Assembly: GCA_021208685.1 (NCBI GenBank)
Contig: JAJOJJ010000020.1
Span: 1-64,000, forward strand
Direction: 5' to 3'
DNA length: 64,000 nt
DNA from: Saccharospirillaceae bacterium
GTDB lineage: Bacteria > Pseudomonadota > Gammaproteobacteria > Pseudomonadales > Oceanobacteraceae
The notes beneath the pieces were generated by a model. It was not told the DNA's origin. It ran no database searches and worked only from the letters and a program-made list of their open reading frames with translations. Below, piece after piece: positions 1 through 64,000 of the stretch (positions are counted from its first letter, which is position 1; each line of letters starts with the position of its first letter). Made by a program: the position numbers and the translations under genes.

Positions 1-24
1 GGCCAGACAGCGCAAAGCAGGGGT

Positions 25-66
25 CCGGGGAGAAGTTCCCCGGGTTGGGGCGCAGGGGCTTGCCCC
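25..66. repeat. two adjacent GC-rich hairpins at the window edge
   Basis: A 7-bp stem (25-31 with 37-43, loop of five) is followed at once by a small hairpin built from GGGGC and GCCCC (55-66). Neither is followed by a T-run, so they are not obvious terminators. They lie beyond the 3' end of the minus-strand gene that stops at 226. They resemble dispersed intergenic palindromes more than a gene remnant. No coding region is supported in 1-225; a weak CGGC-AAT-GCCG stem followed by seven Ts sits at 123-141. Confidence 0.4.
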
Positions 67-225
67 GCAACGGCTGTTCAGATGCAGTCAGCGCTGGCTG
101 GTTGCTTAAGTGAACAGCATTACGGCAATGCCGGTTTTTTTATGTCTCTTTTTTAAATCTGCTGTTATTACTGCCGCTTCAGCTTCCGCTGTTACGGCAG
201 TGCTGTCAGCAAAACGCGTTGCGGT

Positions 226-2091
226 TTATGGCTGAACAAACTGCAGTTCGTATACCGATGTGGTACCGCTGACTTCATTGCCCACAGCAATAAAATGCTT
301 ACCGGCACGGCTGAAGTAGTCGATAGACTCTGGGCCTAAATCGCCTGCGGCGCTGTTGTAGGTATCGTTATCGCATTCGCCATCGCCATTGACTTCGGTG
401 CACACCGGTGCAGTAAAGTCGCGGTTATTCAGATAGCTCTGGAATACCGGTGCCTGCGGGTTACTGATGTCGTACACCATAATGCCGCCCTGACGTTCAA
501 GACCAACGAACGCAAAAATACGGCCGTTAATAGTGGCCACTTCAACGGCTTCCGGCTCGGAGCCTTTATCATCGCTGCGGCTGTCGGCGGTTTCTGCGGT
601 TAAATTCACTTCGTTGTCGGCGTTAAAGTTATCCGGATCAGCGGCAAATACGCGTTTGGCAATATCATCACCGCTGTCGAATACCAGCCCGGCATTGCTG
701 TTCCAGATGGAGAACGAACGTGCGCCATAGGCATACAGGGTATCTGTTGCTGCGATACTGTTGCGGTCTTTAATGAATTTAAGACGCTTCAGCTGGTTGT
801 TATCATCAAGGGCCGCTTTTAATGGGTGAGCATCATTGACGATATCCGTCAGGTCGCCACCGCGGGCTTCGTCGATATGAGAAATACAGTCATCCATTTC
901 GTTGGCGTATTTCTGCGCGTCTTCGTTTTTACCACCGACGGAGTAATCTTTGCCGTCCCAGCTGTGGTTTGCAGTCTCGCAGGTTTGCTGGGTGGTTTCG
1001 TAAACATATTCGCGTCCGTCGCCTTCGTTAGCGGAGACAATATAGGTTTCGTTATTCAGCTCAAAGCTGGCGATGGTGTCTGGCATATACAGGCCAGCCA
1101 GTTGTTCGTAGCTGGCAAATTCACCCGGGCCGTTATCTTTATTGGATGCATCCAGTTTATGACCAGAGGCGGCATTCCAGGATTTTTCTCCCAGCGCTTT
1201 AATGCTGTCCACGCGGGCATTGGCCACATCAATAATGGCCATGGCGTTATTTTCCTGCAGAGCGACCCAGGCTTTGCTGCCGTCGCTGTTCAGTGTCAGA
1301 TATTCCGGTTCCAGATCCTGCGCCACGCTGGTACCGGCCGGGCCGGAAATGCGCACACCGGCAGGCAGTTCAGCAGCACGGCTGGCACCGCTGTTAAAAT
1401 CGGTAAACAGTACTTGCTTCACCACGGCTTTATCGGCACTGAAACCATTATTTAAATCGACGATGGTGACGGAACCCTGCGGATCATTTTTATAATCAGC
1501 GCTGGGTTCGCCTTCGTTGGCAGTCAGAATATAACGGCTGTCGGCGGACAGCGTGATCATGTCCGGCAGGCTGCCCGCAGGGTAGGTTGCCAGCAGGCTC
1601 AGATCGTCAGAGCGGTACAGTGCAATCAGACCCGCATCCTGTTTTACTTTGGCTTCAATGGCGACGGCGACTAAACCATTTTTGGCGGAGACGCTGTTGG
1701 CTCCACCAATTTCAATACCGGCGGCCGTGGCGGCAGCGGCCAGATTAATGGTGCCTTTTTTGGTTGGCGCGCTGTTGGTTTGCGCCAGAGATAAAACATC
1801 AATCGTGGCGTCTTTGGCGTTCACCACATACAACTGATCGGAGCAGGTGTCATAGCTGACAATTTCCGCCGAGCTGCTGGCAAAATCATTCGCAGATACA
1901 TAACGGTCAACCAGCGTTAATTGCAGCGTACCGGTGGTTGTTTCCGTTGCCGCTTTTTCTACGGTCGCACACTGAATACCCAGCTCCGCCAGCGGGCTTT
2001 TAGTCTCGTTGTTATCATTATTGCTGTCATCACCACCACAGGCAGCCAGCAGCGCCGTGCTTATCGCAACAGCCAGAAACTTCGGGTTCAT
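226..2091 (-). CDS. choice-of-anchor I family lipoprotein
   Basis: Predicted secreted lipoprotein of 621 residues. The signal peptide ends in a lipobox LLAAC, with Cys at residue 18 followed by Gly-Gly, which predicts outer-membrane sorting. The mature part looks like a beta-propeller of the choice-of-anchor I family: repeated blocks such as YILTANEGEPSADY and YIVSANEGDGREY, a late GSEPEAVEVATINGRIFAFV segment, and LGPESIDYF near the C-terminus. The family is widespread in secreted bacterial proteins and no reaction is established for it. Here the anchor is the N-terminal lipid rather than a C-terminal sorting domain. GGAG lies a few bases before the ATG and supports this start. The gene appears monocistronic and diverges from the operon at 2321. 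Confidence 0.8.
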   Translation of the reverse strand: MNPKFLAVAISTALLAACGGDDSNNDNNETKSPLAELGIQCATVEKAATETTTGTLQLTLVDRYVSANDFASSSAEIVSYDTCSDQLYVVNAKDATIDVLSLAQTNSAPTKKGTINLAAAATAAGIEIGGANSVSAKNGLVAVAIEAKVKQDAGLIALYRSDDLSLLATYPAGSLPDMITLSADSRYILTANEGEPSADYKNDPQGSVTIVDLNNGFSADKAVVKQVLFTDFNSGASRAAELPAGVRISGPAGTSVAQDLEPEYLTLNSDGSKAWVALQENNAMAIIDVANARVDSIKALGEKSWNAASGHKLDASNKDNGPGEFASYEQLAGLYMPDTIASFELNNETYIVSANEGDGREYVYETTQQTCETANHSWDGKDYSVGGKNEDAQKYANEMDDCISHIDEARGGDLTDIVNDAHPLKAALDDNNQLKRLKFIKDRNSIAATDTLYAYGARSFSIWNSNAGLVFDSGDDIAKRVFAADPDNFNADNEVNLTAETADSRSDDKGSEPEAVEVATINGRIFAFVGLERQGGIMVYDISNPQAPVFQSYLNNRDFTAPVCTEVNGDGECDNDTYNSAAGDLGPESIDYFSRAGKHFIAVGNEVSGTTSVYELQFVQP

Positions 2092-2320
2092 AATATCTCC
2101 ATATCAATCAATCAGTCGGTTGAATGGCCGAAGAGAGTGGTGCAGACATGTTACAGCTGAGTGACAATACGTTTATGAATGAAAGGAACGTTCTCAGCGC
2201 GGATGAGCCGATTCACATTCAGGTATCGGATCAGGCCAATATTTTATGGTGTTATCCGGCCACTCTAGGCGGAATTTCAGCCACGCTATATTATGGTTTT
2301 TTTGAACAGAGCCCCCGCGT

Positions 2321-2809
2321 ATGAAGCCTGTATACATACCCTTAGTGTTTGTCGCCGTTCTGGCTGGCTGTGCTGATTCATCGTTGCCGGATATTACATC
2401 GGATATTTCGGGTGTCCCTCAGCCAGACAACACCACCGATGACACATTCTTTAACGCCGACTTATTACCGCCGAGCGGCAAAAACAGCACACTGGGTGCT
2501 GACGATCCGGTGGATTATTACAGAATTTCCGGTGATTCCGTTTATCCAGGCGGGCTTGGAAATACTTATAACGGTACGTTAATCATTACGCTCAGTAATA
2601 TGTCAGGCGATGCTGATATTGAGCTGTTTGATTCGGATCTTAATCGGCTGAGCTGGTCGAATAACCGCGATATGAGCGACGAAGAAATTACCGTCTGGTA
2701 TGACGCGTCGGCCAATACTGATCTGGATACCCGTGGCCTGCACTTCGTCAAGGTCAGCCTGATGAGTGATGGCAATATGAATTACAGCCTGAATTATCGT
2801 TTTGAATAA
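2321..2809 (+). CDS. small lipoprotein with PPC-like beta-sandwich domain
   Basis: 162 residues with a short signal peptide and lipobox LAGC (Cys at about residue 17), so a predicted lipoprotein. After a Pro/Asp/Thr-rich linker, the body alternates strands and turns: DPVDYYRIS, then GDADIELFDSDLNRLSW, then HFVKVSLMSDGNMNYSLNY. This resembles the bacterial pre-peptidase C-terminal (PPC) beta-sandwich, but the assignment is by pattern only. It is the first gene of a tight operon: 9 bases separate it from the barrel-like gene, and a similar lipoprotein follows third. No convincing Shine-Dalgarno precedes this ATG, so the start is less certain than the frame. Function unknown; probably a surface or periplasmic partner of the next protein. 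Confidence 0.65.
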   Translation: MKPVYIPLVFVAVLAGCADSSLPDITSDISGVPQPDNTTDDTFFNADLLPPSGKNSTLGADDPVDYYRISGDSVYPGGLGNTYNGTLIITLSNMSGDADIELFDSDLNRLSWSNNRDMSDEEITVWYDASANTDLDTRGLHFVKVSLMSDGNMNYSLNYRFE

Positions 2810-2818
2810 GGAGCTTTT

Positions 2819-3865
2819 ATGAACACTCTGATTAAAGGTTCTGCGCTTCTTATGCTCGTCGTGGCGTCTGCTGCGGTTGCCGATGAGTATGCGGATTATC
2901 GCGATTTATCCTATTCCTCTTATACCCTGCGTCAGACATCCTGGTCTCCGGATCAGTACGTTGGCGACTTAAAAGACGTTGTCGAATTTGCCGATGCCCT
3001 GGCTCATGTGGTTGAGTTCCGTTCGCCACGCAATACAGCCTTCAGTGTGGACTTGGCCGCCGCTATCCGCAGCAACGAAGACGGTGACACCGAGCTGGAA
3101 TCCTTTATCGGCGCGGTTGAGTCCGGCGGTATTGTTTTTCGACTGGAAAGCAGCAGTGCGGATGGTTATATCCATGATTATGAACGCGCCGGAAAATACC
3201 TTGTTGGTGAGCGGGCGTTTGATGCCCAATACACACAGCTGAATATCGGTGCCGAGTCTGAACGTGTTCCCGGTGCCCGCTGGGGTATCGGATATATCGA
3301 AGTGGTACAGCCCGCGGAAATTGATTTTTACACCGCCCGTTCTGATGGTGGCTTTACCGACCAGCCGGGTTATCCGGATTCTCTGGTTGACCCGGAATAC
3401 ACCACGCGCCTGATAGGTCTCTGGCTGGCCAGCGACAATCTGCAGGCCGCGATGCACGATCAGGGCGGTTTGGCTCTGTCGCTTGAACGTTCCGGCAACT
3501 GGCGTCACGGCTGGGGGCTGAGCATGGACGCAGTGTTTGGTTTTATGAGCGGTGAAAGCAGTGCCGATCTGGAAAAAATCGTCCGGGACAATTATGGCCT
3601 TGAGCTGAAATACGACGAGCCCGTCGGGCTTGGCTGGTCGGTCAGCTACAAACTGGAATACGTGCTGGCATATCGCATGCCGTCATCCAATATGGGCATG
3701 TCGTTTGGCGTCGAGGGCCGCTATCTGCAAGGGCTGTACAGCGAAGATATCTTTGGCGCCTCCAACAGCGTTGACTCTGCCAGAGAAGCCGTCGGTCAGT
3801 TTGGCATCGGCGATAATACCGTATTCCATTACGGCCCCTTTGTGCGTCTGGCCTGGGAGATTTAA
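2819..3865 (+). CDS. predicted outer-membrane beta-barrel protein of unknown function
   Basis: 348 residues beginning with a classical signal peptide (cleavage probably after VASAAVA, about residue 21). The second half consists of amphipathic alternating stretches with frequent aromatics and glycines. The chain ends HYGPFVRLAWEI, a C-terminal pattern like the beta-signal recognised by the BAM complex. Together these suggest an outer-membrane barrel. I do not recognise a named family. AGGAG shortly before the ATG supports the start. It sits between two lipoprotein genes, and its stop codon overlaps the next start (TAATG), so the three are very likely co-expressed and may form one envelope complex. 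Confidence 0.6.
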   Translation: MNTLIKGSALLMLVVASAAVADEYADYRDLSYSSYTLRQTSWSPDQYVGDLKDVVEFADALAHVVEFRSPRNTAFSVDLAAAIRSNEDGDTELESFIGAVESGGIVFRLESSSADGYIHDYERAGKYLVGERAFDAQYTQLNIGAESERVPGARWGIGYIEVVQPAEIDFYTARSDGGFTDQPGYPDSLVDPEYTTRLIGLWLASDNLQAAMHDQGGLALSLERSGNWRHGWGLSMDAVFGFMSGESSADLEKIVRDNYGLELKYDEPVGLGWSVSYKLEYVLAYRMPSSNMGMSFGVEGRYLQGLYSEDIFGASNSVDSAREAVGQFGIGDNTVFHYGPFVRLAWEI

Positions 3866-4356
3866 TGATGAATAAAATAACCTTTCTGCCCGTTGCCTGC
3901 GCCGTCGCAGCGGTCCTGAGCGGATGCATGGGTGACAGCGCCGTTCCGCCGGAGCAAATTAAAGCACCGGCAACCGAACCGGCGAATCATACGCTGGCCA
4001 GTGCGAATCGTTTTATTACGCCTTTATATGAAAACGGTACCGCCAGCAGTGGCGTGCTCGGTACGCTGGAGGCCGGAGAAGAAGACTACTACTACGTGGA
4101 GGTAGATTACTTTGACACGGGTGATCATGAGTTCCGTTTAACCGGGCTGACCGACGATCTGGATATGACCGTCACCGACTGGGATGGTATGGAATATACC
4201 TCTGCAGGTTCCGGTACCGGTGACGAAGTTGTCACCTCGGTCAGTACCAGCGGATTAGGATTTTTCAGCGATAAAAAGCGCATCGTTGTAAAAATCAGCG
4301 GCAAAAGCGCAACCTCAACCAGCCGTTTCCGTCTGGAGATGCGCACTACCGACTAA
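3865..4356 (+). CDS. small lipoprotein, PPC-like, third gene of envelope operon
   Basis: 163 residues with lipobox LSGC (Cys at about residue 21). The mature part follows the same plan as the lipoprotein at 2321: an entry segment GTLEAGEEDYYYVEV, a central LTDDLDMTVTDWDGMEY, and a closing strand KRIVVKISGKSA. The two are probably distant paralogues sharing a PPC-like beta-sandwich. Translation starts on the ATG overlapping the previous TAA, which implies coupling. A strong bidirectional terminator follows about 55 bases after the stop. Function unknown; genomic context suggests a surface complex with the barrel-like protein encoded just upstream. Confidence 0.65.
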   Translation: MMNKITFLPVACAVAAVLSGCMGDSAVPPEQIKAPATEPANHTLASANRFITPLYENGTASSGVLGTLEAGEEDYYYVEVDYFDTGDHEFRLTGLTDDLDMTVTDWDGMEYTSAGSGTGDEVVTSVSTSGLGFFSDKKRIVVKISGKSATSTSRFRLEMRTTD

Positions 4357-4410
4357 CGCCTGAATCCGGGCCAGAGCTGAACCCGATCTCAGCGATAGCC
4401 CAGGCATAAA

Positions 4411-4445
4411 AAACGCCGCTGTGGTTTCCCGCAGCGGCGTTTTTA
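4411..4445. terminator. bidirectional intrinsic terminator
   Basis: An 11-bp perfect stem (4411-4421 with 4432-4442) with a 10-base loop, carrying an A-run on the left arm and a T-run on the right. It lies between the convergent ends of the lipoprotein operon (+) and the YebC-family gene (-), and can serve both. Confidence 0.85.
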
Positions 4446-4466
4446 TTAGCGTATTAAAAGACGGAA

Positions 4467-5189
4467 TCAGCCTTCAAACACACCGTTATGGAAGATGTGC
4501 TGCACATCTTCCAGATCGTTCAGCAAACCGGCAAAGCGCTCGAACTGCGCGATGTCGTCGCCGGATACCGGATGCTCGGTCTGTGGCAGATAGGTAATCT
4601 CTTCCACTTCGAAGTCGATTTCCGGGTTCATCTCCGTCAGTGCCGTTTTCGCCTTGAAATAATCCGTTGGCGGAACCAGCACAGTGATCATGCCGTCTTC
4701 ACTGTCAATGTCAGACACATCCACATCGGCCATCATCAGGGCTTCCAGTGCGGCCTCTTCGTCGTCACCGGCAAACACAAACATCGCACGGTGGTCGAAC
4801 ATGTGCGACACCGAACCCTGGCTGCCCAGCTTGGCTTTGCACTTGGAGAAGATGCCACGGATATCGCCGAAGGTACGGTTGCCGTTATCGGTCAGGGCGC
4901 TGATCAGCACCATGCAACCGCCGGGGCCGATGCCTTCATACAACGCAGGCTGGAAGTCTTCACCGGCGCCGCCTTTGGCTTTGTCGATGGCCTTCTCGAT
5001 CACATGGCTTGGCACCTGATCCTTCTTCGCGCGGTCGATCAGACCACGTAATGACAGGTTGGCAGATGGATCAACGCCACCGTTTTTGGCGCACATATAA
5101 ATCTCGCGGCCATAACGGGAATACACTTTGGTTTTTGCTGCGGCCGTTTTGGCCATCGATTCTTTACGGTTCTGGTACGCGCGGCCCAT
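4467..5189 (-). CDS. YebC/PmpR family DNA-binding regulator (YeeN-like branch)
   Basis: 240 residues matching the YebC/PmpR family along its whole length. Recognisable landmarks are [17 protein letters not shown] in the middle, [12 protein letters not shown] in the first domain, and PPTDYFKAK towards the end. The N-terminus ([20 protein letters not shown]) is closer to the YeeN branch than to the RuvC-linked YebC. Family members are three-domain proteins; some bind DNA as transcription regulators, and others have been linked to relief of ribosome stalling, as for mitochondrial TACO1. The gene stands alone, converging on the lipoprotein operon. Its upstream side marks the left boundary of the accessory island. 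Confidence 0.9.
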
Positions 5190-5355
5190 AGGAATTGCTT
5201 CTTGTGGCTAATGAAAAAACCCGACGATTGTAACCGCTGGACGCGATGCTGTCTTCTGTGGGGTGAGAGGGCAGGGCTGCGCGAAGGGTGCATCGGCGAT
5301 GATGAACCTGCCGCTATGCGATCTGTTGTTTCAGGCAGATTGCTAACTGAAGTTT

Positions 5356-5376
5356 ATGCGCATAATGTATGCGCAT
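5356..5376. promoter_or_regulatory. candidate CcdA(B) autoregulatory operator
   Basis: Two copies of the self-palindromic octamer ATGCGCAT occur at 5356-5363 and 5369-5376, 13 bases apart start to start, about 25 bases before the ccdA start codon. Type II antitoxins of the CcdA ribbon-helix-helix family bind repeated palindromes over their own promoter. Position and symmetry fit, but binding is inferred. Confidence 0.5.
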
Positions 5377-5401
5377 TATCTTTGTGTTTTTTGGATTGTG
5401 T

Positions 5402-5647
5402 ATGCAAGTCATATATGACACCTCAGCCCCGAAAAAACCAGCCAACGTCAGCATCAACAGCGACCTGCTGGCTCAGGCGCGGGCCTGTAAAATCAACCTG
5501 TCGGCAACGCTGGAACAGGCACTGGCCGATAAGGTCGCTCAGGTTCAGCGCGAACAGTGGCTTAAAGACAACCAGCAGGCGATCAATGGTTACAACCAGC
5601 TGGTGGACGAGCAGGGTGTATTCAGCGACGGCCTGAGAAGTTTCTGA
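5402..5647 (+). CDS. ccdA: type II antitoxin, CcdA family
   Basis: 81 residues. The N-terminal part (KKPANVSINSDLLAQARACK) has the strand-helix-helix pattern of CcdA DNA-binding domains. The C-terminal part (LKDNQQAINGYNQLVDEQG) matches the toxin-neutralising tail, ending in the usual FSDG-R-F signature. I chose the ATG at 5402 because it gives the normal CcdA length; an upstream in-frame ATG at 5369 lies inside the proposed operator. The stop codon overlaps the start of ccdB by one base (TGATG), the usual antitoxin-toxin coupling. Because the toxin gene carries a nonsense codon, the antitoxin may now act alone, for example protecting against CcdB from another source. Confidence 0.88.
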   Translation: MQVIYDTSAPKKPANVSINSDLLAQARACKINLSATLEQALADKVAQVQREQWLKDNQQAINGYNQLVDEQGVFSDGLRSF

Positions 5648-5961
5648 TGCAGTTTTATGTATACAGCAACACCAATCCCGCCAGTAAGGGGCTGTACCCC
5701 TATCTGCTGGATGTGCAGAACAGCCTTCTGGCCGACCTTAAAACCCGGCTGGTGATTCCGCTCACCGCACAGGCTAATTGCCGCTCTGGCGTTATCAGCA
5801 CACTGTGCCCGGTGTTTAACATTAACGGTGAACCTTTCGTTGCCCTGACTTAGCAGATGGCCGGTATTGAGTCACGCTTACTGGGGGCAGAGGTTGCCGA
5901 TTTATCGGCTTACCGGGCTGAGATTATTGCGGCAATCGATTTCGCGGTGGTGGGGATTTAA
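5647..5961 (+). pseudogene. ccdB: CcdB toxin gene interrupted by an in-frame amber codon
   Basis: The reading frame encodes a CcdB-like gyrase poison: start MQFYVYSNTNPASKGLYPYL, middle TRLVIPLTAQA, then FNINGEPFVALT. A TAG stops it at 5851-5853 (codon 69). The same frame continues without interruption to a TAA at 5959-5961, reading QMAGIESRLLGAEVADLSAY and ending DFAVVGI. That is the family C-terminus (compare the GEEVADL and final WGI of F-plasmid CcdB). The C-terminal residues of CcdB are needed to poison DNA gyrase, so the truncated product should be inactive unless the amber codon is suppressed. No frame change is needed; one base change explains the damage. Confidence 0.85.
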
Positions 5962-5974
5962 AGGTTTAAAAACT
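5881..5974 (+). repeat. left copy of ccdB 3'-end direct repeat
   Basis: This stretch, covering the last 25 codons of ccdB plus a few bases, recurs in the same orientation at 11671-11757. By eye the coding parts differ by about six substitutions and one single-base indel over 83 bases. An 8-base gap lies just after the stop codon. The two copies bracket the metallophosphoesterase and cytochrome genes. Confidence 0.85.
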
Positions 5975-6456
5975 GAAAAGGGATGTACCAGATTAGATAT
6001 CTCTCGGCTTTAATAGATTCGATAATCTGCTATTAGTGTGCATATGGAATAAGTGATTTTATGAAATATCGGTGATATTTGCACTGCACACTGAAGATTC
6101 TTCGAATGCTGTTAGCAGGAAGGAAAAATAGGCTTCACATAAATTGATTGTGCGGGTTCTGAATTTTAATTGGTTTTGGGTGGCTATTATAATTCAAAGC
6201 TTGAGAAGTCTTGTTCACCATCAGTTTTACTGTTCAAACGCCTGTATCACGAGACCTCATTTTTCTTACAGCTCTTATGGCGTTACCAAAATGCGGAGAT
6301 CTTCCGCTGAGTTGTGTAATGTTTTCGTCACCAGAATGTCACGTTATCTCGTTAAGGTCGCTGCTCCCGAATTCATGGCATTGATTATTAAGCCATTTTA
6401 GACGGTATTTCCTGGCAGCAGCCACTGACCTCACAATAAATCCTGGAAACTAAAAC
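5962..6456. other. AT-rich non-coding stretch inside the accessory island
   Basis: About 495 bases with no convincing gene. The longest open frame (85 codons from 6144) has no ribosome binding site and an unprotein-like composition. Visible structure is limited to a perfect 7-bp AT-rich hairpin at 6064-6080 (AAATATC, GGT loop, GATATTT) and the candidate Pho box near 6325. The base composition is distinctly lower in GC than the core genes on either side, consistent with acquired DNA. Confidence 0.6.
6325..6342 (+). promoter_or_regulatory. possible Pho box upstream of the secreted phosphoesterase
   Basis: TTCGTCAC and ATGTCAC place two GTCAC cores exactly 11 bases apart, the spacing of PhoB half-sites (consensus CTGTCAT repeats). 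It lies 115 bases before the start of a phosphoesterase gene. The match is partial (about 9 of 14 half-site positions), so this is a suggestion only. Confidence 0.3.
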
Positions 6457-9400
6457 ATGTTAACTATTAGAAATTTAGTTGGCCTGGCCTTGGCAATAAG
6501 CCTTGTTGGTCAGGCTGCTGCATTAGAGCGCCAAAGCTATGATATTTTGGCAGGAACTGATGATGCAGAGCAGTCTTTAGCCAATGGCGAAATGGATATC
6601 ACCAGTAGCGATTTAGAAATTGTCGATGAAAGCGATAATCAGCTGGTTGCTTTACGTTTTACTGGTATCAACCTGAAGCCCGGTGAAAACGTCGAACGGG
6701 CTTATATTCAGTTCGCCACCGATGAACCGAAGAAAAGCAAGGGAGAGATTGCCATTCAGATTGCCGTAGAAGACAGCGTCAATCCGGCAACCTATGCCGA
6801 TGAAATCAATAATTTAAGTAACCGACCACTCATGCCTGCTACGATCAGCTGGGCTAGTGAGCAAGCCTGGGAAAACGAACATTCCAGTGAGAAAACGCCC
6901 GATTTAGCCGAACTTATTAACCAGTTAACCCATCGTGATGACTGGCAGCAAGGCTCTGCTATTTCGTTTATTTTCAGTGGAGCAGGCACACGTACTGCTG
7001 AGTCTTTTGAAGGCTCACAAAAGCATACCGACGGTCTGACAGATTTGGCGCCTAAGCTGATTATCGAAATCGCCAAAACAGCCACCATTGCGGTGCAATC
7101 ATCGGTGGATGACGCCGAGGAAGATGAAGCCGGTAGCGTGGATCTGACCAGTTCTGATCTTGAACTCGTCATGGACGGCAGCGCTAAACAAACCATTGGC
7201 TTGCGCTTCGCTTCCGCTGGCCTTCCCGCCGGTGCCGAAATTCGTTCGGCCTATTTGCAATTTACCGTTGATGAGGTAAACGACGACGACAACCTGCCTG
7301 GTGAGCTGATCATTAAGGCAATAGCGGGGGATACACAAGAGTTTGCGGATGCGCCATTTGATATCACCGCGCGCGAAACGCTGGTACCTCAGGTGACCTG
7401 GAATAATATCAGTGAGTGGCGTGAGAAAGACGCTGCCGGTGAGGATCAGCGCTCGCCGGATATCAGTGAATTAGTACAAGCATTGGTAAATCAACCAGGC
7501 TGGAATTCAAAAAGCGCAGTTGGTTTTGCGATTTCAGGCACCGGTAAGCGCGTTGCCGAATCCGTTGATGGCAGTGCTGCACCAGAGCTGGTGGTTACCT
7601 ATGTTGGTGAAGCCAAAATTGCCCAAGTCGATAAAATCCGCGTTGCCTGGAATAGCGACCCTGCTTCCACCGCAACTATCGGCTGGAATAAGCAAGCCAG
7701 TGGTGATACCTATGTTGCGTATCAGCAGTACTCGCCAGAGCAGGGCTGTGTAGAGGATCTAAGCCAGTACAACCAGCAGGCGCAGGTGGACCGTGCCATA
7801 GACTACCGTGGTATGAACAATGAATTCGTTGAGCTTACCAATCTTGCAGCCGACACGTCGTATCGCTTTGTTGTGGTACACAATGGCATTGCAAGTAGTT
7901 GTAGCTGGTTCAAAACAGCGCCAGCTACGCCTAAGCCTTTTACATTTATTTCCGGTGGTGATACCAAAAGTTCGGGTAATGCGCTGACGGTTGGCCGCTG
8001 GTCAAACGAAATGGTGGCAAAATTGCGGCCGCTGTTTGTGCTATTCACAGGCGATTTTAACTCTGATGACGGAACGAACGACGCTTATTGGAAAACCTGG
8101 CTAAACGACTGGAGCGCATTAACCAGGTCAGAAGATGGCCGTGTATATCCAATCATTGCTGTGCATGGAAACCATGAAGATGGCGATATGGAAATGCTCA
8201 GCAAACTGTTTGGCGCGGGTAATTCAGATGCTCAGCAAGAAAAAGCTTACACCTACAATCGTTTCCAAATTGCTGGCGACTTATTCAGCCTGTATACGCT
8301 TAACACTCAGCTTTTCTTGCAAGGGTTAGGTGCGGCACATGAGCGTCAGATTAGTTGGTTAGACGAGCAGTTAGCGCAAGATTCTTCCGAGTTCATTGCT
8401 GCTGGCTATCACAAGCCAATTCGCCCTCATACGCTCAGCAAATCAGAAAACGACCATCTGTTGCCATGGGCTGCGCTATTTGAGAAGTATGGCGTTGATG
8501 TTGCGTTTGAAAGTGATACCCACAACCATAAAATCACATATCCGATCGTGCTGGATGAAAACGGCGCCATGGGCTTTAAGCGCGATGACCAAAACGGGGT
8601 TGTCTACGTTGGTGAGGGAAGTTGGGGAGCTACGCCACGCGATAATAATGACAACAAAGTATGGACGCTCGACAGCGATGCCATGAACCAAATTAAATGG
8701 AACCAAGTGTTCCCGGCAAGTGGTAACGAACCGGCCAAATGGGAGATGCGGACTGTTGAAATCGGACGTTACATTAACGGTGAGCTGGTAAACCGATTAG
8801 AAGGGGTTGCAGCACTTACTGAGGAGAATATCTTCTCGCCACCAGTCGGCATAACGCTTTACCAGACACCGGTTTATGGAGAGGTAATCACATTGCCTTG
8901 GCAAACCGTTCAGGGTGATGTACCTAGCTTTACCTGGCAACCAATTGCTCAGGCGGCTTACTACAGCATTACTCTAAGCTGGCCTGAACTGAATGTAGAT
9001 GCCCGTGAGCTGGAATTACAACGTAACGACGGCAGCGGCTGGCAGCTGGTCAGTTCAACCATCACTCCGCAAACGACCAGCATAGTCGACGACAAGCTAC
9101 AAGACGGCACCGAATACCAGTACCGCTTGCGAGCTATCAACGCTTTTGGTGGTTCGGAATGGCAAACCTTTACAGTAAGCACATTAAAAGATGAGCGTTT
9201 ATCTGCGTCGCTGATACATGGAGTAAACGGCTACGAAGGTGGCGCGTTAAACGTATTGGTAGAGCAAAATGCCGATGCAACTTTTGGCAATAATGATCTT
9301 CTGGACAACACCTGGGTCGCCTTTGACGGTGCAACCAGTGACTACGCTGCCAGCGGCTCTGGTGACACTCAAGGCTTGCTGAAATTTGCAGATCTGGAAA

Positions 9401-9987
9401 CCACGATGAATCTGCCAGAGAATGCCGTGATCGATGAAGCACGTCTTCGCTTTTTCACCGGTGGTTCGAGCACGGGCCCAATTGTATTCAGCCAAATGCT
9501 GCAAGATTGGGATCCGGCAACCGTAACCTGGAATAGCCTGACTAATGGCTTGCAACTCAACGGTATTGAAGCCGTTGAGCAACCTGTCGCGATTATTGCC
9601 AATGTTGATAGTGATGAGTACATCTATGTTGATGTAACGGCCTCGTTGCAAAGCTGGTTTGCTGGCCAGCCAAACTATGGCTGGGCCATTATCAACCAGT
9701 CCACAGATGGCTGGGACATTGTGGGTAATGGTTATGAAAACGCCGACAAGCCAGAAGACAAAGCTAAGTATCGTGTTCAGTTAGAAGTGTTCTACAGCGT
9801 GCCGCAAACGGAAACTCCTGACGTGCCTGTCAACCCCGGCATTCCTGAGGCACCGGGCAATCCAGATCCAGGAACGGACACTCCAAATCAGGAGTCGCCA
9901 TCAGATGGCAAAAAGGGTGGTGCATTGAGTCCATGGATGCTGCTGAGCTTAATGCTTGGACTGACATTGGTACGACGCCGCGTATGA
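6457..9987 (+). CDS. giant secreted metallophosphoesterase with GlyGly-CTERM sorting tail
   Basis: 1176 residues. Order: signal peptide (to about 22); two tandem copies of a ~170-residue domain (about 25-190 and 205-375), each with a TSSDLE motif and a later AESF/VDGS end; a fibronectin/purple-acid-phosphatase-like N-domain (about 385-490); a calcineurin-like phosphoesterase core with SGGDTK (~499), FTGDFNSDDG (~531), GNHED (~570), GYHKPIRP (~649) and SDTHNHK (~687); a fibronectin-like stretch; a DNRLRE-type beta domain (about 920-1110); a Pro/Asp linker; and the tail KKGGALSPWMLLSLMLGLTL followed by VRRR. That tail is the GlyGly-CTERM signal processed by rhombosortase, usually after type II secretion. 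Metal-ligand motifs look intact, so phosphatase, phosphodiesterase or nucleotidase activity is likely; substrate unknown. Its stop overlaps the next start. Confidence 0.85.
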   Translation: MLTIRNLVGLALAISLVGQAAALERQSYDILAGTDDAEQSLANGEMDITSSDLEIVDESDNQLVALRFTGINLKPGENVERAYIQFATDEPKKSKGEIAIQIAVEDSVNPATYADEINNLSNRPLMPATISWASEQAWENEHSSEKTPDLAELINQLTHRDDWQQGSAISFIFSGAGTRTAESFEGSQKHTDGLTDLAPKLIIEIAKTATIAVQSSVDDAEEDEAGSVDLTSSDLELVMDGSAKQTIGLRFASAGLPAGAEIRSAYLQFTVDEVNDDDNLPGELIIKAIAGDTQEFADAPFDITARETLVPQVTWNNISEWREKDAAGEDQRSPDISELVQALVNQPGWNSKSAVGFAISGTGKRVAESVDGSAAPELVVTYVGEAKIAQVDKIRVAWNSDPASTATIGWNKQASGDTYVAYQQYSPEQGCVEDLSQYNQQAQVDRAIDYRGMNNEFVELTNLAADTSYRFVVVHNGIASSCSWFKTAPATPKPFTFISGGDTKSSGNALTVGRWSNEMVAKLRPLFVLFTGDFNSDDGTNDAYWKTWLNDWSALTRSEDGRVYPIIAVHGNHEDGDMEMLSKLFGAGNSDAQQEKAYTYNRFQIAGDLFSLYTLNTQLFLQGLGAAHERQISWLDEQLAQDSSEFIAAGYHKPIRPHTLSKSENDHLLPWAALFEKYGVDVAFESDTHNHKITYPIVLDENGAMGFKRDDQNGVVYVGEGSWGATPRDNNDNKVWTLDSDAMNQIKWNQVFPASGNEPAKWEMRTVEIGRYINGELVNRLEGVAALTEENIFSPPVGITLYQTPVYGEVITLPWQTVQGDVPSFTWQPIAQAAYYSITLSWPELNVDARELELQRNDGSGWQLVSSTITPQTTSIVDDKLQDGTEYQYRLRAINAFGGSEWQTFTVSTLKDERLSASLIHGVNGYEGGALNVLVEQNADATFGNNDLLDNTWVAFDGATSDYAASGSGDTQGLLKFADLETTMNLPENAVIDEARLRFFTGGSSTGPIVFSQMLQDWDPATVTWNSLTNGLQLNGIEAVEQPVAIIANVDSDEYIYVDVTASLQSWFAGQPNYGWAIINQSTDGWDIVGNGYENADKPEDKAKYRVQLEVFYSVPQTETPDVPVNPGIPEAPGNPDPGTDTPNQESPSDGKKGGALSPWMLLSLMLGLTLVRRRV

Positions 9988-11600
9988 CCGCTCTCCACAC
10001 TCAGGGCCGCCTGGCGGCCCTGTATTCAACGTATACGCAATCAAATTTTCGCAAAAGTGCATTAATGCCCATGCTGCATTGGGTGTGTCTGCCAAGTTTT
10101 GTTTTATTGCTAATCAGTGGCTTACGTTTGGCGAACGACCATCAGGGTGGCTGGTATTCAGGTCTGGCGGGTCTGCTGCCTCAAGGTCAGGTATTGCTCT
10201 GGCATGTCATTGGCGCCATTCCGTTGTTATTAGTGACTGTGGTTTACAGTTTGCACATCATCAAACGCCGCAAGCTGCCGATGACTAAAAAAGGCCATGC
10301 GTGGCTGTACTTGTTGCTGGCAACTTCGTTATTCGTGTTGGTGGTGACCGGAGTAGGACAATGGTTTGCGTTATTTCCCGGTGAGCACTGGCACCGTTAT
10401 GCGGTCTGGGCCATGGTTGCGTTTGTTGTTCTGCACCCTCTATTGCACACCTTACAAGGTGGCTGGCGACGCTGGTTGGTAAGCTTTAAGCTCAAGCGCT
10501 GGTCGGTATTTTTATTACCCCTGCTGGCCATTGCCGTTGTAGTGACCACCGTTCCCAAAACCCAGCCATTGCAGGTGTTAAACAGCCCGCAAGAACCAAT
10601 ACTGGATGGAGAGCTAGACGATCTGGTTTGGCAGCAAGCGTCCATTCAATCGGTGCTGACCCGACATGGCGCCAACTTCCCCAACGGGACATCACGGGTG
10701 TGGCTGCAAGCAGCCTCAGATGGCAAGTACTTATATCTGGCCGCTAAATGGGAAGACCCCACCCGAAGTCAACAGCACCTGCCACTGGTGAAAACCCTGA
10801 GAGGCTGGCAAGTGCAGCAAACGGCATTCTTGCAGGCTGATGAAAATCAGTTTTACGAAGATAAATTTGCCGTCATGCTGGCTCCCAAAGACCCGCTGTC
10901 TGCCATCAAGTCCGTGTATTTGGGACCGCAACCACTGGCCGACAAACCAGCACCCAATAATCAACGTGGCTTTCATATCAGTGATGGCCAGCTGCTTGAT
11001 ATCTGGCACTGGAAGTCAGTACGGGGCCAGGGGCAGGCGGACGACAATCACTTTACCAAAGCGGCCGATACGTACTTACCTATAGAACAGCCAAGTGACG
11101 GTCACCCGCGTGCGCCGCAACGCTATGCCGCAGGTTACAAAAAAGATCGGCCAATGACCTGGTCAGGCTATGAGCTTAATTGGGAATATTTCAGTACCGA
11201 CTACACCCAGCCAAGGCGGATTCCGAATGAAATGCAAGACATTGCGGCAATTCAAGGCGGCCTGAACAGCGCTCAACACGCGGGTGACTGGAGCATTCAC
11301 TGGAGTGCGACGGAGCCTTACATTGCCGAACACGATGATATGCGGATAGGTACTGTTTTGCCTGGTGTCATTCACAAGCGTCCACTCAGTGGCGACAGGG
11401 GCGATGTACAAGCTGCCGGGCAATGGAAAGATGGATATTGGCAGCTGGAGCTTAAGCGCGCGCTTAACACTGGCTCAGCTCATGATGTGGCAATAGAAAA
11501 CGGGACTCTCATTTGGGTGGCAGCATTTAACCACAGTCAAACCAGGCATACTTATCATTTACGACCATTGAAGCTGTTGTTCCAGGACGCTGCTGAATAA
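9984..11600 (+). CDS. b561-type cytochrome fused to an ethylbenzene-dehydrogenase-like haem domain
   Basis: 538 residues from the ATG at 9984, which overlaps the previous TGA (ATGA). A longer frame reaches back into the phosphoesterase gene and is unlikely. Residues 29-157 form about four membrane helices with histidines placed as possible haem b ligands (His32, His74, His91, His151, His155). A fifth helix lies at about 172-190. The rest resembles the haem-binding gamma-subunit domain of ethylbenzene/DMSO-type dehydrogenases (PF09459): PILDGELDDLVWQQAS, YLYLAAKWEDPTRSQ, FYEDKFAVMLAP, LLDIWHWKS. Predicted role: moving electrons between the quinone pool and a periplasmic or extracellular partner. 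The partner is unknown; coupling to the secreted phosphoesterase gene suggests a shared task. Confidence 0.75.
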   Translation: MTALHTQGRLAALYSTYTQSNFRKSALMPMLHWVCLPSFVLLLISGLRLANDHQGGWYSGLAGLLPQGQVLLWHVIGAIPLLLVTVVYSLHIIKRRKLPMTKKGHAWLYLLLATSLFVLVVTGVGQWFALFPGEHWHRYAVWAMVAFVVLHPLLHTLQGGWRRWLVSFKLKRWSVFLLPLLAIAVVVTTVPKTQPLQVLNSPQEPILDGELDDLVWQQASIQSVLTRHGANFPNGTSRVWLQAASDGKYLYLAAKWEDPTRSQQHLPLVKTLRGWQVQQTAFLQADENQFYEDKFAVMLAPKDPLSAIKSVYLGPQPLADKPAPNNQRGFHISDGQLLDIWHWKSVRGQGQADDNHFTKAADTYLPIEQPSDGHPRAPQRYAAGYKKDRPMTWSGYELNWEYFSTDYTQPRRIPNEMQDIAAIQGGLNSAQHAGDWSIHWSATEPYIAEHDDMRIGTVLPGVIHKRPLSGDRGDVQAAGQWKDGYWQLELKRALNTGSAHDVAIENGTLIWVAAFNHSQTRHTYHLRPLKLLFQDAAE

Positions 11601-11635
11601 TTCTGCCGAAGCAGGCACTGAATTATTCAGTGCAG
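11590..11635. repeat. long imperfect inverted repeat at the cytochrome gene end
   Basis: CTGAATAATTC (11593-11603) and GAATTATTCAG (11620-11630) are perfect 11-base inverted arms. Flanking bases extend the pairing imperfectly out to CTG and CAG and inwards through TGCC/GGCA. It overlaps the stop codon of the cytochrome gene. No T-run follows, so it is not a typical intrinsic terminator. Confidence 0.6.
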
Positions 11636-11670
11636 CCCAAGGCGTTACCTGGCTGGATTTATTGCGCTGG

Positions 11671-11753
11671 CTGGGGGGCAGAGGTTGCCGATTTATCGGC
11701 TTACCGGACTGATTTTATTGCGGCAATCGATTTTGCAGAGGTGGGGATTTAAA
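11671..11753 (+). pseudogene. orphan ccdB 3' end (right copy of direct repeat)
   Basis: Reads GAEVADLSAY then RTDFIAAIDFAEVGI and stop, clearly a CcdB C-terminus. The frame before it (KALPGWIYCAGW) has no CcdB character, so homology begins abruptly at about 11671. Compared with the left copy, the protein differs at four positions (A/T, E/D, I/F, V/E), changes that keep a plausible CcdB tail. It is therefore more likely the relic of a separate ccdB allele than a recent duplication. Confidence 0.75.
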
Positions 11754-11767
11754 AACTCACATAATCA

Positions 11768-12169
11768 TTAGGTTGTTTTCTTCTGCTCCCATCTATAGCG
11801 GTGATCTTCCTCGGTTTCTAAATGCTCAGAAAAAAAATGTGCAAGAAAAGAAATTCTTTCGCATAGGCTAATATCGATGAAACTTTTTCCATACGAATAC
11901 CGGCATTCTACAAACATGCCATACAAGGCATTTAATTCATCTTCTAGCGTAGAGCTTGCGGAATACCAATATTTTGATTTTTTGTAGCTAGAATTCAGAT
12001 AGAAATGCTGATCATCTGTTAATTTTTTCCATAGAGGAATGTAGGAGTGTCCACCTTTTATTGCCTCCGACAATGGTGCATACATAATGGATGAACCGAC
12101 TTCCAGAACAGGAATGTATTTGGTTTCCGCATTAATAGATTCTAGGAAAAGCTCTACAGAAAACGCCAT
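11768..12169 (-). CDS. hypothetical protein, probably 5'-truncated by a nonsense codon
   Basis: 133 residues from the first available ATG; no family recognised. Soluble, rich in Tyr, Ser and Glu, with no signal peptide or membrane helix. The base composition is low in GC, unlike the carbonic anhydrase gene next to it. The same frame remains open upstream of the ATG and reads SAEEQLIEIDKTSSAYSAS. It then meets a TAA (12227-12229), beyond which it continues as MLKVNGHVLKTALEFFLLA from an ATG at 12286 that overlaps the carbonic anhydrase stop. The original gene was probably about 172 residues and translationally coupled, and is now interrupted. The 133-residue product may be a relic. No clear ribosome binding site precedes 12169. 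Confidence 0.5.
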   Translation of the reverse strand: MAFSVELFLESINAETKYIPVLEVGSSIMYAPLSEAIKGGHSYIPLWKKLTDDQHFYLNSSYKKSKYWYSASSTLEDELNALYGMFVECRYSYGKSFIDISLCERISFLAHFFSEHLETEEDHRYRWEQKKTT

Positions 12170-12279
12170 AGAGGCCGAATAAGCAGAAGAAGTTTTATCG
12201 ATCTCAATAAGTTGTTCTTCTGCACTTTATGCAAGTAGAAAAAATTCCAGTGCTGTCTTCAAAACATGACCGTTAACTT

Positions 12280-12834
12280 TTAGCATGATGGCTTATCATA
12301 CCCCTCCGCCAGATGCTTATCCTTCAGCCGCACATAATTGCCCGCACCATAGGTAAAAAAGCTGCGTTCTTTTTCGGTAATCGGCCGTGCCTGTTTGGCC
12401 GGGTTGCCGACGTATACATAACCGCTTTCCAGACGTTTGCCCGGTGTCACTACGGCACCGGCGGCGACGATGACTTCGTCTTCGACGATGGCGCCGTCCA
12501 TGATCATGGATTTCATGCCGATTAATACGCGGTTGCCGATGGTGCAGCCGTGCAGCATGGCCTGATGGCCGATGGTCACATCGTCGCCGATAATCAGCGG
12601 GTAGCCGCCGGGGTTATAGTCGGAGGCGTGGGTAATATGCAGTACGCTGCCATCCTGTACGCTGGTGCGCGCGCCGATACGGATATGGTGCATATCGCCG
12701 CGGATGACTGCTAACGGCCAGACCGAGCAGTCGTCGCCCATTTCCACATCGCCGATAATCACGGCGCTGCGGTCCACGAATACGCGCTCGCCCAGTTTCG
12801 GGCTATGGCCCTGATAGCTTCTTACGTCTGACAT
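12280..12834 (-). CDS. gamma-carbonic anhydrase family protein (YrdA-like)
   Basis: 184 residues of left-handed beta-helix hexapeptide repeats, the fold of gamma-class carbonic anhydrases and related YrdA/PaaY proteins. Conserved landmarks: DCSVWPLAVIRGDMHHIRIG near residue 35-55, SVLHITHA, and IGHQAMLHGCTIGNRVLIGM, which supply the His ligands for the trimer-interface metal. The length is normal for the family. Many members have little measurable carbonic anhydrase activity, so the physiological reaction is not certain. It diverges from oligopeptidase A; downstream lies the damaged hypothetical gene, whose original start overlaps this stop codon. Confidence 0.92.
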   Translation of the reverse strand: MSDVRSYQGHSPKLGERVFVDRSAVIIGDVEMGDDCSVWPLAVIRGDMHHIRIGARTSVQDGSVLHITHASDYNPGGYPLIIGDDVTIGHQAMLHGCTIGNRVLIGMKSMIMDGAIVEDEVIVAAGAVVTPGKRLESGYVYVGNPAKQARPITEKERSFFTYGAGNYVRLKDKHLAEGYDKPSC

Positions 12835-12956
12835 TGTGTTCTGTTCCCGCGCTATGATCTTGAATTAAGGCCATTTGACCCAATTTATACGGCATTGAGC
12901 AAGGGTTGCCCGTCAGGCACCTTCACCGACGCCCCTTTTCCGGAAGCGAAGCATCT

Positions 12957-15038
12957 ATGACCACTCCTTCATCTGCCAACACAACGGCTGCGGCGACCAA
13001 TCCGCTGTCAGTAAACCATCGCCTGCCGCCGTTTTCGGCTATTAAACCAGAGCATATCAAACCCGCTATCGAACAAAGGTTGAACCAGAACCGCGAGCGT
13101 ATCCGCGAGCTGCTGGCCACGGTCAGCGAGCCGACCTGGGATAACTTTATTGCGCCGATGGAAGCCTGGGACGATGAATTGAGCCAGGCCTGGTCGCCGG
13201 TTGGTCATTTAAATGGCGTGCTTAACAGCGATGAACTGCGCGATGCCTATAACGCCTGCCTGTCGCTGCTGAGCCAGTACAGTACCGAAATGGGGCAGAA
13301 CAAAGCGCTGTGCGATGCCTATAAAAAGCTGCGCGCCTCGGCGCAGTTCGACAGCCTGAGCACTGCACAGAAAACGGCGGTGGAACATGCGCTGCGCGAT
13401 TTCCATCTGGCCGGTGTCGATCTGCCGGACGATAAAAAAGCCCGCTATGGCGAAATCCGTCAGCGTTTGTCTGAGCTGACCTCTAAGTTCGGCGAGAACG
13501 TGCTGGATGCCACCAATGCGTGGAGCAAACGGATCAGCGATAAGTCTGAGCTGGCCGGTCTGTCCGACAGCGCTCTCGACCTGCTGGCGCAACAGGCTAA
13601 AGCGCATGAGCAGGAAGGTTATCGTTTAACGCTGGATTTCCCGTCCTATATGCCGGTGCTGACCTACGGTGAAAACCGCCGCCTGCGCGAAGAAATGTAC
13701 ACCGCCTATGTTACCCGCGCCTCCGATCAGGGCCCGGATGCCGGCAAGTTTGATAACAGCCAGCTGATGAAGGACATTCTGACCCTGCGTTACGAGCTGG
13801 CCAAGCTGCTGGGTTTTGAGTCGTACGCCCATTATTCGGTCGAAACCAAAATGGCCGGTTCGCCGGACGAAGTGCTGGCGTTTTTAAGCGATCTGGCGGC
13901 CAAAGCCAAACCCCAGGCCGAGCGCGAATTTGCCGAGCTGAAAGCTTTTGCCGCCGAACAGGGCTGCGCGGATTTACAGCCGTGGGATGTGAGCTTTTAC
14001 AGCGAAAAATTACGTCAGGCGCGTTACGCCATTTCGCAGGAAGATATCCGCCCCTACCTGCCGGTTGATACCGTGATTAACGGCATGTTCGAAGTGGTGT
14101 CGCGTCTGTATGGCCTGAGCTTTGAAGAACAGAAAACCTTCGATACCTATCATCCGGATGCGCGGTTTTTCCATGTTTTAAAAGACGGCGAACAGATTGC
14201 GGCGTTCTATCTGGATTTATACGCACGGGCGAAAAAACGCGGCGGCGCGTGGATGGACGACTGCCGTATTCGCCGCCGTAACGCCGATGGCAGCATCCAG
14301 CTGCCGGTGGCTTATCTGGTGTGTAATTTCACGCCGCCGGTGGGTGATAAACCGGCACTGCTGACCCACGACGAACTGACCACGCTGTTCCATGAATTTG
14401 GTCATGGCCTGCACCATATGCTGACGCAGATTGATGTGGCGGCGGTGAGTGGCATTAATGGCGTGGCCTGGGATGCGGTCGAACTGCCGAGCCAGTTCCT
14501 GGAAAACTGGTGTTACGAGCCGGAGGCGCTGGCCTTTATTTCCGGCCACTATGAAACGGGCGAACCGCTGCCACAGGAACTGCTGGATAAACTGCTCGCT
14601 GCCAAACATTTCCAGAGCGCGATGATGACCATGCGCCAGCAGGAATTTGCCCTGTTCGATTTCCGCCTGCACCACGAATTCCGTGAGCAGCCGGTGGATG
14701 TGCAGCAGCTGCTGAATGAAGTCCGTGCACAGGTGGCGGTGGTGCCGATTGCCGCATTTAACCGTTTCCAGCACAGCTTTACCCATATTTTTGCCGGGGG
14801 TTATGCCGCCGGTTATTACTCTTATAAATGGGCAGAAGTGCTGAGCGCCGATGCCTATTCGCGCTTTGAGGAAGAAGGCATTTTCAACCGCGAAACCGGC
14901 GAAAGTTTCCTGCAGGAAATTCTCAGTCAGGGGGGGGCGCGTGAAGCGGCGGTGCTGTTTGAAAACTTCCGTGGCCGTAAGCCATCGGTTGAGCCTTTGC
15001 TGCGCCACAGCGGCATTGTGGTGGAGGAGGTTGCCTGA
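12957..15038 (+). CDS. prlC: oligopeptidase A (M3 family zinc peptidase)
   Basis: 693 residues from the ATG at 12957. A longer TTG-initiated frame from 12906 adds an unconserved leader and is not favoured; GGAAGCGA precedes the chosen start. The M3 thimet-type zinc site FHEFGHGLHHM is present near residue 479, with the downstream glutamate region VELPSQFLENWCYEPEA. Length fits E. coli PrlC (680). This cytoplasmic enzyme degrades short peptides, including signal peptides released after secretion. The stop codon overlaps the start of the zinc-ribbon gene (TGATG), a two-gene operon also known in other gammaproteobacteria. Confidence 0.95.
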   Translation: MTTPSSANTTAAATNPLSVNHRLPPFSAIKPEHIKPAIEQRLNQNRERIRELLATVSEPTWDNFIAPMEAWDDELSQAWSPVGHLNGVLNSDELRDAYNACLSLLSQYSTEMGQNKALCDAYKKLRASAQFDSLSTAQKTAVEHALRDFHLAGVDLPDDKKARYGEIRQRLSELTSKFGENVLDATNAWSKRISDKSELAGLSDSALDLLAQQAKAHEQEGYRLTLDFPSYMPVLTYGENRRLREEMYTAYVTRASDQGPDAGKFDNSQLMKDILTLRYELAKLLGFESYAHYSVETKMAGSPDEVLAFLSDLAAKAKPQAEREFAELKAFAAEQGCADLQPWDVSFYSEKLRQARYAISQEDIRPYLPVDTVINGMFEVVSRLYGLSFEEQKTFDTYHPDARFFHVLKDGEQIAAFYLDLYARAKKRGGAWMDDCRIRRRNADGSIQLPVAYLVCNFTPPVGDKPALLTHDELTTLFHEFGHGLHHMLTQIDVAAVSGINGVAWDAVELPSQFLENWCYEPEALAFISGHYETGEPLPQELLDKLLAAKHFQSAMMTMRQQEFALFDFRLHHEFREQPVDVQQLLNEVRAQVAVVPIAAFNRFQHSFTHIFAGGYAAGYYSYKWAEVLSADAYSRFEEEGIFNRETGESFLQEILSQGGAREAAVLFENFRGRKPSVEPLLRHSGIVVEEVA

Positions 15039-15334
15039 TGTCTGAGCACAAACCCAAACGTCCGCGCCGCTTTATTGCCGGTGCTGTCTGCCCCAAGTGC
15101 AGCGAAATGGACAAAACCGTAATGTACAGCAACGATGATGGCGAAGAAGTGCGCGAGTGCATCAGCTGTGGCTTCAGCCAGACCACCTCGGAGCAGGCGC
15201 AGGAAGATCAGCAGGCGCAGGAACTGGTGACGCGGGTAACGCCCGATGGCAAACCGATCCTGGATGACGGCGAAAAACCACTGAAAATACTGGGTCTTTC
15301 ATCGCCGGTTGGCGGAAACGCTGACAAAACGTGA
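15038..15334 (+). CDS. YheV family putative zinc ribbon protein
   Basis: 98 residues. Two cysteine pairs, VCPKCSEMD and ECISCGFSQ, about 25 residues apart form a zinc ribbon. The basic N-terminus (KPKRPRRFIAGA) is typical of the YheV/DUF2387 family. Function unestablished; it commonly follows prlC. The start overlaps the prlC stop codon, so expression is probably coupled. The C-terminal third is acidic and variable. Confidence 0.85.
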   Translation: MSEHKPKRPRRFIAGAVCPKCSEMDKTVMYSNDDGEEVRECISCGFSQTTSEQAQEDQQAQELVTRVTPDGKPILDDGEKPLKILGLSSPVGGNADKT

Positions 15335-15517
15335 CCTTTTTACTGATTGAGTCTGTTATAAATAGTCAGTAGACTGACTTTATTAACAGCACCCGCTGCC
15401 GGTCGTCTGACGCAAGGATGTGTCAGGTGGCCGGATTCGCTTCATTCCTCTCCCGGTGTTTCCGCTTTTTTCAATCCCCGCACAGATTGCCTGATCTCTG
15501 TTATTCAAGGGTCTTTT

Positions 15518-15610
15518 ATGTGTGTCATCTTTCAGGGCAGAATCGTTCAGAGTTGGCGCTTTTGGAACTTGCGCTTTAGACTGTCGGTCTTGTTACTGAC
15601 CCTAAGCTAA
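15518..15610 (+). CDS. possible 30-residue leader peptide ahead of the lipoprotein operon
   Basis: ATG at 15518 has a good ribosome binding site (AAGGG, six bases away) and opens a 30-codon frame, MCVIFQGRIVQSWRFWNLRF followed by RLSVLLLTLS. Its TAA overlaps an in-frame ATG of the next gene (TAATG). It is short and basic/aromatic with a hydrophobic end. It could be a real small protein, a translational-coupling leader, or chance. Nothing else explains 15335-15642, which otherwise contains only a weak AGTCAG/CTGACT inverted repeat near 15364-15379. Confidence 0.25.
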   Translation: MCVIFQGRIVQSWRFWNLRFRLSVLLLTLS

Positions 15611-15642
15611 TGAACGAGCAACTTATTAAGCAAGGAGCTGCT

Positions 15643-17361
15643 GTGAAACCGGGTAACCCCCTCCGTTTAATGTCTGCATGGCTGCCAGTGGTATTTCTGG
15701 CAGGCTGTGCCACTTACGGCGCCGGCATTAACGGTGCTATTGAAGATGTACAAAAAGGCGATTACGCCGCCTCCGAAGCCAAAATCCAGAAAGCCCTGAA
15801 CCCAAGCGGTAACGACCGCCTGCTGTATCACATGGAGCTTGGGGTGGTAAAACATCTGGAAGGTGATTTTGCGGCCAGTAATGTGCTGCTGGATAAAGCC
15901 GAGCGGATCGCCGAAGATCTGGAAACCATCAGCATCAGCGGTTCCGTGGTGACGCTTATGTCGAATCCGCGTCAGGGCCCTTATGCCGGTTCCGACTTCG
16001 AGAAAGTGTTTATCAACTATTACAAAGCGCTGAACTATTTTGGTCTGGCGCAGCTGGCGGCTGACCGCAACGGTTATTACGAAGCCCTTGAGGGGGCGCG
16101 TATTGAATCCCGCCGTCTGATTATCCGACTGAACGATCTGAATTCACGTAAAGGCACCTACGCCGAGCAGAACGATAAAGAGCAGCAAACGTTCACCCAG
16201 CTGCTGAAAATCTTTGAGAAGCTGCAGGGTAATCTGGTCGACATGGATAAACTGGAATACCGCGATGACGCCATGGCGCATTATCTCACCGGCATCAGTT
16301 TTGAAATGAACGGCGAGTACGATGATGCCCGCATCAGCTACCAGAAAGCCGCGAAAAGCTATGAAGATGGCTTCAGTAAGCAGTTCCGTCTCGATGCGGA
16401 GATGACGGAACAGGCCTGGTTCGACACCGTTCGCATGATGCAGAAAGCCGGTGGCTACAACACCGAATGGCGCGCACTGGCAAAGAAAAAACTGAGCAAA
16501 ACGCGTCAGGCCGAACTGAAAACCTGGAACAGCGACAGCGCCCAGATCATCGTTCTGGAGCACAAAGGTCTGGCACCGCAGCGTCAAGAAATGAGCCTGG
16601 AGCTGTCGGTTAATCCGTCGTTGCAGGCGCTGGAAATCCGGCCCTATTTCTTTGGCAACGATAAGTCCCAGCTGGCCTGGTTCTACGTGCTGTACGCCGA
16701 TAAAGATATTTTCGATGCCGTGGCGAACTACCTCGATGCCGCCGACGTCGGATACTGGTTCAACAGTTTCACCAAAACGGTGCCTATTGGCCCGCTGTGG
16801 GATACCGCACAGGATATGGGGCTGCTGAGTGCCATCGGTGATTCGATGCGCATTACCGTGCCCTATTATTCTCCGGTCAAACCGCTGGGCGAGAGTACGC
16901 TGAGCGTTAATGGCGAACGCCGCCTGATGCTGAAATCCTCCAACCCGGCATTGATGGCGGTACAGGAACAGATGGTTAACTCATCCACCGATATTCAGCT
17001 GGCACTGGCACGGTCATCATTAAAAGCCTTAACCGCGCAAACGGTTGCCTCCGCCGGTGGTTCTTACGGTGGTATTCTGGCCTCGGTTGGCAAGCTGACC
17101 GCGCAGCTGACCGACGCGGCGGAAACCCGTAACTGGCTGCTGCTGCCCAGTGATATCCGCATCCGCCGGGTGGCGGTTGAGCCGGGAGAACATACTCTGA
17201 TTCTGGATTCCACGCTGAACGCGGGTCAGCGTCAGAGCGCGCAGCAGCAGGTGAATCTGAACGCCGGGGATATTCACCTGTGGCGCGTACGCACACTGCC
17301 TCCTCTGGCCGGTGCGGCCAAAGAAAGCGAAGTAAAACAACTGATTAAAGTATCCGAATAA
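15643..17361 (+). CDS. COG3014 family lipoprotein with TPR-like repeats
   Basis: 572 residues from the GTG at 15643. I prefer this start because AAGGAG lies five bases upstream and the signal peptide is then of normal size, with lipobox LAGC (Cys22). The alternative ATG at 15610 has no ribosome binding site but overlaps the stop of a possible leader peptide. The N-terminal half has helical repeats resembling TPRs (EDVQKGDYAASEAKIQKAL, SFEMNGEYDDARISYQKAAK). The C-terminal half is beta-rich. COG3014 has no established activity. It is the first gene of a three-lipoprotein operon with LpoB- and LPP20-like proteins, which points to a role in the envelope, perhaps peptidoglycan synthesis control. 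Confidence 0.82.
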   Translation: MKPGNPLRLMSAWLPVVFLAGCATYGAGINGAIEDVQKGDYAASEAKIQKALNPSGNDRLLYHMELGVVKHLEGDFAASNVLLDKAERIAEDLETISISGSVVTLMSNPRQGPYAGSDFEKVFINYYKALNYFGLAQLAADRNGYYEALEGARIESRRLIIRLNDLNSRKGTYAEQNDKEQQTFTQLLKIFEKLQGNLVDMDKLEYRDDAMAHYLTGISFEMNGEYDDARISYQKAAKSYEDGFSKQFRLDAEMTEQAWFDTVRMMQKAGGYNTEWRALAKKKLSKTRQAELKTWNSDSAQIIVLEHKGLAPQRQEMSLELSVNPSLQALEIRPYFFGNDKSQLAWFYVLYADKDIFDAVANYLDAADVGYWFNSFTKTVPIGPLWDTAQDMGLLSAIGDSMRITVPYYSPVKPLGESTLSVNGERRLMLKSSNPALMAVQEQMVNSSTDIQLALARSSLKALTAQTVASAGGSYGGILASVGKLTAQLTDAAETRNWLLLPSDIRIRRVAVEPGEHTLILDSTLNAGQRQSAQQQVNLNAGDIHLWRVRTLPPLAGAAKESEVKQLIKVSE

Positions 17362-17393
17362 CCCACATTCATTGTCTGATAAGGAAGGACACC

Positions 17394-17999
17394 ATGCTGA
17401 CAAACATCACCAAACTGACTGCCTGCACGCTGCTGGGCGCCTCTGTACTGCTTTCTGCCGGTTGCGCGACCAAAGTGACCCGTCTGGATGCCAGCGAAGA
17501 AGTGGCTCTGTCTGACCGCTGGAACGCCAAAGATTCTGAGCTGGTGGCCAACGAAATGATCACCGACATGCTGTCTTTCCCATGGGCGCGTGATTTCGAG
17601 ATGGACAACAACCGTCGTCCGACCGTGATCATTTCGCGCATCAGCAATAAGTCACATGAGCACATTGCCGTCGACACCTTCATCAACGACATCAAACGCT
17701 CCATCATCCGTTCCGGCCGTGCCGGTTTCGTGGCCGGTGGCGATGAGCGTGCCGCAGTCCGTGATGAGCGTCGCGATCAGGAACTGAACGCCAAAGACGC
17801 CAAGGCACAGGGCCAGGAAAAAGCCGCTGATTTCGCGCTGTCCGGCACCATCAACTCACTGGTCGATCAGGTGGGCAAAGAACGCGTGACCTTCTATCAG
17901 GTCGACCTGAAGCTGATCGACATGGAATCCAACATGGAAGTGTGGAACGGCCAGAAGAAGATCCAGAAACTGCAGCAGAAATCCTCTTTCGGATTCTAA
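17394..17999 (+). CDS. lpoB: LpoB-like penicillin-binding protein activator lipoprotein
   Basis: 201 residues with signal peptide and lipobox LSAGC (Cys at about 24). The body matches the LpoB/PF13036 fold: LSDRWNAKDSELVANEMITD, then RPTVIISRISNKSHEHIAVD, a basic helix region, ADFALSGTINSLVDQ and VYQVDLKLID-like strands ending in MEVWNGQKKIQK. In E. coli LpoB is an outer-membrane lipoprotein that reaches across the periplasm to stimulate PBP1b. AAGGAAGGA gives a clear ribosome binding site. The position between COG3014 and LPP20 genes is a known arrangement in Vibrio/Shewanella-type genomes; whether it activates PBP1b here is inferred. Confidence 0.85.
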   Translation: MLTNITKLTACTLLGASVLLSAGCATKVTRLDASEEVALSDRWNAKDSELVANEMITDMLSFPWARDFEMDNNRRPTVIISRISNKSHEHIAVDTFINDIKRSIIRSGRAGFVAGGDERAAVRDERRDQELNAKDAKAQGQEKAADFALSGTINSLVDQVGKERVTFYQVDLKLIDMESNMEVWNGQKKIQKLQQKSSFGF

Positions 18000-18008
18000 G
18001 GACAGCCC

Positions 18009-19049
18009 GTGGCTAAGCGCTTACTGGTTGCCGCACTGGCACTGGGCACAGGCATCAGCCTGCTGTCCGGTTGTGTCGGCAACAGCACCAAACCGGCTAA
18101 AGAAGCAGCCCGCAGCAGCAAAACTCCGGCCTGGGTAACGCAGCCGCCGCAGATGCGCGGCATGGCCTACGGCATCGGCTCGATGGAAATCTACGGCAGT
18201 GCGACCGATGCGGTAAAACGCGCAGCGGAACTGGCACGGGTTGATCTGGTATCGCAGCTTAAAGTAACCGTCAGCGGGGACTTCAGCAGCGAAACCGTCG
18301 AACTGAGCGGTACCAACCGTGACAGCGAAGTTCTGCGTACCGTACGCAACTATGTGCGCAGTCAGGTGCCACCGGCCGAGCTGGACGAAGTGCAGATCAG
18401 CGAAACCCATACCGATGCCAAATACGCCTACGCCCTGGCCGAGCTGGATCGTAATGCGGCGGCGGCCCGCCTGCGCCGCGACATGAGCGATATCGAGCAG
18501 GAACTGAGCGCCATCGGCGAACTGCAGCCAACCGGTAACCGCCTGCAACAGCTGCAGCCACTGTTACCGGCACTGACCCTGTTCGCCAAGCGTGAGCGTT
18601 TGGGTGAGCGTCTGACGCTGATCAGCATGGAACGCAAGGCTCCGGCGTTAAGTCCTGAACTGAAAGCGCTGCAGGACCGCATCTACGCCCAGATCGACCA
18701 GCTGCAGGTCAGCCTCGAACTGCTGGATGACGGCGCTCAGGCCATTGGTGGCGGCGTGCTCGAAGCGCTGACCTCACAGGGGCTGCGCGTTCAGGACGGC
18801 AGCGACGCCGACCTGCGGTTCGACATCAGCGCTCAGCTGAGCGGCAAAGCCAAAGACGGCAGCCACTACGTGTTTGCCGACAGCCGTGTCACCATCCGCG
18901 ATGGTGCCGGTCGTGTGCTGAGCTCGTTCAGTAAACAGGCCAAAGGCGTGTCCGGGCTGGAAGACGTTGCCCGGCAGAAAGCTGCCCGTGAAGTGGCCAG
19001 ACTGATTGGTGATGAGCTGGCGGTGACGCTGGTCGATAAAATCCGCTGA
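18009..19049 (+). CDS. LPP20 family lipoprotein
   Basis: 346 residues from a GTG with AAGGA upstream, nine bases after the lpoB-like stop. Lipobox LSGC (Cys at about 22). Region 40-150 matches the LPP20 domain: PAWVTQPPQMRGMAYGIGSM, then AVKRAAELARVDLVSQLKV and a long helix. A second similar alpha/beta part follows (LLDDGAQAIGGGVLEALTSQ, KAAREVARLIGDELAVTL). LPP20-type proteins are outer-membrane lipoproteins of unclear function. The strong terminator 25 bases after the stop ends the three-gene operon. Confidence 0.82.
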   Translation: MAKRLLVAALALGTGISLLSGCVGNSTKPAKEAARSSKTPAWVTQPPQMRGMAYGIGSMEIYGSATDAVKRAAELARVDLVSQLKVTVSGDFSSETVELSGTNRDSEVLRTVRNYVRSQVPPAELDEVQISETHTDAKYAYALAELDRNAAAARLRRDMSDIEQELSAIGELQPTGNRLQQLQPLLPALTLFAKRERLGERLTLISMERKAPALSPELKALQDRIYAQIDQLQVSLELLDDGAQAIGGGVLEALTSQGLRVQDGSDADLRFDISAQLSGKAKDGSHYVFADSRVTIRDGAGRVLSSFSKQAKGVSGLEDVARQKAAREVARLIGDELAVTLVDKIR

Positions 19050-19073
19050 AGGCGCTGATAGCTCAGGTCAGGA

Positions 19074-19103
19074 AAAGAGCCTCGGTTGAGGCTCTTTTTT
19101 TTG
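19074..19103 (+). terminator. intrinsic terminator of the COG3014-lpoB-LPP20 operon
   Basis: A perfect 10-bp stem (AAAGAGCCTC with GAGGCTCTTT), a four-base loop and a run of Ts through 19102, 25 bases after the stop codon. Confidence 0.9.
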
Positions 19104-19213
19104 TCTGGTGTTTGCTGACGCTGGGAGACTGGTTTGTAGTCCGTTAAAGGACACCGGGTATTGATATCACCCCGCTCTCCCTGAGCGGCTACCAATCAGG
19201 CATAGCAGAGTCT

Positions 19214-19239
19214 GTGGGAGCGGCATTTCTGCCGCGATA
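19214..19239. repeat. REP-like palindrome
   Basis: GTGGGAGCGGCATTTCTGCC followed by GCGATA has the layout of Pseudomonas-type REP elements: GTGGGAGCGG head, short loop, then CCGCGAT. It lies just beyond the argH 3' end. Related palindromes cluster at 27.0-27.4 kb. Confidence 0.6.
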
Positions 19240-19259
19240 TCGTTCATCCTGAGGAGATA

Positions 19260-20660
19260 TCAGCCGCGCTGCGCCAGCGCTGCGTTTGCCCGTGCCGCAG
19301 CGGCACGTACCTGCTCCGGTGCGGTGCCACCAATATGGTTACGCGCCGCGACTGAGCCTTCCAGTGTCAGCACCTCAAAGACATCAGCGGTGATTTCAGC
19401 AGAAAACTGCTGCAGTTCTTCCAACGTCATTTCGCTCAGGTCTTTGCCGGTTTTCACACCGTAGCCAACGGCTTTACCCACAATTTCGTGGGCATCACGG
19501 AACGGGATGCCTTTACGGACAACGTAGTCAGCGAGGTCGGTGGCGGTGGAGAAACCACGCATTGCCGCTTCGCGCATATCGTCTTTACGGGCAATCAGAT
19601 TCGGTGCCATATCGGCAAAAGCACGCAGGCTGTCGCGCACGGTATCAACGGTGTCGAACAGCGGTTCTTTGTCTTCCTGATTGTCTTTGTTGTAGGCCAG
19701 CGGCTGCGATTTCATCAGCGTCAGCAGACCCATCAGATGACCGTACACGCGACCGGTTTTACCGCGTACCAGTTCCGGTACATCCGGGTTTTTCTTCTGC
19801 GGCATGATGCTGGAGCCGGTGCAGAAGCGGTCGGGCAGATCAATAAAGCGGAACTGCGCCGAGGCCCACAGCACCAGTTCTTCGGAGAAGCGTGACAGGT
19901 GCATCATGATCAGCGCACCTGCGGAGGCGAATTCGATGGCGAAGTCACGGTCGGACACGGAGTCCAGACTGTTTTCAGTCGGTGCGTCAAAGCCCAGCAA
20001 TTCGGCGGTGTAATGACGGTCAATCGGGTAAGTGGTGCCGGCCAGTGCTGCGGCACCCAGTGGCAGCTGGTTCATACGTGCGCGGCAATCCTGCAGACGG
20101 GCGTAATCGCGTTCCAGCATGGCGTTCCAGGCCAGCAGGTGATGCCCAAAGGTCACCGGCTGCGCGGTTTGCAGGTGGGTGAAGCCCGGCATAATCGTGT
20201 CGGCTTCTTGTTCGGCCAGAGTCACCAGACCCTGCTGCAGGCGGGTCAGTTCGGCGCTGATGGCGTCGATTTCGTCACGCAGGTACAGGCGGATATCGGT
20301 GGCCACCTGATCATTGCGGGAACGGCCGGTATGCAGTTTTTTGCCGGTGATACCGATCTTTTTGGTCAGTGCTGCTTCAATGTTCATGTGCACGTCTTCC
20401 AGCGCCACCGACCATTCAAAGTCGCCCCGTTCGATTTCAATGCGCACTTCTTCCAGCCCGCGGATGATGTCATCGCGCTCCTGTGCAGTCAGTACGCCGA
20501 CTTTACACAGCATTTTGGCGTGGGCGACGGAGCCCTGAATGTCCTGGCGGTACATGCGGCGGTCAAAGTCTACCGATGCGGTGAAGCGCGCAACAAAAGC
20601 GTCGGTCGGCTCGGAGAAACGTCCGCCCCAGGATGCATTGGTGGATGATTGATCTGACAT
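19260..20660 (-). CDS. argH: argininosuccinate lyase
   Basis: 466 residues from the ATG at 20660, which is preceded by GAGGT at proper spacing; an ATG seven codons upstream lacks one. It carries the fumarase/aspartase superfamily signature [12 protein letters not shown] near residue 280 and family blocks [14 protein letters not shown] and [20 protein letters not shown]. It catalyses the last step of arginine synthesis, splitting argininosuccinate into arginine and fumarate, as a cytoplasmic homotetramer. It diverges from the algZ/algR-type genes, the same arrangement as in Pseudomonas. Confidence 0.97.
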
Positions 20661-20818
20661 GATTACCTCGAACTGGTGCATGAATCGGAAATGGCGCGGA
20701 TTATAACCATTGCTCTGCTGCTCTGTCCCTGTTTTGCCGCCATTCAGCGTTTGCAGGCTTGCTCTGTTGCGGCGCTGACGACAGACTTAGGCTCCGCGCC
20801 CGTTCAGGAATCACTACT

Positions 20819-21922
20819 GTGTCAGCCAGGCAAACACCATCCCCGTCACCGCATGGACAGCAGGCACTGCTGGAGGCCTTTTTTTTGCCGGATCTGTGCA
20901 ATGCCCGGGCCGTCATTATTCTGTTGGCGCTGAGTGAAGCGCTGGTGCTGGCCCTGACGCTGATTGAAAGCGGTCTGCCACAGTTTTCCTGGCAACGGTT
21001 CACGGTGGTGTCGTTCTTTGTGCAGTGGGTGTGTCTGCTGTCGGTGGCGATTCTGTGTCAGCTGCGGGTATTGCTGGCGCGCCTGGCGGTTATCTCCGCG
21101 TCGCTGCTGGCCTTGCTGGTGATCGAGCTGGTGACGCTGGCGGTCAGTCTGGTGGGGGAATGGCTGTGGCCGGTTGACCGTACTCACACCGACTGGCCCT
21201 GGGTCTTCCGCAACCTGCTGATTTCCGCCATCTTCGGCGCGATGGCCATGCGCTATTTTTATGTGCAGAGTCAGTGGCGGCTGAAAACCCAGGCCGAGCT
21301 GACATCGCGGCTGGCAGCACTGCAGGCCAATATCCGCCCGCACTTTTTCTTCAATACCCTGAATACCGTGACATCATTGATCAGCGTTGATCCGGATAAG
21401 GCTGAACACCTGCTGCTGGATCTGGCGCAGCTGTTCCGCGCGGTGCTGAATAACGATGACGCCCAGATTCCTCTGGCGCAGGAAATTGAACTGGGCCGCC
21501 GCTACCTGGGTATTGAACAGGTGCGGCTGGGCAACGAACGTCTGCAGGTCCGCTGGCGGCTGCCGCAGCCACTGCCGGCGGCGTTGAAAGTACCGCAGCT
21601 GCTGCTGCAGCCATTGCTGGAAAACGCGGTTTACCATGGTATTCAGCCCAGTATCCGTGGCGGCTGGATTGAGGTTGAGCTGGCACAGGAAGATCAGATG
21701 GAAGCACGCAGCGCCTGGTGGCTGACTATTCGCAACAGCAAGCCGCAGGGCAGTGGTGAAGCGGGCAACCGTCTGGCGCATAATAATATCCGCGCACGCC
21801 TCGCCGCTCTGGATAAGCAGGCGCGGCTGCTGGTGGACGATCAGGGCGAAGAATATATTGCCCGTCTGCGTTTGCCGCAGATGGCTGAGCATGCTGCAAC
21901 AACCGTTAAGGGAAATGTATGA
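20819..21922 (+). CDS. algZ: LytS/AlgZ-type sensor histidine kinase
   Basis: 367 residues from the GTG at 20819 (AGGA upstream); the frame is also open further upstream from a TTG. Four predicted membrane helices occupy about residues 25-150. The cytoplasmic part begins with the His-kinase block RPHFFFNTLNTVTSLI, whose His is the phosphoacceptor of this unorthodox class. A GHKL ATPase domain follows with PQLLLQPLLENAVYHGIQPS. Pseudomonas AlgZ/FimS (358 residues) has the same plan and the same neighbours (argH, algR, hemC). The four-base overlap ATGA with the next gene shows coupling. Target processes (twitching, exopolysaccharide) are inferred from homologues. Confidence 0.88.
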   Translation: MSARQTPSPSPHGQQALLEAFFLPDLCNARAVIILLALSEALVLALTLIESGLPQFSWQRFTVVSFFVQWVCLLSVAILCQLRVLLARLAVISASLLALLVIELVTLAVSLVGEWLWPVDRTHTDWPWVFRNLLISAIFGAMAMRYFYVQSQWRLKTQAELTSRLAALQANIRPHFFFNTLNTVTSLISVDPDKAEHLLLDLAQLFRAVLNNDDAQIPLAQEIELGRRYLGIEQVRLGNERLQVRWRLPQPLPAALKVPQLLLQPLLENAVYHGIQPSIRGGWIEVELAQEDQMEARSAWWLTIRNSKPQGSGEAGNRLAHNNIRARLAALDKQARLLVDDQGEEYIARLRLPQMAEHAATTVKGNV

Positions 21923-22656
21923 CCTATCGTGTTCTGCTGGTGGATGATGAACCACTGGCGCGGGAGCGGATGAAGCGTTTGCTGCTGGAACACCACGACT
22001 TTGTCTGTGCCGGTGAAGCCGCCAATGGCGATGCCGCACTGGCCTGGCTGGGGATGCATCAGGCCGATCTGGTATTGCTCGACATTCAGATGCCCGGCCG
22101 CAACGGTCTGGATACCGCCGCCGCCCTACAGGCGTTAGCGCAGCCACCGCTGGTGGTGTTCTGTACCGCTTACGATGAACACGCTCTTCAGGCTTTTGCC
22201 GTGAAAGCCATCGACTATCTGCTGAAACCGGTGCGCAAAGAAGACCTGTGCCGTGCACTGCAACGCGCCAGCGAATGGCTGATGCAGCAGCGCGCAGAGT
22301 ACCCGCTGGTGCGGCCATCCGGCAGCCGTACGCATCTGAGTGCCCGTACTCATAATGGCCTGCAGCTGATTCCGCTGGAGTCGGTGTTTTACTTCTATGC
22401 CGATCAGAAATACGTCAACGTCCACCATGAAGGTGGTGAAACCCTGATTGACGACTCCCTGCGTCAGCTCGAAGACGAATTCCCCGGCCTGTTTGTGCGT
22501 GTGCACCGCAGCGCACTGGTTGCGCTTAACCGTATCGAACGCCTTGAAACCCTGAACAGTGGCGGCCACAAAGTGTATTTACGCGGTCTGGCGGATGGCG
22601 TTCCGGTCAGTCGCCGTCATCTGTCGGAAGTGCGGCGGGTGATGAAAGAGCTCTGA
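21919..22656 (+). CDS. algR: LytTR response regulator, AlgR-like
   Basis: 245 residues: receiver domain (1-120) with acidic pocket VDDEP, phosphoacceptor Asp55 in LLDIQMPGRNG, and Lys in YLLKPV. A LytTR DNA-binding domain follows (about 140-245), with FYADQKYVNVHHEGGE and VRVHRSALVALNRIE. It forms a two-component pair with the overlapping kinase gene upstream. In Pseudomonas AlgR activates alginate and type IV pilus genes by binding imperfect direct repeats; whether the regulon is the same here cannot be read from this window. hemC follows about 110 bases on. Confidence 0.92.
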   Translation: MTYRVLLVDDEPLARERMKRLLLEHHDFVCAGEAANGDAALAWLGMHQADLVLLDIQMPGRNGLDTAAALQALAQPPLVVFCTAYDEHALQAFAVKAIDYLLKPVRKEDLCRALQRASEWLMQQRAEYPLVRPSGSRTHLSARTHNGLQLIPLESVFYFYADQKYVNVHHEGGETLIDDSLRQLEDEFPGLFVRVHRSALVALNRIERLETLNSGGHKVYLRGLADGVPVSRRHLSEVRRVMKEL

Positions 22657-22765
22657 CGCGAGTCCCGACTTACATCATTACCCCCATGCAGCCCCCGCTG
22701 GTATGATGCGGCATCACTTTCTGAATTCATTGTCAGGCCCGGCCTGACCCGCGTTAAGGAATGTC

Positions 22766-23707
22766 ATGTCTGCCGTAACCACGCTCCGCATTGCTACCCG
22801 TAAAAGCCCGCTTGCTCTGTGGCAGGCTGAACACATCAAAGCCCGTCTCGAAACCCTGCATCCGGGGCTGACGGTTGAGCTGGTGACCTTCACCACGCAG
22901 GGCGACAAAATCCTTGATGTACCGCTGGCCAAAATCGGTGGCAAGGGCCTGTTCGTCAAAGAACTCGAAGTTGCGATGCTCGACGGTCGCGCCGACATCG
23001 CCGTGCATTCGATGAAAGACGTACCGATGGAATTTCCCGGCGGTCTGGAGCTGGGCATCATCTGCGAGCGCGAAAATCCGCACGATGCCTTTGTCTCCAA
23101 CGCCTATAAAAGTATTGATGAACTGCCGCAGGGGGCCGTGGTCGGTACGTCCAGCCTGCGTCGCCAGTGTCAGATTCAGCAGCAGCGCCCGGACCTGATC
23201 ATTAACAGCCTGCGTGGTAACGTGCAGACCCGTCTGAGCAAGCTTGATGCCGGTGAATTCGATGCCATCATTCTCGCTGCCGCGGGTCTGCTGCGTATGG
23301 AAATGCACGACCGCATTGCCTCCTTTATTCCAGCCGAACAATCGCTGCCTGCCGGTGGCCAGGGTGCCCTGGGCATCGAATGGCGGGCCAATGACAGCGC
23401 CATCCACGAGCTGTTAAAACCTCTGCACCACGATAAAACCGCTGCCTGTGTGCTGGCCGAGCGTGCCCTTAACCGTCGCCTGCAGGGCGGCTGTCAGGTG
23501 CCGATTGCCGCTTACGCCGAGCTGGATGGTGACGCACTCAGCCTGCGCGGACTGGTCGGCAGTGTGGATGGCAAAACCCTGCTGCGTACGACACAGAGCG
23601 GGCTGGCTGCTGATGCCGAAGCCATCGGCATTGCGGCTGCGGAAGACCTGTTAGCGCAGGGTGCCGGTGCTATTCTGTCCGCCGTTTACGGCCATGAAGT
23701 GAGCTGA
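22766..23707 (+). CDS. hemC: porphobilinogen deaminase (hydroxymethylbilane synthase)
   Basis: 313 residues, full length. It polymerises four porphobilinogens into hydroxymethylbilane in haem synthesis. Cys243 in [14 protein letters not shown] anchors the dipyrromethane cofactor. [19 protein letters not shown] at the start and [12 protein letters not shown] in the middle are family blocks that line the active site. It heads hemC-hemD-hemX-hemY with very short gaps. AAGGA precedes the ATG. Confidence 0.97.
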
Positions 23708-23711
23708 TCGC

Positions 23712-24491
23712 ATGGCCGTGGCTGCAATACCTGTGGTTGTTACCCGCCCGGGCGGACAGGCGGCTGGATTGGTTGCAGGCCTGACCTCGCTGGGTTGTCA
23801 GGTGCGTCATCATCCGCTGATCGACATTGTGCCGCTGGCCGATGATGAACGGGCGCTGGCCAGTGGCCTGCGCCAGCGCATTCTGGATATTGACCACTAC
23901 AGCGCGGTGATCGCCATCAGTATGAATGCGGCAGCCATTGGCCTGGATTGGCTCGACCGTTATTGGCCACAGCCGCCACTGGGTATACATTGGTGTGCGG
24001 TCGGGCCCAGTACCGCCGACGTTTTGCAGCGGGAAGGTTTCAGGGTGCACTCACCCGTGACAACCTACGACAGCGAAGGCCTGCTGGCGCTGCCGGTGAT
24101 GCAGAGTGATGTGATCGGTGGCCATAAGGTGCTGATCTGGCGGGGTGTCGGCGGTCGGGAAAAACTGGCTGCCGTACTCAGCGAACGCGGCGCTCAGGTT
24201 GATTACGCCGAGCTGTACGAACGCCGCGAAATTGCCTGGAGTGCACCGCAATGGGCCGACACGCTGGCCGGTGAGCCGGTGCTGCTGCTGAGCAGCAATC
24301 AGGCGCTGGATATTGTTGAGCAACAGGTACCCGATCTGGCTCAGCGCGTCCGTGCCATTATGCTGCCCGGAGAGCGAGTCGCTGCGGTGGCCCGCCGCCA
24401 CGGTTACCGCGAAGTGCTGGTGGCTGCCAGTGCCCGTGATGAGGATATGCTGGCCTGTTTACAGAAATGGCAAGCGTCAGCGCAGTCATAG
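23712..24491 (+). CDS. hemD: uroporphyrinogen-III synthase
   Basis: 259 residues, four bases after hemC. HemD closes and inverts ring D of hydroxymethylbilane to give uroporphyrinogen III. The sequence is weakly conserved as usual, but shows the family pattern: VTRPGGQAAGLVAGL at the start, VIAISMNAAAIGLDWL, AVGPSTADVLQREGF in the hinge region, and LLLSSNQALDIVE near the end. Identity is secured by position between hemC and hemX. Confidence 0.93.
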   Translation: MAVAAIPVVVTRPGGQAAGLVAGLTSLGCQVRHHPLIDIVPLADDERALASGLRQRILDIDHYSAVIAISMNAAAIGLDWLDRYWPQPPLGIHWCAVGPSTADVLQREGFRVHSPVTTYDSEGLLALPVMQSDVIGGHKVLIWRGVGGREKLAAVLSERGAQVDYAELYERREIAWSAPQWADTLAGEPVLLLSSNQALDIVEQQVPDLAQRVRAIMLPGERVAAVARRHGYREVLVAASARDEDMLACLQKWQASAQS

Positions 24492-24563
24492 AAAGGGCGT
24501 CCGGACAACCGTCCGGCAGACAATAAAAAACATTAACCATCGATACAGCAAAGGATTCCGACA

Positions 24564-25709
24564 GTGACCACAGAACACAAGGGAACGGATCAACCATCTG
24601 GCGCAGACACCCCGGTTGCCAAGCCAGTCAAGGCCGGCGCCGCTAAGGAAAAAGCCCCCGCCAACCGCGCACAGCGCAGCGGCCCGCATCCCCTGTCGTG
24701 GATCAATCTGGTACTGATGCTGGGGCTTTTTGCGCTGGCGGCCTATGCCGGTTGGCTGAGCTGGAATCAACAACAGAATACCGCTGCCGAACTGGCGGTT
24801 CTGCGCGACCGGGTGGATCAGGCGCAGACAAATGCGGCCGCTCTGAGCGCCAGAGAAGCCGATCTGCTGGCGCAGGCCAGAGCCCTGAACGATCAGTCGG
24901 CACAGTTGCAGCAACAGGTGGCCCACAATACGGATCGTCTGGGCAAGTTACCGGGGGCCGAACGTCAGGACTGGCTGCTGGCAGAAGCCGAATATCTGCT
25001 GCGTATGGCCAATCAGCGCTTACAGCTGGAGCGCGACTGGGAAGGTGCGCTGAGCATGTTGCAGGCGGCCGATAACGTACTGACCGAAACCCGCAATCCG
25101 CGTCTCAATCCCGTTCGTGCCACTCTGGCCAAAGAAATGCTGGCGCTGCGTACCGCACCGGCTATCGACCTGACCGGCGCAGTACTGCGTGTTCAGGCAC
25201 TGCAGGAACAGATTACCCGGCTGCCCTGGATTCCGGATCGTCTGATTGCCGAACAGCCAGCCGCTGAGGCCGAAGTGCCAGCGGCAGACGGCAACGAAAC
25301 CTGGTACTGGCAGCTGTGGAACCGCGTCAGCAATTCATTGCAGGGCATGATCCGTATCCGCGAACGCAGTGCGCCAGTCGCGGCTCCGCTGACACCGGAT
25401 CAGCAGTATTACCTGCAGCAGAATATGCACCTGATGCTGGAGCAGGCGCAGGTAGCGCTGCTGCGTCAGCAGGCTGAGCTGTATCAGCACAGCCTTAAGC
25501 GTGTTGGTGGCTGGCTGCAGGATTACCTGATTGTCGATGATGAGCGCACCCGCGCGGCCAGCAATGCCCTGCAGGAGCTGCAACAGTGGAATGTCGCACC
25601 TGCACTGCCCGACATCAGCCGCTCGCTGCAGCAATTGCAGACACTGGTTGAACAACAGCGCCGTGGCACCGTACAGCCGAAAACTCCGGCCACGGAGGAT
25701 GCGGCATGA
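24564..25709 (+). CDS. hemX: HemX, inner-membrane protein of the haem operon
   Basis: 381 residues from a GTG with AAGGA upstream. An Ala/Pro/Lys-rich cytoplasmic N-terminus (about 45 residues) precedes a single membrane helix (about 50-70, LVLMLGLFALAAYAGWLSW). A periplasmic coiled coil (80-130) and a helical domain with WLLAEAEYLLRMANQRL follow. HemX proteins are often annotated as uroporphyrinogen-III C-methyltransferase but lack the methyltransferase fold, and their function is unclear. Position after hemD and overlap with hemY by four bases are the standard arrangement. Confidence 0.9.
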   Translation: MTTEHKGTDQPSGADTPVAKPVKAGAAKEKAPANRAQRSGPHPLSWINLVLMLGLFALAAYAGWLSWNQQQNTAAELAVLRDRVDQAQTNAAALSAREADLLAQARALNDQSAQLQQQVAHNTDRLGKLPGAERQDWLLAEAEYLLRMANQRLQLERDWEGALSMLQAADNVLTETRNPRLNPVRATLAKEMLALRTAPAIDLTGAVLRVQALQEQITRLPWIPDRLIAEQPAAEAEVPAADGNETWYWQLWNRVSNSLQGMIRIRERSAPVAAPLTPDQQYYLQQNMHLMLEQAQVALLRQQAELYQHSLKRVGGWLQDYLIVDDERTRAASNALQELQQWNVAPALPDISRSLQQLQTLVEQQRRGTVQPKTPATEDAA

Positions 25710-26896
25710 GGGTATGGCTGCTGTTTCTGGTACTTACACTGGGGCTGGGGCTGATTGCCGGTACGCTGGTCAGTCTGGATGCTGGCTATGTACTGCTGAG
25801 CTGGCGTCACTACACGCTGGAAACCAGCCTGTGGGTGTTTATCGGCCTGATGCTGGTTGCCATGCTGTTAATGTACATGCTGCTGCGGTTCAGCCTGTTG
25901 CTGCTGGGCAGCGACTGGCGCTTTAACGAATGGCGCCGTCAGCGCCGTAACCAGCGCGCCCGGCGTCAGACCACCCGTGGCCTGCTGAGTCTGGCGCAGG
26001 GCCAGTGGCGTCGTGCCGAACGGCTGCTGACCCTGACCGCTGACGATTCCGATACGCCGTTAATCAATTATCTTGCGGCCGCCCGAGCCGCTTACGAGCA
26101 AGGCAAAATGGACGCCGCCGATGAATGGCTGAAAGCCGCCAGCCAGAGCACCAAAGGTGCAGAGCTGGCGGTCGGACTGACCCAGGCCGAGTTGCTCAAT
26201 TCGCGCGGCCAGAAAGAACAGGCGCTGGCGGTATTGCTGCGTTTGCGCCAGAAGCACCCGAAACATGCCTACCTGCTGAAACTGCTGGTAAAAACCTACC
26301 TCGATCTGCAGGACTGGGTAGCCCTGCACGAGCTGCTGCCGCTGTTGCGCAAAGCCACCAAAATTCCGGCGGAAAAAATCAAAGAGCTGGAAGAAAACGT
26401 TCACCTGCAACTGCTGGAGCGGGCGGTGCGTGGTCATGGCCAGCGTCCGGGGCAGGGCGTGGCGGAACTCAAACGCCTGTTCCACGATATTCCGCGTCAG
26501 CTGCGTTATTCGCTGCCGATTACCCGCCGCTATATCGAACTGTTGCTGGAGCAGCATGAAGAAATACTGGCTGAGCACGAACTGCGTAATGCTCTGAAGT
26601 ACATTTGGCACGATGAGCTGATCAGCCTCTATGGCACGCTGACGGGTGAGGATGCCAATCGACAGTTGCTGTTCGCCGAACAGCAACTGCAGGAAAGACC
26701 GAATGATCCGCAATTATTGCTGGTGCTCGGACGCCTCGCCTTACGGCTGAACAAACTCGATAAAGCTCAGGAATACCTGGAAACCGGGCTGCGCATCAAA
26801 GGCCTGCCGGAGTTGCATGCGGAAATGGGTAAGGTATTGCTGGCCGAAGGCAATGAATCCCGCGCCTGTGAACACTTCCAGCTGGCGTTGCGTTAA
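25706..26896 (+). CDS. hemY: HemY, TPR-containing inner-membrane protein of the haem operon
   Basis: 396 residues. Two N-terminal membrane helices (about 5-25 and 40-62) are followed by the family motif SDWRFNEWRRQRRNQRARRQ-like basic segment and TPR repeats to the end (LLNSRGQKEQALAVLLRL, YLETGLRIKGLPELHAEMGK). This is the proteobacterial HemY_N family, not the Bacillus protoporphyrinogen oxidase of the same name. It starts inside the hemX stop (ATGA). Role in haem synthesis is by association. No T-rich terminator follows; repeats start within 20 bases. Confidence 0.92.
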   Translation: MRVWLLFLVLTLGLGLIAGTLVSLDAGYVLLSWRHYTLETSLWVFIGLMLVAMLLMYMLLRFSLLLLGSDWRFNEWRRQRRNQRARRQTTRGLLSLAQGQWRRAERLLTLTADDSDTPLINYLAAARAAYEQGKMDAADEWLKAASQSTKGAELAVGLTQAELLNSRGQKEQALAVLLRLRQKHPKHAYLLKLLVKTYLDLQDWVALHELLPLLRKATKIPAEKIKELEENVHLQLLERAVRGHGQRPGQGVAELKRLFHDIPRQLRYSLPITRRYIELLLEQHEEILAEHELRNALKYIWHDELISLYGTLTGEDANRQLLFAEQQLQERPNDPQLLLVLGRLALRLNKLDKAQEYLETGLRIKGLPELHAEMGKVLLAEGNESRACEHFQLALR

Positions 26897-26914
26897 CGGG
26901 GCAGTGCAGGTTTC

Positions 26915-27050
26915 TGTTGTTACTCAGGATTGTGCAGGAACGGTTTTTTGCAGGAATGACGTTCAGTCACGATCATGGCCATCGCGGCAACATGCCGCTG
27001 CCACAACAGAGCGTCGCTCTTGCCGTCTCGCGGGCAGTGCCCGCCCTACC
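26915..27050 (+). repeat. tandem intergenic repeat, copy 1
   Basis: 136 bases that recur almost exactly at 27055-27174 after a four-base spacer. Both copies begin TGTTGTTACTCAGG and end in a REP-like palindrome (CTCGCGGGCAGTGCCCGCCC, 27027-27046, then TACC). Copy 1 contains 16 extra bases near 26992-27007. Neither strand has a gene-like frame. Confidence 0.9.
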
Positions 27051-27054
27051 TGGC

Positions 27055-27174
27055 TGTTGTTACTCAGGATTGTGCAGGAACGGTTTTTTGCAGGAGTGAC
27101 GTTCAGTCACGATCACAACCATCGCGGCAACAGAACGTCGCTCTTGCCGTCTCGCGGGCAGTGCCCGCCCTACC
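27055..27174 (+). repeat. tandem intergenic repeat, copy 2
   Basis: Second copy of the unit at 26915, about 120 bases. It differs by a 16-base deletion and a few substitutions, and ends in the same REP-like palindrome (27151-27174). The duplication probably arose by unequal exchange or replication slippage. Confidence 0.9.
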
Positions 27175-27225
27175 GTGGCGCTGATTGTTCAGGTGGTTTG
27201 TGCGGTTTTTTATCACGGCTGAAAG

Positions 27226-27389
27226 CCGTTCCCACATTCGAAGCGGTTCCCACATTTGAAGCCGCTACGCATACGTAGCCATTCCCGCCGATGAAATACG
27301 CTCCCTGAATCTCGCGGGCGAGGCCTGTACCTGCAGACGCTGTCGTTGGTACGGGCATCACTCCGGTAGGAGCGGGCCATGCCCGCGAT
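27226..27389. repeat. short direct repeat and further REP-like palindromes
   Basis: An 18-base unit GGTTCCCACATTTGAAG (and its variant with TTCG) occurs twice in tandem at about 27226-27260. A degenerate REP head lies at 27311-27331, and a full one, GGTAGGAGCGGGCCATGCCC plus GCGAT, at 27365-27389. The last is in the opposite orientation to those at 27027 and 27151, the paired layout seen in BIME-type clusters. No gene is supported in 26897-27407. Confidence 0.65.
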
Positions 27390-27407
27390 CAGCAGGGATA
27401 CCGCCGG

Positions 27408-27504
27408 TTATTCCAGCGTCAGTGGCTTTCCGGCGGCACGGCGCTCGGATTGCCATTCACTCAGGCTTTGCGCGGCTTCGTTGCCGGGCAGGCGGGCCAG
27501 AATC
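27408..27504 (-). pseudogene. displaced C-terminal coding tail of the ABC substrate-binding protein
   Basis: On the minus strand these bases read EILARLPGNEAAQSLSEWQS then ERRAAGKPLTLE and stop. They continue the upstream protein perfectly if one T is removed from the run of eight at 27507-27514. This is the natural C-terminus of the preceding gene, separated from it by a +1 frameshift. Confidence 0.75.
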
Positions 27505-28683
27505 TCAAAAAAAATCTTCATGCAGGTTGCTCTGCAGTATTTCGTTACGCGGGCGGCTGCGCACGACATAAACGCTTTGTACGTTCTGGTGGTCAAAGGC
27601 GCGCCATTCCTGTTCATCTTTCAGATGGCTGTAGCGGTGGCCTGCCAGCGCTTTGATCAGCTTTCCACTGTTCAGCGACCCAGCCCGTTCGGCAGCGTCC
27701 TTAAATTGATAGACGATGCTGTAAGCCGATGCCGCAGCGCTGGACGGGTAGGCACCGTATTTGTTCACAAAGGCGTCGACAAAGGCTTTGCCTTGCGGGT
27801 AGTCATAGCGGTAAGGCACCTGCCAGCACCAGGGCACCGCGCCGATAACGCCTTCCATAATGCCGGAGCCGGCCGACTTGGCCATGCCCAGAGTCAGGTT
27901 GGGTACGATGATGGTCATCTTGTCTTTCAGCCCCATCTGCTGCGCGGCATTCAGCGCCAGTGCCATGTCATCACCAAACTGCACCAGCATCAGTACATCG
28001 GCCCCGGCATCGCGTGCGGCTTCCAGTGCGGTGCGCATATCCCCATCACGCGGGCGCGGATAGGTGACACGGACGCCGGGATGGGCTGTGGTATCGGTGG
28101 TTTTGGTGAAGGTGCGCAGGGATTCTTCGGTTGACCAGCCCCAGCTGTAATCGGCGGTGAGGTAAAACAGTTTTTTGCCCTGCAGGCTGTCATTCAGATA
28201 AGACGCCAGTGCTTTGGCGGCCATGTGTGCATTGTAGGTTTCGCGGAACATGTATTGATGCCCTTCGGCACCGGTGGTTTCGTTGGCGTAGGTCAGGGTG
28301 CCGAAGTAGAGCAGGTCGTGTTTGGCGGCTTCCTTTCCGGCGGCAATGGCCACGGCGCTGGAGGAACCACCAAACAGCATGGATACGTTTTGCGCGGCCA
28401 GGGCTTTAACGTTTTCGACCGCTTTTTCGGGTTTGGCAGCGGTGTTGGCGGTCAGCAGTTCGACCGGACGGCCAAGAATGCCGTCAGCCGCGTTGAGTTC
28501 TTCGATGGCGAGTAAGGCACCGCGCGCCTGAGCCAGGCCCTGTTCTTTATAGCGTCCGCTGGAAGGATAATTGAGGCCGAGTTTAACGCTTTCCCCGGCG
28601 GGGGCGGCCTGAATGGCCTGTGGCATGGCCAATGGCAGTGCCAGCAGCAGGCAGAATGTGGTGCGGAAGAATGCAGCGGGCAT
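27505..28683 (-). CDS. ABC transporter substrate-binding protein, frameshifted near its 3' end
   Basis: 392 residues as read. A signal peptide (to about residue 27) is followed by a type I periplasmic binding fold of the leucine/urea/amide class (Peripla_BP_6): VKLGLNYPSSGRYKEQGLAQ, AAKPEKAVENVKALAAQNVS, LFGGSSSAVAIAAGKEAA, YLTADYSWGWSTEESLRTF. The reading frame ends NLHEDFF-stop inside a run of eight Ts. With seven Ts it would continue 32 residues to 27408, the expected family end. No permease or ATPase genes adjoin it, so any transporter partner is elsewhere. The effect of losing the C-terminal helix is unknown. Confidence 0.8.
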   Translation of the reverse strand: MPAAFFRTTFCLLLALPLAMPQAIQAAPAGESVKLGLNYPSSGRYKEQGLAQARGALLAIEELNAADGILGRPVELLTANTAAKPEKAVENVKALAAQNVSMLFGGSSSAVAIAAGKEAAKHDLLYFGTLTYANETTGAEGHQYMFRETYNAHMAAKALASYLNDSLQGKKLFYLTADYSWGWSTEESLRTFTKTTDTTAHPGVRVTYPRPRDGDMRTALEAARDAGADVLMLVQFGDDMALALNAAQQMGLKDKMTIIVPNLTLGMAKSAGSGIMEGVIGAVPWCWQVPYRYDYPQGKAFVDAFVNKYGAYPSSAAASAYSIVYQFKDAAERAGSLNSGKLIKALAGHRYSHLKDEQEWRAFDHQNVQSVYVVRSRPRNEILQSNLHEDFF

Positions 28684-28815
28684 AAGGCTCTCTCCTGAAC
28701 GTCAGCCGGCTATCATCCTCCCGCATGGCACAAATGACTTTTATCTTTTCGTCGGATAGACAAAGGTCGGCGATGAATTGTGCCACTTGGGCCAGTGCGT
28801 ACTGTCTGGTCTGCA

Positions 28816-28855
28816 GCCACAAAAAAGCGCCGCAAATGCGGCGCTTTTTTGTGGC
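28816..28855. terminator. strong intrinsic terminator
   Basis: A perfect 19-bp palindrome (28816-28834 with 28837-28855) contains a GC-rich core flanked by six As and six Ts. It lies 53 bases after the stop of the minus-strand lipoprotein gene and separates it from the substrate-binding protein gene. Confidence 0.92.
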
Positions 28856-28907
28856 TTACGGGTTGCTGAGCAGCCGCAGCTGATCAGCAACACGAGGTTT
28901 CCGTTAA

Positions 28908-30797
28908 TTAAGGAACAGGAATAGGAGGCGGTGGGGGCGGAGTTTCACTGAACGCAGCATTTAAATAGCCACCAATAATAGCTTGTATGTCATCGGCTGC
29001 CTGTTGGTTCAGGTAGATCAGGTCAAATGGCGCGCTGCCAGGGAGGAAGAAGTCTGTTAACGTCATAACACTCTGCTCCGGAATATAGAGGGCCTGATAA
29101 ATGTTTCCATCAGTCGGTACAAAGGCCAATTTTTCTGCGGCGATGTTTCCAACATCGCCATCTTGGCTCGTTACCAGAATCAGGTCCTGACCATTAGCGG
29201 TTGCTTTCTGCCAGGTGCCGACCTCGGTATCGTCTCCTTCGCTGTCCGCCAGTCGCATAATGGCCCCGCTAGTGTCCTGTGCTGGGTTGCCAGCCAGATA
29301 AGCATCTATATAGACCTGATTAGCAGGGTCATAACCCCACTCGAAGGTGTTATTACGCGAGGCAAGGGTCGCAAGGGTGGTACTTTCAAAGAGTGGCTCG
29401 CAGTCTTCTATGGTGGGCTCAGTACCTTTGGTATAGCACTCCGGCAGCCGCAATTGCGGACGGGTGGTTGTGACTTTGCCATCCAGACGATAGGCATTGG
29501 CTGAGAAGGTGGTGGCATTGTTAGCAATGTCTTCAGGCAGACTTCCTGGAGGCCCATCTTGTTGAAATTCTGCAGCGAGGACATCGGATATAACCACGCC
29601 TTCGAGATCCGATTGGCTGAGTGCCACCTGATACTCATTGACGCCGCAGGCAACGGTCAGAGCATTGGCGGTATCTGCGGTGGCGGTTACCGCACATTCA
29701 GTATATTGACTCTGCGTAATCCAGCCGTCCGTATTTCCATCCCATACCACGTTGAAATTCGGGTATAAAGGCTCATCATTGTATGAATCCTGCCACTCTG
29801 AACCATCCCAAAATTGCTCTGCAGAAGAACGGTTGTTGGCCAAAACATTACGGACAATTTGCAATCCGATTTCCAAGGCGTGCACGCCTCCTGGCAGCAG
29901 TGCCGACGCATCGGCCAGTTCGCTGTTGGTTTCACCGCTTTCAGCCAGATCATCGATGCTGTCGCCGGCGCTGACGATTTCAATCTCCGTGGGCTCATCC
30001 CCATTGTCGATGGCATCCACAATGTCTTCGCTCTGCGCGATGATGCGGCCAAAAATGGCATTCAGCACCGGACCGAACTGTGTATCCGACAGGCCATTGC
30101 CACCGGCATTGGTCTGTGACTGTTCAATGGCATTGGCTAAAACGGCCGTAATAAACTGAGCACGCTCGTGGATGTCGGTATCTGCGGCAGCAACGTAGTC
30201 CGACAGAATGTCGCTGTCTTCAGGCAAACCTAACGCGGTACGAATTTGATTGGCGGCATCTTCTGGAGTCAGTGCCGCGTTACTGCGCATGGCGTTTTGT
30301 ACCAGCGAGCTGAGCGGGCTGATAAAGGTTTCGCCAGCCGGAGCACTGAGGCTGTAGCTCTTACTGATTGGAGTGCCCGGGTTATCTTCATCAATGGTTT
30401 CGCCTGCAATGGCTTCAACCACGATGGAGTAAGTGTTGTTTTGCTCTTCTGTGATGTCGAGCGTGTAGCTGCCACCCTCACCGGTGGTGGTGGTTGGCTC
30501 GTTGGCGTCGCATTTGAGGTTGCTGTTTGTGTCCAGACAGACTCTGGCATTGCTCAGGTAACCGTCAGCTGCTTTACCGCTGAGCGTGACAGGATCGGGT
30601 GGTGTGACTTCGGGTGGTGTTGTATCAGGTGGTGTGACTTCGGGCGGTGTTGTATCAGGTGGTGTGACTTCGGGCGGCGTTGTGGCAGGCGGCGTTACCG
30701 GGATTGTATCTGAGTTGCCAGAACTTCCTCCGCAGGCGGTCAGGAATGACATGGCAGCCGCGAGTAAGAGGCGCTTGTACGGAATAAGTGTTTGCAT
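28908..30797 (-). CDS. large lipoprotein with Pro/Thr repeat linker
   Basis: 629 residues from the ATG at 30797, chosen because it gives a normal lipoprotein signal (LTACGGSS, Cys at about 22). The ATG 16 codons upstream would add an unlikely extension. After the lipid anchor comes a spacer with three copies of the ten-residue unit TPPEVTPPDT. Then comes a carboxypeptidase-regulatory/SdrD-B-like beta domain, GKAADGYLSNARVCLDTNSN with a calcium-type LDTNSNLKCDANEP loop. A helical region and a C-terminal domain of unknown type follow, ending in a Pro-rich tail. Probably a surface-exposed outer-membrane lipoprotein; function unknown. Confidence 0.75.
   Translation of the reverse strand: MQTLIPYKRLLLAAAMSFLTACGGSSGNSDTIPVTPPATTPPEVTPPDTTPPEVTPPDTTPPEVTPPDPVTLSGKAADGYLSNARVCLDTNSNLKCDANEPTTTTGEGGSYTLDITEEQNNTYSIVVEAIAGETIDEDNPGTPISKSYSLSAPAGETFISPLSSLVQNAMRSNAALTPEDAANQIRTALGLPEDSDILSDYVAAADTDIHERAQFITAVLANAIEQSQTNAGGNGLSDTQFGPVLNAIFGRIIAQSEDIVDAIDNGDEPTEIEIVSAGDSIDDLAESGETNSELADASALLPGGVHALEIGLQIVRNVLANNRSSAEQFWDGSEWQDSYNDEPLYPNFNVVWDGNTDGWITQSQYTECAVTATADTANALTVACGVNEYQVALSQSDLEGVVISDVLAAEFQQDGPPGSLPEDIANNATTFSANAYRLDGKVTTTRPQLRLPECYTKGTEPTIEDCEPLFESTTLATLASRNNTFEWGYDPANQVYIDAYLAGNPAQDTSGAIMRLADSEGDDTEVGTWQKATANGQDLILVTSQDGDVGNIAAEKLAFVPTDGNIYQALYIPEQSVMTLTDFFLPGSAPFDLIYLNQQAADDIQAIIGGYLNAAFSETPPPPPPIPVP
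30597..30690. repeat. 30-base tandem repeat encoding TPPEVTPPDT
   Basis: Three consecutive copies, nearly identical at the DNA level (GGTGGTGTGACTTCGGGCGG and onward), code for the spacer just behind the lipid anchor of the lipoprotein above. Copy number could vary by slippage without frame change. Confidence 0.8.
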
Positions 30798-30958
30798 TGT
30801 TACCTGGTCCTTTGCTGGTAGAAAAAGAACCATAGTCAGCATCAACCGTGATTGCGAAAAATAAAGGAATATTACCGGGTCTCGTTACAATTCGTTGCAT
30901 TTGATGGTCAGTACATCATGGTCGGGGCATCCCTGCCCGCCGGGTAATGATCGCGGAT

Positions 30959-31816
30959 TTACCAGTTCATTTCGCCGCTTGCCACTCTGGCGCTGATTGA
31001 CAGGCCGTCGCCCGCTTTCAGTCCGGGGTATGCCTGTGTCATGGCTTTGATCAGCTCCGCTGATGTGCTGGCTTTGGCCAGTTCGGCCTCAAAGCGCAGC
31101 ACATAATCACGGGTAAAGCGGACGGCATCCGCGCCTTCAGGTTCGGCCCCCTGATAATGGCCGGGTACGACACGCTCAGGTTGCAGGGCCAGCAGTTCAT
31201 TCAGGGTTTCCACCCACTGGGCGCGGGCTTCCGCTGTCTGGCTGTCGGCCATCCAGACATGCAGTCCATGGTGAATGGCGACACCACCCAGGGCGGTTTT
31301 CAGTGATGGAATCCACAGATAGGCGCTGGGGGTGTTCATCGCGTGTATCTCAATGGCTTCGCCTTCCAGCAACAGCCGGTTGCTGGTCATGACCTGCGGA
31401 ACGGTCAGCGTGTGCGGAGCCGCATCGGCGAGTATCGGGCCCCAGTAGGCGAGCTTGGCATCTTTGGTTTGGCGAATATGATCAACCACGTGCTGGCTGG
31501 CGATGACTCTGGCTTCAGGGTATGCGGCCAGAACAGGCTCCAGACCAAAATAGAAATCCGGATCACCGCCGCTGATAACAATGGTGGTCAGAACTTTACC
31601 ACTGGCTTTGATCAGCCCGGCCAGTGCCTGACCGTTGCGCACATCAAACTGCGCGTCGATCAGGATGGCTTCTTTTTCACCGCTGATCAGGGTGGAGGTG
31701 ACCGGGAACACGGCGCGCTCCCCCGGGTTGTAAACCTGAACGCGGAGTGTGCCTGCGTTTGTCACGCCGCTCAGCAGGGAGGTTGTCAATGTTAGCAACG
31801 CTAAGAGTTTATTCAT
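30959..31816 (-). CDS. secreted MBL-fold protein with altered metal-binding motif
   Basis: 285 residues from the ATG at 31816 (GGAGA eight bases upstream) with a signal peptide (cleavage after VTNA, about residue 21). The metallo-beta-lactamase fold is recognisable: STLISGEKEAILIDAQFD, then VISGGDPDFYFG where the usual first metal motif (T/S)HxHxDH should be, later AIHHGLHVWMADS and VVPGHYQG. The first motif keeps the two Asp but has no His, so metal binding is probably reduced or rearranged. Substrate unknown. It diverges from a LysR gene that may control it, with a clean palindrome between them. Confidence 0.75.
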   Translation of the reverse strand: MNKLLALLTLTTSLLSGVTNAGTLRVQVYNPGERAVFPVTSTLISGEKEAILIDAQFDVRNGQALAGLIKASGKVLTTIVISGGDPDFYFGLEPVLAAYPEARVIASQHVVDHIRQTKDAKLAYWGPILADAAPHTLTVPQVMTSNRLLLEGEAIEIHAMNTPSAYLWIPSLKTALGGVAIHHGLHVWMADSQTAEARAQWVETLNELLALQPERVVPGHYQGAEPEGADAVRFTRDYVLRFEAELAKASTSAELIKAMTQAYPGLKAGDGLSISARVASGEMNW

Positions 31817-31886
31817 GGTTGTTTCTCCGGGTGGAATGAGTGAGTACAACCAGTCTATTGAATCAATATGTTGTCAAATACCGCAT

Positions 31887-31904
31887 AATAGTGACTTCAC
31901 TATT
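31887..31904. promoter_or_regulatory. candidate LysR operator
   Basis: Perfect palindrome AATAGTGA-CT-TCACTATT, 20 bases before the LysR start codon and 71 before the divergent MBL gene start. LysR regulators usually sit on such a dyad in the shared promoter of the divergent target. Binding is inferred from position. Confidence 0.55.
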
Positions 31905-31923
31905 GCGTAAAACGGACATATCT

Positions 31924-32832
31924 ATGGATAGACTGACAGCCTTACAGGTCTTTGTTGCGGTGGTTGAGCGCGGCAGTCTGAGTGCAGCGGCCGAGCAGCT
32001 GGATATGTCCAGAGCCATGGTGTCGCGCTATCTGGCTGAGCTGGAGAGCTGGATGGGTGCACGGTTGCTGCACCGCACAACCCGCCGTCAGAGCCTGACC
32101 AGTACCGGCGAAGAAGCCTTGCAGCGGGCACGCGGCATGCTGGCTCTGGGAGACGAGATGTCGCAGCTTGCTAACCATGAGGGAGAGGCTCCGCGCGGAC
32201 AGTTACGCATTACCTGCAGTTACTCTCTCGCTCATGCCGTGCTGATGGATGCGGTTCACGAATATCTGGCGCGCTGGCCGGGTACGGCGATTGAGATTTT
32301 GTTACTGGATCGGACGGTCAATCTGGTGGAGGAGCGGATTGATCTGGCGTTACGCATCACCAATGATCTGGACCCGAATCTGGTGGCGCGCAGACTTGGC
32401 GTGTGTCGTTCGGTGGTGTGCGCCAGTCCGGAGTATCTGCAGCAGCATGGAACGCCTCTGCGAGTGGCGGATCTGGCTCATCACAACTGCCTGACCTATG
32501 CCTATTTCGGTAAAAGTCTGTGGCAGTTTCAGGGGCCGGATGGGCCAGAGTCGGTCGCGGTCAGCGGCAATCTGAGCGCTAATCTGTCAAATCTTCTGTT
32601 GCAGAATGCCTTGCTGGGGGGAGGTGTCAGCCTGCAACCGCTGTGGTCTGTGGCTGATCATCTGAAACGTGGCGAGCTGGTGGCACTGCTCAGCGATTTT
32701 GAACCAATACAGCTTAGCATTTACGCTGTGTATGCCACCCGCAAGCAGATGTCGCCGCTGTTGCGCAGTTTTCTCGATTTCCTTGTGACCCGGCTGAATG
32801 ACAACCGCTGGTCAGAGCGGAAAACGGTTTAA
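31924..32832 (+). CDS. LysR family transcriptional regulator
   Basis: 302 residues starting MDRLTALQVFVAVVERGSLS, the standard LysR winged-helix start. An upstream in-frame ATG at 31840 would read through the operator-like palindrome and is rejected. The helix-turn-helix spans about residues 1-60 (AAAEQLDMSRAMVSRYLAEL). The LysR substrate domain follows, with QLRITCSYSLAHAVLMDAVH and EERIDLALRITNDLDP. Subfamily features (AHHNCLTYAY, LLLQNALLGGGVSLQPLW) resemble the DsdC/CrgA-type group. The divergent MBL-fold gene is the likely target. Confidence 0.92.
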   Translation: MDRLTALQVFVAVVERGSLSAAAEQLDMSRAMVSRYLAELESWMGARLLHRTTRRQSLTSTGEEALQRARGMLALGDEMSQLANHEGEAPRGQLRITCSYSLAHAVLMDAVHEYLARWPGTAIEILLLDRTVNLVEERIDLALRITNDLDPNLVARRLGVCRSVVCASPEYLQQHGTPLRVADLAHHNCLTYAYFGKSLWQFQGPDGPESVAVSGNLSANLSNLLLQNALLGGGVSLQPLWSVADHLKRGELVALLSDFEPIQLSIYAVYATRKQMSPLLRSFLDFLVTRLNDNRWSERKTV

Positions 32833-32854
32833 CTGCGCGCTGGCGGCGTAAAGA

Positions 32855-33679
32855 TCAGGCGTCGCGGCTGAGGCGGATATCCATTTGCGGGAACGGAATC
32901 TCAATGCCTTCGGCATCAAAACGCAGCTTGATGCTTTCGGTCAGCTGGAAGCGAACATCCCAGTAATCTTCGGCGTTAACCCACGGACGCACGACAAAGT
33001 TCACCGAGGAATCGGCCAGTTCGGAGACCGCAATGGTGTATGAAGGGTCTTTCAGGACTTTGGCGTGCTCTTTCACCAGCTCTTCGAGGATGTTCTTGGC
33101 TTTCAGTAAGTCGGAACCATAACTGATGCCGATCACCATATCGATGCGGCGGGTGGCTTCTTCGGAGTAGTTGACCATGGTATTGCCGAACACATTGCCG
33201 TTTGGCACAGTCACGACTTTGTTATCCGGAGTTTTCAGACGGGTGCTGAAAATGGTGATTTTATCGACCGATCCGGCGACACCGCCGACTTCAACGTAGT
33301 CACCCAGTTTGAACGGACGGAACACAATCAGCATCACACCGGCAGCAAAGTGGGACAGAGAATCCTTCAGTGCCAGACCAACCGCCAGACCGGCAGCACC
33401 GAGCAGAGCAACCAGCGAGGTGGTATCGAGACCCAGTTGTGACAGGGCAAAAACAATCACCAGCAGTGTGAGAGTGCTGTTCATCACCGTGGCAAGAAAG
33501 CTGACCAGAATCGGATCAAGACGGGCGCGTTCCAGTGCCTTGATGGTCGTGCGGGTCACAAAACCCGCCAGCATGCGACCGATGATAAAAATCAGCAGGG
33601 CGAGCACGATCTGCGTGCCCCAGGGCAGGATATAGGTTTCCCACAACTGTTGCGGATTAACAGAGAAAGTCCAGTTCAT
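32855..33679 (-). CDS. small-conductance mechanosensitive channel (MscS family)
   Basis: 274 residues. Three membrane helices lie in the first ~110 residues. The pore-lining third helix carries the Gly/Ala pattern LGAAGLAVGLALKDSLSHFA. The MscS beta domain follows with FKLGDYVEVGGVAGSV and the strongly conserved VPNGNVFGNTMVNYS, and a cytoplasmic alpha/beta vestibule. Length matches E. coli MscS (286). It opens under membrane tension to release solutes during hypo-osmotic shock. AGGAA precedes the ATG. Transcribed behind the reductase gene with a ~50-base gap. Confidence 0.95.
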   Translation of the reverse strand: MNWTFSVNPQQLWETYILPWGTQIVLALLIFIIGRMLAGFVTRTTIKALERARLDPILVSFLATVMNSTLTLLVIVFALSQLGLDTTSLVALLGAAGLAVGLALKDSLSHFAAGVMLIVFRPFKLGDYVEVGGVAGSVDKITIFSTRLKTPDNKVVTVPNGNVFGNTMVNYSEEATRRIDMVIGISYGSDLLKAKNILEELVKEHAKVLKDPSYTIAVSELADSSVNFVVRPWVNAEDYWDVRFQLTESIKLRFDAEGIEIPFPQMDIRLSRDA

Positions 33680-33728
33680 ACAGGTTCCTGAATTAAATTA
33701 GGAGAAGATGTATCGGGTATCTGTGTAT

Positions 33729-34769
33729 TCAGCCACGCGGGGCGTAGGCAAACACATCCGAGTGCATATTGGCGGGGGTCAGTCCCAGCGGTGCCAACTG
33801 ATCCAGAGTACCGTACACCATATTGGGCGAACCACAGGCGAAAATCTGAGATTGGCGCAGATCGTCAAAATCTTCGTGAATGACCTGATAAATCCAGCCT
33901 GTACGGCCATGCCAGCCCTGACTGTGCTGTTCGATGATGGGGTGGTAATGGACATTCGGGAACTGCCGGGCCCATTGCAGGGGAAGCTCGGCCAGATAAA
34001 AACCGCCGCTGCTGCGGTTTGACCAGTAGAGGTGAATTTCCTGCTGCGGATTCAGCGCCAGCGCGCCTTCGGTCAGCGCTTTGATCTGTGAGAAACCGCT
34101 GCCAGCGGCAATCATAATCAGGGGGTGTTGCTGATGCTGCTGCATGAACACCTTGCTGATGTAGCAATCTCCGGCCGGCAGTGTTGCACGCACCACGACG
34201 GCGTCGCGCAAAAAATTGAGAACGCGCTGGGCGTTGTCGCTGCTGTTGGCGATATGCAGCTCGATCCTGCGCGGATCGCCCCCCGTCATGCCGCCCGGTG
34301 CGCAGGCAATGGAAAAGGGCACCTGCTCTTCGTTACCCTGTTCATCAGGCACGTGCAGCAACAGGTACTGGCCGGGCCAGAAGTCGGCACTCTTACCCGC
34401 CGGTGTCAGCAGCTCAACCCGCCAGATATCATCGCCCAGCCGTTCCATTGCGGGAATCTGACAGGCCAGGCTGACCTGCGGTTTGTGGTTCGGGGCGAAA
34501 ACATCGGCCATATAAATCTCAACATCGGTCTGGGGTTGGGCGACGCAGCATAATACCTGATTGTCTTGCTCAAGTATGGTCTGCCCCAGCGTATTGCGGA
34601 ACAACAGTTCGCCATCAAGATATTCCGCTTTGCAGACTTCGCAGATACCGTTATCGCAGCCAATCAACAATTCCAGCCCCTGCGCTTCGGCAGCGTCGGC
34701 AATGGTCTGGCCGGGAGCGCAGCGTATCTGACTCCCGGATGGCTGAAAGGTAACGGTGTGGTGCGTCAT
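33729..34769 (-). CDS. 2Fe-2S/flavin NAD(P)H reductase (CDP-6-deoxy-delta-3,4-glucoseen reductase-like)
   Basis: 346 residues. An N-terminal plant-type ferredoxin domain has the CDNGICEVC cluster motif (Cys38, Cys43, Cys46) with a later Cys in QVLCCVAQP. It is followed by a ferredoxin-NADP reductase-type FAD domain ([10 protein letters not shown]) and NAD domain ([27 protein letters not shown]). Such proteins pass electrons from NAD(P)H via FAD and 2Fe-2S to a partner. The name from ascarylose synthesis is a common automatic label. The start overlaps the ubiD stop (ATGA), an arrangement also found in Pseudomonas, hinting at a link to ubiquinone or flavin metabolism. Confidence 0.85.
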
Positions 34770-36265
34770 AACCCCAGCTGATCCCAGATGTCATCGACTT
34801 TATTTTTTACGTCCTGATCCATCACGATCGGCGTGCCCCATTCACGGCTGGTTTCACCCGGCCATTTGTTGGTGGCATCCAGACCCATCTTCGAGCCTAA
34901 GCCGGATACCGGCGAGGCAAAGTCGAGATAATCAATCGGCGTGTTCTCAATCAGCGTGGTATCGCGTGCCGGGTCCATCCGGGTCGTGATGGCCCAGATC
35001 ACGTCTTCCCAGTTGCGGGTGTTCACGTCGTCGTCCACCACAATCACAAACTTGGTGTACATAAACTGGCGCAGGAACGACCACACGCCCATCATCACGC
35101 GCTTGGCATGACCGGGATATTGCTTCTTCATGCTCACCACTGCCATGCGATAGGAGCAGCCTTCCGGCGGCAGATAGAAATCGACAATTTCCGGAAACTG
35201 CTTCTGCAGAATCGGCACAAAGACTTCGTTCAGTGCCACGCCGAGAATGGCCGGTTCATCTGGAGGACGGCCGGTGTAGGTGCTGTGATAGATAGGGTCT
35301 TTGCGGTGGGTAATGCGCTCAACGGTCAATACCGGAAAGTTATCCACCTCATTGTAGTAACCGGTGTGATCGCCGAATGGCCCTTCAGGCGCCATCTCGC
35401 CCGCATGAATCATCCCTTCGAGCACAATCTCAGCCGAGGCTGGAACCAGCAGATCATTGCCGATGCTCTTTACCAGCTCGGTTTTGCTGTCACGCAACAA
35501 GCCGGCAAAGGCGTATTCGCTCAGGGTATCCGGTACCGGCGTGACGGCACCAAGAATAGTGGCCGGATCGGCACCCAGTGCTACGGTCACCGGAAACGGC
35601 TCACCGGGACGCGCTTTCTGCCACTCAAGAAAATCGAGTGCGCCGCCACGATGGCTAAGCCAGCGCATGATCACTTTGTTTTTGCCAATCACCTGCTGGC
35701 GATAAATGCCTAAATTGTGGCGATCTTTATGCGGCCCTTTGGTAATCACCAGTGGCCAGGTAATGAGCGGACCGGCATCGCCGGGCCAGCAGTGCTGTAC
35801 CGGAATCTTGCTCAGATCAACGTCATCACCTTCCAGCACCACATCCTGACAGGGTGCTTTGCGCACTTCTTTCGGCCCCATGGCCAGCACTTTCTTAAAG
35901 ATCGGCAATTTTTCCCAGGCGTCTTTCATGCCCTTCGGTGGCTCAGGTTCTTTCAGAAAGGCCAGTAACTTACCGATGTCGCGCAATGCTTCCACCGACT
36001 CCTCGCCCATGCCCAGCGCTACCCGTTTCGGAGTGCCGAACAGGTTGGCCAGAACCGGCATGTCATAACCTTTGGGGTTTTCAAACAGCAGCGCCGGACC
36101 ACCGGCACGCAGTACGCGGTCGGCGATTTCGGTCATTTCCAGATGCGGATCAACCGGATAACGGATGCGTTTCAGCTCACCACGTTTTTCCAGCGATTTA
36201 ATAAAGTCGCGCAGGTCGGTGTATTTCACAGGCACTTCCACAGGCTTTTCAACTGCCGGCATCAT
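34766..36265 (-). CDS. ubiD: 3-octaprenyl-4-hydroxybenzoate decarboxylase
   Basis: 499 residues, nearly colinear with E. coli UbiD. It removes the carboxyl group of the polyprenyl-hydroxybenzoate in ubiquinone synthesis using prenylated FMN made by UbiX. Conserved blocks: [75 protein letters not shown] and [20 protein letters not shown]. Two Met codons and a short extension precede the conserved KYTDLRDF start. The first ATG is retained, but a start a few codons later is possible. Confidence 0.96.
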
Positions 36266-36367
36266 ACCAGAGCTCCCGGGGCATCTCGGAATAATTCAGT
36301 GCCACCGGATATGACCTGACCGCCCGGCTCCTTTATAATCGCCGGCCAAAACCGCAAGGGGTTTTTT

Positions 36368-36748
36368 ATGCAGGCAAAAAATACACTCACAGCAGCGGCC
36401 GTCGCAGGCTTCAGCGGCGTCGCACTGGGCGCGTTCGGAGCGCATGGTCTGAAGGGCGTACTGAGCGCTGATATGCTGACGGTGTACCAGACCGCAGTGC
36501 AGTATCACCTGATTCATGCTGTGGTCCTGCTGGCCTTATCGCTGTGGCTGCAGGTGCAGCCATCGCGCTGGCTGAGCTGGTCGGCGCGGCTGATGTTGCT
36601 GGGTCTGATTCTGTTCAGTGGCAGTCTGTATCTGCTGGCGCTGAGCGGCATGCGGCCGCTGGGTATGATTACCCCGCTGGGCGGCGTCAGCTGGTTGCTG
36701 GGCTGGTCGGCGTTGCTGGTGGCGGCCTTTAAAATGAAAACTCCTTAG
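36368..36748 (+). CDS. DUF423 family inner-membrane protein (YgdD-like)
   Basis: 126 residues with four predicted membrane helices. The DUF423 signature GFSGVALGAFGAHGLKGVLS lies near the start, followed by VYQTAVQYHLIHAVVLLAL and a final MRPLGMITPLGGVSWLLGW. Function unknown across the family. A good AAGGGG site precedes the ATG. It diverges from ubiD and ends at a terminator shared with no other gene. Confidence 0.92.
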   Translation: MQAKNTLTAAAVAGFSGVALGAFGAHGLKGVLSADMLTVYQTAVQYHLIHAVVLLALSLWLQVQPSRWLSWSARLMLLGLILFSGSLYLLALSGMRPLGMITPLGGVSWLLGWSALLVAAFKMKTP

Positions 36749-36786
36749 GGTCTGTTGTGTTTGTGCAAACAGGCCCCGACTTTTTT
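36748..36786 (+). terminator. intrinsic terminator after the DUF423 gene
   Basis: A 9-bp stem (36748-36756 with 36768-36776, one G-U pair) is followed by six Ts. It begins at the last base of the stop codon. Confidence 0.75.
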
Positions 36787-36808
36787 GTAATTATTCAGGC
36801 AGATTATC

Positions 36809-37534
36809 GTGAGCGAACATGATGAAAACCCGGCAGCTGCGGCTGCGGAAGGCGACAAACCGGTTTACCGCCGCGGTATCAAAAGCTTTGTGATCCGTGC
36901 CGGACGTTTAACCAAAGGTCAGGAAGGCGCACTCGAACGGCAGTGGCCGGTGATGGGGCTGGAGCTGGTGCAGGGCGCGATTAATCCGGTTCAGGTGTTT
37001 GGCCGTGACGGTCACGTGGTGCTGGAAATCGGCTATGGCATGGGCCAGTCGCTGGTGCAGATGGCGGCGGCTGCGCCGGAAAAAGATTTTATCGGTGTGG
37101 AAGTGCATCTGCCGGGTGTTGGCTCGCTGCTGTATCTGGCGGAAGAAGCCGGACTCAGCAACCTGCGCACATACAAAGAAGATGCCATTGAAGTGCTGAA
37201 ACTGCTGCCCGACAACAGCATCGACACGGTGCAGCTGTTTTTCCCCGACCCGTGGCACAAGAAAAAGCATAACAAGCGCCGCATTGTGCAGGCTGCGTTT
37301 GCCCAGGCCATCCGCCGTATTTTAAAGCCGGGCGGTGTGTTCCATATGGCGACCGACTGGGAGCCTTACATGGAGCATATGCTGGAAGTCATGGACGTCG
37401 CCGAAGGTTATGAAAACGTTGCCGGTCAGGGCAATTGCGTGCCGCGTCCGGAGCACCGCCCGCTGACCAAGTTTGAAAACCGTGGTGAGAAGCTGGGGCA
37501 TGGGGTGTGGGATTTAATGTTCCGCAAAGTTTGA
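36809..37534 (+). CDS. trmB: tRNA (guanine-N7-)-methyltransferase
   Basis: 241 residues from a GTG. A Rossmann methyltransferase that uses SAM to make m7G46 in tRNA. Diagnostic motifs: [17 protein letters not shown] (SAM loop), and [18 protein letters not shown] near residue 144, the TrmB signature. The N-terminal 45 residues are basic and family-typical ([19 protein letters not shown]). The ribosome binding site is weak; the start is fixed by the conserved N-terminus. Confidence 0.96.
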
Positions 37535-37631
37535 TCGCCAACTTCGTTAACCGCTTCGTCAGCGCTTACCGAAAACAGTTAATGCGCCTTGTCATCGCGC
37601 AACCGGATAACAGAATACTCAGGAGAAAATC

Positions 37632-37925
37632 ATGCAGAAAAAAGATAAAGAAAAAGTCTTTGGTGGTGAGTGGTCAGAAGCGCAGCTGCGCGAATTTCTG
37701 AGCGCCAACAGCTATGACGGCAGCGATGCCGATTACATCGCAGCGATCCGCGCTTATCGTCATATGGTGCCGGAAGTCTTTGCCGAATATGTGGAACTGT
37801 TTAAAGCCGAAGGCCATAACCTGAATGCGAAAAATGCTGAAGGTGTGAGCATTCTGCAAACCATCGCCAGCCACAGCAAAGGCGAAGAATATGCGGCGGC
37901 ACTGCGGGAAGCGGGTGCTGAGTAA
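37632..37925 (+). CDS. PA4642 family protein
   Basis: 97 residues, soluble, with a clear AGGAGA ribosome binding site. KDKEKVFGGEWSEAQLREFL, then IRAYRHMVPEVFAEYVELF and GHNLNAKNAEGVSILQTIAS resemble the small pseudomonad PA4642-type proteins; the middle part reads like an ankyrin-type turn. No function is known. It follows trmB at about 100 bases. Confidence 0.7.
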   Translation: MQKKDKEKVFGGEWSEAQLREFLSANSYDGSDADYIAAIRAYRHMVPEVFAEYVELFKAEGHNLNAKNAEGVSILQTIASHSKGEEYAAALREAGAE

Positions 37926-38150
37926 AAAATAAACCCCGTTTAAGCAGAGCGTTCCGGTCCGTATCTGGCCGGGCTGTCTGATTACACGGGGTTGTCTGTT
38001 AATCCGGTACGACTCATGCGGCTCCGATTGCCGGGGAGTGGTTCACCGGATTAAACGCTTAAAGTCTGATCATCTGAGCGATTGCTGTCAATGCAGGCTG
38101 CAAGCTGAAACATTTTTGCTCATGGCTGCTGCTCATTAATGAAGCGTTGA

Positions 38151-38603
38151 TCATCGATGCAGTAACAGGCTGACGGCTTCGGTATTAAATCCGGTATCGC
38201 TGACGCCGGTTTCCTGCTTCAGTCGCTCGATAATCTTCTGTTCGATGGCCAGCTGTTCTTCCGGCAGCAGTTGTTCGAATTCCTCTTCCGTTAGCCCCAT
38301 TTCTTTCAGTATCGCCGCGCGCATTTTTTCGGCATCGCTCATCGCCATATAGTCGCGGAATTCCTGTGCGGCGCTTTTTTCTGAACTGGCTTCTGGTTCT
38401 GCTACGGATGCGGACGTTGCCGGTTTCTGTGTCGCAGCGGCAACAGACGATGTGGCTGTTACTGCACGGACAGATTGTGCCGCGGGCTGTGCCTGTTGTT
38501 GTACGCGCAACAGATCGGCAAATACCGTATTGCTGTTTTTTTCCTGCTTCGTATTCAGGTTGTGAGTGACGGCGGTGAATTCCTCCGGGCGCTGAATGTT
38601 CAT
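38151..38603 (-). CDS. hypothetical protein with disordered N-half and conserved acidic C-half
   Basis: 150 residues with an excellent AAGGAGG site. Residues 1-80 are low-complexity (Ala, Thr, Gln, Val) and probably disordered. Residues 80-150 hold a helical domain, EFRDYMAMSDAEKMRAAILK and EMGLTEEEFEQLLPEEQLAI, of a type I associate with small conserved gammaproteobacterial proteins but cannot name. No signal peptide. It follows, on the same strand, the calcium-repeat-like gene at 38771-40384 and may be co-expressed with it. Confidence 0.65.
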   Translation of the reverse strand: MNIQRPEEFTAVTHNLNTKQEKNSNTVFADLLRVQQQAQPAAQSVRAVTATSSVAAATQKPATSASVAEPEASSEKSAAQEFRDYMAMSDAEKMRAAILKEMGLTEEEFEQLLPEEQLAIEQKIIERLKQETGVSDTGFNTEAVSLLLHR

Positions 38604-38770
38604 ACCCTGCCTCCTTTTCTGATGGTTCTGTCAGAAAGCAGTATGTATGCCATGGCGCTGCAGGCTGCGGTCTGGCTTTGCACCGCGGCCTTAAAGGAAA
38701 AACAGCGGCAGCGGCTGTCCGCCGGGGCGGTAGCAGGCCGCCGCTTTTGTGCAGATTTTCAGTTCGGCTT

Positions 38771-40384
38771 TTACCCCTGCAAATGACCTATCGCCTGATA
38801 CAACGCCAGCGGTTTCTGGCTTTGCTGCTGTTGCTCGCGCATCTGTTTTAATTCTTCAATGGTGGCGCGCAGGGCCTTCAGTGTGTTGTCCATATCTTTG
38901 CTGCCTGCATCAACTTCGTTGCGCAGGTTAAGCGGGGTTGCCCGAACCGGGTCGGGAATATCGACATACACATGGGCGTCTTTGCCGCTGGGCTTACGTG
39001 GCTCTTCATTGTGGTAGCGGTTAATGGCATCGGCGGCCCACTGGCGCATATTCATGCGGCGGGGTTGCAGATCATCGTAGAGGGGCGCATCCGGGTGCGA
39101 TGCACGACTCTGGGCGGGGTTGCTGCCAGAGTTGCTGTTGTTATTGTTGTGGGTGCTGTTGCTGGCATGATGACCAGCGGCGGCTGTTCCCGGAAGGGGG
39201 CCAGCGGCCACCAGTTGCGCATCCTGATCGGGTTCAATGTGCAGTTGTACCCGGGTTTCAGCGTCGCGGCGGTTCAGCAGCTCGTTATCAAACTGGAAAA
39301 AACTCAGCGGTGATTGCAGGTCAACCCTGCCCTGTTCGCTGTTCAGGGCGAGGTTGCCACCGGTTATGGCGTGCTGCGGCAGGCTGGGCGGAGTATTCAG
39401 ATGCACTTCCTGCAGCAGCAGTGCTTCGCCGTTTTCGGTCAGTGCGACACCCGATTGCGCAATGACTCCGCGCACCTGACCAGCATCGTTTTTCAGTTCG
39501 TAATCAGAGGTTGCAGAACCAAGAAAGAAGGCACCTAAACCGGCGTCCGCGGCGGAGCGCAGGGTTGGCCCTTCGTCATCAAATTCCATCAGGCTGAGCT
39601 GGCTGAAGATGGCATCGTTTTCATCAATCCAGCCGTTGCTGTCGTCATCGTACTGCGCCAGGTCGGCAAAACCATTACCACTCTGCGGGCCGAACATTTC
39701 GCTGCCGTCATCAATGATGCCGTTGTTGTTTTTATCGAATACCAGATAGCCGCTGCCGGCGGCAGTACGGGCGATGCTCTCGTTCTGGCCATCGGCGTTC
39801 AGATCAAAACTGAAACTCTGGTCGCTCAGTTCGACCGCACCGCCGTTCAGATTAATCATTAACGGGTCGATCAGATTGAGCTGACCCTGAAACAGGTTGG
39901 TCTGCTCGGCGCGGGTGTAACGGCTGAAATCCAGCGCCAGCATAAAATCAATCCGACGGCCGTCTTCGGTCTGTACTTGCCCCAGCACTTCAAAGACCAG
40001 CGACTCTTCGCGTTCAACCTGCAATACGCTCTGTACCTCAACCAGTACGCCAAGTCCGGCACTGCCGGGCCGGGTGTTGACCGCGCTGACGATGACATTC
40101 AGCTGAGTGGTCTGCTCGGTCAGCTGTTGTGCCAGATAGGCTGAGGACGATTGCTGCTGACGGCCATTGGCATGGGTTACCGTGCTGCTGCGACTCACTG
40201 CCTTGCGGCTGTCGGTGCGTGTGCTCAGCGACAGCTGAATGCCGGCGCTGGCGCTCGCGGTATGACCGCCGTCATTATCATCATCACCTGCCGTGACACT
40301 CACCGACATGCCCTTAAGGCGGGCGCTTAATAACAGATCCTTTTGTTGAGCACTGAGCTGAACCTGCGACTGAACAATCTTCAT
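38771..40384 (-). CDS. large protein with EF-hand/VCBS-like Asp-rich loops, no signal peptide
   Basis: 537 residues with a good AAGGAAA site. The centre contains Asp/Asn-rich calcium-loop motifs: FDLNADGQNESIA, FDKNNNGIIDDGSEMFG and YDDDSNGWIDENDAIFSQL, typical of dockerin/EF-hand-like loops in surface proteins. The N-terminal 120 residues are Ser/Thr/Gln-rich. Residues 370-450 are low-complexity Asn/Ser/His. The C-terminal end is a helical Glu/Gln segment. No Sec signal or membrane helix is visible, which is odd for such loops, so secretion by another route or a cytoplasmic role must be considered. Function unknown. Confidence 0.65.
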   Translation of the reverse strand: MKIVQSQVQLSAQQKDLLLSARLKGMSVSVTAGDDDNDGGHTASASAGIQLSLSTRTDSRKAVSRSSTVTHANGRQQQSSSAYLAQQLTEQTTQLNVIVSAVNTRPGSAGLGVLVEVQSVLQVEREESLVFEVLGQVQTEDGRRIDFMLALDFSRYTRAEQTNLFQGQLNLIDPLMINLNGGAVELSDQSFSFDLNADGQNESIARTAAGSGYLVFDKNNNGIIDDGSEMFGPQSGNGFADLAQYDDDSNGWIDENDAIFSQLSLMEFDDEGPTLRSAADAGLGAFFLGSATSDYELKNDAGQVRGVIAQSGVALTENGEALLLQEVHLNTPPSLPQHAITGGNLALNSEQGRVDLQSPLSFFQFDNELLNRRDAETRVQLHIEPDQDAQLVAAGPLPGTAAAGHHASNSTHNNNNSNSGSNPAQSRASHPDAPLYDDLQPRRMNMRQWAADAINRYHNEEPRKPSGKDAHVYVDIPDPVRATPLNLRNEVDAGSKDMDNTLKALRATIEELKQMREQQQQSQKPLALYQAIGHLQG

Positions 40385-40605
40385 GGCCGTTTCCTTTTGG
40401 CGGGTTATGCACAGGTTGTCGGCCGGGTTGTTGATAACATTAAGATGATTAATGTATGGATGAATAGCTGTTCATAATGAACAGCGCTATTCATCAGAAA
40501 ACGCTGTGGGTTCTGCCTGTTGGTTGTTCGTCCGTCGGGCTTAAGGCGTAAGGTCTGAGAGGGAATACTGCGCAGGCACCGGTTGATGGATGACCGGCTG
40601 CCGTT

Positions 40606-40628
40606 AAAAAAGCGGAGTATTACTCCGC
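40606..40628 (-). terminator. intrinsic terminator overlapping the yheS stop codon
   Basis: GCGGAG and CTCCGC pair around TATTA across the last codons and stop of the minus-strand ABC-F gene. Six Ts follow on that strand (40606-40611). The hairpin is partly coding. Confidence 0.75.
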
Positions 40629-42524
40629 CTGCTCCAGCTGTTCGGTTAATTCCATCCATTCCATTTCAATGTCTTCCAGCGCACTTTTCAGTTTGCCTTG
40701 CTCCTGCAGCAGCTGATTCAGTTCGGCTTTGCGTTCGGCATCGTACAGGCCTGCGTCGGATAATGTTTCTTCAACCGCACTGAGCTGGCTCTGGAGTTTT
40801 TCCATCTGCTTTTCCGCTGCCTGCTGCTGTTTGCGCAAGGGCGCCAGACGCTGGCGTTTTTCGGCGTCCAGACGTTTCTGTTCTTTGCGGTCAACCGCTT
40901 GCCCGCTGGCCGGAGTGCTGGCGACCGATGCGGTCCCATTGTCCGCCGTGTTTGCCGGAATTATGTCCCGCTGTTGCAGATAGTGATGGTAGTCGTCGAG
41001 GTCGCCATCAAATTCCTGCACCTGGCCGTTATCGACCAGCCAGTATTCGTCGACGGTCGCTTTTAATAAGTGACGGTCGTGGCTGACAATTAAAATTGCA
41101 CCGGGGAAATTCTGCAGCGCCAGGGTTAAGGCTTCGCGCATTTCAATATCCAGATGGTTGGTTGGCTCATCCAGAATCAGCAGGTTGGGTTTCATCCAGG
41201 CGACACAAGCGAGTGCCAGACGGGCTTTTTCACCGCCGGAAAAGGGCTCGATCACTTCCAGTGCTTTATCACCATGAAAACCAAAACCACCGAGAAAATT
41301 ACGGATTTCCTGATCCGATGCTTTGGGTTTTAAACGCTGCAATATCAGTGCGCCGGAGGCTTTGACATCGAGCGATTCCAGCTGGTGCTGAGCGTAGTAA
41401 CCAATACGCAGATGTTCGCCTTCAGAGCGTTCACCGCTGAGCATGGCAATGTCGTTGCACAGGGTTTTCAGCAGCGTTGATTTGCCCGCGCCGTTAGGGC
41501 CAAGCAGACCGACGCGATGGCCCGGCACAATCGACAGGCGCACATCGGGCAGAATGGTTTTGCCGGCATAACCCAGCGCGGCATGATCAATGGCCAGCAG
41601 GGGCGCTGACATTTTTTCGTAGCACGGAAATTCAAAGCGGAAAGGTGAATCCACATGCGCTGGCGCAATCAGCTCCATGCGTTGCAATTCTTTTAAGCGG
41701 CTCTGTGCCTGTTTGGCTTTACTGGCTTTGGCACGGAAACGGGCAACGAATTGTTCGATCTCGGCCACGCGTACCTGCTGCTTTTCAAACAGCGTTTGCT
41801 GTTGCGCGAGTTTTTCTGCGCGGATGCGTTCATAGGCGCTGTAATTGCCCGGATAGAGTGTCAGCGTCTGCTGATGCAGGTGAACAATATTGTTGGCAAC
41901 ACCGTCGATAAAATCGCGGTCATGGGAAATAAATAACAGTGTGCCGGGATAATTATTCAGCCACTGTTCAAGCCACAGGGTCGCTTCGAGATCCAGGTGG
42001 TTGGTTGGCTCGTCGAGTAATAATAAATCAGACGGCATCATCAGTGCCTGCGCCAGATTCAGGCGGATACGCCAGCCACCGGAGAAACTTTTAACCGGAC
42101 GCAGTAGTTCGTCTTTACTGAAGCCCAGACCGTGCAGCAGTTGTTCGGCTTTCACCGGTACGCTGTAACCCTGATGCTGATCCATCTGATCCAGCCAGTG
42201 GGTCAGGTCATTATCGTTCTGCGCATTGGCAATGCCATGTTCAATGCGGCGATAAATGGCATCGCCATCCATGGCGTAATCCAGCGCACTGCGCTCGCTG
42301 GCTTCCACTTCCTGACGCATATGGGCAATGCGCCACTTGGGCGGAATGTACAGATCACCACCGTCGACCTGCAGCTCGCCATTCAGCAGCGCGAACAGAC
42401 TGGATTTACCGGCACCGTTAGGACCGATTAACGCCATTTTCTGCCCATCATGAATACGCAGCTGACAGTCTTTGAGCAGAGTTTGCGTTCCGCGCTGCAG
42501 GGAAACCTGATTAAATTCGATCAT
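40620..42524 (-). CDS. yheS: ABC-F family ATPase, YheS-like
   Basis: 634 residues. Two ABC ATPase domains in one chain without membrane helices: Walker A GPNGAGKSSLFALL and GPNGAGKSTLLKTL, signature motifs SGGWRIRLNLAQALM and SGGEKARLALACVA, Walker B LLLLDEPTNHLDLE and LLILDEPTNHLDIE. The ABC-F interdomain linker includes FRAKASKAKQAQSRLKELQR. A C-terminal coiled coil (about 540-634) matches YheS length and layout. ABC-F proteins act on ribosomes to relieve stalling. It diverges from the TIGR02444 gene with a promoter region of only a few dozen bases. Confidence 0.93.
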   Translation of the reverse strand: MIEFNQVSLQRGTQTLLKDCQLRIHDGQKMALIGPNGAGKSSLFALLNGELQVDGGDLYIPPKWRIAHMRQEVEASERSALDYAMDGDAIYRRIEHGIANAQNDNDLTHWLDQMDQHQGYSVPVKAEQLLHGLGFSKDELLRPVKSFSGGWRIRLNLAQALMMPSDLLLLDEPTNHLDLEATLWLEQWLNNYPGTLLFISHDRDFIDGVANNIVHLHQQTLTLYPGNYSAYERIRAEKLAQQQTLFEKQQVRVAEIEQFVARFRAKASKAKQAQSRLKELQRMELIAPAHVDSPFRFEFPCYEKMSAPLLAIDHAALGYAGKTILPDVRLSIVPGHRVGLLGPNGAGKSTLLKTLCNDIAMLSGERSEGEHLRIGYYAQHQLESLDVKASGALILQRLKPKASDQEIRNFLGGFGFHGDKALEVIEPFSGGEKARLALACVAWMKPNLLILDEPTNHLDIEMREALTLALQNFPGAILIVSHDRHLLKATVDEYWLVDNGQVQEFDGDLDDYHHYLQQRDIIPANTADNGTASVASTPASGQAVDRKEQKRLDAEKRQRLAPLRKQQQAAEKQMEKLQSQLSAVEETLSDAGLYDAERKAELNQLLQEQGKLKSALEDIEMEWMELTEQLEQAE

Positions 42525-42550
42525 AACTTGGCTAATTTAAGGTGACGGCA

Positions 42551-43066
42551 ATGGCGGCGCAGTTTGCCACAGAAAGCGGTGATAACCCACTGTGGGAGTT
42601 CGCCCTGACATTTTATGCACGCCCCGGCGTGCAGCAGACGCTGCTGAGCCTGCAGAACGATGCCGATATGGATGTGCTGTTGCTGCTGACGGCGCTGTGG
42701 CTGGGTAAGCAGCAGTGTTTGTTACCCGACAGTTTGGCTGATGCCGTTGACTACTTCCATTGGCGTGAACAGATGATTCTGCCAATACGCCATGCACGTT
42801 CACGGCTGAATGCCGAGCCATTACGCTCGCAGCAGGCAGCATTGCGCAAGTCATTATTGCAGGCTGAATTACAGGCTGAGCAGGAAGGAATCGTGCGCAT
42901 AACCGGTTGGCTGAAAAACCAGACATTGAGTGAACAGCAACAACCATGCTGCGAGAAAAACCTGATGCGGTTGCAGGGGATGACGTCGCTTGATAACGGC
43001 GTACCGGAGGAAAAAAAAGAGGCCCGAGGGCCTCTTTTACAACAGCTGTTGCTGCTGGCGGAGTAA
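42551..43066 (+). CDS. TIGR02444 family protein
   Basis: 171 residues from the ATG at 42551, which AAGGTG precedes; an in-frame GTG three codons earlier lies inside that site. Family features are ESGDNPLWEFALTFYARPGV and VLLLLTALWLGKQ, then YFHWREQMILPIRHARSRL. The function is unknown. In Pseudomonas this family is found beside the YheS-type gene and algP, as here. Its last 18 codons also contain the hairpin that terminates the convergent algP gene. Confidence 0.88.
   Translation: MAAQFATESGDNPLWEFALTFYARPGVQQTLLSLQNDADMDVLLLLTALWLGKQQCLLPDSLADAVDYFHWREQMILPIRHARSRLNAEPLRSQQAALRKSLLQAELQAEQEGIVRITGWLKNQTLSEQQQPCCEKNLMRLQGMTSLDNGVPEEKKEARGPLLQQLLLLAE
43011..43038 (-). terminator. algP terminator lying inside the opposite gene
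   Basis: A perfect 11-bp stem (43015-43025 with 43028-43038) with eight As on the plus strand reads as hairpin plus T8 for minus-strand transcription. It is 55 bases beyond the algP stop, within the coding 3' end of the TIGR02444 gene. Confidence 0.8.
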
Positions 43067-43092
43067 CTCCGCTCAGCGCTCAGTGCTGACGA

Positions 43093-44175
43093 TCAGTCGT
43101 TACCGAACAGGCTGGATTTTTCACCACCTTCTGCTGGTTTATCCGTTGCCGGCGTTTCGGCAACGGTTTCTGCTTCCGGAGTTTCAACGGCCGGTGTTTC
43201 AGTAACAGGAGCTTCAACGGCGGATGTTTCAATAACAGGCGCTTCAACAGCTGGTGCTGCTACCGGTGCGGCAACGGCGGTCGTTTCAACGGCAGCGTCT
43301 TTCACTTCTGCGTCTGCAGCGGCGACGACAGGCGCGGCTGGTTTTTTCGCAGCAGTTTTTTTAGCGGCTGTTTTTTTCGCAGCAGGTTTTTTCGCAGCAG
43401 GTTTGGTGGCTGGTTTCTCAACCGCTGGTGTGGCGGCGGCCGGTTCAGTCGCTGCGGCTTTTTTGGCAGCAGGCTTAGCCGCCGCTTTCTTGGCAGCTGC
43501 TTTTGGTGCTGCGGCTGGCTGTTCGGCAGCAGGAGCAGCAACGGCTTTTTTCACAGCAGGCTTACGGGCTACGGTTTTCTTTTTGGCCGCTGCCGGGGCT
43601 GTCAGTTTGGCCTGAGCTTTTTCAAAATCAGCGATGACTTTTTCCAGTGCAGCGCGTGATTTTGCTTCCAGAGTCAGAGCGGCCATTGCCGCTTTGGCAG
43701 CCACGGCGGCTTCTTTGGCGGTTGCCGCTTCAGCTTTGGCGGCTTCGGCACGGTCGCGGGCGGCTTCAAGCTGACGTACAGCAGCCGGTGTTTTCTTGGC
43801 TTTTACTTTTTCTGCAACGGTTTTGCGTGCAGCATTGGCTTTGGCCAGTTTCTCATTGGCTTTCACTTGTGATGCCGTCGCTTTGGCAACAGCTTTCTCG
43901 GCATCGCTCAGCTCTTTGGTGCGGGCAGCAGCCAGTTTGGCCTGCAGTGCCGCAATGTCTTTTTCAAGTTGCTGAACAGCCGTCAGAGCCGTTACTTTGG
44001 CAACCACCGTTTTAACCGCCGCTTTTTTCGCTACCGGCTTCTTCACTACAACTTTTTTGGCAACAGGTTTCTTGGCTGCAGCGTTCTTAACAGGCGCTTT
44101 GGCAACTGTTTTTACGGCAGTTTTTGCTTTGGGTTGAGCAGCTTTTTTTGCGGGTGCTTTTTTGCGGGCGGCCAT
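43093..44175 (-). CDS. algP: AlgP-like histone H1-type DNA-binding protein
   Basis: 360 residues, dominated by Ala, Lys, Pro and Val. A basic N-terminus (PAKKAAQPKAKTAVKTVAKA) is followed by a Lys/Ala coiled coil (about 65-200). A block of AAKK/PAAKK repeats (about 225-290) resembles eukaryotic H1 tails and pseudomonad AlgP. An unusual acidic Val/Glu/Thr/Pro tail (about 300-360) ends SSLFGND. AlgP-type proteins bind DNA non-specifically and were linked to alginate gene control; the acidic tail is less familiar. GAGGAA gives a clear start. The gene follows an AT-rich promoter region and ends at a terminator inside the convergent gene. Confidence 0.85.
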   Translation of the reverse strand: MAARKKAPAKKAAQPKAKTAVKTVAKAPVKNAAAKKPVAKKVVVKKPVAKKAAVKTVVAKVTALTAVQQLEKDIAALQAKLAAARTKELSDAEKAVAKATASQVKANEKLAKANAARKTVAEKVKAKKTPAAVRQLEAARDRAEAAKAEAATAKEAAVAAKAAMAALTLEAKSRAALEKVIADFEKAQAKLTAPAAAKKKTVARKPAVKKAVAAPAAEQPAAAPKAAAKKAAAKPAAKKAAATEPAAATPAVEKPATKPAAKKPAAKKTAAKKTAAKKPAAPVVAAADAEVKDAAVETTAVAAPVAAPAVEAPVIETSAVEAPVTETPAVETPEAETVAETPATDKPAEGGEKSSLFGND

Positions 44176-44253
44176 GTGAATTCCTCATTCAGGTTTGATC
44201 GTCGGGGGCATTATACGAAATGAATTAAAATCATCTATTTATTTTATATGAAT

Positions 44254-44997
44254 TTATTTTTCGGCTGGCTGACGGATGTTGTCAATGGTTTTACTTAACC
44301 ACTGCAGCAAAGGTTGCCATTCATTTTCATCTTTAGAATCCTGCTGATCAAAATCGACCAGACCCAGGCCGTGCTCACTGGCACGGACATAAAACTGAGT
44401 ATCGCGCAGTGCGGCGATAAAGGGAATTTGCAGGCTGTTAAGGAAGCGCTCCAGTTTGGCGTATATCAATGTATTTTTACGCACGCGGTTAGCGACAACA
44501 GCAATAGGTTTGGGGTTAATACGATAAGCACGCGATAACAGAACGTCGCGGATAAAACCGGTAGCGGCGCGGATATCAATAGCGGAAGGAATAACCGGGA
44601 TAACGATAAGATCGGATTGCTGAATAAGATCGGATAACTCATTACCGGCAAGTCCGGCCGGTGTATCGAGTATGACACGGCTGGTATTGGCGGGTACGCG
44701 CAGACTCCAGGTGCGGGTAGAGGCGCTGGGAACATGGCGCTGAAAGGCTGCCACTCCGCTGATTTTAGGCAAATGCTGATCACGGACCTGAAGCCAATCC
44801 ATTGAGGAGCCCTGAGGGTCATAATCAATCAATGCGGTTACTTCACCCTGACGGGAAAAGTAGCTGGCAAGATTGGTTGCCATGGTTGTTTTGCCACAGC
44901 CGCCCTTGGCGTTCGCAACCATAATGCGCACCGGAACTGCACGGCTGATAACCCGGGCAGCTGCCGGACCATCTTGTGGCGTTAGTGTTTCTGTCAC
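44254..44997 (-). CDS. orphan ParA/MinD-family ATPase
   Basis: 247 residues from a GTG with AGGGA upstream. Deviant Walker A motif AKGGCGKTTMATNLASYF, switch regions DYDPQGSSMDWL and ILDTPAGLAGNELSDL. These features mark a ParA-type ATPase that forms nucleotide-dependent dimers. No parB or parS-like site is adjacent, so it is not a chromosome-partition pair. Such orphans position other cargo (pili, chemoreceptors, carboxysomes) or have unknown roles. It lies upstream of algP on the same strand, about 80 bases away. Confidence 0.9.
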   Translation of the reverse strand: MTETLTPQDGPAAARVISRAVPVRIMVANAKGGCGKTTMATNLASYFSRQGEVTALIDYDPQGSSMDWLQVRDQHLPKISGVAAFQRHVPSASTRTWSLRVPANTSRVILDTPAGLAGNELSDLIQQSDLIVIPVIPSAIDIRAATGFIRDVLLSRAYRINPKPIAVVANRVRKNTLIYAKLERFLNSLQIPFIAALRDTQFYVRASEHGLGLVDFDQQDSKDENEWQPLLQWLSKTIDNIRQPAEK

Positions 44998-45113
44998 TGA
45001 AATATCCCTGCTTCCTTATTCAGTACCGTTTATTATCAGGTCGCTTTTTGTCCTGTGCATTTGTAGCATAGGTTATAATCACCGGGCGTGGAATGAATCT
45101 CAAGGATGAACCG

Positions 45114-45548
45114 ATGAAAAGTAAAATTGCCTTTATGCTGGTTATTCTGGGCCTGGCCGTTGCTGCGCCGTATTTTATTAAAGGCCCTGATGGTAAGCCG
45201 TTACTGTCTTCCGGAACTGAGCCGGAGCTGTTATCAACAGAGCAAACGCGGCAGACCTATTATAAATGGCAGGATAACAAAGGCGTCTGGCATTTCGGTG
45301 ATGAGGTGCCGGACGGTGTTGTCGCACAGGCCGTAGACATTGATACCGCTGCCAATGTTATTCAGAGCGTTAAGGTTCCCGCGCCGCAGGAGTCTGAAGA
45401 AAAGAAACGTCAGGACGAGCCTGACGCTAAAATTCCGGGCTTACCCATGACGATTAATCCGGCAGATATTCCCAAACTGCTGGATGACGCCAAGGGTGTG
45501 CAGACGTTGGTTGATCAGCGTAAAAAAGACATCGATCAGGCGCGCTGA
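45114..45548 (+). CDS. DUF4124 domain-containing protein
   Basis: 144 residues from the ATG at 45114, preceded by AAGGA at good spacing; an earlier ATG (45093) has none. One N-terminal membrane helix or uncleaved signal (MLVILGLAVAAPYFI) is followed by the DUF4124 core YYKWQDNKGVWHFGDEVP. The charged C-terminal half has repeated DD/KK. The domain binds nothing known; it is common in periplasmic proteins of Pseudomonas relatives. It stands alone between ParA and the WD40 lipoprotein. Confidence 0.85.
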   Translation: MKSKIAFMLVILGLAVAAPYFIKGPDGKPLLSSGTEPELLSTEQTRQTYYKWQDNKGVWHFGDEVPDGVVAQAVDIDTAANVIQSVKVPAPQESEEKKRQDEPDAKIPGLPMTINPADIPKLLDDAKGVQTLVDQRKKDIDQAR

Positions 45549-45578
45549 GTGCCTGCATCGTTCGGATGTATTATGGGC

Positions 45579-46547
45579 TCAGCGCAGAAAATACAGCATG
45601 CCGTTGGAGCCAGCGGCCAGCCATTGGTTGTTGTGAAAGGCAACGTCTTCCACCAGTACGTTATTGCTGACCCAGGTATCGCGTGGACTGGCGCGCCATA
45701 TGTGGCTGCGTTTGCCATTGGCGGTATTCCACAATTCAATTTGTCCGGAGCTGTTGCCGGTCAGTAACTGGCTGTTGTTGGCAGAAAACCGGGCAGCACT
45801 GTAGTGTCCGCGCGTACGGTCTATCTGTTGCAACAAACGCCCGGATGCCACATCCCATATTTTTCCGCTTTCATTCAGGGCTGAGGTAAATAATAACCGG
45901 CCATCGGCGGAGAGTTGCGCGGTTTTAACCTGATTATTGTGTTTGAGCTGGTGCAGTAATTTTCCGTTTTCCAGATTCCAGAGGCGGGCGTGCAGATCAT
46001 CACTGGCGCTGGCGGCGAGTAAGCTGTTGTCGCTGACGCTGACATCGTAAACGGTGCCATCGTGGGCAAGTCTCTGGCGGATACCACCGTTTTTAATATC
46101 GAACAGCGTTGCGGTGTAATCGGTCATGGCCAGCAGTGCATAGTTGCCGTTGGTGGTCAGGGCAATATCTTCAATGTCGCCCGGTGAATTCCAGAACCAT
46201 ACGGCTTCTCCGCTGTCACGCGCCCAGAGCACAATGGTGCGGTTGTCGGTCGTGGCAACAAAATTACCTTCGGGCGAGAACGCGCTGCTGGTGATGTTGC
46301 TGTAGCCTTCGGCTTTATGATTCCAGTCGATCAGCCGCTCTGCGGGATTGATACTCCAGAGGCTGCCGCCATGATGCAGGCTGCCAACCATCAGCTCTTT
46401 TCCGTTAGCAGAAAAGCTCATCGAATAAGCGCCCTGACGGGAAACCTCACGCACATCGGCGGGTGTTTTTGCATCGTCGCAGCCGCTCAGTAATAAAGTC
46501 AGAGGCAATAATAAGACGGCATTAACATGCTGCAGTCGCTGAATCAT
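45579..46547 (-). CDS. WD40-repeat lipoprotein, probably inner-membrane retained
   Basis: 322 residues. Signal peptide with lipobox LLSGC (Cys about 23) followed by Asp-Asp. Asp at +2 is the classical signal that avoids Lol export, so the protein should stay on the periplasmic face of the inner membrane. The rest is a seven-bladed WD40 propeller: repeats such as SSAFSPEGNFVATTDNRTIV, LAASASDDLHARLWNLENGK and QLLTGNSSGQIELWNTANGK. Probably a scaffold; partners unknown. It lies downstream of rsd on the same strand, behind a strong hairpin. Confidence 0.88.
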   Translation of the reverse strand: MIQRLQHVNAVLLLPLTLLLSGCDDAKTPADVREVSRQGAYSMSFSANGKELMVGSLHHGGSLWSINPAERLIDWNHKAEGYSNITSSAFSPEGNFVATTDNRTIVLWARDSGEAVWFWNSPGDIEDIALTTNGNYALLAMTDYTATLFDIKNGGIRQRLAHDGTVYDVSVSDNSLLAASASDDLHARLWNLENGKLLHQLKHNNQVKTAQLSADGRLLFTSALNESGKIWDVASGRLLQQIDRTRGHYSAARFSANNSQLLTGNSSGQIELWNTANGKRSHIWRASPRDTWVSNNVLVEDVAFHNNQWLAAGSNGMLYFLR

Positions 46548-46600
46548 GGCAAACCCGTGGCAGATTTATTTTCTATCAGTGTAGATCGTCTGGCGGGATT

Positions 46601-46630
46601 GTGCGGTTCCCGTTGTTACGGGAACCGCAC
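46601..46630. repeat. perfect 13-bp hairpin between rsd and the WD40 gene
   Basis: GTGCGGTTCCCGT and its complement ACGGGAACCGCAC are separated by TGTT. It is very stable, but no T-run follows on either strand, so a standard intrinsic terminator is not supported. It could pause polymerase, stabilise the rsd mRNA end or bind a protein. Confidence 0.7.
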
Positions 46631-46642
46631 AGGAGGGAAGGA

Positions 46643-47116
46643 CTATGCGCTGGCCAGCTCGCGGTGAGCGGTGTGCAAACGGGCAATTAATTGATCTTCC
46701 AGTTCAAAACGCTCTTCCAGAATTTCTCCGATGGCGGATAAATCCTGTGGCAGGTGCGCCAGTTGTTCAAAGGTGCAGTGTTCGTCGTAGGTGTCGTTAA
46801 AGTCAACGCAACGACCGGTAAGAGCATCCAGTTTGGGTACCAGTGTGGAGGCCAGCTCGAGACCACCATCGTCATACTCTTTGGCTTCGTTGATCAGTTG
46901 CTCGTAAATTTCAAAGTGTCCTGCGGAGCAGTAGTCCATCATGCTTTGACAAAAGCGCTGAATACCAGGACCCAGAGGCTGTTCGGCTGACAGCGGTTTG
47001 CTGGCTGACAGATTGCAGAACAGAACGATCAGTTCCTGACGGCTGTTAAGCCAGGCATCAATTAATTTGTGAACGCCGCCCCAGCGTTCCTGTGCAGTTT
47101 TACAACCTTCCAGCAT
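46643..47116 (-). CDS. rsd: Rsd/AlgQ family anti-sigma-70 factor
   Basis: 157 residues, all-helical, matching Rsd/AlgQ: MLEGCKTAQERWGGVHKLID at the start, WLNSRQELIVLFCNLSA next, and CVDFNDTYDEHC in the C-terminal third. The protein binds region 4 of the housekeeping sigma factor and frees core RNA polymerase for alternative sigma factors in stationary phase; in Pseudomonas AlgQ affects alginate and siderophore genes. GGAGA before the ATG supports the start. It is read after dsbB on the same strand. Confidence 0.93.
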   Translation of the reverse strand: MLEGCKTAQERWGGVHKLIDAWLNSRQELIVLFCNLSASKPLSAEQPLGPGIQRFCQSMMDYCSAGHFEIYEQLINEAKEYDDGGLELASTLVPKLDALTGRCVDFNDTYDEHCTFEQLAHLPQDLSAIGEILEERFELEDQLIARLHTAHRELASA

Positions 47117-47278
47117 GGTCTTCTCCTTGGCGAACCGCGATGATCAGTGAGGTTCGCTGCCTTATTGTTCTGAGGGTATGTGGACACTATAGGCCGGGCA
47201 AAAAGGGCGAGGCAAGCAGCTTTTGTGTTTGCATTTCCGGCATTTTCTGCTTGCCCTGAACATGATTGAGCTGGACGT

Positions 47279-47809
47279 TCAGCGGTGGCGTGGCCAGATG
47301 CGGAACAGAGCAAAGGCGGCTGCCAGTGTGAAGCCGATAAACCACAGGCGGGTCCACTCCGGCATGGTCAGGCCGAGAAAATTCCAGGATACATCGGCGC
47401 AATTACCATTACCGCTGAGCATGACGCTGAGCAGTTCGCTCAGTGGCAGTGTTTCAATCAGATAATCGAAACCCGGGCCGCAGGCCGGAACGTCTTCCGG
47501 TGGCAGATTCTGTAACCAGACATGATGATCGGCTACCCAGACGCCACCGATGGCAGACAGCAGGGTGAATATCAGTGCGATGCGCAATGTCCAGCTGGCA
47601 GGCCTGTTCTCTCGCTGACGGGCAATAAAGGCGGCCAGACAGCCAAGACCAATCGCGAGGGTGGCAAGCCGTTGCACCATGCACAGTGGGCACGGTTCCA
47701 GATACAGCGCGTATTCAAAATAATACGCCGCTGCAAGGAGGCCGGCGCATGAAAGAAATCCGGCAAGATAGCCGTGGTGTAACGACAGTGATTTCAGAAA
47801 TGTTTGCAT
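47279..47809 (-). CDS. dsbB: disulfide bond formation protein B
   Basis: 176 residues from the ATG at 47809; upstream in-frame sequence lacks a membrane-protein character and is excluded. Four membrane helices. The two redox pairs are present: Cys40-Cys43 (EPCPLC) in the first periplasmic loop and Cys110 with Cys137 in the second. DsbB reoxidises DsbA and passes electrons to ubiquinone. The gene precedes rsd on the same strand, a linkage (dsb-algQ) also known from Pseudomonas. Confidence 0.93.
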   Translation of the reverse strand: MQTFLKSLSLHHGYLAGFLSCAGLLAAAYYFEYALYLEPCPLCMVQRLATLAIGLGCLAAFIARQRENRPASWTLRIALIFTLLSAIGGVWVADHHVWLQNLPPEDVPACGPGFDYLIETLPLSELLSVMLSGNGNCADVSWNFLGLTMPEWTRLWFIGFTLAAAFALFRIWPRHR

Positions 47810-47944
47810 AAAAATTCCACAATCTGACGCTTTGCGTCTGGTTGGTTTGCAGTCTACCACAGCCACAATCCGGAGGATCTGGTCTAAGATCAATAGGGAG
47901 GCGGCCAGGGTGCCGGGTTGCGATTAGTCAGGAGGAGTAGAGGT

Positions 47945-48376
47945 ATGTTCCGCAGGTCAGTGAAGTTAATCCCAGCAAGCATTCTGATATCAGGCATCGT
48001 GTTCAGCCTGATGATGGTTTCCGCTGCTCAGGCGGAAGACGTTCCGGTGAGCTCTGATGCCAAATATCTGCATCTCGAACCGGCCTTTGTGGTGAATTAT
48101 GGCAGTACCGGGCGGATGAAATATCTGCGCACGGAAATTGCCCTGAAAGTTTCCGGTGCAGAGTCTGCTGCTAAGGTGAATCTGCACAAACCCTATATCC
48201 GTAATAATCTGGTTATGCTGCTCAGTGCGCAGGAAGCGGTAACGATGAACAGCTCTCAGGGGCGTGAATCATTGCGTAAAGTGGCGTTGGATGAAGTGCG
48301 GGCGCTGATGGTCAAGCTTGAGGGTTCACCCTTTATCGATGATTTATTCTTCAGTAATTTTGTGGTGCAGAATTAA
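47945..48376 (+). CDS. FliL-like protein outside a flagellar locus
   Basis: 143 residues from the ATG at 47945, just after GGAGGAG and AGAGG. A signal peptide or anchor (SILISGIVFSLMMVSAAQA) is followed by a FliL-type periplasmic domain: YLHLEPAFVVNYGSTGRMKY, RTEIALKVS and a late RKVALDEVRALMVKLEG. Flagellar FliL stabilises the stator near the motor. Here no flagellar gene adjoins, a pattern typical of the second FliL-like paralogue in Pseudomonas relatives. Function unproven. A bidirectional terminator separates it from gshA. Confidence 0.85.
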   Translation: MFRRSVKLIPASILISGIVFSLMMVSAAQAEDVPVSSDAKYLHLEPAFVVNYGSTGRMKYLRTEIALKVSGAESAAKVNLHKPYIRNNLVMLLSAQEAVTMNSSQGRESLRKVALDEVRALMVKLEGSPFIDDLFFSNFVVQN

Positions 48377-48472
48377 GGCGCCTCTGAATACTGTGCTCAT
48401 GCGCAGCGGTGCAGAATGATTCAGGGACACCTTTAAAACGCTGATCTTAAAAGGGCGAGCCGTGAATAAAAT

Positions 48473-48495
48473 CGGGGAGTAATCTCCCCGTTTTT
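48473..48495. terminator. bidirectional intrinsic terminator
   Basis: CGGGGAG and CTCCCCG pair around a TAAT loop, with five Ts on the right and an A-rich left flank. It lies between the convergent FliL-like and gshA genes. Confidence 0.85.
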
Positions 48496-48513
48496 ATCTC
48501 AGCCGTTCAGCGC

Positions 48514-50082
48514 TCAGCGCTGAAGGTATTGTGCTAAGTATTCGGCAAACGGCAGGGTGTCCGACTGTTCAAGCGCTTCCTGTGCGGCCAGTGAATCACG
48601 CGCCATTTGCTGCCATTGCTGATACACCTGCGGGCCAGGATTCTCACTCAGCGTTTTGCGGTGTTGTTCGGCTTGCTGGCGCGTCAGATCCGCAAACTCA
48701 ATCTCATTTTCCTGCAGCTGTTGCAGTACCTGTGCCGATGGCGTGAGACGGCTGTCGGCCAGTTTCAGGCGCTGCTGACCCAGGCTGTCCGTGTGGAAGG
48801 TTTGGCCGCAGGCACGATCCATCATACTGGCCAGCGCTTTCATGTCGCCGAGCAGCTGCATGCCCCAGGTTTGCAGGTTGATGTTACCGTCGGCCTGTTC
48901 CAGCATCAGGCCCGGACGACGGCCTTCCATGACGGTGCGTTGCTGATTGCGTTTGATGCGCCAGTATTCGGTTTCGTCGATATCCGGGCTGGGTTGCAGC
49001 AGGCACCAGGTCAGGAATACATCCATAAACTGCATCTGCGGAACGTCGATACCCAGCGGCATAAAAGGATTCACATCGGTGCAGCGCACCTCGATGTATT
49101 CAACGCCGTATTTATCCAGCGCCTGCAGCGGTTTTTCGCCTTCGCGTGCGACGCGCTTCGGACGGATATCGCTGTAGTATTCGTTTTCGATCTGCAGCAG
49201 GTTGCTGTTCAGTTGCCTGTAATGACCCTGCTCGTCCTGTACACCAATGGCTTCGTAAGCGGCGATGGGTTTGGTAACGGCGCTGCCGAGGGTTTCAACG
49301 TAGCGTTCAAGGGTGTTGTGACACACCATCAGATCGGATTGCGCGTTGTTCTGGTAGCCCAGATCACTCATGCGCAGCGAGGTCGCATAAGGTGCATACA
49401 ATGTGTGCTCATAAAGACGATCCAGTTTGTGGTCGCGGCCAGCCAGAAAGGTGCTGCACACCGCCGGAGATGCGCCAAACAGATACATCAGCAACCAGGA
49501 ATAGCGGCGGAAATTACGGATCAGGCCAAAGTACCGTGCCGAGATATAGCTCTGCGGACTGTATTGATCACCACGCTCATCGTTGGCCTGCAGCAGTGGC
49601 CAGATCTCTGCCGGCAGCGAGAAGTTATAGTGAATACCGGAAATGGTCTGCATGGTGCGGCCATAACGATGCCACAGGCCATGACGGTACACATGTTTGA
49701 GCTGGCCGAGGTTGGAGGTGCCGTAATGGGCAATCGGAATGCTCATTTCGCCCTGCAGAATACAGGGCATGGAGCTTGGCCAGATCAGTTCACCATCCAG
49801 CTGTTTGTAGGCAAAGCGGTGAGCAATATTCAGGTAGGCGTATGCTTCATGCGCGCTGGTAAACACCGGGGTAATAAATTCCAGCAGCGCTTCGGAATAA
49901 TCGGTCGTAATGCTTGGATGGGTCAGTGCCGAACCCAGCCCTTTCGGATGGGGTTTCTGGCTGATGATGCCCTGAGGTGAGCAACGTAAGCCTTCTTTTT
50001 CGATGCCACGTTGCAGACGCGCCAGCAAGGGCAGGTGTTGCGGATCGCTGAACAGATTCAGGGCTTGTTGATAATTAGCCAA
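48514..50082 (-). CDS. gshA: glutamate-cysteine ligase
   Basis: 522 residues, close to E. coli GshA (518). It catalyses the first, ATP-dependent step of glutathione synthesis, joining the gamma-carboxyl of glutamate to cysteine. Conserved blocks: GIEKEGLRCSPQGIISQKPH, ITTDYSEALLEFITP, SGIHYNFSLPAE and VEYIEVRCTDVNPF. The start is the first ATG before the conserved N-terminus. It lies downstream of tex on the same strand with about 130 bases between. Confidence 0.96.
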   Translation of the reverse strand: MANYQQALNLFSDPQHLPLLARLQRGIEKEGLRCSPQGIISQKPHPKGLGSALTHPSITTDYSEALLEFITPVFTSAHEAYAYLNIAHRFAYKQLDGELIWPSSMPCILQGEMSIPIAHYGTSNLGQLKHVYRHGLWHRYGRTMQTISGIHYNFSLPAEIWPLLQANDERGDQYSPQSYISARYFGLIRNFRRYSWLLMYLFGASPAVCSTFLAGRDHKLDRLYEHTLYAPYATSLRMSDLGYQNNAQSDLMVCHNTLERYVETLGSAVTKPIAAYEAIGVQDEQGHYRQLNSNLLQIENEYYSDIRPKRVAREGEKPLQALDKYGVEYIEVRCTDVNPFMPLGIDVPQMQFMDVFLTWCLLQPSPDIDETEYWRIKRNQQRTVMEGRRPGLMLEQADGNINLQTWGMQLLGDMKALASMMDRACGQTFHTDSLGQQRLKLADSRLTPSAQVLQQLQENEIEFADLTRQQAEQHRKTLSENPGPQVYQQWQQMARDSLAAQEALEQSDTLPFAEYLAQYLQR

Positions 50083-50214
50083 AGTCGCCTCGGGGCAGAA
50101 ACACAGATCGCCGGATTATAGGGGGAAACTGAGGCCGGACGATACCACCCAGCGGTATGCCGGGTGGGTTTGATTGTTGCGCAGCAGAACCCTGAGGATT
50201 CGGGGCCGGAGCGG

Positions 50215-52551
50215 TTACTTCTTCGCCTTGGCAAATGCCGCCGCCAGCGCCCCGGCCATCGCGCCCTGAGCCGGAGCTTTATCCCCAAAGCTGTTGCGGT
50301 TGGGTGCGCCGTTTGCCCGTTGACCGTTGCGTTGCGGTTTCTCACCCGCCACACGGCCCTCCGCCTGCTCATTGGCATCGTCGCTCATGCGCATCGACAG
50401 GCCGATACGTTTACGCGCGACGTCCACTTCCATCACTTTGACTTTGACGATATCACCGGCTTTCACCACATCGCGCGGGTCTTTGACGAAGGTGTCGGAC
50501 AGCGCAGAAATATGCACCAGACCATCCTGATGTACGCCGATATCAACGAAGGCACCAAAGGCGGCGACGTTGGTGATCACGCCTTCCAGAACCATGTTCG
50601 GCTTCAGATCCCGGATCTCTTCGACGCCTTCCTGATATTGCGCGAATCTGAACTCCGGACGCGGATCGCGGCCCGGCTTCTGCAGTTCATTGAGAATGTC
50701 CTTAACGGTAATTTCGCCGACTTTATCGTCGGTAAACTCCGCGGCGTTCACCGATTTCAGCAGGGCGGCATCACCAATCAGACTGGCCACATCGCGCGAG
50801 AACTGGTGCGCGATTTTCTCCACCACCGGGTAAGATTCCGGGTGTACGGCCGAGGCATCCAGCGGGTTGCTGCCGTTCATAATGCGCAGGAAACCGGCCG
50901 CCAGTTCGAAGGTTTTACCGCCCAGGCGTGGCACATTGAGCAGATCGGCGCGGCTGTTAAAGGCCCCGTTGGCATCGCGGAAGGCGACAATGTTGTTCGC
51001 CAGTGTGCTGTTCAGGCCGGATACACGGGTCAGCAGCGGCGCTGAGGCTGTGTTCAGATCAACACCGACCGAGTTCACACAGTCTTCGATGACCGCATCC
51101 AGCGTGCGCGCCAGCTGGCTCTGGTTCACGTCGTGCTGGTACTGGCCGACGCCGATGGATTTCGGCTCGATTTTTACCAGCTCGGCCAGCGGGTCCTGCA
51201 GACGGCGGGCAATGGAGACGGCGCCACGGATGGTTACATCCAGATCCGGGAATTCTTTCGCCGCCAGCTCGGAGGCTGAGTAAACGGAAGCACCGGCCTC
51301 GTTCACCATCACTTTCTGCACCTGAGTGGCTTTGAACTTCTTCAGCATATCGCCCACGAATTTATCCGTTTCGCGGCTGGCCGTACCGTTACCGATGGCG
51401 ATCAGTTCAACATTGTGTTTGCTGATTAAGGCCATCAGTACGGCTTCAGACTCAGCGATACGGTTTTGTGGCGGAGTCGGGAAAATCGCACAGTGATCGA
51501 CCACTTTGCCGGTGGCGTCGACCACGGCGACTTTTACCCCGGTACGCAGACCCGGATCAAGGCCGATGGTGGCTTTCGGGCCCGCCGGAGCGGCCAGCAG
51601 CAGGTCTTTCAGGTTATCGGCAAAGACTTTAATCGCCGCTTCTTCGGCGCTTTCGCGCAGGTTGCTCATCAGCTCGGTTTCGAGGTGAGTGAGCAGTTTG
51701 ATGCGCCAGGTCCACTTCACCACTTCCGCCAGCCAGCGGTCGGCGGCGCGTCCCTGTTGCACAATATTAAAATGCGAGGCGATCATGCCTTCACAGGGGC
51801 TTGGCGTCAGTTTGTCGGAGGGATCACCGGTGACCAGTGAGAAGCTCAGGATGCCTTCGTTACGGCCACGCAGAATGGCCAGGGCGCGGTGGCTTGGCAC
51901 ACCTTTCAGGGCTTCATCGTGTTCAAAATAGTCGGCAAATTTGGCGCCTGCACCTTCCTGTCCGGGTACAACGCGCACCGACAGCGTGGCTTCCTGCTGC
52001 ATGAACGTACGCAGTTTGGCGAGCAGGTTGGCGTCTTCGGCGAAGCGCTCCATCAGAATGTACTTGGCCCCGTCGAGGGCGGCTTTGGTATCGGCCACAC
52101 CCTGTTCAGCATTGAGGAATCCGGCGGCTTCGGTTTCCGGGTCCAGCGCCGGGTTATCCAGCAGCGCTTCGGCCAGTGGCTGCAGACCGGCTTCGATGGC
52201 GATCTGGCCTTTGGTGCGGCGCTTGGTTTTGTAAGGCAGGTACAGATCTTCGAGGCGGGTTTTGGTGTCGGCGCTTAAAATATCGCGCTTCAGTTCATCG
52301 CTCAGTTTGCCTTGTTCTTCGATGCTTTTCAGAATGGAGGCGCGGCGGTCTTCCATCTCGCGCAGATAACGCAAACGCTCTTCCAGCGTACGCAGCTGAG
52401 TGTCATCCAGCGAGCCGGTGACTTCTTTACGGTATCGGGAAATAAAAGGCACCGTAGCACCTTCGTCCAGCAGCGCGACAGCAGCTGCAACCTGTTGCGG
52501 GCGGATGCCCAGTTCTTCAGCAATACGTAACCCGATGGAATCCTGACTCAT
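50215..52551 (-). CDS. tex: Tex-family RNA-binding transcription accessory protein
   Basis: 778 residues from the ATG at 52551, preceded by AGGAAGGT. An earlier in-frame ATG would overlap the pckA terminator and is rejected. Domains: helical N-terminal region ([20 protein letters not shown]), YqgF/RNase H-like core ([20 protein letters not shown]), helix-hairpin-helix repeats ([20 protein letters not shown]) and a C-terminal S1 domain ([20 protein letters not shown]) before a Gly/Ala/Asn tail. Tex is an essential or toxin-regulating nucleic-acid-binding factor in several bacteria and the homologue of yeast Spt6. Confidence 0.95.
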
Positions 52552-52663
52552 AAACCTTCCTGACTCGATAAAAACAGAGTGCGCAGTATAACAGCAGCAC
52601 TGAGAAAAGGGGGCTGGCGGGTATGCGGGTGTTTTCCTGATCATCGGTGAGCTGAATCTCAGG

Positions 52664-52699
52664 CATAAAAAACGGGAGCCGAAGCTCCCGTTTTTTATG
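52664..52699. terminator. pckA terminator
   Basis: A perfect 16-bp stem (52664-52679 with 52684-52699) with a CGAA tetraloop and six As/Ts on either side, 15 bases beyond the pckA stop and upstream of tex. Confidence 0.93.
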
Positions 52700-52714
52700 G
52701 CCACAAGGCAGGCA

Positions 52715-54253
52715 TTAATCCAGCTGCGGGCCTGCGGCTACGATGGCATCGGACACATCGTATTTTTTGAAGTTGGCAATGAACTGAGCGGCCAGATTGC
52801 GCGCGGCTTCATCGTACTTCTCAGCATCGGCCCAGGTGTTACGTGGGTTCAGCAGTTTGCTGTCAACGCCTTCCAGAGTCTTGGGTACCAGCAGGTTGAA
52901 CACAGGTACTGTCTCGGTTTCAACGCCGCGCAGCTTGCCGTTCTGGATCGCAGAGATCACCGCACGGGTCGTCGGGATGCTGAAACGCTCACCACCGGCA
53001 CCGTTAGCGCCACCGGTCCAGCCGGTGTTTACCAGATACACCTGAGAATCGAACTCGGTCACACGCTTGATCAGCAGTTCCGCGTATTCGCCAGCCGGAC
53101 GCGGGAAGAATGGTGCGCCGAAGCAGGTAGAGAACGTAGACTTCAGACCTTTGCTGCCGCCCATTTCGGTAGAACCAACCAGTGCGGTGTAACCGGACAG
53201 GAAGTGGTAAGCCGCCTGTTCTTTGGTCAGGATAGATACCGGTGGCAGTACGCCGGTCATATCACAGGTCAGGAATATAACGGCTTTAGGTTCACCGGCC
53301 ATGTTTTCCAGAACGCGCTTTTCAACGTGCTCCAGCGGGTAGGCACAACGGGTGTTTTCGGTTTTGGATACGTCGGTGTAATCGGCAACGCGGGTGATCG
53401 GGTCGATCACGACGTTTTCAACGATGGCGCCGAATCTGATGGCGTTCCAGATGATCGGCTCGTTTTTCTGAGACAGATCGATGGTTTTCGCGTAGCAGCC
53501 GCCTTCGATGTTGAATACGGTGCCTTTGCCCCAGCCGTGCTCGTCGTCACCAATCAGGAAACGCTCAGGGTCAGCAGACAGGGTGGTTTTGCCGGTACCG
53601 GACAGACCGAAGAACAGACAGGTGTCGCCGTCATCGCCAACGTTGGCGGAGCAGTGCATTGGCAGCACGTCTTTTTCCGGCAGCAGGAAGTTCTGTACGC
53701 CGAACATGGCTTTCTTCATTTCACCGGCGTAACGCATACCGGCGAGCAATACTTTGCGCTGGGCAAAGTTAAGGATAACTGCGCCGTCAGAGTTGGTGCC
53801 GTCACGCTCCGGTACGCACTCGAAACCGGGTACGTTCAGGATCTGCCACTCTTCTTTGTCAGAAGGGTTGTAGGTTTCCGGACGGATAAACAGGTTGCGG
53901 CCAAACAGGTTCTGCCAGGCGGTCTGAGTGGTCATTTTAACCGGCAGGTAATGCTGCGGATCGGCACCGACGTGGACGTGTGACACGAAGCTGTCGTGCT
54001 GGGCAAGGTATTCTTCCACGCGTTCCCACAGAGCATCGAATTTGTCGGCGTCGAACGGACGGTTGATATTGCCCCAGTCGATGGCGTCTTTGCTGCTCGG
54101 CTCTTCGACGATGAAGCGGTCCATCGGAGAACGCCCAGTGCGGATACCAGTCTCAACAACCAGTGCGCCGTTGTCCTGCAGCTGGCCTTCGCCACGCAGA
54201 ATTGCTTGTTCTACCAGTAACGGTGTCGATAAATCGGTGTAAACAGTGGTCAT
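52715..54253 (-). CDS. pckA: phosphoenolpyruvate carboxykinase (ATP)
   Basis: 512 residues. It converts oxaloacetate and ATP to phosphoenolpyruvate, the entry step of gluconeogenesis from C4 acids. The kinase P-loop [20 protein letters not shown] lies near residue 220. The PEPCK-specific DDEHGWG metal site follows, and the substrate region [19 protein letters not shown] lies near the start. Length is a little shorter than the E. coli enzyme (540) and normal for pseudomonads. It sits downstream of hslO, as in enteric bacteria. The 54254-54470 gap shows no gene. Confidence 0.97.
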
Positions 54254-54470
54254 ATATCGGTGCCCAAACGGGTCCTCATAATTTGCGCACGGCTTGTGGC
54301 CATACTCTGATGTTCTCTATACCGCCCTGAGGGTACACGGGCGAACCCAAAGTTGAAGGCGCGTGATTATGCCAGAAAATTGGTTAAACGCTAAGCCCTG
54401 TCTTTTGTGGTGAAACCGCTGTCCCGAAATGCCCCCTTGCGCGGAGGCTGACGGGTCTTTGCCTGCCCGC

Positions 54471-55328
54471 TCAGTGCGGGTTGCGTTCCGGAAACAGTGC
54501 TTCTACCTGAGGGCGGTCGAAGACGTAATTCTGTTGGCAGAATTCGCAGGTGATATCAATTTTACCGTTCTCTTCGATCATGCTGTTCAGTTCGTCATAA
54601 CCCATCTGGTGCAGGGCGTTGGCGATGCGAGGCTTGGAGCAGGTGCAGAAGAAGCTCAGTTCGGACGCCGGGTAAATACGGGTCTGTTCTTCGTGGAACA
54701 GGCGGTGCAGAACCGTTGCCGCATCCAGTCCCAGCAGTTCGTCGTTGCGGATGGTGGAAGCCAGATGGCCGATCCGGTCCCAGGCGTCGGTATCGCTGAT
54801 CTGACCGGCGGGGGTCGGCATTTTCTGCAGCATCAGACCGGCGGCTGTCTGACCGTCGCAGGCCAGCCAGAAGTGGCTGCCCAGCTGTTCGGACTGGGTG
54901 AAGTATTCCTCCAGTGCCTGGGCGATATTACCGCTGTTGATGCTGACAATGCCCTGATAACGCTGGCCCTGTTCCGGTTCGATGGTGATGACCAGCTGGC
55001 CGTCGTCAAACCGCAGTTCGCTGTCGCCGGCACGTTCGTCGTAACGGGCAATGGCGCGCAGCTGGCCTTTTTCGTTCGTTTCGGCCTGCAGTAAAGAGAC
55101 GTTGCCGGGCAGACGCATTTGCAGGGTCAGGCGTCCGGCAAATTTCAGGCTGGCGCTGAGCAGGGCGGTGGCGGCCATCAGTTCGCCCACGGCCATGGCA
55201 ATGCGTGGCGGGTACTGATGGCGGCGCAGCACTTCGCGGTAGCTGTCCTGCAGATGGGTAATTTCACCGCGGATGTCGGTGTTGTCGAAGCTGAAACGCT
55301 GCAGCATGTCGCGGTTGGTTTTGCTCAT
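54471..55328 (-). CDS. hslO: redox-regulated chaperone Hsp33
   Basis: 285 residues from the ATG at 55328, one base after the hslR stop. Hsp33 is a cytosolic holdase switched on by oxidation. The zinc/redox switch is intact: FCTCSKPRI and CEFCQQNY near residues 226 and 262 supply four cysteines. The N-terminal domain matches the family (FDNTDIRGEITHLQDSYREV). The position after yrfG and hslR and before pckA copies the enteric heat-shock cluster. Confidence 0.96.
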   Translation of the reverse strand: MSKTNRDMLQRFSFDNTDIRGEITHLQDSYREVLRRHQYPPRIAMAVGELMAATALLSASLKFAGRLTLQMRLPGNVSLLQAETNEKGQLRAIARYDERAGDSELRFDDGQLVITIEPEQGQRYQGIVSINSGNIAQALEEYFTQSEQLGSHFWLACDGQTAAGLMLQKMPTPAGQISDTDAWDRIGHLASTIRNDELLGLDAATVLHRLFHEEQTRIYPASELSFFCTCSKPRIANALHQMGYDELNSMIEENGKIDITCEFCQQNYVFDRPQVEALFPERNPH

Positions 55329-55329
55329 G

Positions 55330-55728
55330 TCAGTAATCCTGATTGTGCTCAAAGCGACGCATGTCACGGCGCTCTTTTTTGTTGGGTTTGTGGTCGGGCA
55401 CCTGCATGGCGGTTTTCATAATGCGCCGCCGTTCGGTTTCATCCATGCGCCGTTTGATGCTTTCCGGTGTTTCTTCATACAGCAGGTGTGCTTCCGGCGC
55501 ACCGCGGCGCTGATCCGAGAGGGCGGTGATCAGCACTTCTTTCTGGTCGAAGCCCTGCCGGATGCTGAGGCGGGCGCCCAGTTCGGCGCTTTTGCTGACT
55601 TTGCAGCGCTGACCGTCGACGTGCACCTTGCCGCCTTCAATCGCGGCCTTGGCCAGTGCGCGGGTTTTAAAAAAACGCGCCGCCCAGAGCCATTTGTCGA
55701 GGCGGATTTTTTCTTTGTTGTCTGTCAT
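55330..55728 (-). CDS. hslR: ribosome-associated heat shock protein Hsp15
   Basis: 132 residues. An S4 RNA-binding domain at the N-terminus (IRLDKWLWAARFFKTRALAK, GGKVHVDGQRCKVSKSAELG) precedes a basic C-terminal tail (MQVPDHKPNKKERRDMRRFE). Hsp15 binds 50S subunits that carry a nascent chain after aborted translation and helps free the tRNA. It starts three bases after yrfG and is followed by hslO within one base, so the three genes are co-expressed. Confidence 0.95.
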   Translation of the reverse strand: MTDNKEKIRLDKWLWAARFFKTRALAKAAIEGGKVHVDGQRCKVSKSAELGARLSIRQGFDQKEVLITALSDQRRGAPEAHLLYEETPESIKRRMDETERRRIMKTAMQVPDHKPNKKERRDMRRFEHNQDY

Positions 55729-55731
55729 ATC

Positions 55732-56388
55732 TTAAAAATCCAGCTCATCAAAATGATGAATGCCGGGAAAACGGCTGTCGGTGTTGGGTTCTTTCTGGCT
55801 GTCGGGATGGAAAATCGCCAGCAGGAAAGCGATGCCCCAGCGGGCGGCGGATTCTAGCACAGGCTGGCTGTCGTCGATCAGCAGGGTGCGGGCCGGATCG
55901 AAGTCTTCATCACGCTGCAGGTGATCCCAGAATGCCTGACTTTCTTTCGGTTCGCGGTAGTCGTGGGAGCTGATGACGCGGTCGACCAGCTGATCGAGTC
56001 CGGTGCGTTCCATTTTCAGGTTTACGCTGTCTCGGTGCGCGTTGGTGACGATCACCGTGCGCTTACCCAGTTGTTTCAGGCGGGCAAGAAAATCCTGTAC
56101 ATGCGGGCGGAACCCAATTTTATGCTGAACGTCGCGTTTCAGTTCGGCGATGGGCAGGCCGGTGAGTTCGGTCCAGTAATCGAGACAGTACCAGTCGAGG
56201 GTGCCGCGCAGGCCGATAAAGCTTTTGTTCAGCTCGGCCAGGGCGGCTTCTTCACTCAGTCCGTGCTGGCGGGCGTAGACCGCAGGCAGGTGATTGAGCC
56301 AGAAGTAGTTGTCAAAATGCAGATCCAGCAGAGTGCCATCCATGTCCAGCAGCACGGTATCAATTTGTTGCCAGTCGGTCAGGCTCAT
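55732..56388 (-). CDS. yrfG: GMP/IMP nucleotidase, HAD superfamily
   Basis: 218 residues. HAD motif I is DMDGTLLDLHFDNYFW (nucleophile and acid-base Asp), motif II is IVTNAHRD, and motif III/IV is represented by EPKESQAFW and LLIDDSQPVL. YrfG of E. coli dephosphorylates purine ribonucleotides with preference for GMP and IMP. It heads the yrfG-hslR-hslO operon and diverges from nudE, sharing a 44-base intergenic region. Confidence 0.93.
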   Translation of the reverse strand: MSLTDWQQIDTVLLDMDGTLLDLHFDNYFWLNHLPAVYARQHGLSEEAALAELNKSFIGLRGTLDWYCLDYWTELTGLPIAELKRDVQHKIGFRPHVQDFLARLKQLGKRTVIVTNAHRDSVNLKMERTGLDQLVDRVISSHDYREPKESQAFWDHLQRDEDFDPARTLLIDDSQPVLESAARWGIAFLLAIFHPDSQKEPNTDSRFPGIHHFDELDF

Positions 56389-56432
56389 AGGGTTATACTC
56401 GCAATCGGAATGTCTATTAAAACAGGGCTGTT

Positions 56433-56999
56433 ATGCATAAAAAACCACAGATTTTGCAGCGTCATCTGGTGGCGCAGAGCCGTTTGTTCCGGGTGGAATC
56501 CTTTGATCTGCGCTTCAGCAATGGCGTTGAGCGGACTTATGAGCGTCTGATGCCCGGTGGTTCCGGGGCGGTGATGCTGGTCGCGCTGCTGGATAACGAT
56601 ACGATTGCCCTGATCCGGGAATATGGGGGCGGAATTGAAGATTACACCCTGACTCTGCCAAAAGGTGCCATTGATCTGGGCGAGAGCCTGCGCGAAGCCT
56701 GTAACCGTGAGCTGCAGGAAGAAATCGGCTATGGCGCGCGGGAGTTTATCCACCTGAAAAAGCTCAGCTTATCGCCCAGTTATATGAGTGGCGGTATTGA
56801 TGTGGTGCTGGCCCGTGATCTGTATGAGTCGAAGCTGGAAGGGGATGAGCCGGAGCCACTGGAGCTGGTGCCCTGGAAGCTGGACAACCTGCACGAACTG
56901 TACAGCCGCGAAGATTGCACCGAAGGCCGGGCGATTGCTGCGCTGGCATTGGCTCAGGAATTTCTGGCCGGACGTTTTGCCGGTGACGTTCTGCACTGA
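56433..56999 (+). CDS. nudE: ADP compounds hydrolase NudE (Nudix)
   Basis: 188 residues. The Nudix box is complete: GAIDLGESLREACNRELQEE then IGYG. NudE hydrolyses ADP-ribose, NADH and diadenosine phosphates to AMP-containing products. The surrounding segments (RFSNGVERTYERLMPGG, IREYGGGIEDYTLTLPKG, LSLSPSYMSGG) match the NudE subfamily. The order nudE divergent from yrfG-hslR-hslO is the enteric arrangement. It ends six bases before the convergent hybrid kinase gene, with no visible terminator between. Confidence 0.94.
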   Translation: MHKKPQILQRHLVAQSRLFRVESFDLRFSNGVERTYERLMPGGSGAVMLVALLDNDTIALIREYGGGIEDYTLTLPKGAIDLGESLREACNRELQEEIGYGAREFIHLKKLSLSPSYMSGGIDVVLARDLYESKLEGDEPEPLELVPWKLDNLHELYSREDCTEGRAIAALALAQEFLAGRFAGDVLH

Positions 57000-57005
57000 G
57001 TGGGG

Positions 57006-59447
57006 TCAGGAAGGGAGGCTGGTGGGCAGGAAATCGGCGATGACCTTGCCCAGGGTGTCCAGTTTGATGGGCTTGCTGATAAAGCCGTTCATTCCGGCCG
57101 CCAGACAACGTTCTTTGTCTTCCAGCATGGCGTTGGCGGTGAGGGCAATAATAGGCACATGGTTCTTATGGCTGCTGAGGTCGCGGATGCGCTCGGTGGC
57201 GGTAATGCCGTCCATGACCGGCATGTTTACATCCATTAAAATCAGGTCGTAGTCGTTGCTCAGCACTTCGGCGATGGCCTGCTCTCCGTTCGCCACGGTG
57301 GTGCATTTCAGGCCCATACGGCTGAGCATGCGTTCGGCAATTTTCTGATTGACGGTATTGTCTTCGGCCAGCAGCACGCGGCCATGCAGGGTCTGGTTCT
57401 GCACGGGCCTGACCGATTCCTGTTCCGGCACTGAGCCTTCGTGTAGCGGCAGTTGCAGGGTGAATGTACTGCCGTGGCCAATCTCAGAGCTGAGGTTAAT
57501 ATCGCCGTGCATGGCTTTGGCCAGATGACGGCTGATGGTCAGTCCTAAGCCGGTGCCGCCGTATTTGCGGCTGGTGCTGGTGTCGGCCTGCTTGAAGGCG
57601 GAGAAAATCTGCTCGGTTTTATCGGCAGCAATGCCGATGCCGCTGTCGCGAACTTCAATATTCAGCAGGTAGCGGAAGTCTTCCTGCTGCTGGCCGCTGA
57701 CGCGGATTTCAATGCGTCCCTTATCGGTAAATTTCAGGGCATTGCTGACCAGATTGGTGATGATTTGCCGCACCCGCTTAGGATCACCGCGCCAGTTGGC
57801 GGGCAGACCGGCGTCGTAGTAGTACACCAGCGATAACCCTTTGCGCCGCACCGGTTCGTTAAACAGCTGGTAGATGTCGGTGAGCAGGCGGTTGAGATCA
57901 AAATCAATCTGTTCAATTTCCAGGTTGCCGGATTCAATCTTCGACAGGTCGAGAATGTCGTTGATGATGTCGAGCAGGGCGTGGGAGGAGCTGTGAATAA
58001 TATCCAGATAATGACGCTGATCCTGAGATAAGGGGGAATCCAGCAGCAGTTCACTGGCACCGAGGATGCCATTCATCGGCGTGCGGATTTCATGGCTCAT
58101 GTTGGCCAGAAAAATGGATTTGCTGCGGTTGGCGCTTTCGGCCTGTTCGAGGGCTTCACGGATGCGGATATTGGCGGTTTCCAGCGCCCGCTGATTCGCG
58201 ACGGCTTCGGTAATGTCCAGACCGGCGAGCAGCACTTCCTGGTGATCGCCACTGTCGATACGGGTCAGGCGCCAGCTGATGGTGGATTCTTTTCCGCTGG
58301 CGGAAACCAGCGGAAATTCAGTTGCCAGACTACCCGCATGACTGCCGAGCAATTGTTGCCAGTCGTGACGTAAACGCGCGGCATAGGTTTTGGGCAGCAG
58401 GTAATCCAGCGGTTGGTGGCGTAACTGCTTTTTGTCCATTTCCAGCAGATCCTGCACGGGCTGGTTGATGCGCTGGATGTTGCCCTGCTGGTCACACACC
58501 AGCAGCAGGGTCTGCATGGAATCAAAATAGGCACGCACGCGCTGCTGCTCTGCGCGCAGTTTGCCTTCCATGTAGTGCCGCTTGCTGATGTCGTCGCCGG
58601 TCAGAAGAATGTAATCGCGGCCATTCAGATGCCAGGGCTGAGCGTGTACGGCCCAGCGACCTTCATCACCATGACGGTCGATGAGCGTGCACTCGAAGTC
58701 CACCACCGTCTGGCTGTCGAGCGATTGCTGCAGATAGCGGACGATTCTGGCCCGTTCGGCTGCGGGCTGAATATCCGACAGGTGTTGATCCCGACCTCCG
58801 GCAAACAGCGCATTAAAGCGTGGGTTTGCATCAAGAATAAGTTGCTGGGCGTTGAGGCGGACGGCGATGCCGCTCATATTTTCCCAGCTCAGGCTGTGCT
58901 GCAGACTCTGACGATCAAGCTGATCGCGCAAAGGCCGGATCAGATGGTGGAAACCGGCGAACAGAATAATGATGACGGCAATATCCGCGAGGGCAGCACC
59001 AATCCAGCCCTGAAAATAATGCTGACGGATCTGGCTGAGCGATTTGCTGACCACCAGACCGTAGCCATTGCCCAGTGGTTGCAGGTACCGGATGTAGGTA
59101 TGTTGCTGCTCATCAACCTGTTGCAGGCCACTTTCCCCCTGTGCCGCCAGTAATAATGCGGCACGGCTGATGCCCGGTTGTGGCGGCTGCTGAGTGCTGA
59201 CATCATCACCCTGTAATACTCCGACCTGAACCGATAATCCCTGACTGCGCAAATAGCTGAATTCAAAATGGCCCGGCAGGGTGTCGGAGTTAAGCTGCCA
59301 CTGCTGCCGGAGATTGGCCGCCAGACGCTGCAGCTCATCTTGCTGGTATTTGACGTCGTGCAGATACAGCAGCAGGCTGGTGACAACCGTAATAAGCAGG
59401 GTTGAGGCCAGTGCCAGCATCCAGAGGTATTTTATGTGGCGGCCCAT
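57006..59447 (-). CDS. hybrid sensor histidine kinase with receiver domain
   Basis: 813 residues. Transmembrane helices at about 7-29 and 148-172 enclose a periplasmic sensor of ~120 residues. Two PAS domains (about 185-295 and 305-415) follow. Next come a HisKA dimerisation domain with His452 in FLANMSHEIRTPMNGILG, a HATPase domain with LVSNALKF, DSGIGI and KYGGTGLGL, and a C-terminal receiver with AEDNTVNQ and phosphoacceptor Asp739 in LILMDVNMPVMDG. It resembles BarA/ArcB-type kinases but has no HPt domain, so an external HPt partner is expected. The signal is unknown. It is read behind lrgB with a ~45-base gap. Confidence 0.93.
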   Translation of the reverse strand: MGRHIKYLWMLALASTLLITVVTSLLLYLHDVKYQQDELQRLAANLRQQWQLNSDTLPGHFEFSYLRSQGLSVQVGVLQGDDVSTQQPPQPGISRAALLLAAQGESGLQQVDEQQHTYIRYLQPLGNGYGLVVSKSLSQIRQHYFQGWIGAALADIAVIIILFAGFHHLIRPLRDQLDRQSLQHSLSWENMSGIAVRLNAQQLILDANPRFNALFAGGRDQHLSDIQPAAERARIVRYLQQSLDSQTVVDFECTLIDRHGDEGRWAVHAQPWHLNGRDYILLTGDDISKRHYMEGKLRAEQQRVRAYFDSMQTLLLVCDQQGNIQRINQPVQDLLEMDKKQLRHQPLDYLLPKTYAARLRHDWQQLLGSHAGSLATEFPLVSASGKESTISWRLTRIDSGDHQEVLLAGLDITEAVANQRALETANIRIREALEQAESANRSKSIFLANMSHEIRTPMNGILGASELLLDSPLSQDQRHYLDIIHSSSHALLDIINDILDLSKIESGNLEIEQIDFDLNRLLTDIYQLFNEPVRRKGLSLVYYYDAGLPANWRGDPKRVRQIITNLVSNALKFTDKGRIEIRVSGQQQEDFRYLLNIEVRDSGIGIAADKTEQIFSAFKQADTSTSRKYGGTGLGLTISRHLAKAMHGDINLSSEIGHGSTFTLQLPLHEGSVPEQESVRPVQNQTLHGRVLLAEDNTVNQKIAERMLSRMGLKCTTVANGEQAIAEVLSNDYDLILMDVNMPVMDGITATERIRDLSSHKNHVPIIALTANAMLEDKERCLAAGMNGFISKPIKLDTLGKVIADFLPTSLPS

Positions 59448-59491
59448 AATGCGTCCTTTGCCGAATATCCCTTAACAATAGATGCTTGTGG

Positions 59492-60175
59492 TCAGACAAT
59501 CCAAGGCAAAACCAGCGCATGTAACGTGGCGGTCAGCGTCATGGCCATGGCCGCGTAAGCTGACTGCTGTGGTCCTAATTCCAGAGCACGGCTGGTGCCG
59601 ATCGCGTGAGCGCAGATTCCCAGTGTCAGGCCGAGGGTTTGGGGTTCATCCATACGCAGCAGTTTAAGCAGGGGCGGAATCATTAATGCGCCGAGTATGC
59701 CGGTAATAATGACAAAGGCGGAAGCCAGGGCGCTGATGCCACCGACCTGATCGCTGATGGCAAGCGCCACCGGAGTGGTAATGGATTTGGTGTAGATCGT
59801 ACGGGTGATGGCGTCATCACCAATCCAGACGTGAGCCAGCAGCACTGCACAGGCAATGGTGGTGCCGCTGCCGATCGTCACCGCCAGAGCAATGCGCAGC
59901 CACTGTTTGCGCATGGTATGAATAAACTGATAGAGCGGTACCGCCAGCATGACGACCACCGGCCCCAGCATCTGGTTCAGGTAATCACCGCCCAGCATAT
60001 AGGTCTGATAGGAAACACCGCTCAGTTCAAGACAGGACACAACCAGTGCAACGCCGGTCAGAATCGGCGGAATAAAGGCATTATTCCCCAGACGGCGATA
60101 GAGTTGCTGACCGGCAAGAAAAGCCGCAATGGTCAGTGCGGCCCAGAATAACGGCAGACTGAACAGTTGAGTCAT
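59492..60175 (-). CDS. LrgB/CidB family membrane protein
   Basis: 227 residues with about seven membrane helices. The LrgB family features are present: PVALAISDQVGGISALAS and LGLTLGICAHAIGTSRALEL near the C-terminus. LrgAB/CidAB pairs are compared to holin-antiholin systems and have been linked to cell lysis control and, in some bacteria and plants, to pyruvate or glycolate transport. The start overlaps the lrgA-like stop by four bases. The hybrid kinase follows on the same strand. Confidence 0.92.
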   Translation of the reverse strand: MTQLFSLPLFWAALTIAAFLAGQQLYRRLGNNAFIPPILTGVALVVSCLELSGVSYQTYMLGGDYLNQMLGPVVVMLAVPLYQFIHTMRKQWLRIALAVTIGSGTTIACAVLLAHVWIGDDAITRTIYTKSITTPVALAISDQVGGISALASAFVIITGILGALMIPPLLKLLRMDEPQTLGLTLGICAHAIGTSRALELGPQQSAYAAMAMTLTATLHALVLPWIV

Positions 60176-60510
60176 AAGCCTGACTTACCTCCCTTGCGCA
60201 TGATCAGCGCGCTGACCAGCGCTCCCGGAATCAGGCTGATCGCCAGAATCAGCAGCAGCAGGGTGCCGTGTTCGGCCAGCAGTGGTTTTTGCGTGATGAT
60301 GCCAACGCTGACCGGAATCAGAAATAAGGGCAGCAGGGGAGACAGGGTCTGGGTAATGCGTTGCAGGTTGTCCGGGGTTTTGCCGCGCAGGATCAGCGCC
60401 AGCAATAACAGCAACATGCCAACAATAGATGCCGGAACGGGAAGGTGCAGCAGTGTTTGTAACAGAGATCCCAGCAGCAGAAAGATCAGCAGGGTAAGGA
60501 GGCCGGACAT
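60172..60510 (-). CDS. LrgA/CidA family membrane protein
   Basis: 112 residues with four predicted membrane helices. The family core LHLPVPASIVGMLLLLLAL and LIPVSVGIITQKPLL, then ILAISLIPGALVSALIM, matches LrgA/CidA (YohJ-like). It is proposed to form oligomeric membrane pores with its LrgB partner, encoded by the overlapping downstream gene. It lies immediately downstream of the tRNA-Leu gene on the same strand. Confidence 0.9.
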   Translation of the reverse strand: MSGLLTLLIFLLLGSLLQTLLHLPVPASIVGMLLLLLALILRGKTPDNLQRITQTLSPLLPLFLIPVSVGIITQKPLLAEHGTLLLLILAISLIPGALVSALIMRKGGKSGL

Positions 60511-60529
60511 ACGTCTGCTCCTGAAAAGT

Positions 60530-60614
60530 TGGTGCGGAAGGAGAGACTCGAACTCTCACGCCGTGAAGCGCTGGAACCTAAATCCAGTGTGTCTACCAAT
60601 TTCACCACTTCCGC
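60530..60614 (-). tRNA. tRNA-Leu (anticodon UAG)
   Basis: The minus strand gives a complete class II tRNA of 85 bases with encoded CCA: acceptor GCGGAAG pairs with CTTCCGC, D-arm TGGTGAAATTGGTAGACA, anticodon stem CTGGA/TCCAG around loop TTTAGGT (anticodon TAG, reading CUA), a long variable arm GCGCTTCACGGCGT, and T-arm GAGAGTTCGAGTCTCTC. All features fit tRNA-Leu. Confidence 0.95.
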
Positions 60615-60851
60615 GATTCAGGGCGCGGATATTATACAACTCGGTTGCCCTTGCCAAGGGCGGCGCCGCTGAATAATTCTGCACAGCGTCGTGTGCGTGC
60701 TGCCCAGTGCCGGGATAAGGCGTCGACCGAAGCGGAGACCGGCGTATCCTGGGTTGCTCAGGGTTCGGGTCGCTTCTCTGTCATGCCGGTCTTCGCTGCT
60801 GGCACTGAAGGGGTACGTTCATGTATGGTGCCCTTTTTTGCATAACAGGGA

Positions 60852-61874
60852 ATGGCTATGCCTTCAGATAATCATTTGGCCAGTAATATTCTGCTGAGCG
60901 CGGCGGCGGTCGTAATCGTGATCGCCGGTATTAAAAGTGCTGCGGCCATGCTGGTCCCCTTTTTACTGGCGGTGTTTATTGCCATCCTCAGTGCGCCACT
61001 GTTGCGCTGGCTTACCAACCATAAAGTCCCCGGCGTTCTGGCCGTGCTGATTCTGGTGGTTGGCTTCCTGTTGCTGGGTACCGTACTGGCGTCTTTTGTG
61101 GGCGGCACGCTGACCGCTTTCTATAAAGATATGCCACTGTATGAACAGAAGTTGCAGGCACTGACCGGGCAGGGTGTTACCTGGCTGCGCAGCATGGGGG
61201 TTGAGGTGGCGGATAATGTGATCCGTGAATACATCAATCCGGGCGTCGTGATGAGAACCGTCGCTTCGGTCTTTAATGGTCTGGGCGGCGTTCTTACCAA
61301 TACTTTCCTGATTCTGTTTACGGTCATTTTTATTCTGCTTGAAGCATCCAGTTTTCCGGCCAAGGTGAAGCGGGCCTTCGGAGAAGAAACCCAGGCCTTT
61401 GCCCACTTCGAGCGCTTTTCTGAATCGGTACAGCAATATCTGATGATTAAAACCGTGGTCAGCTTTGGCACGGGTCTGACGGTCGGCCTGCTGTTGGCTC
61501 TGATCGGTGTGGACTATTGGGCATTGTGGGCACTGGTCGCCTTTCTGCTGAATTACATCCCCAATATCGGTTCAATCATTGCCGCCGTTCCTGCGGTATT
61601 GATCGCTCTGATTCAGATAGGGCCAGGAGCCGCCTTACTGACGGCTGGCGTCTATGTGCTGGTGAACACCCTGTTTGGCAATGTGGTTGAACCCCGGCTG
61701 ATGGGGCGTTCGCTGGGGTTATCGACGCTGGTGGTGTTTTTATCTCTGGTATTCTGGGGCTGGATTCTTGGGCCGGTCGGAATGCTGCTGTCGATACCGC
61801 TGACCATGGTGGTGAAGATTGCGCTGGAAACCCGGCCACAATCGCGCTGGATCGCCACCCTGCTTGATCACTGA
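60852..61874 (+). CDS. AI-2E transporter family permease (PerM-like)
   Basis: 340 residues with seven to eight predicted membrane helices. Family signatures: an N-terminal VPFLLAVFIAILSAPLLRWL, then FLLNYIPNIGSIIAAVPAVL and a final LVFWGWILGPVGMLLSIPLT. Members include the E. coli AI-2 exporter TqsA and Na+/H+ exchangers; the substrate here cannot be assigned. The start was taken at the ATG that gives a short hydrophilic lead into helix 1. It is followed by the response regulator gene after about 90 bases. Confidence 0.92.
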   Translation: MAMPSDNHLASNILLSAAAVVIVIAGIKSAAAMLVPFLLAVFIAILSAPLLRWLTNHKVPGVLAVLILVVGFLLLGTVLASFVGGTLTAFYKDMPLYEQKLQALTGQGVTWLRSMGVEVADNVIREYINPGVVMRTVASVFNGLGGVLTNTFLILFTVIFILLEASSFPAKVKRAFGEETQAFAHFERFSESVQQYLMIKTVVSFGTGLTVGLLLALIGVDYWALWALVAFLLNYIPNIGSIIAAVPAVLIALIQIGPGAALLTAGVYVLVNTLFGNVVEPRLMGRSLGLSTLVVFLSLVFWGWILGPVGMLLSIPLTMVVKIALETRPQSRWIATLLDH

Positions 61875-61963
61875 TCTGCTCAGCGCAGCATGAGCAAAGA
61901 AGGGTAAAAACACTGCCGGCTGCGTTGCTGGCAGCGCTAGACTGGGCGCAACGGAGGATGTTG

Positions 61964-62662
61964 ATGAAATCTATTCTGCTGGTCGATGATGATTACGAAC
62001 TGGGCGAGCTGCTGCAGGAATACCTGTCGATGGAAGGCTTTGCCCTGACGGCGGTTCAGGACGGTGAAACGGGTCTGCAGCAGGCGTTAAGCGGTGACTA
62101 CGATCTGGTCCTGCTGGATGTGATGCTGCCGAAAATGAACGGCTTTGAAGTGCTGAAAAAGCTGCGCACCGAGTCATCCCTGCCGGTGATTATGCTGACG
62201 GCCCGTGGCGAAAGTGTGGATCGCGTGCTGGGGCTTGAGCATGGTGCTGATGACTATATTCCCAAGCCCTATCACCACCATGAGCTGGTGGCGCGTATTA
62301 AAGCGCTTTTCCGCCGTATCGATCTGTCGGCTGAGCCACTGGTCAAGGGCGCGGTTACCACGCTGAATGTGGGGGAGTTGCAGCTGAATACCACTCGCCG
62401 GGTGGTTACTCTGGATGGTGTTGAGCTGGCGCTGACGGGGGCTGAATTCGGCGTACTGCACTGCATGATGGAACACGTGGGTGAGCTGGTCGATAAAGAT
62501 ACGCTGTCGCTGGCGGCACTGGGCCGTCCGCTGATGGCTTATGATCGCTCGATTGATATGCACGTCAGTAATCTGCGCAAAAAACTGGGCCGCCGGGCGG
62601 ATCATTCCGACTGGATCAAAACCGTACGCTCACGCGGCTATATGCTGGTCAGTCCGGAATAA
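61964..62662 (+). CDS. OmpR-type response regulator, CpxR/RstA-like
   Basis: 232 residues from the ATG at 61964, seven bases after GGAGG. The receiver domain has VDDDYELGELL, phosphoacceptor Asp52 in LLDVMLPKMNG, and Lys in YIPKPY. A winged-helix output domain follows with TLNVGELQLNTTRRVVTLDG, LTGAEFGVL and IDMHVSNLRKKLG. It most resembles CpxR-type regulators of envelope stress. The cognate kinase gene starts about 27 bases downstream. Confidence 0.93.
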   Translation: MKSILLVDDDYELGELLQEYLSMEGFALTAVQDGETGLQQALSGDYDLVLLDVMLPKMNGFEVLKKLRTESSLPVIMLTARGESVDRVLGLEHGADDYIPKPYHHHELVARIKALFRRIDLSAEPLVKGAVTTLNVGELQLNTTRRVVTLDGVELALTGAEFGVLHCMMEHVGELVDKDTLSLAALGRPLMAYDRSIDMHVSNLRKKLGRRADHSDWIKTVRSRGYMLVSPE

Positions 62663-62688
62663 ATCCTACCTTTATCACAGGCCTTTGC

Positions 62689-64000
62689 ATGCGCTGGTAT
62701 CGCTCACTGTTCTTTAAGATATTCCTCTGGTTCTGGGGCGTGATTTTCGTTGCGATGTGGGCTGCGGTGCTGACCAACGAGTGGATTGAGGATGATTATT
62801 TCCGGCCCGCCACTCAGCCTGAAGCCATGCATCTGGTGCATCTGATGGACCGTGAACGGCCAATTGTGGCTGAGGGGCGAAAACTGTGGCGCAAGGTTCG
62901 TCCTGGCTGGAATCTGGTCGCGGTGCCGGTCGATATGACCAGCCAGTTGCCACATGATCTGGAGGAATTTGCGGATGAAGCCGGCAATGCCGATCAGATT
63001 CTGTGGGGGCAAAATGATGGCTGGCTGATGATCGGCCCGTTACAGCGTCAGGGGTATCTGTACATCGCCGTCAGCCGCAAAGAATGGCAAAGCGTACTCA
63101 ATAATGAAGACCGCTGGCTGGTGCCGCTGGCCATTGTCGTCGTGGTCACCCTGCTGTGTTTTATGCTGGTGTGGAGCCTGACCCGTCCGATCCGTCGCCT
63201 GCAGCGCACGGTACGCCGGTTGGCTCAGGGTGATTTTGATGTATCCGGATTGCGCCGCGATCTGCACCGCCATGATGAAATCGGCATGCTGGCCAGCGAA
63301 GTGGTGGATATGGCCGATGCTCTGCAGCGTTTACTGCACAGCCATCAGCAGTTATTGCGCGATGTTTCCCACGAGTTGCGCTCACCGCTGACCCGTCTGC
63401 AGATCGCTCTTGGCATTGCCCGTAAAAAAGACCAGCAGAATTTACTGGTCGCCGAGCATGACCGCATCGAGCGGGCAGTGGGTCAGGTGGATGGTCTGGT
63501 GGGACAGATTCTTGATCTGGCCCGCCTGCAACAGACGGACAGTCAGCAACTGCAGACCAGCACTCACGCGCTCGGCCAGCAGCTGCATGACTGGCTGCAG
63601 AACGCCGACGTTGAGATTGAAGAAAAACACCTGCAACTGATCGTGCACGAACCGGCGGATTCTCTGACCTGCGACTGGGACTGGATGCTCGTTGAACGGG
63701 CTTTTGACAATCTGCTGCGCAATGCCATCCGGTTTTCGCCGCCAGGATCGGCGTTGTCTGTTGGTGTGGATGTCAGTGCTCAGCACCTGGCTTTGTGGGT
63801 TCAGGATCAGGGACCCGGAGTGCCACAGGAAGAGCTGCAACGCATATTTGACCCCTTCACACAGGTCGACTCCGCCCGCGATCATGCCGCCGGTGGCTAT
63901 GGCATCGGCCTGGCACTGGTAAAGCGCATTGTTGAACTGCATGGAGGTCGTGTGCACGCCGAAAACCGCTTGCCCGGACTGCGTGTCACCATGCAGCTGC
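62689..64000 (+). CDS. sensor histidine kinase, CpxA-like (runs off the window)
   Basis: Open from the ATG at 62689 to the right edge (437 codons, no stop). Helix 1 is FFKIFLWFWGVIFVAMWAAV. A short periplasmic domain of ~120 residues is followed by helix 2 (WLVPLAIVVVVTLLCFMLVW). The HAMP domain reads SLTRPIRRLQRTVRRLAQGD. The HisKA box has RDVSHELRSPLTRLQIALG with the phosphoacceptor His. The HATPase domain has DNLLRNAIRFSPPGS, VQDQGPGVP and GGYGIGLALVKRIVELHGG. The CpxA-like layout and the preceding regulator gene suggest envelope stress sensing. The 3' end is outside the window. Confidence 0.92.
   Translation, partial: MRWYRSLFFKIFLWFWGVIFVAMWAAVLTNEWIEDDYFRPATQPEAMHLVHLMDRERPIVAEGRKLWRKVRPGWNLVAVPVDMTSQLPHDLEEFADEAGNADQILWGQNDGWLMIGPLQRQGYLYIAVSRKEWQSVLNNEDRWLVPLAIVVVVTLLCFMLVWSLTRPIRRLQRTVRRLAQGDFDVSGLRRDLHRHDEIGMLASEVVDMADALQRLLHSHQQLLRDVSHELRSPLTRLQIALGIARKKDQQNLLVAEHDRIERAVGQVDGLVGQILDLARLQQTDSQQLQTSTHALGQQLHDWLQNADVEIEEKHLQLIVHEPADSLTCDWDWMLVERAFDNLLRNAIRFSPPGSALSVGVDVSAQHLALWVQDQGPGVPQEELQRIFDPFTQVDSARDHAAGGYGIGLALVKRIVELHGGRVHAENRLPGLRVTMQL

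Follow-up and report, generated by a model that had tools for sequence, protein, structure and literature searches.

Co-inheritance of an exported phosphoesterase and a fused b561–EB_dh cytochrome suggests a possible tie between phosphorus scavenging and electron transfer at the membrane

In the window, a 64,000-nucleotide stretch of a contig from a Saccharospirillaceae bacterium, we identified two overlapping genes whose products almost certainly form one functional unit: an exported purple-acid-phosphatase-like metallophosphoesterase (MPE, gene 1, 1176 aa) and a membrane cytochrome that joins a b561 part to a periplasmic EB_dh haem-type domain (gene 2, 538 aa). The first-pass annotation had proposed that these adjacent genes, joined by an ATGA overlap in which the ATG of the cytochrome gene shares bases with the TGA of the MPE gene, make up a single system. 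Coordinates and Pfam domains confirm the arrangement, and the case for a single system is now strong, resting on conserved adjacency, on co-occurrence, and on trees that mirror each other. The literature searched yielded neither a description of an MPE–cytochrome system nor a published pathway covering both proteins, and the co-inheritance of the pair suggests that phosphorus scavenging is tied to electron transfer at the membrane in a way not yet described. The two genes are:

6457..9987, + strand: MPE gene, purple acid phosphatase (PAP)-like, with an N-terminal signal peptide recognised by eye (ORF, Pfam, NCBIfam)
9984..11600, + strand: b561–EB_dh cytochrome gene (ORF, Pfam)

Across 390 genomes of the same order, the full-length fused cytochrome occurs in 17 and the MPE in 16, and all 16 MPE genomes are among those 17; in the seventeenth, the MPE gene is cut by the contig end. 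The co-occurrence spans 10 genera and has a hypergeometric probability of 2e-27 by genome and 2e-14 by genus, with phylogeny ignored in both figures and absences approximate, since the genome searches score few first-look candidates per genome. As a counter-example, one more genome (G722) carries a b561–EB_dh gene with an early frame end and no MPE match. The MPE lies at most one gene from the cytochrome in 16 of 19 copies, in several gene orders. Of the other three MPEs, two share a contig with the cytochrome at distances of ~6 and ~10 kb, and the third lies on a different contig. Homologues that are mostly unlinked, the outcome named beforehand as refuting the idea, are not what we see among the genomes of the order searched; in other classes, the cytochrome has a different partner. 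A class-level draw of 369 genomes gave cytochrome profile matches only in the window's own genome and to an EB_dh-only protein in G353, while a plasmid search returned one relative of the cytochrome and, with the MPE of G111 as the query, none of the MPE. A scan of genome contigs gave three loci, of which L038 was counted and L039 and L040, matching in the EB_dh part only, were left out.

Mirror trees of 18 MPE/cytochrome pairs correlate at r = 0.914, a value reached in 0 of 5000 permutations. A second MPE–cytochrome pair is present elsewhere in the window genome, and swapping partners between its two pairs lowers r to 0.51, which indicates that the two paralogous pairs keep their own partners.

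The MPE is a multidomain protein, with the following features:

7630..7917, + strand: PAP N-terminal domain (PF16656, 43.2 bits, cut-off 30)
7975..8526, + strand: calcineurin-like catalytic domain (PF00149, 34.3 bits, cut-off 21.5)
8953..9165, + strand: fibronectin type III domain (PF00041, 27 bits, cut-off 25)
9268..9753, + strand: CBM96/DNRLRE beta domain (PF24517, 39 bits, cut-off 26; NF033679, 60.2 bits, cut-off 34)
9916..9984, + strand: C-terminal tail, Gly-Gly, hydrophobic, and Arg-rich, of rhombosortase-type form (TIGR03501, below cut-off)

The Pfam matches, all above cut-off, cover residues 392-487 (Pur_ac_phosph_N), 507-690 (Metallophos), 833-903 (fn3), and 938-1099 (CBM96), and the order of the first two, a PAP N-domain followed by a metallophosphatase domain, is that of purple acid phosphatases. 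Most calcineurin-type metal-ligand motifs are retained in the catalytic domain, as judged by motif alignment, and contain D502, D533, N572, H652, D687, and H689, the last motif being placed by the PAP alignment. Purple acid phosphatases carry an Fe(III)-ligating Tyr in a GDxxY motif and both His of a GHxH motif. That Tyr is found in 0 of 16 MPE sequences, which have GD[FY]xx in its place, and all 16 lack the first His of GHxH and read S-D-[TS]-H, with D687 aligning to the missing His; a PAP-type diiron centre is therefore uncertain. The PhoD family gave no Pfam match to the window MPE up to E = 1. An EEP nuclease is fused to four of the 15 MPEs scanned and is absent from the window MPE. Only two Cys are nearly invariant in the MPE core, whose predicted structure, modelled alone, reached a mean pLDDT of 31 and was set aside. 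The rhombosortase-type tail claimed in the first-pass annotation holds as to its form, and the window genome encodes a rhombosortase (146.9 bits, cut-off 84), but the GlyGly-CTERM model TIGR03501 scores the tail at 10.5 bits, below its cut-off of 15.5. A GlyGly_CTERM scan of the genome returned zero matches, as did its controls, and so had no power.

The cytochrome divides into two parts:

9984..10556, + strand: b561 part with five predicted membrane segments (hydropathy, conservation alignment)
10626..11558, + strand: periplasmic EB_dh haem-type domain (PF09459, 108.3 bits, cut-off 33.3)

Both Pfam matches, Ni_hydr_CYTB (b561) at residues 26-163 (32.8 bits, cut-off 30.1) and EB_dh at 215-525, exceed their cut-offs. 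H32, H74, H137, and H151 of the b561 part are invariant across all 21 sequences aligned and lie in or beside membrane segments, and these four membrane His, together with the Pfam score, place the protein among bacterial cytochromes b561 of the Ni_hydr_CYTB type. The Pfam scan gave no match up to E = 1 to PF03188 (b561) or PF03351 (DOMON), and a match to the formate dehydrogenase b subunit in a separate profile search was not significant (E 0.45). Hydropathy gives five membrane segments with positively charged loops on the presumed cytoplasmic face, so the EB_dh domain is predicted to lie in the periplasm; the four-to-five helix b-type cytochrome with a periplasmic domain described at first sight is thereby upheld, with haem binding predicted. 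Within the EB_dh domain, H331, H522, and H525 are invariant in the same 21 sequences, as are K270 and K294, and no Met is conserved in at least 90% of them. The haem b of EbdC is ligated by Met and Lys. A profile search relates the domain to NxrC and, weakly, to EbdC, and it is only for this reason that we report the four Foldseek matches at E <= 0.001 (NxrC twice, EbdC, and a CBM9) obtained with a poor model of the cytochrome, predicted from three alignment rows with a mean pLDDT of 47.

The surroundings of the pair add a third component and hints of the direction of electron flow. An Lcl_C protein gene is added in 15 of 19 copies; the protein is membrane-anchored (by eye), and in four loci these proteins have four invariant Cys in common. 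The idea that Lcl_C is an FGE-like maturase was considered and dropped. Outside the class, the cytochrome adjoins an NAD-binding FAD/2Fe-2S reductase in five of five loci examined, which suggests outward electron flow. TonB receptor and PepSY_TM genes stand beside the module in two loci only (L077 and L078, one genus), and in 5 of 10 loci with short EB_dh relatives, a FRE-type ferric reductase is the neighbour. These short proteins have CxxxCH-type motifs in the four aligned, and CxxCH is absent from the nine checked.

Upstream of the MPE gene we noted one candidate regulatory site:

6325..6342, + strand: Pho-box-like site of two 7-base half-sites with an 11-base period, 132 bases upstream of the MPE start (score 20.0/26; site match only)

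Scored with a Pho-box consensus, 7 of 20 MPE promoters reach at least 19.5 vs 5 of 93 control promoters in a one-strand scan, a comparison that counts related genomes and uses a cut-off picked after the scores were seen. Of 1000 column-shuffled motifs, one equalled this result, as did eight of 1000 tandem-preserving motifs. Scans had been run against random positions and then against promoter controls on both strands (p = 0.012) before the one-strand version. EB_dh promoters are not enriched in such sites in the both-strand promoter-control scan (p = 0.17), and a Fur-box scan found no enrichment (p = 0.2), so iron control is not supported.

As a tentative explanation, we propose that the pair is a phosphate-starvation module, with the cytochrome sending electrons outward in support of surface phosphoester hydrolysis, most likely via Fe(III) reduction. 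Quinol would likely donate to two b haems within the b561 part; from there the electron would likely reach the haem of EB_dh at the periplasmic side, a route like that of the CYBDOM (b561 + DOMON) proteins of eukaryotes. This conduit is suggested by the four invariant His and the out-of-class reductase neighbour. Phosphate and phosphoesters bind tightly to Fe(III). Under phosphate limitation, the outward flow may support the exported phosphoesterase by reducing Fe(III), which would release both substrate and product so that they can be hydrolysed and taken up, with Lcl_C, where present, as a putative periplasmic partner. A role in phosphorus acquisition is probable, given the EEP nuclease fusions and the Pho-box-like sites upstream of MPE genes. 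Fe(III) as the electron acceptor is a possibility we hold more loosely, on the strength of the TonB/PepSY_TM neighbours and the ferric reductases beside the short EB_dh relatives. Counting against the proposal, a paper on PhoD describes the Fe(III) in related enzymes as redox-inactive (PMC4223295).

The cytochrome may instead hold the dinuclear metal centre of the MPE, or its cysteines, in an active reduced state. Purple acid phosphatases of the Fe(III)-Fe(II) type depend on a centre reduced by one electron. One-to-one co-inheritance and mirrored trees would suit a dedicated partner of this kind, and most metal-ligand motifs are retained in the MPE. We nevertheless consider it unlikely, since the missing purple Tyr and the Asp in GHxH leave a PAP-type diiron centre in doubt and the MPE is exported, in the window copy perhaps to the cell surface, away from an inner-membrane cytochrome. 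Slightly less probable is a role in envelope protection or maturation, with the cytochrome (and Lcl_C) supplying electrons to repair disulfides, to quench radicals, or for quality control of MPE export; the invariant Cys of Lcl_C fit it, and LcoA-BcnA is a described pair of a b561 and a secreted protein (PMC9113575). Against this, the partner is a single phosphoesterase family and not a variety of secreted proteins, and the MPE core offers only its two nearly invariant Cys. It had also been suggested that the cytochrome oxidises the product of dephosphorylation, carrying electrons inward from an alcohol or reduced aromatic freed by the MPE. EB_dh-type subunits do serve as electron acceptors for molybdenum dehydrogenases such as ethylbenzene dehydrogenase, and redox enzymes lie near single loci (iron-containing alcohol dehydrogenase, L071; Rieske ring-hydroxylase, L037; P450, L036), yet none of these recurs at other loci among the neighbours read, the out-of-class reductases suggest the opposite direction, and with nothing in its support we judge this account very improbable. 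Finally, the pair forms a 5.7-kb block between direct repeats, an arrangement that also counts in favour of a single unit:

5883..5962, + strand: left copy of an 80-nt direct repeat flanking the module, at the 3' end of a ccdB-like gene (by eye; sequence comparison)
11674..11753, + strand: right copy, 93% identical (sequence comparison)

These repeats, the single repeat copy without the module at that site in the close congeners G003 and G002, and the patchy distribution of the module would suit genes linked by mobile-island hitchhiking or shared ancestry with no functional tie, an account already disfavoured and scarcely credible given co-occurrence in 10 genera, the existence of several gene orders, and the way in which the two paralogous pairs keep to their own partners.

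If the phosphate-starvation module is real, bacteria couple phosphorus scavenging to membrane electron export, microbial release of iron-bound phosphorus gains a genetic handle, and a role is assigned to the fused b561–EB_dh cytochrome, whose partner varies among bacterial classes.

Parts of the module resemble several known systems. Purple acid phosphatases such as 6git (lupin) share the PAP N-domain and calcineurin-like domain, whereas the window MPE lacks the purple Tyr and has Asp for the first His of GHxH. ExeM/NucH-type extracellular nucleases share the EEP domain of the four sister MPEs, which the window MPE lacks, and ExeM is not known to have a cytochrome partner. LcoA-BcnA likewise links a b561 gene to a secreted-protein gene, but the partner is a lipocalin and an EB_dh fusion is not mentioned for LcoA in the opening of the abstract (PMC9113575). 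EbdC and NxrC, haem subunits of type II DMSO-reductase-family enzymes, share the EB_dh domain (matches to 7b04_C and, weaker, 2ivf_C), whereas that of the window is fused to its own membrane b561, has no conserved Met, and has no molybdenum subunit noticed nearby. CYBDOM proteins (Arabidopsis HYP1, CRR) likewise fuse a membrane b561 to an outward-facing beta-sandwich haem domain, in the reverse order; the window protein, a Ni_hydr_CYTB-family b561 with EB_dh and a phosphoesterase partner, is by sequence an analogue of CYBDOM and not a member. HYP1 (DOMON + b561) is a ferric and cupric reductase up-regulated by, and critical under, low phosphorus, according to its abstract (PMC10784544), and is a parallel that speaks for the proposed module. 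The module might, though we advance this with some doubt, be the bacterial and convergent counterpart of these plant low-phosphorus ferric reductases, an operon-encoded machine of co-inherited cytochrome and phosphoesterase, with or without Lcl_C, in which Fe(III)-bound organic phosphate would be freed by reduction and hydrolysed.

The conservation of the exported metallophosphoesterase (MPE) and the b561–EB_dh cytochrome as neighbors argues that the two proteins form one unit. Full-text literature searches joining these families, with subscription papers and bioRxiv preprints mostly outside their coverage, returned no description of the pair. The features of the window copy are:

5883-5962: left copy of an 80-nt repeat, the tail of a ccdB-like gene (by eye)
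6457-9987, + strand: MPE gene, 1176 aa
9984-11600, + strand: cytochrome gene, 538 aa
11674-11753: right copy of the repeat (93% repeat identity), bracketing the module together with the left copy

The gene overlap reported in the first-pass annotation is real, with the cytochrome start at 9984 falling within the stop of the MPE gene. The MPE begins with a signal peptide (by eye) and an N-terminal region, followed by a purple acid phosphatase (PAP) N-domain, a calcineurin-like phosphoesterase domain, fn3, CBM96/DNRLRE, and a Gly-Gly/hydrophobic/Arg tail. The rhombosortase-type tail proposed earlier stands in its form and in the presence of a rhombosortase gene in the source genome, but not in its model score, which lies under the GlyGly-CTERM cut-off (10.5 versus 15.5 bits). 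The cytochrome combines a b561-type membrane part with an EB_dh domain, each over the Pfam cut-off; hydropathy predicts five membrane segments whose cytoplasmic loops are positive. This places the EB_dh domain in the periplasm and agrees with the four-to-five helix b-type cytochrome with a large periplasmic domain described at first. MPE residues 29-384 form two N-terminal repeats that match repeated domains of large proteins in module-free genomes, and a lipoprotein-like choice-of-anchor I protein (PF22494, 268 bits) is encoded at 229-2091 on the minus strand, ~4 kb upstream of the module.

The linkage suggested by the window extends to other genomes. A second pair, diverged from that of the window, lies on contig 46 of the source genome, where an Lcl_C gene separates the two partners. 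Among 142 relatives, the cytochrome is present in four, counting the source genome; the window MPE as query matched 11, with catalytic-part matches only in the source genome, G018, and G111, and in the fourth cytochrome genome, G056, the MPE start lies at a contig end. When 390 genomes of the order were searched with a cytochrome profile, 24 gave matches, comprising 17 with full-length b561–EB_dh and seven with EB_dh-like or partial matches only; with G018 added from the search of relatives, this gives 19 full-length genes in 18 genomes. At 16 of these 19 genes a phosphoesterase lies in the fetched neighborhood with at most one gene between (one MPE is truncated where its contig stops). G565 and G749 have the partners ~6 and ~10 kb apart on one contig, and G724 has them on different contigs. 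The reverse search of the same 390 genomes with the phosphoesterase core (E <= 1e-20) found 16 genomes, all within the 17 that carry the cytochrome, and the hypergeometric probability of this co-occurrence, a statistic that ignores phylogeny, comes to 2e-27 when genomes are counted and 2e-14 when genera are. These searches score only a few first-look candidates per genome, so some copies may be missed. Counting against the link, G722, from the genus of G738, lacks a phosphoesterase match although it carries a b561–EB_dh gene, one with a prematurely ending frame; G720 gave a different, partial EB_dh match.

Gene order differs among loci, the phosphoesterase being first, last, divergent, or convergent. 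A gene matching an Lcl_C-type profile (confirmed by Pfam in 3/3 tested) accompanies 15 of the 19 cytochrome genes and is missing from the window and from loci L079, L080, and L081. At L079, a rhombosortase gene (10470-11063; 128.7 bits, cut-off 84) directly follows the cytochrome gene; beside it is encoded a phosphoesterase-PKD-EEP nuclease fusion of 1761 aa whose tail looks CTERM-like by eye. Near the module at L080, the stretches 962-5435 and 10523-12202 encode a 5'-nucleotidase-type protein and two EEP nucleases, one of which has a GlyGly-CTERM that scores over the cut-off.

Judged from protein distances, phosphoesterase and cytochrome co-evolve. Mirror trees of 18 pairs, omitting G056 and using one of two G018 MPEs, gave r = 0.914, a value raised in part by the shared descent of the genomes and reached by none of 5000 label permutations. 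Swapping partners between the source genome's two pairs alone lowers r to 0.51; each copy there has therefore kept its own partner. In both protein trees the window pair lies near those of G596, G738, G565, and G749, in which a C-terminal EEP nuclease is fused to the phosphoesterase; this domain is missing from the window MPE and from ten other MPEs scanned.

In the window, the module is a movable block. The left and right flanks line up with one and the same copy of the ccdB-like tail in two congeners, G003 and G002, and the module has no match in the stretches fetched. The 5.7-kb block was either gained in the window genome or lost in the congeners via recombination between the repeats; under either reading the two genes make up one unit, without Lcl_C. 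At 5366-5961, a ccdA-like gene precedes a ccdB-like frame (both named by eye), which is interrupted by an in-frame stop near 5851.

All 16 MPE cores share GGD[TS], GD[FY], GNHE, YH, and a terminal ESD[TS]HxxK. Among PDB entries, the purple acid phosphatase 6git is the best relative, with D687 aligned to the first His of GHxH; the purple tyrosine is missing from the core, so the MPE was not assigned as a PAP. Scored against a Pho-box consensus, the 200-base upstream regions of the phosphoesterase genes exceeded 93 further intergenic promoters from these loci (Mann-Whitney 3.3e-4), in a set to which one genus contributes several rows; the genus means average 17.9 versus 15.9. Scores of at least 19.5, a cut-off picked after the scores were seen, occur in 7/20 MPE promoters versus 5/93 controls of equal base composition. 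Only 1/1000 column-shuffled and 8/1000 tandem-preserving shuffled motifs did as well, and an earlier both-strand scan of 15 genes gave p = 0.012. EB_dh promoters were not Pho-box enriched (p = 0.17), and a Fur-box scan gave p = 0.2.

The cytochrome almost certainly carries electrons across the inner membrane. Invariant in 21 aligned cytochromes are H32, H74, H137, and H151 of the membrane part and H331, H522, and H525 of EB_dh, with no conserved Met; predicted structures of both proteins were poor. An EB_dh-domain profile search reached the haem subunits NxrC (2.8e-11) and, weakly, EbdC (0.21). In a phylum draw of 279 genomes, the MPE core matched the source genome only; the cytochrome matched 13, namely the source genome, three genomes of other classes with full-length relatives, and nine whose matches were EB_dh-only or partial. 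The EB_dh domain is repeatedly wired to reductases. A ferredoxin-reductase-like gene adjoins the full-length cytochrome at all five loci examined outside the class, called by Pfam (L038, L130) or by phmmer with the L038 protein (L091, annotated as a 2Fe-2S protein, L129, L145), and short EB_dh proteins without b561 adjoin Pfam-confirmed FRE-type ferric reductases at 5/10 loci (L086, L088, L090, L146, L147). These short proteins (L085-L090, L146-L149) have CxxxCH-type motifs in the four aligned. Other redox genes near the module count against this picture: single loci carry an iron-containing alcohol dehydrogenase (L071), a Rieske ring-hydroxylase (L037), or a P450 (L036), and cytochrome bd genes lie a few genes from the module at four loci of one genus (L072 by Pfam, L076-L078 by eye).

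The main rival to Fe(III) as acceptor is that the cytochrome reductively activates the metal centre of the phosphoesterase; PMC4223295 describes the Fe(III) in PhoD and in PhoX as redox-inactive, although dithionite does reduce that of PhoD. We favor a cytochrome that would pass electrons across the inner membrane to Fe(III), for three reasons: ferric reductase genes lie beside sister EB_dh genes, TonB/PepSY_TM genes neighbor the module at two loci of one genus, and there is a parallel with Arabidopsis HYP1 and CRR. According to PMC10784544 and PMC10784552, these DOMON + b561 proteins act in iron and low-phosphorus responses; where they join a membrane b561 to DOMON, the module cytochrome joins b561 to EB_dh.
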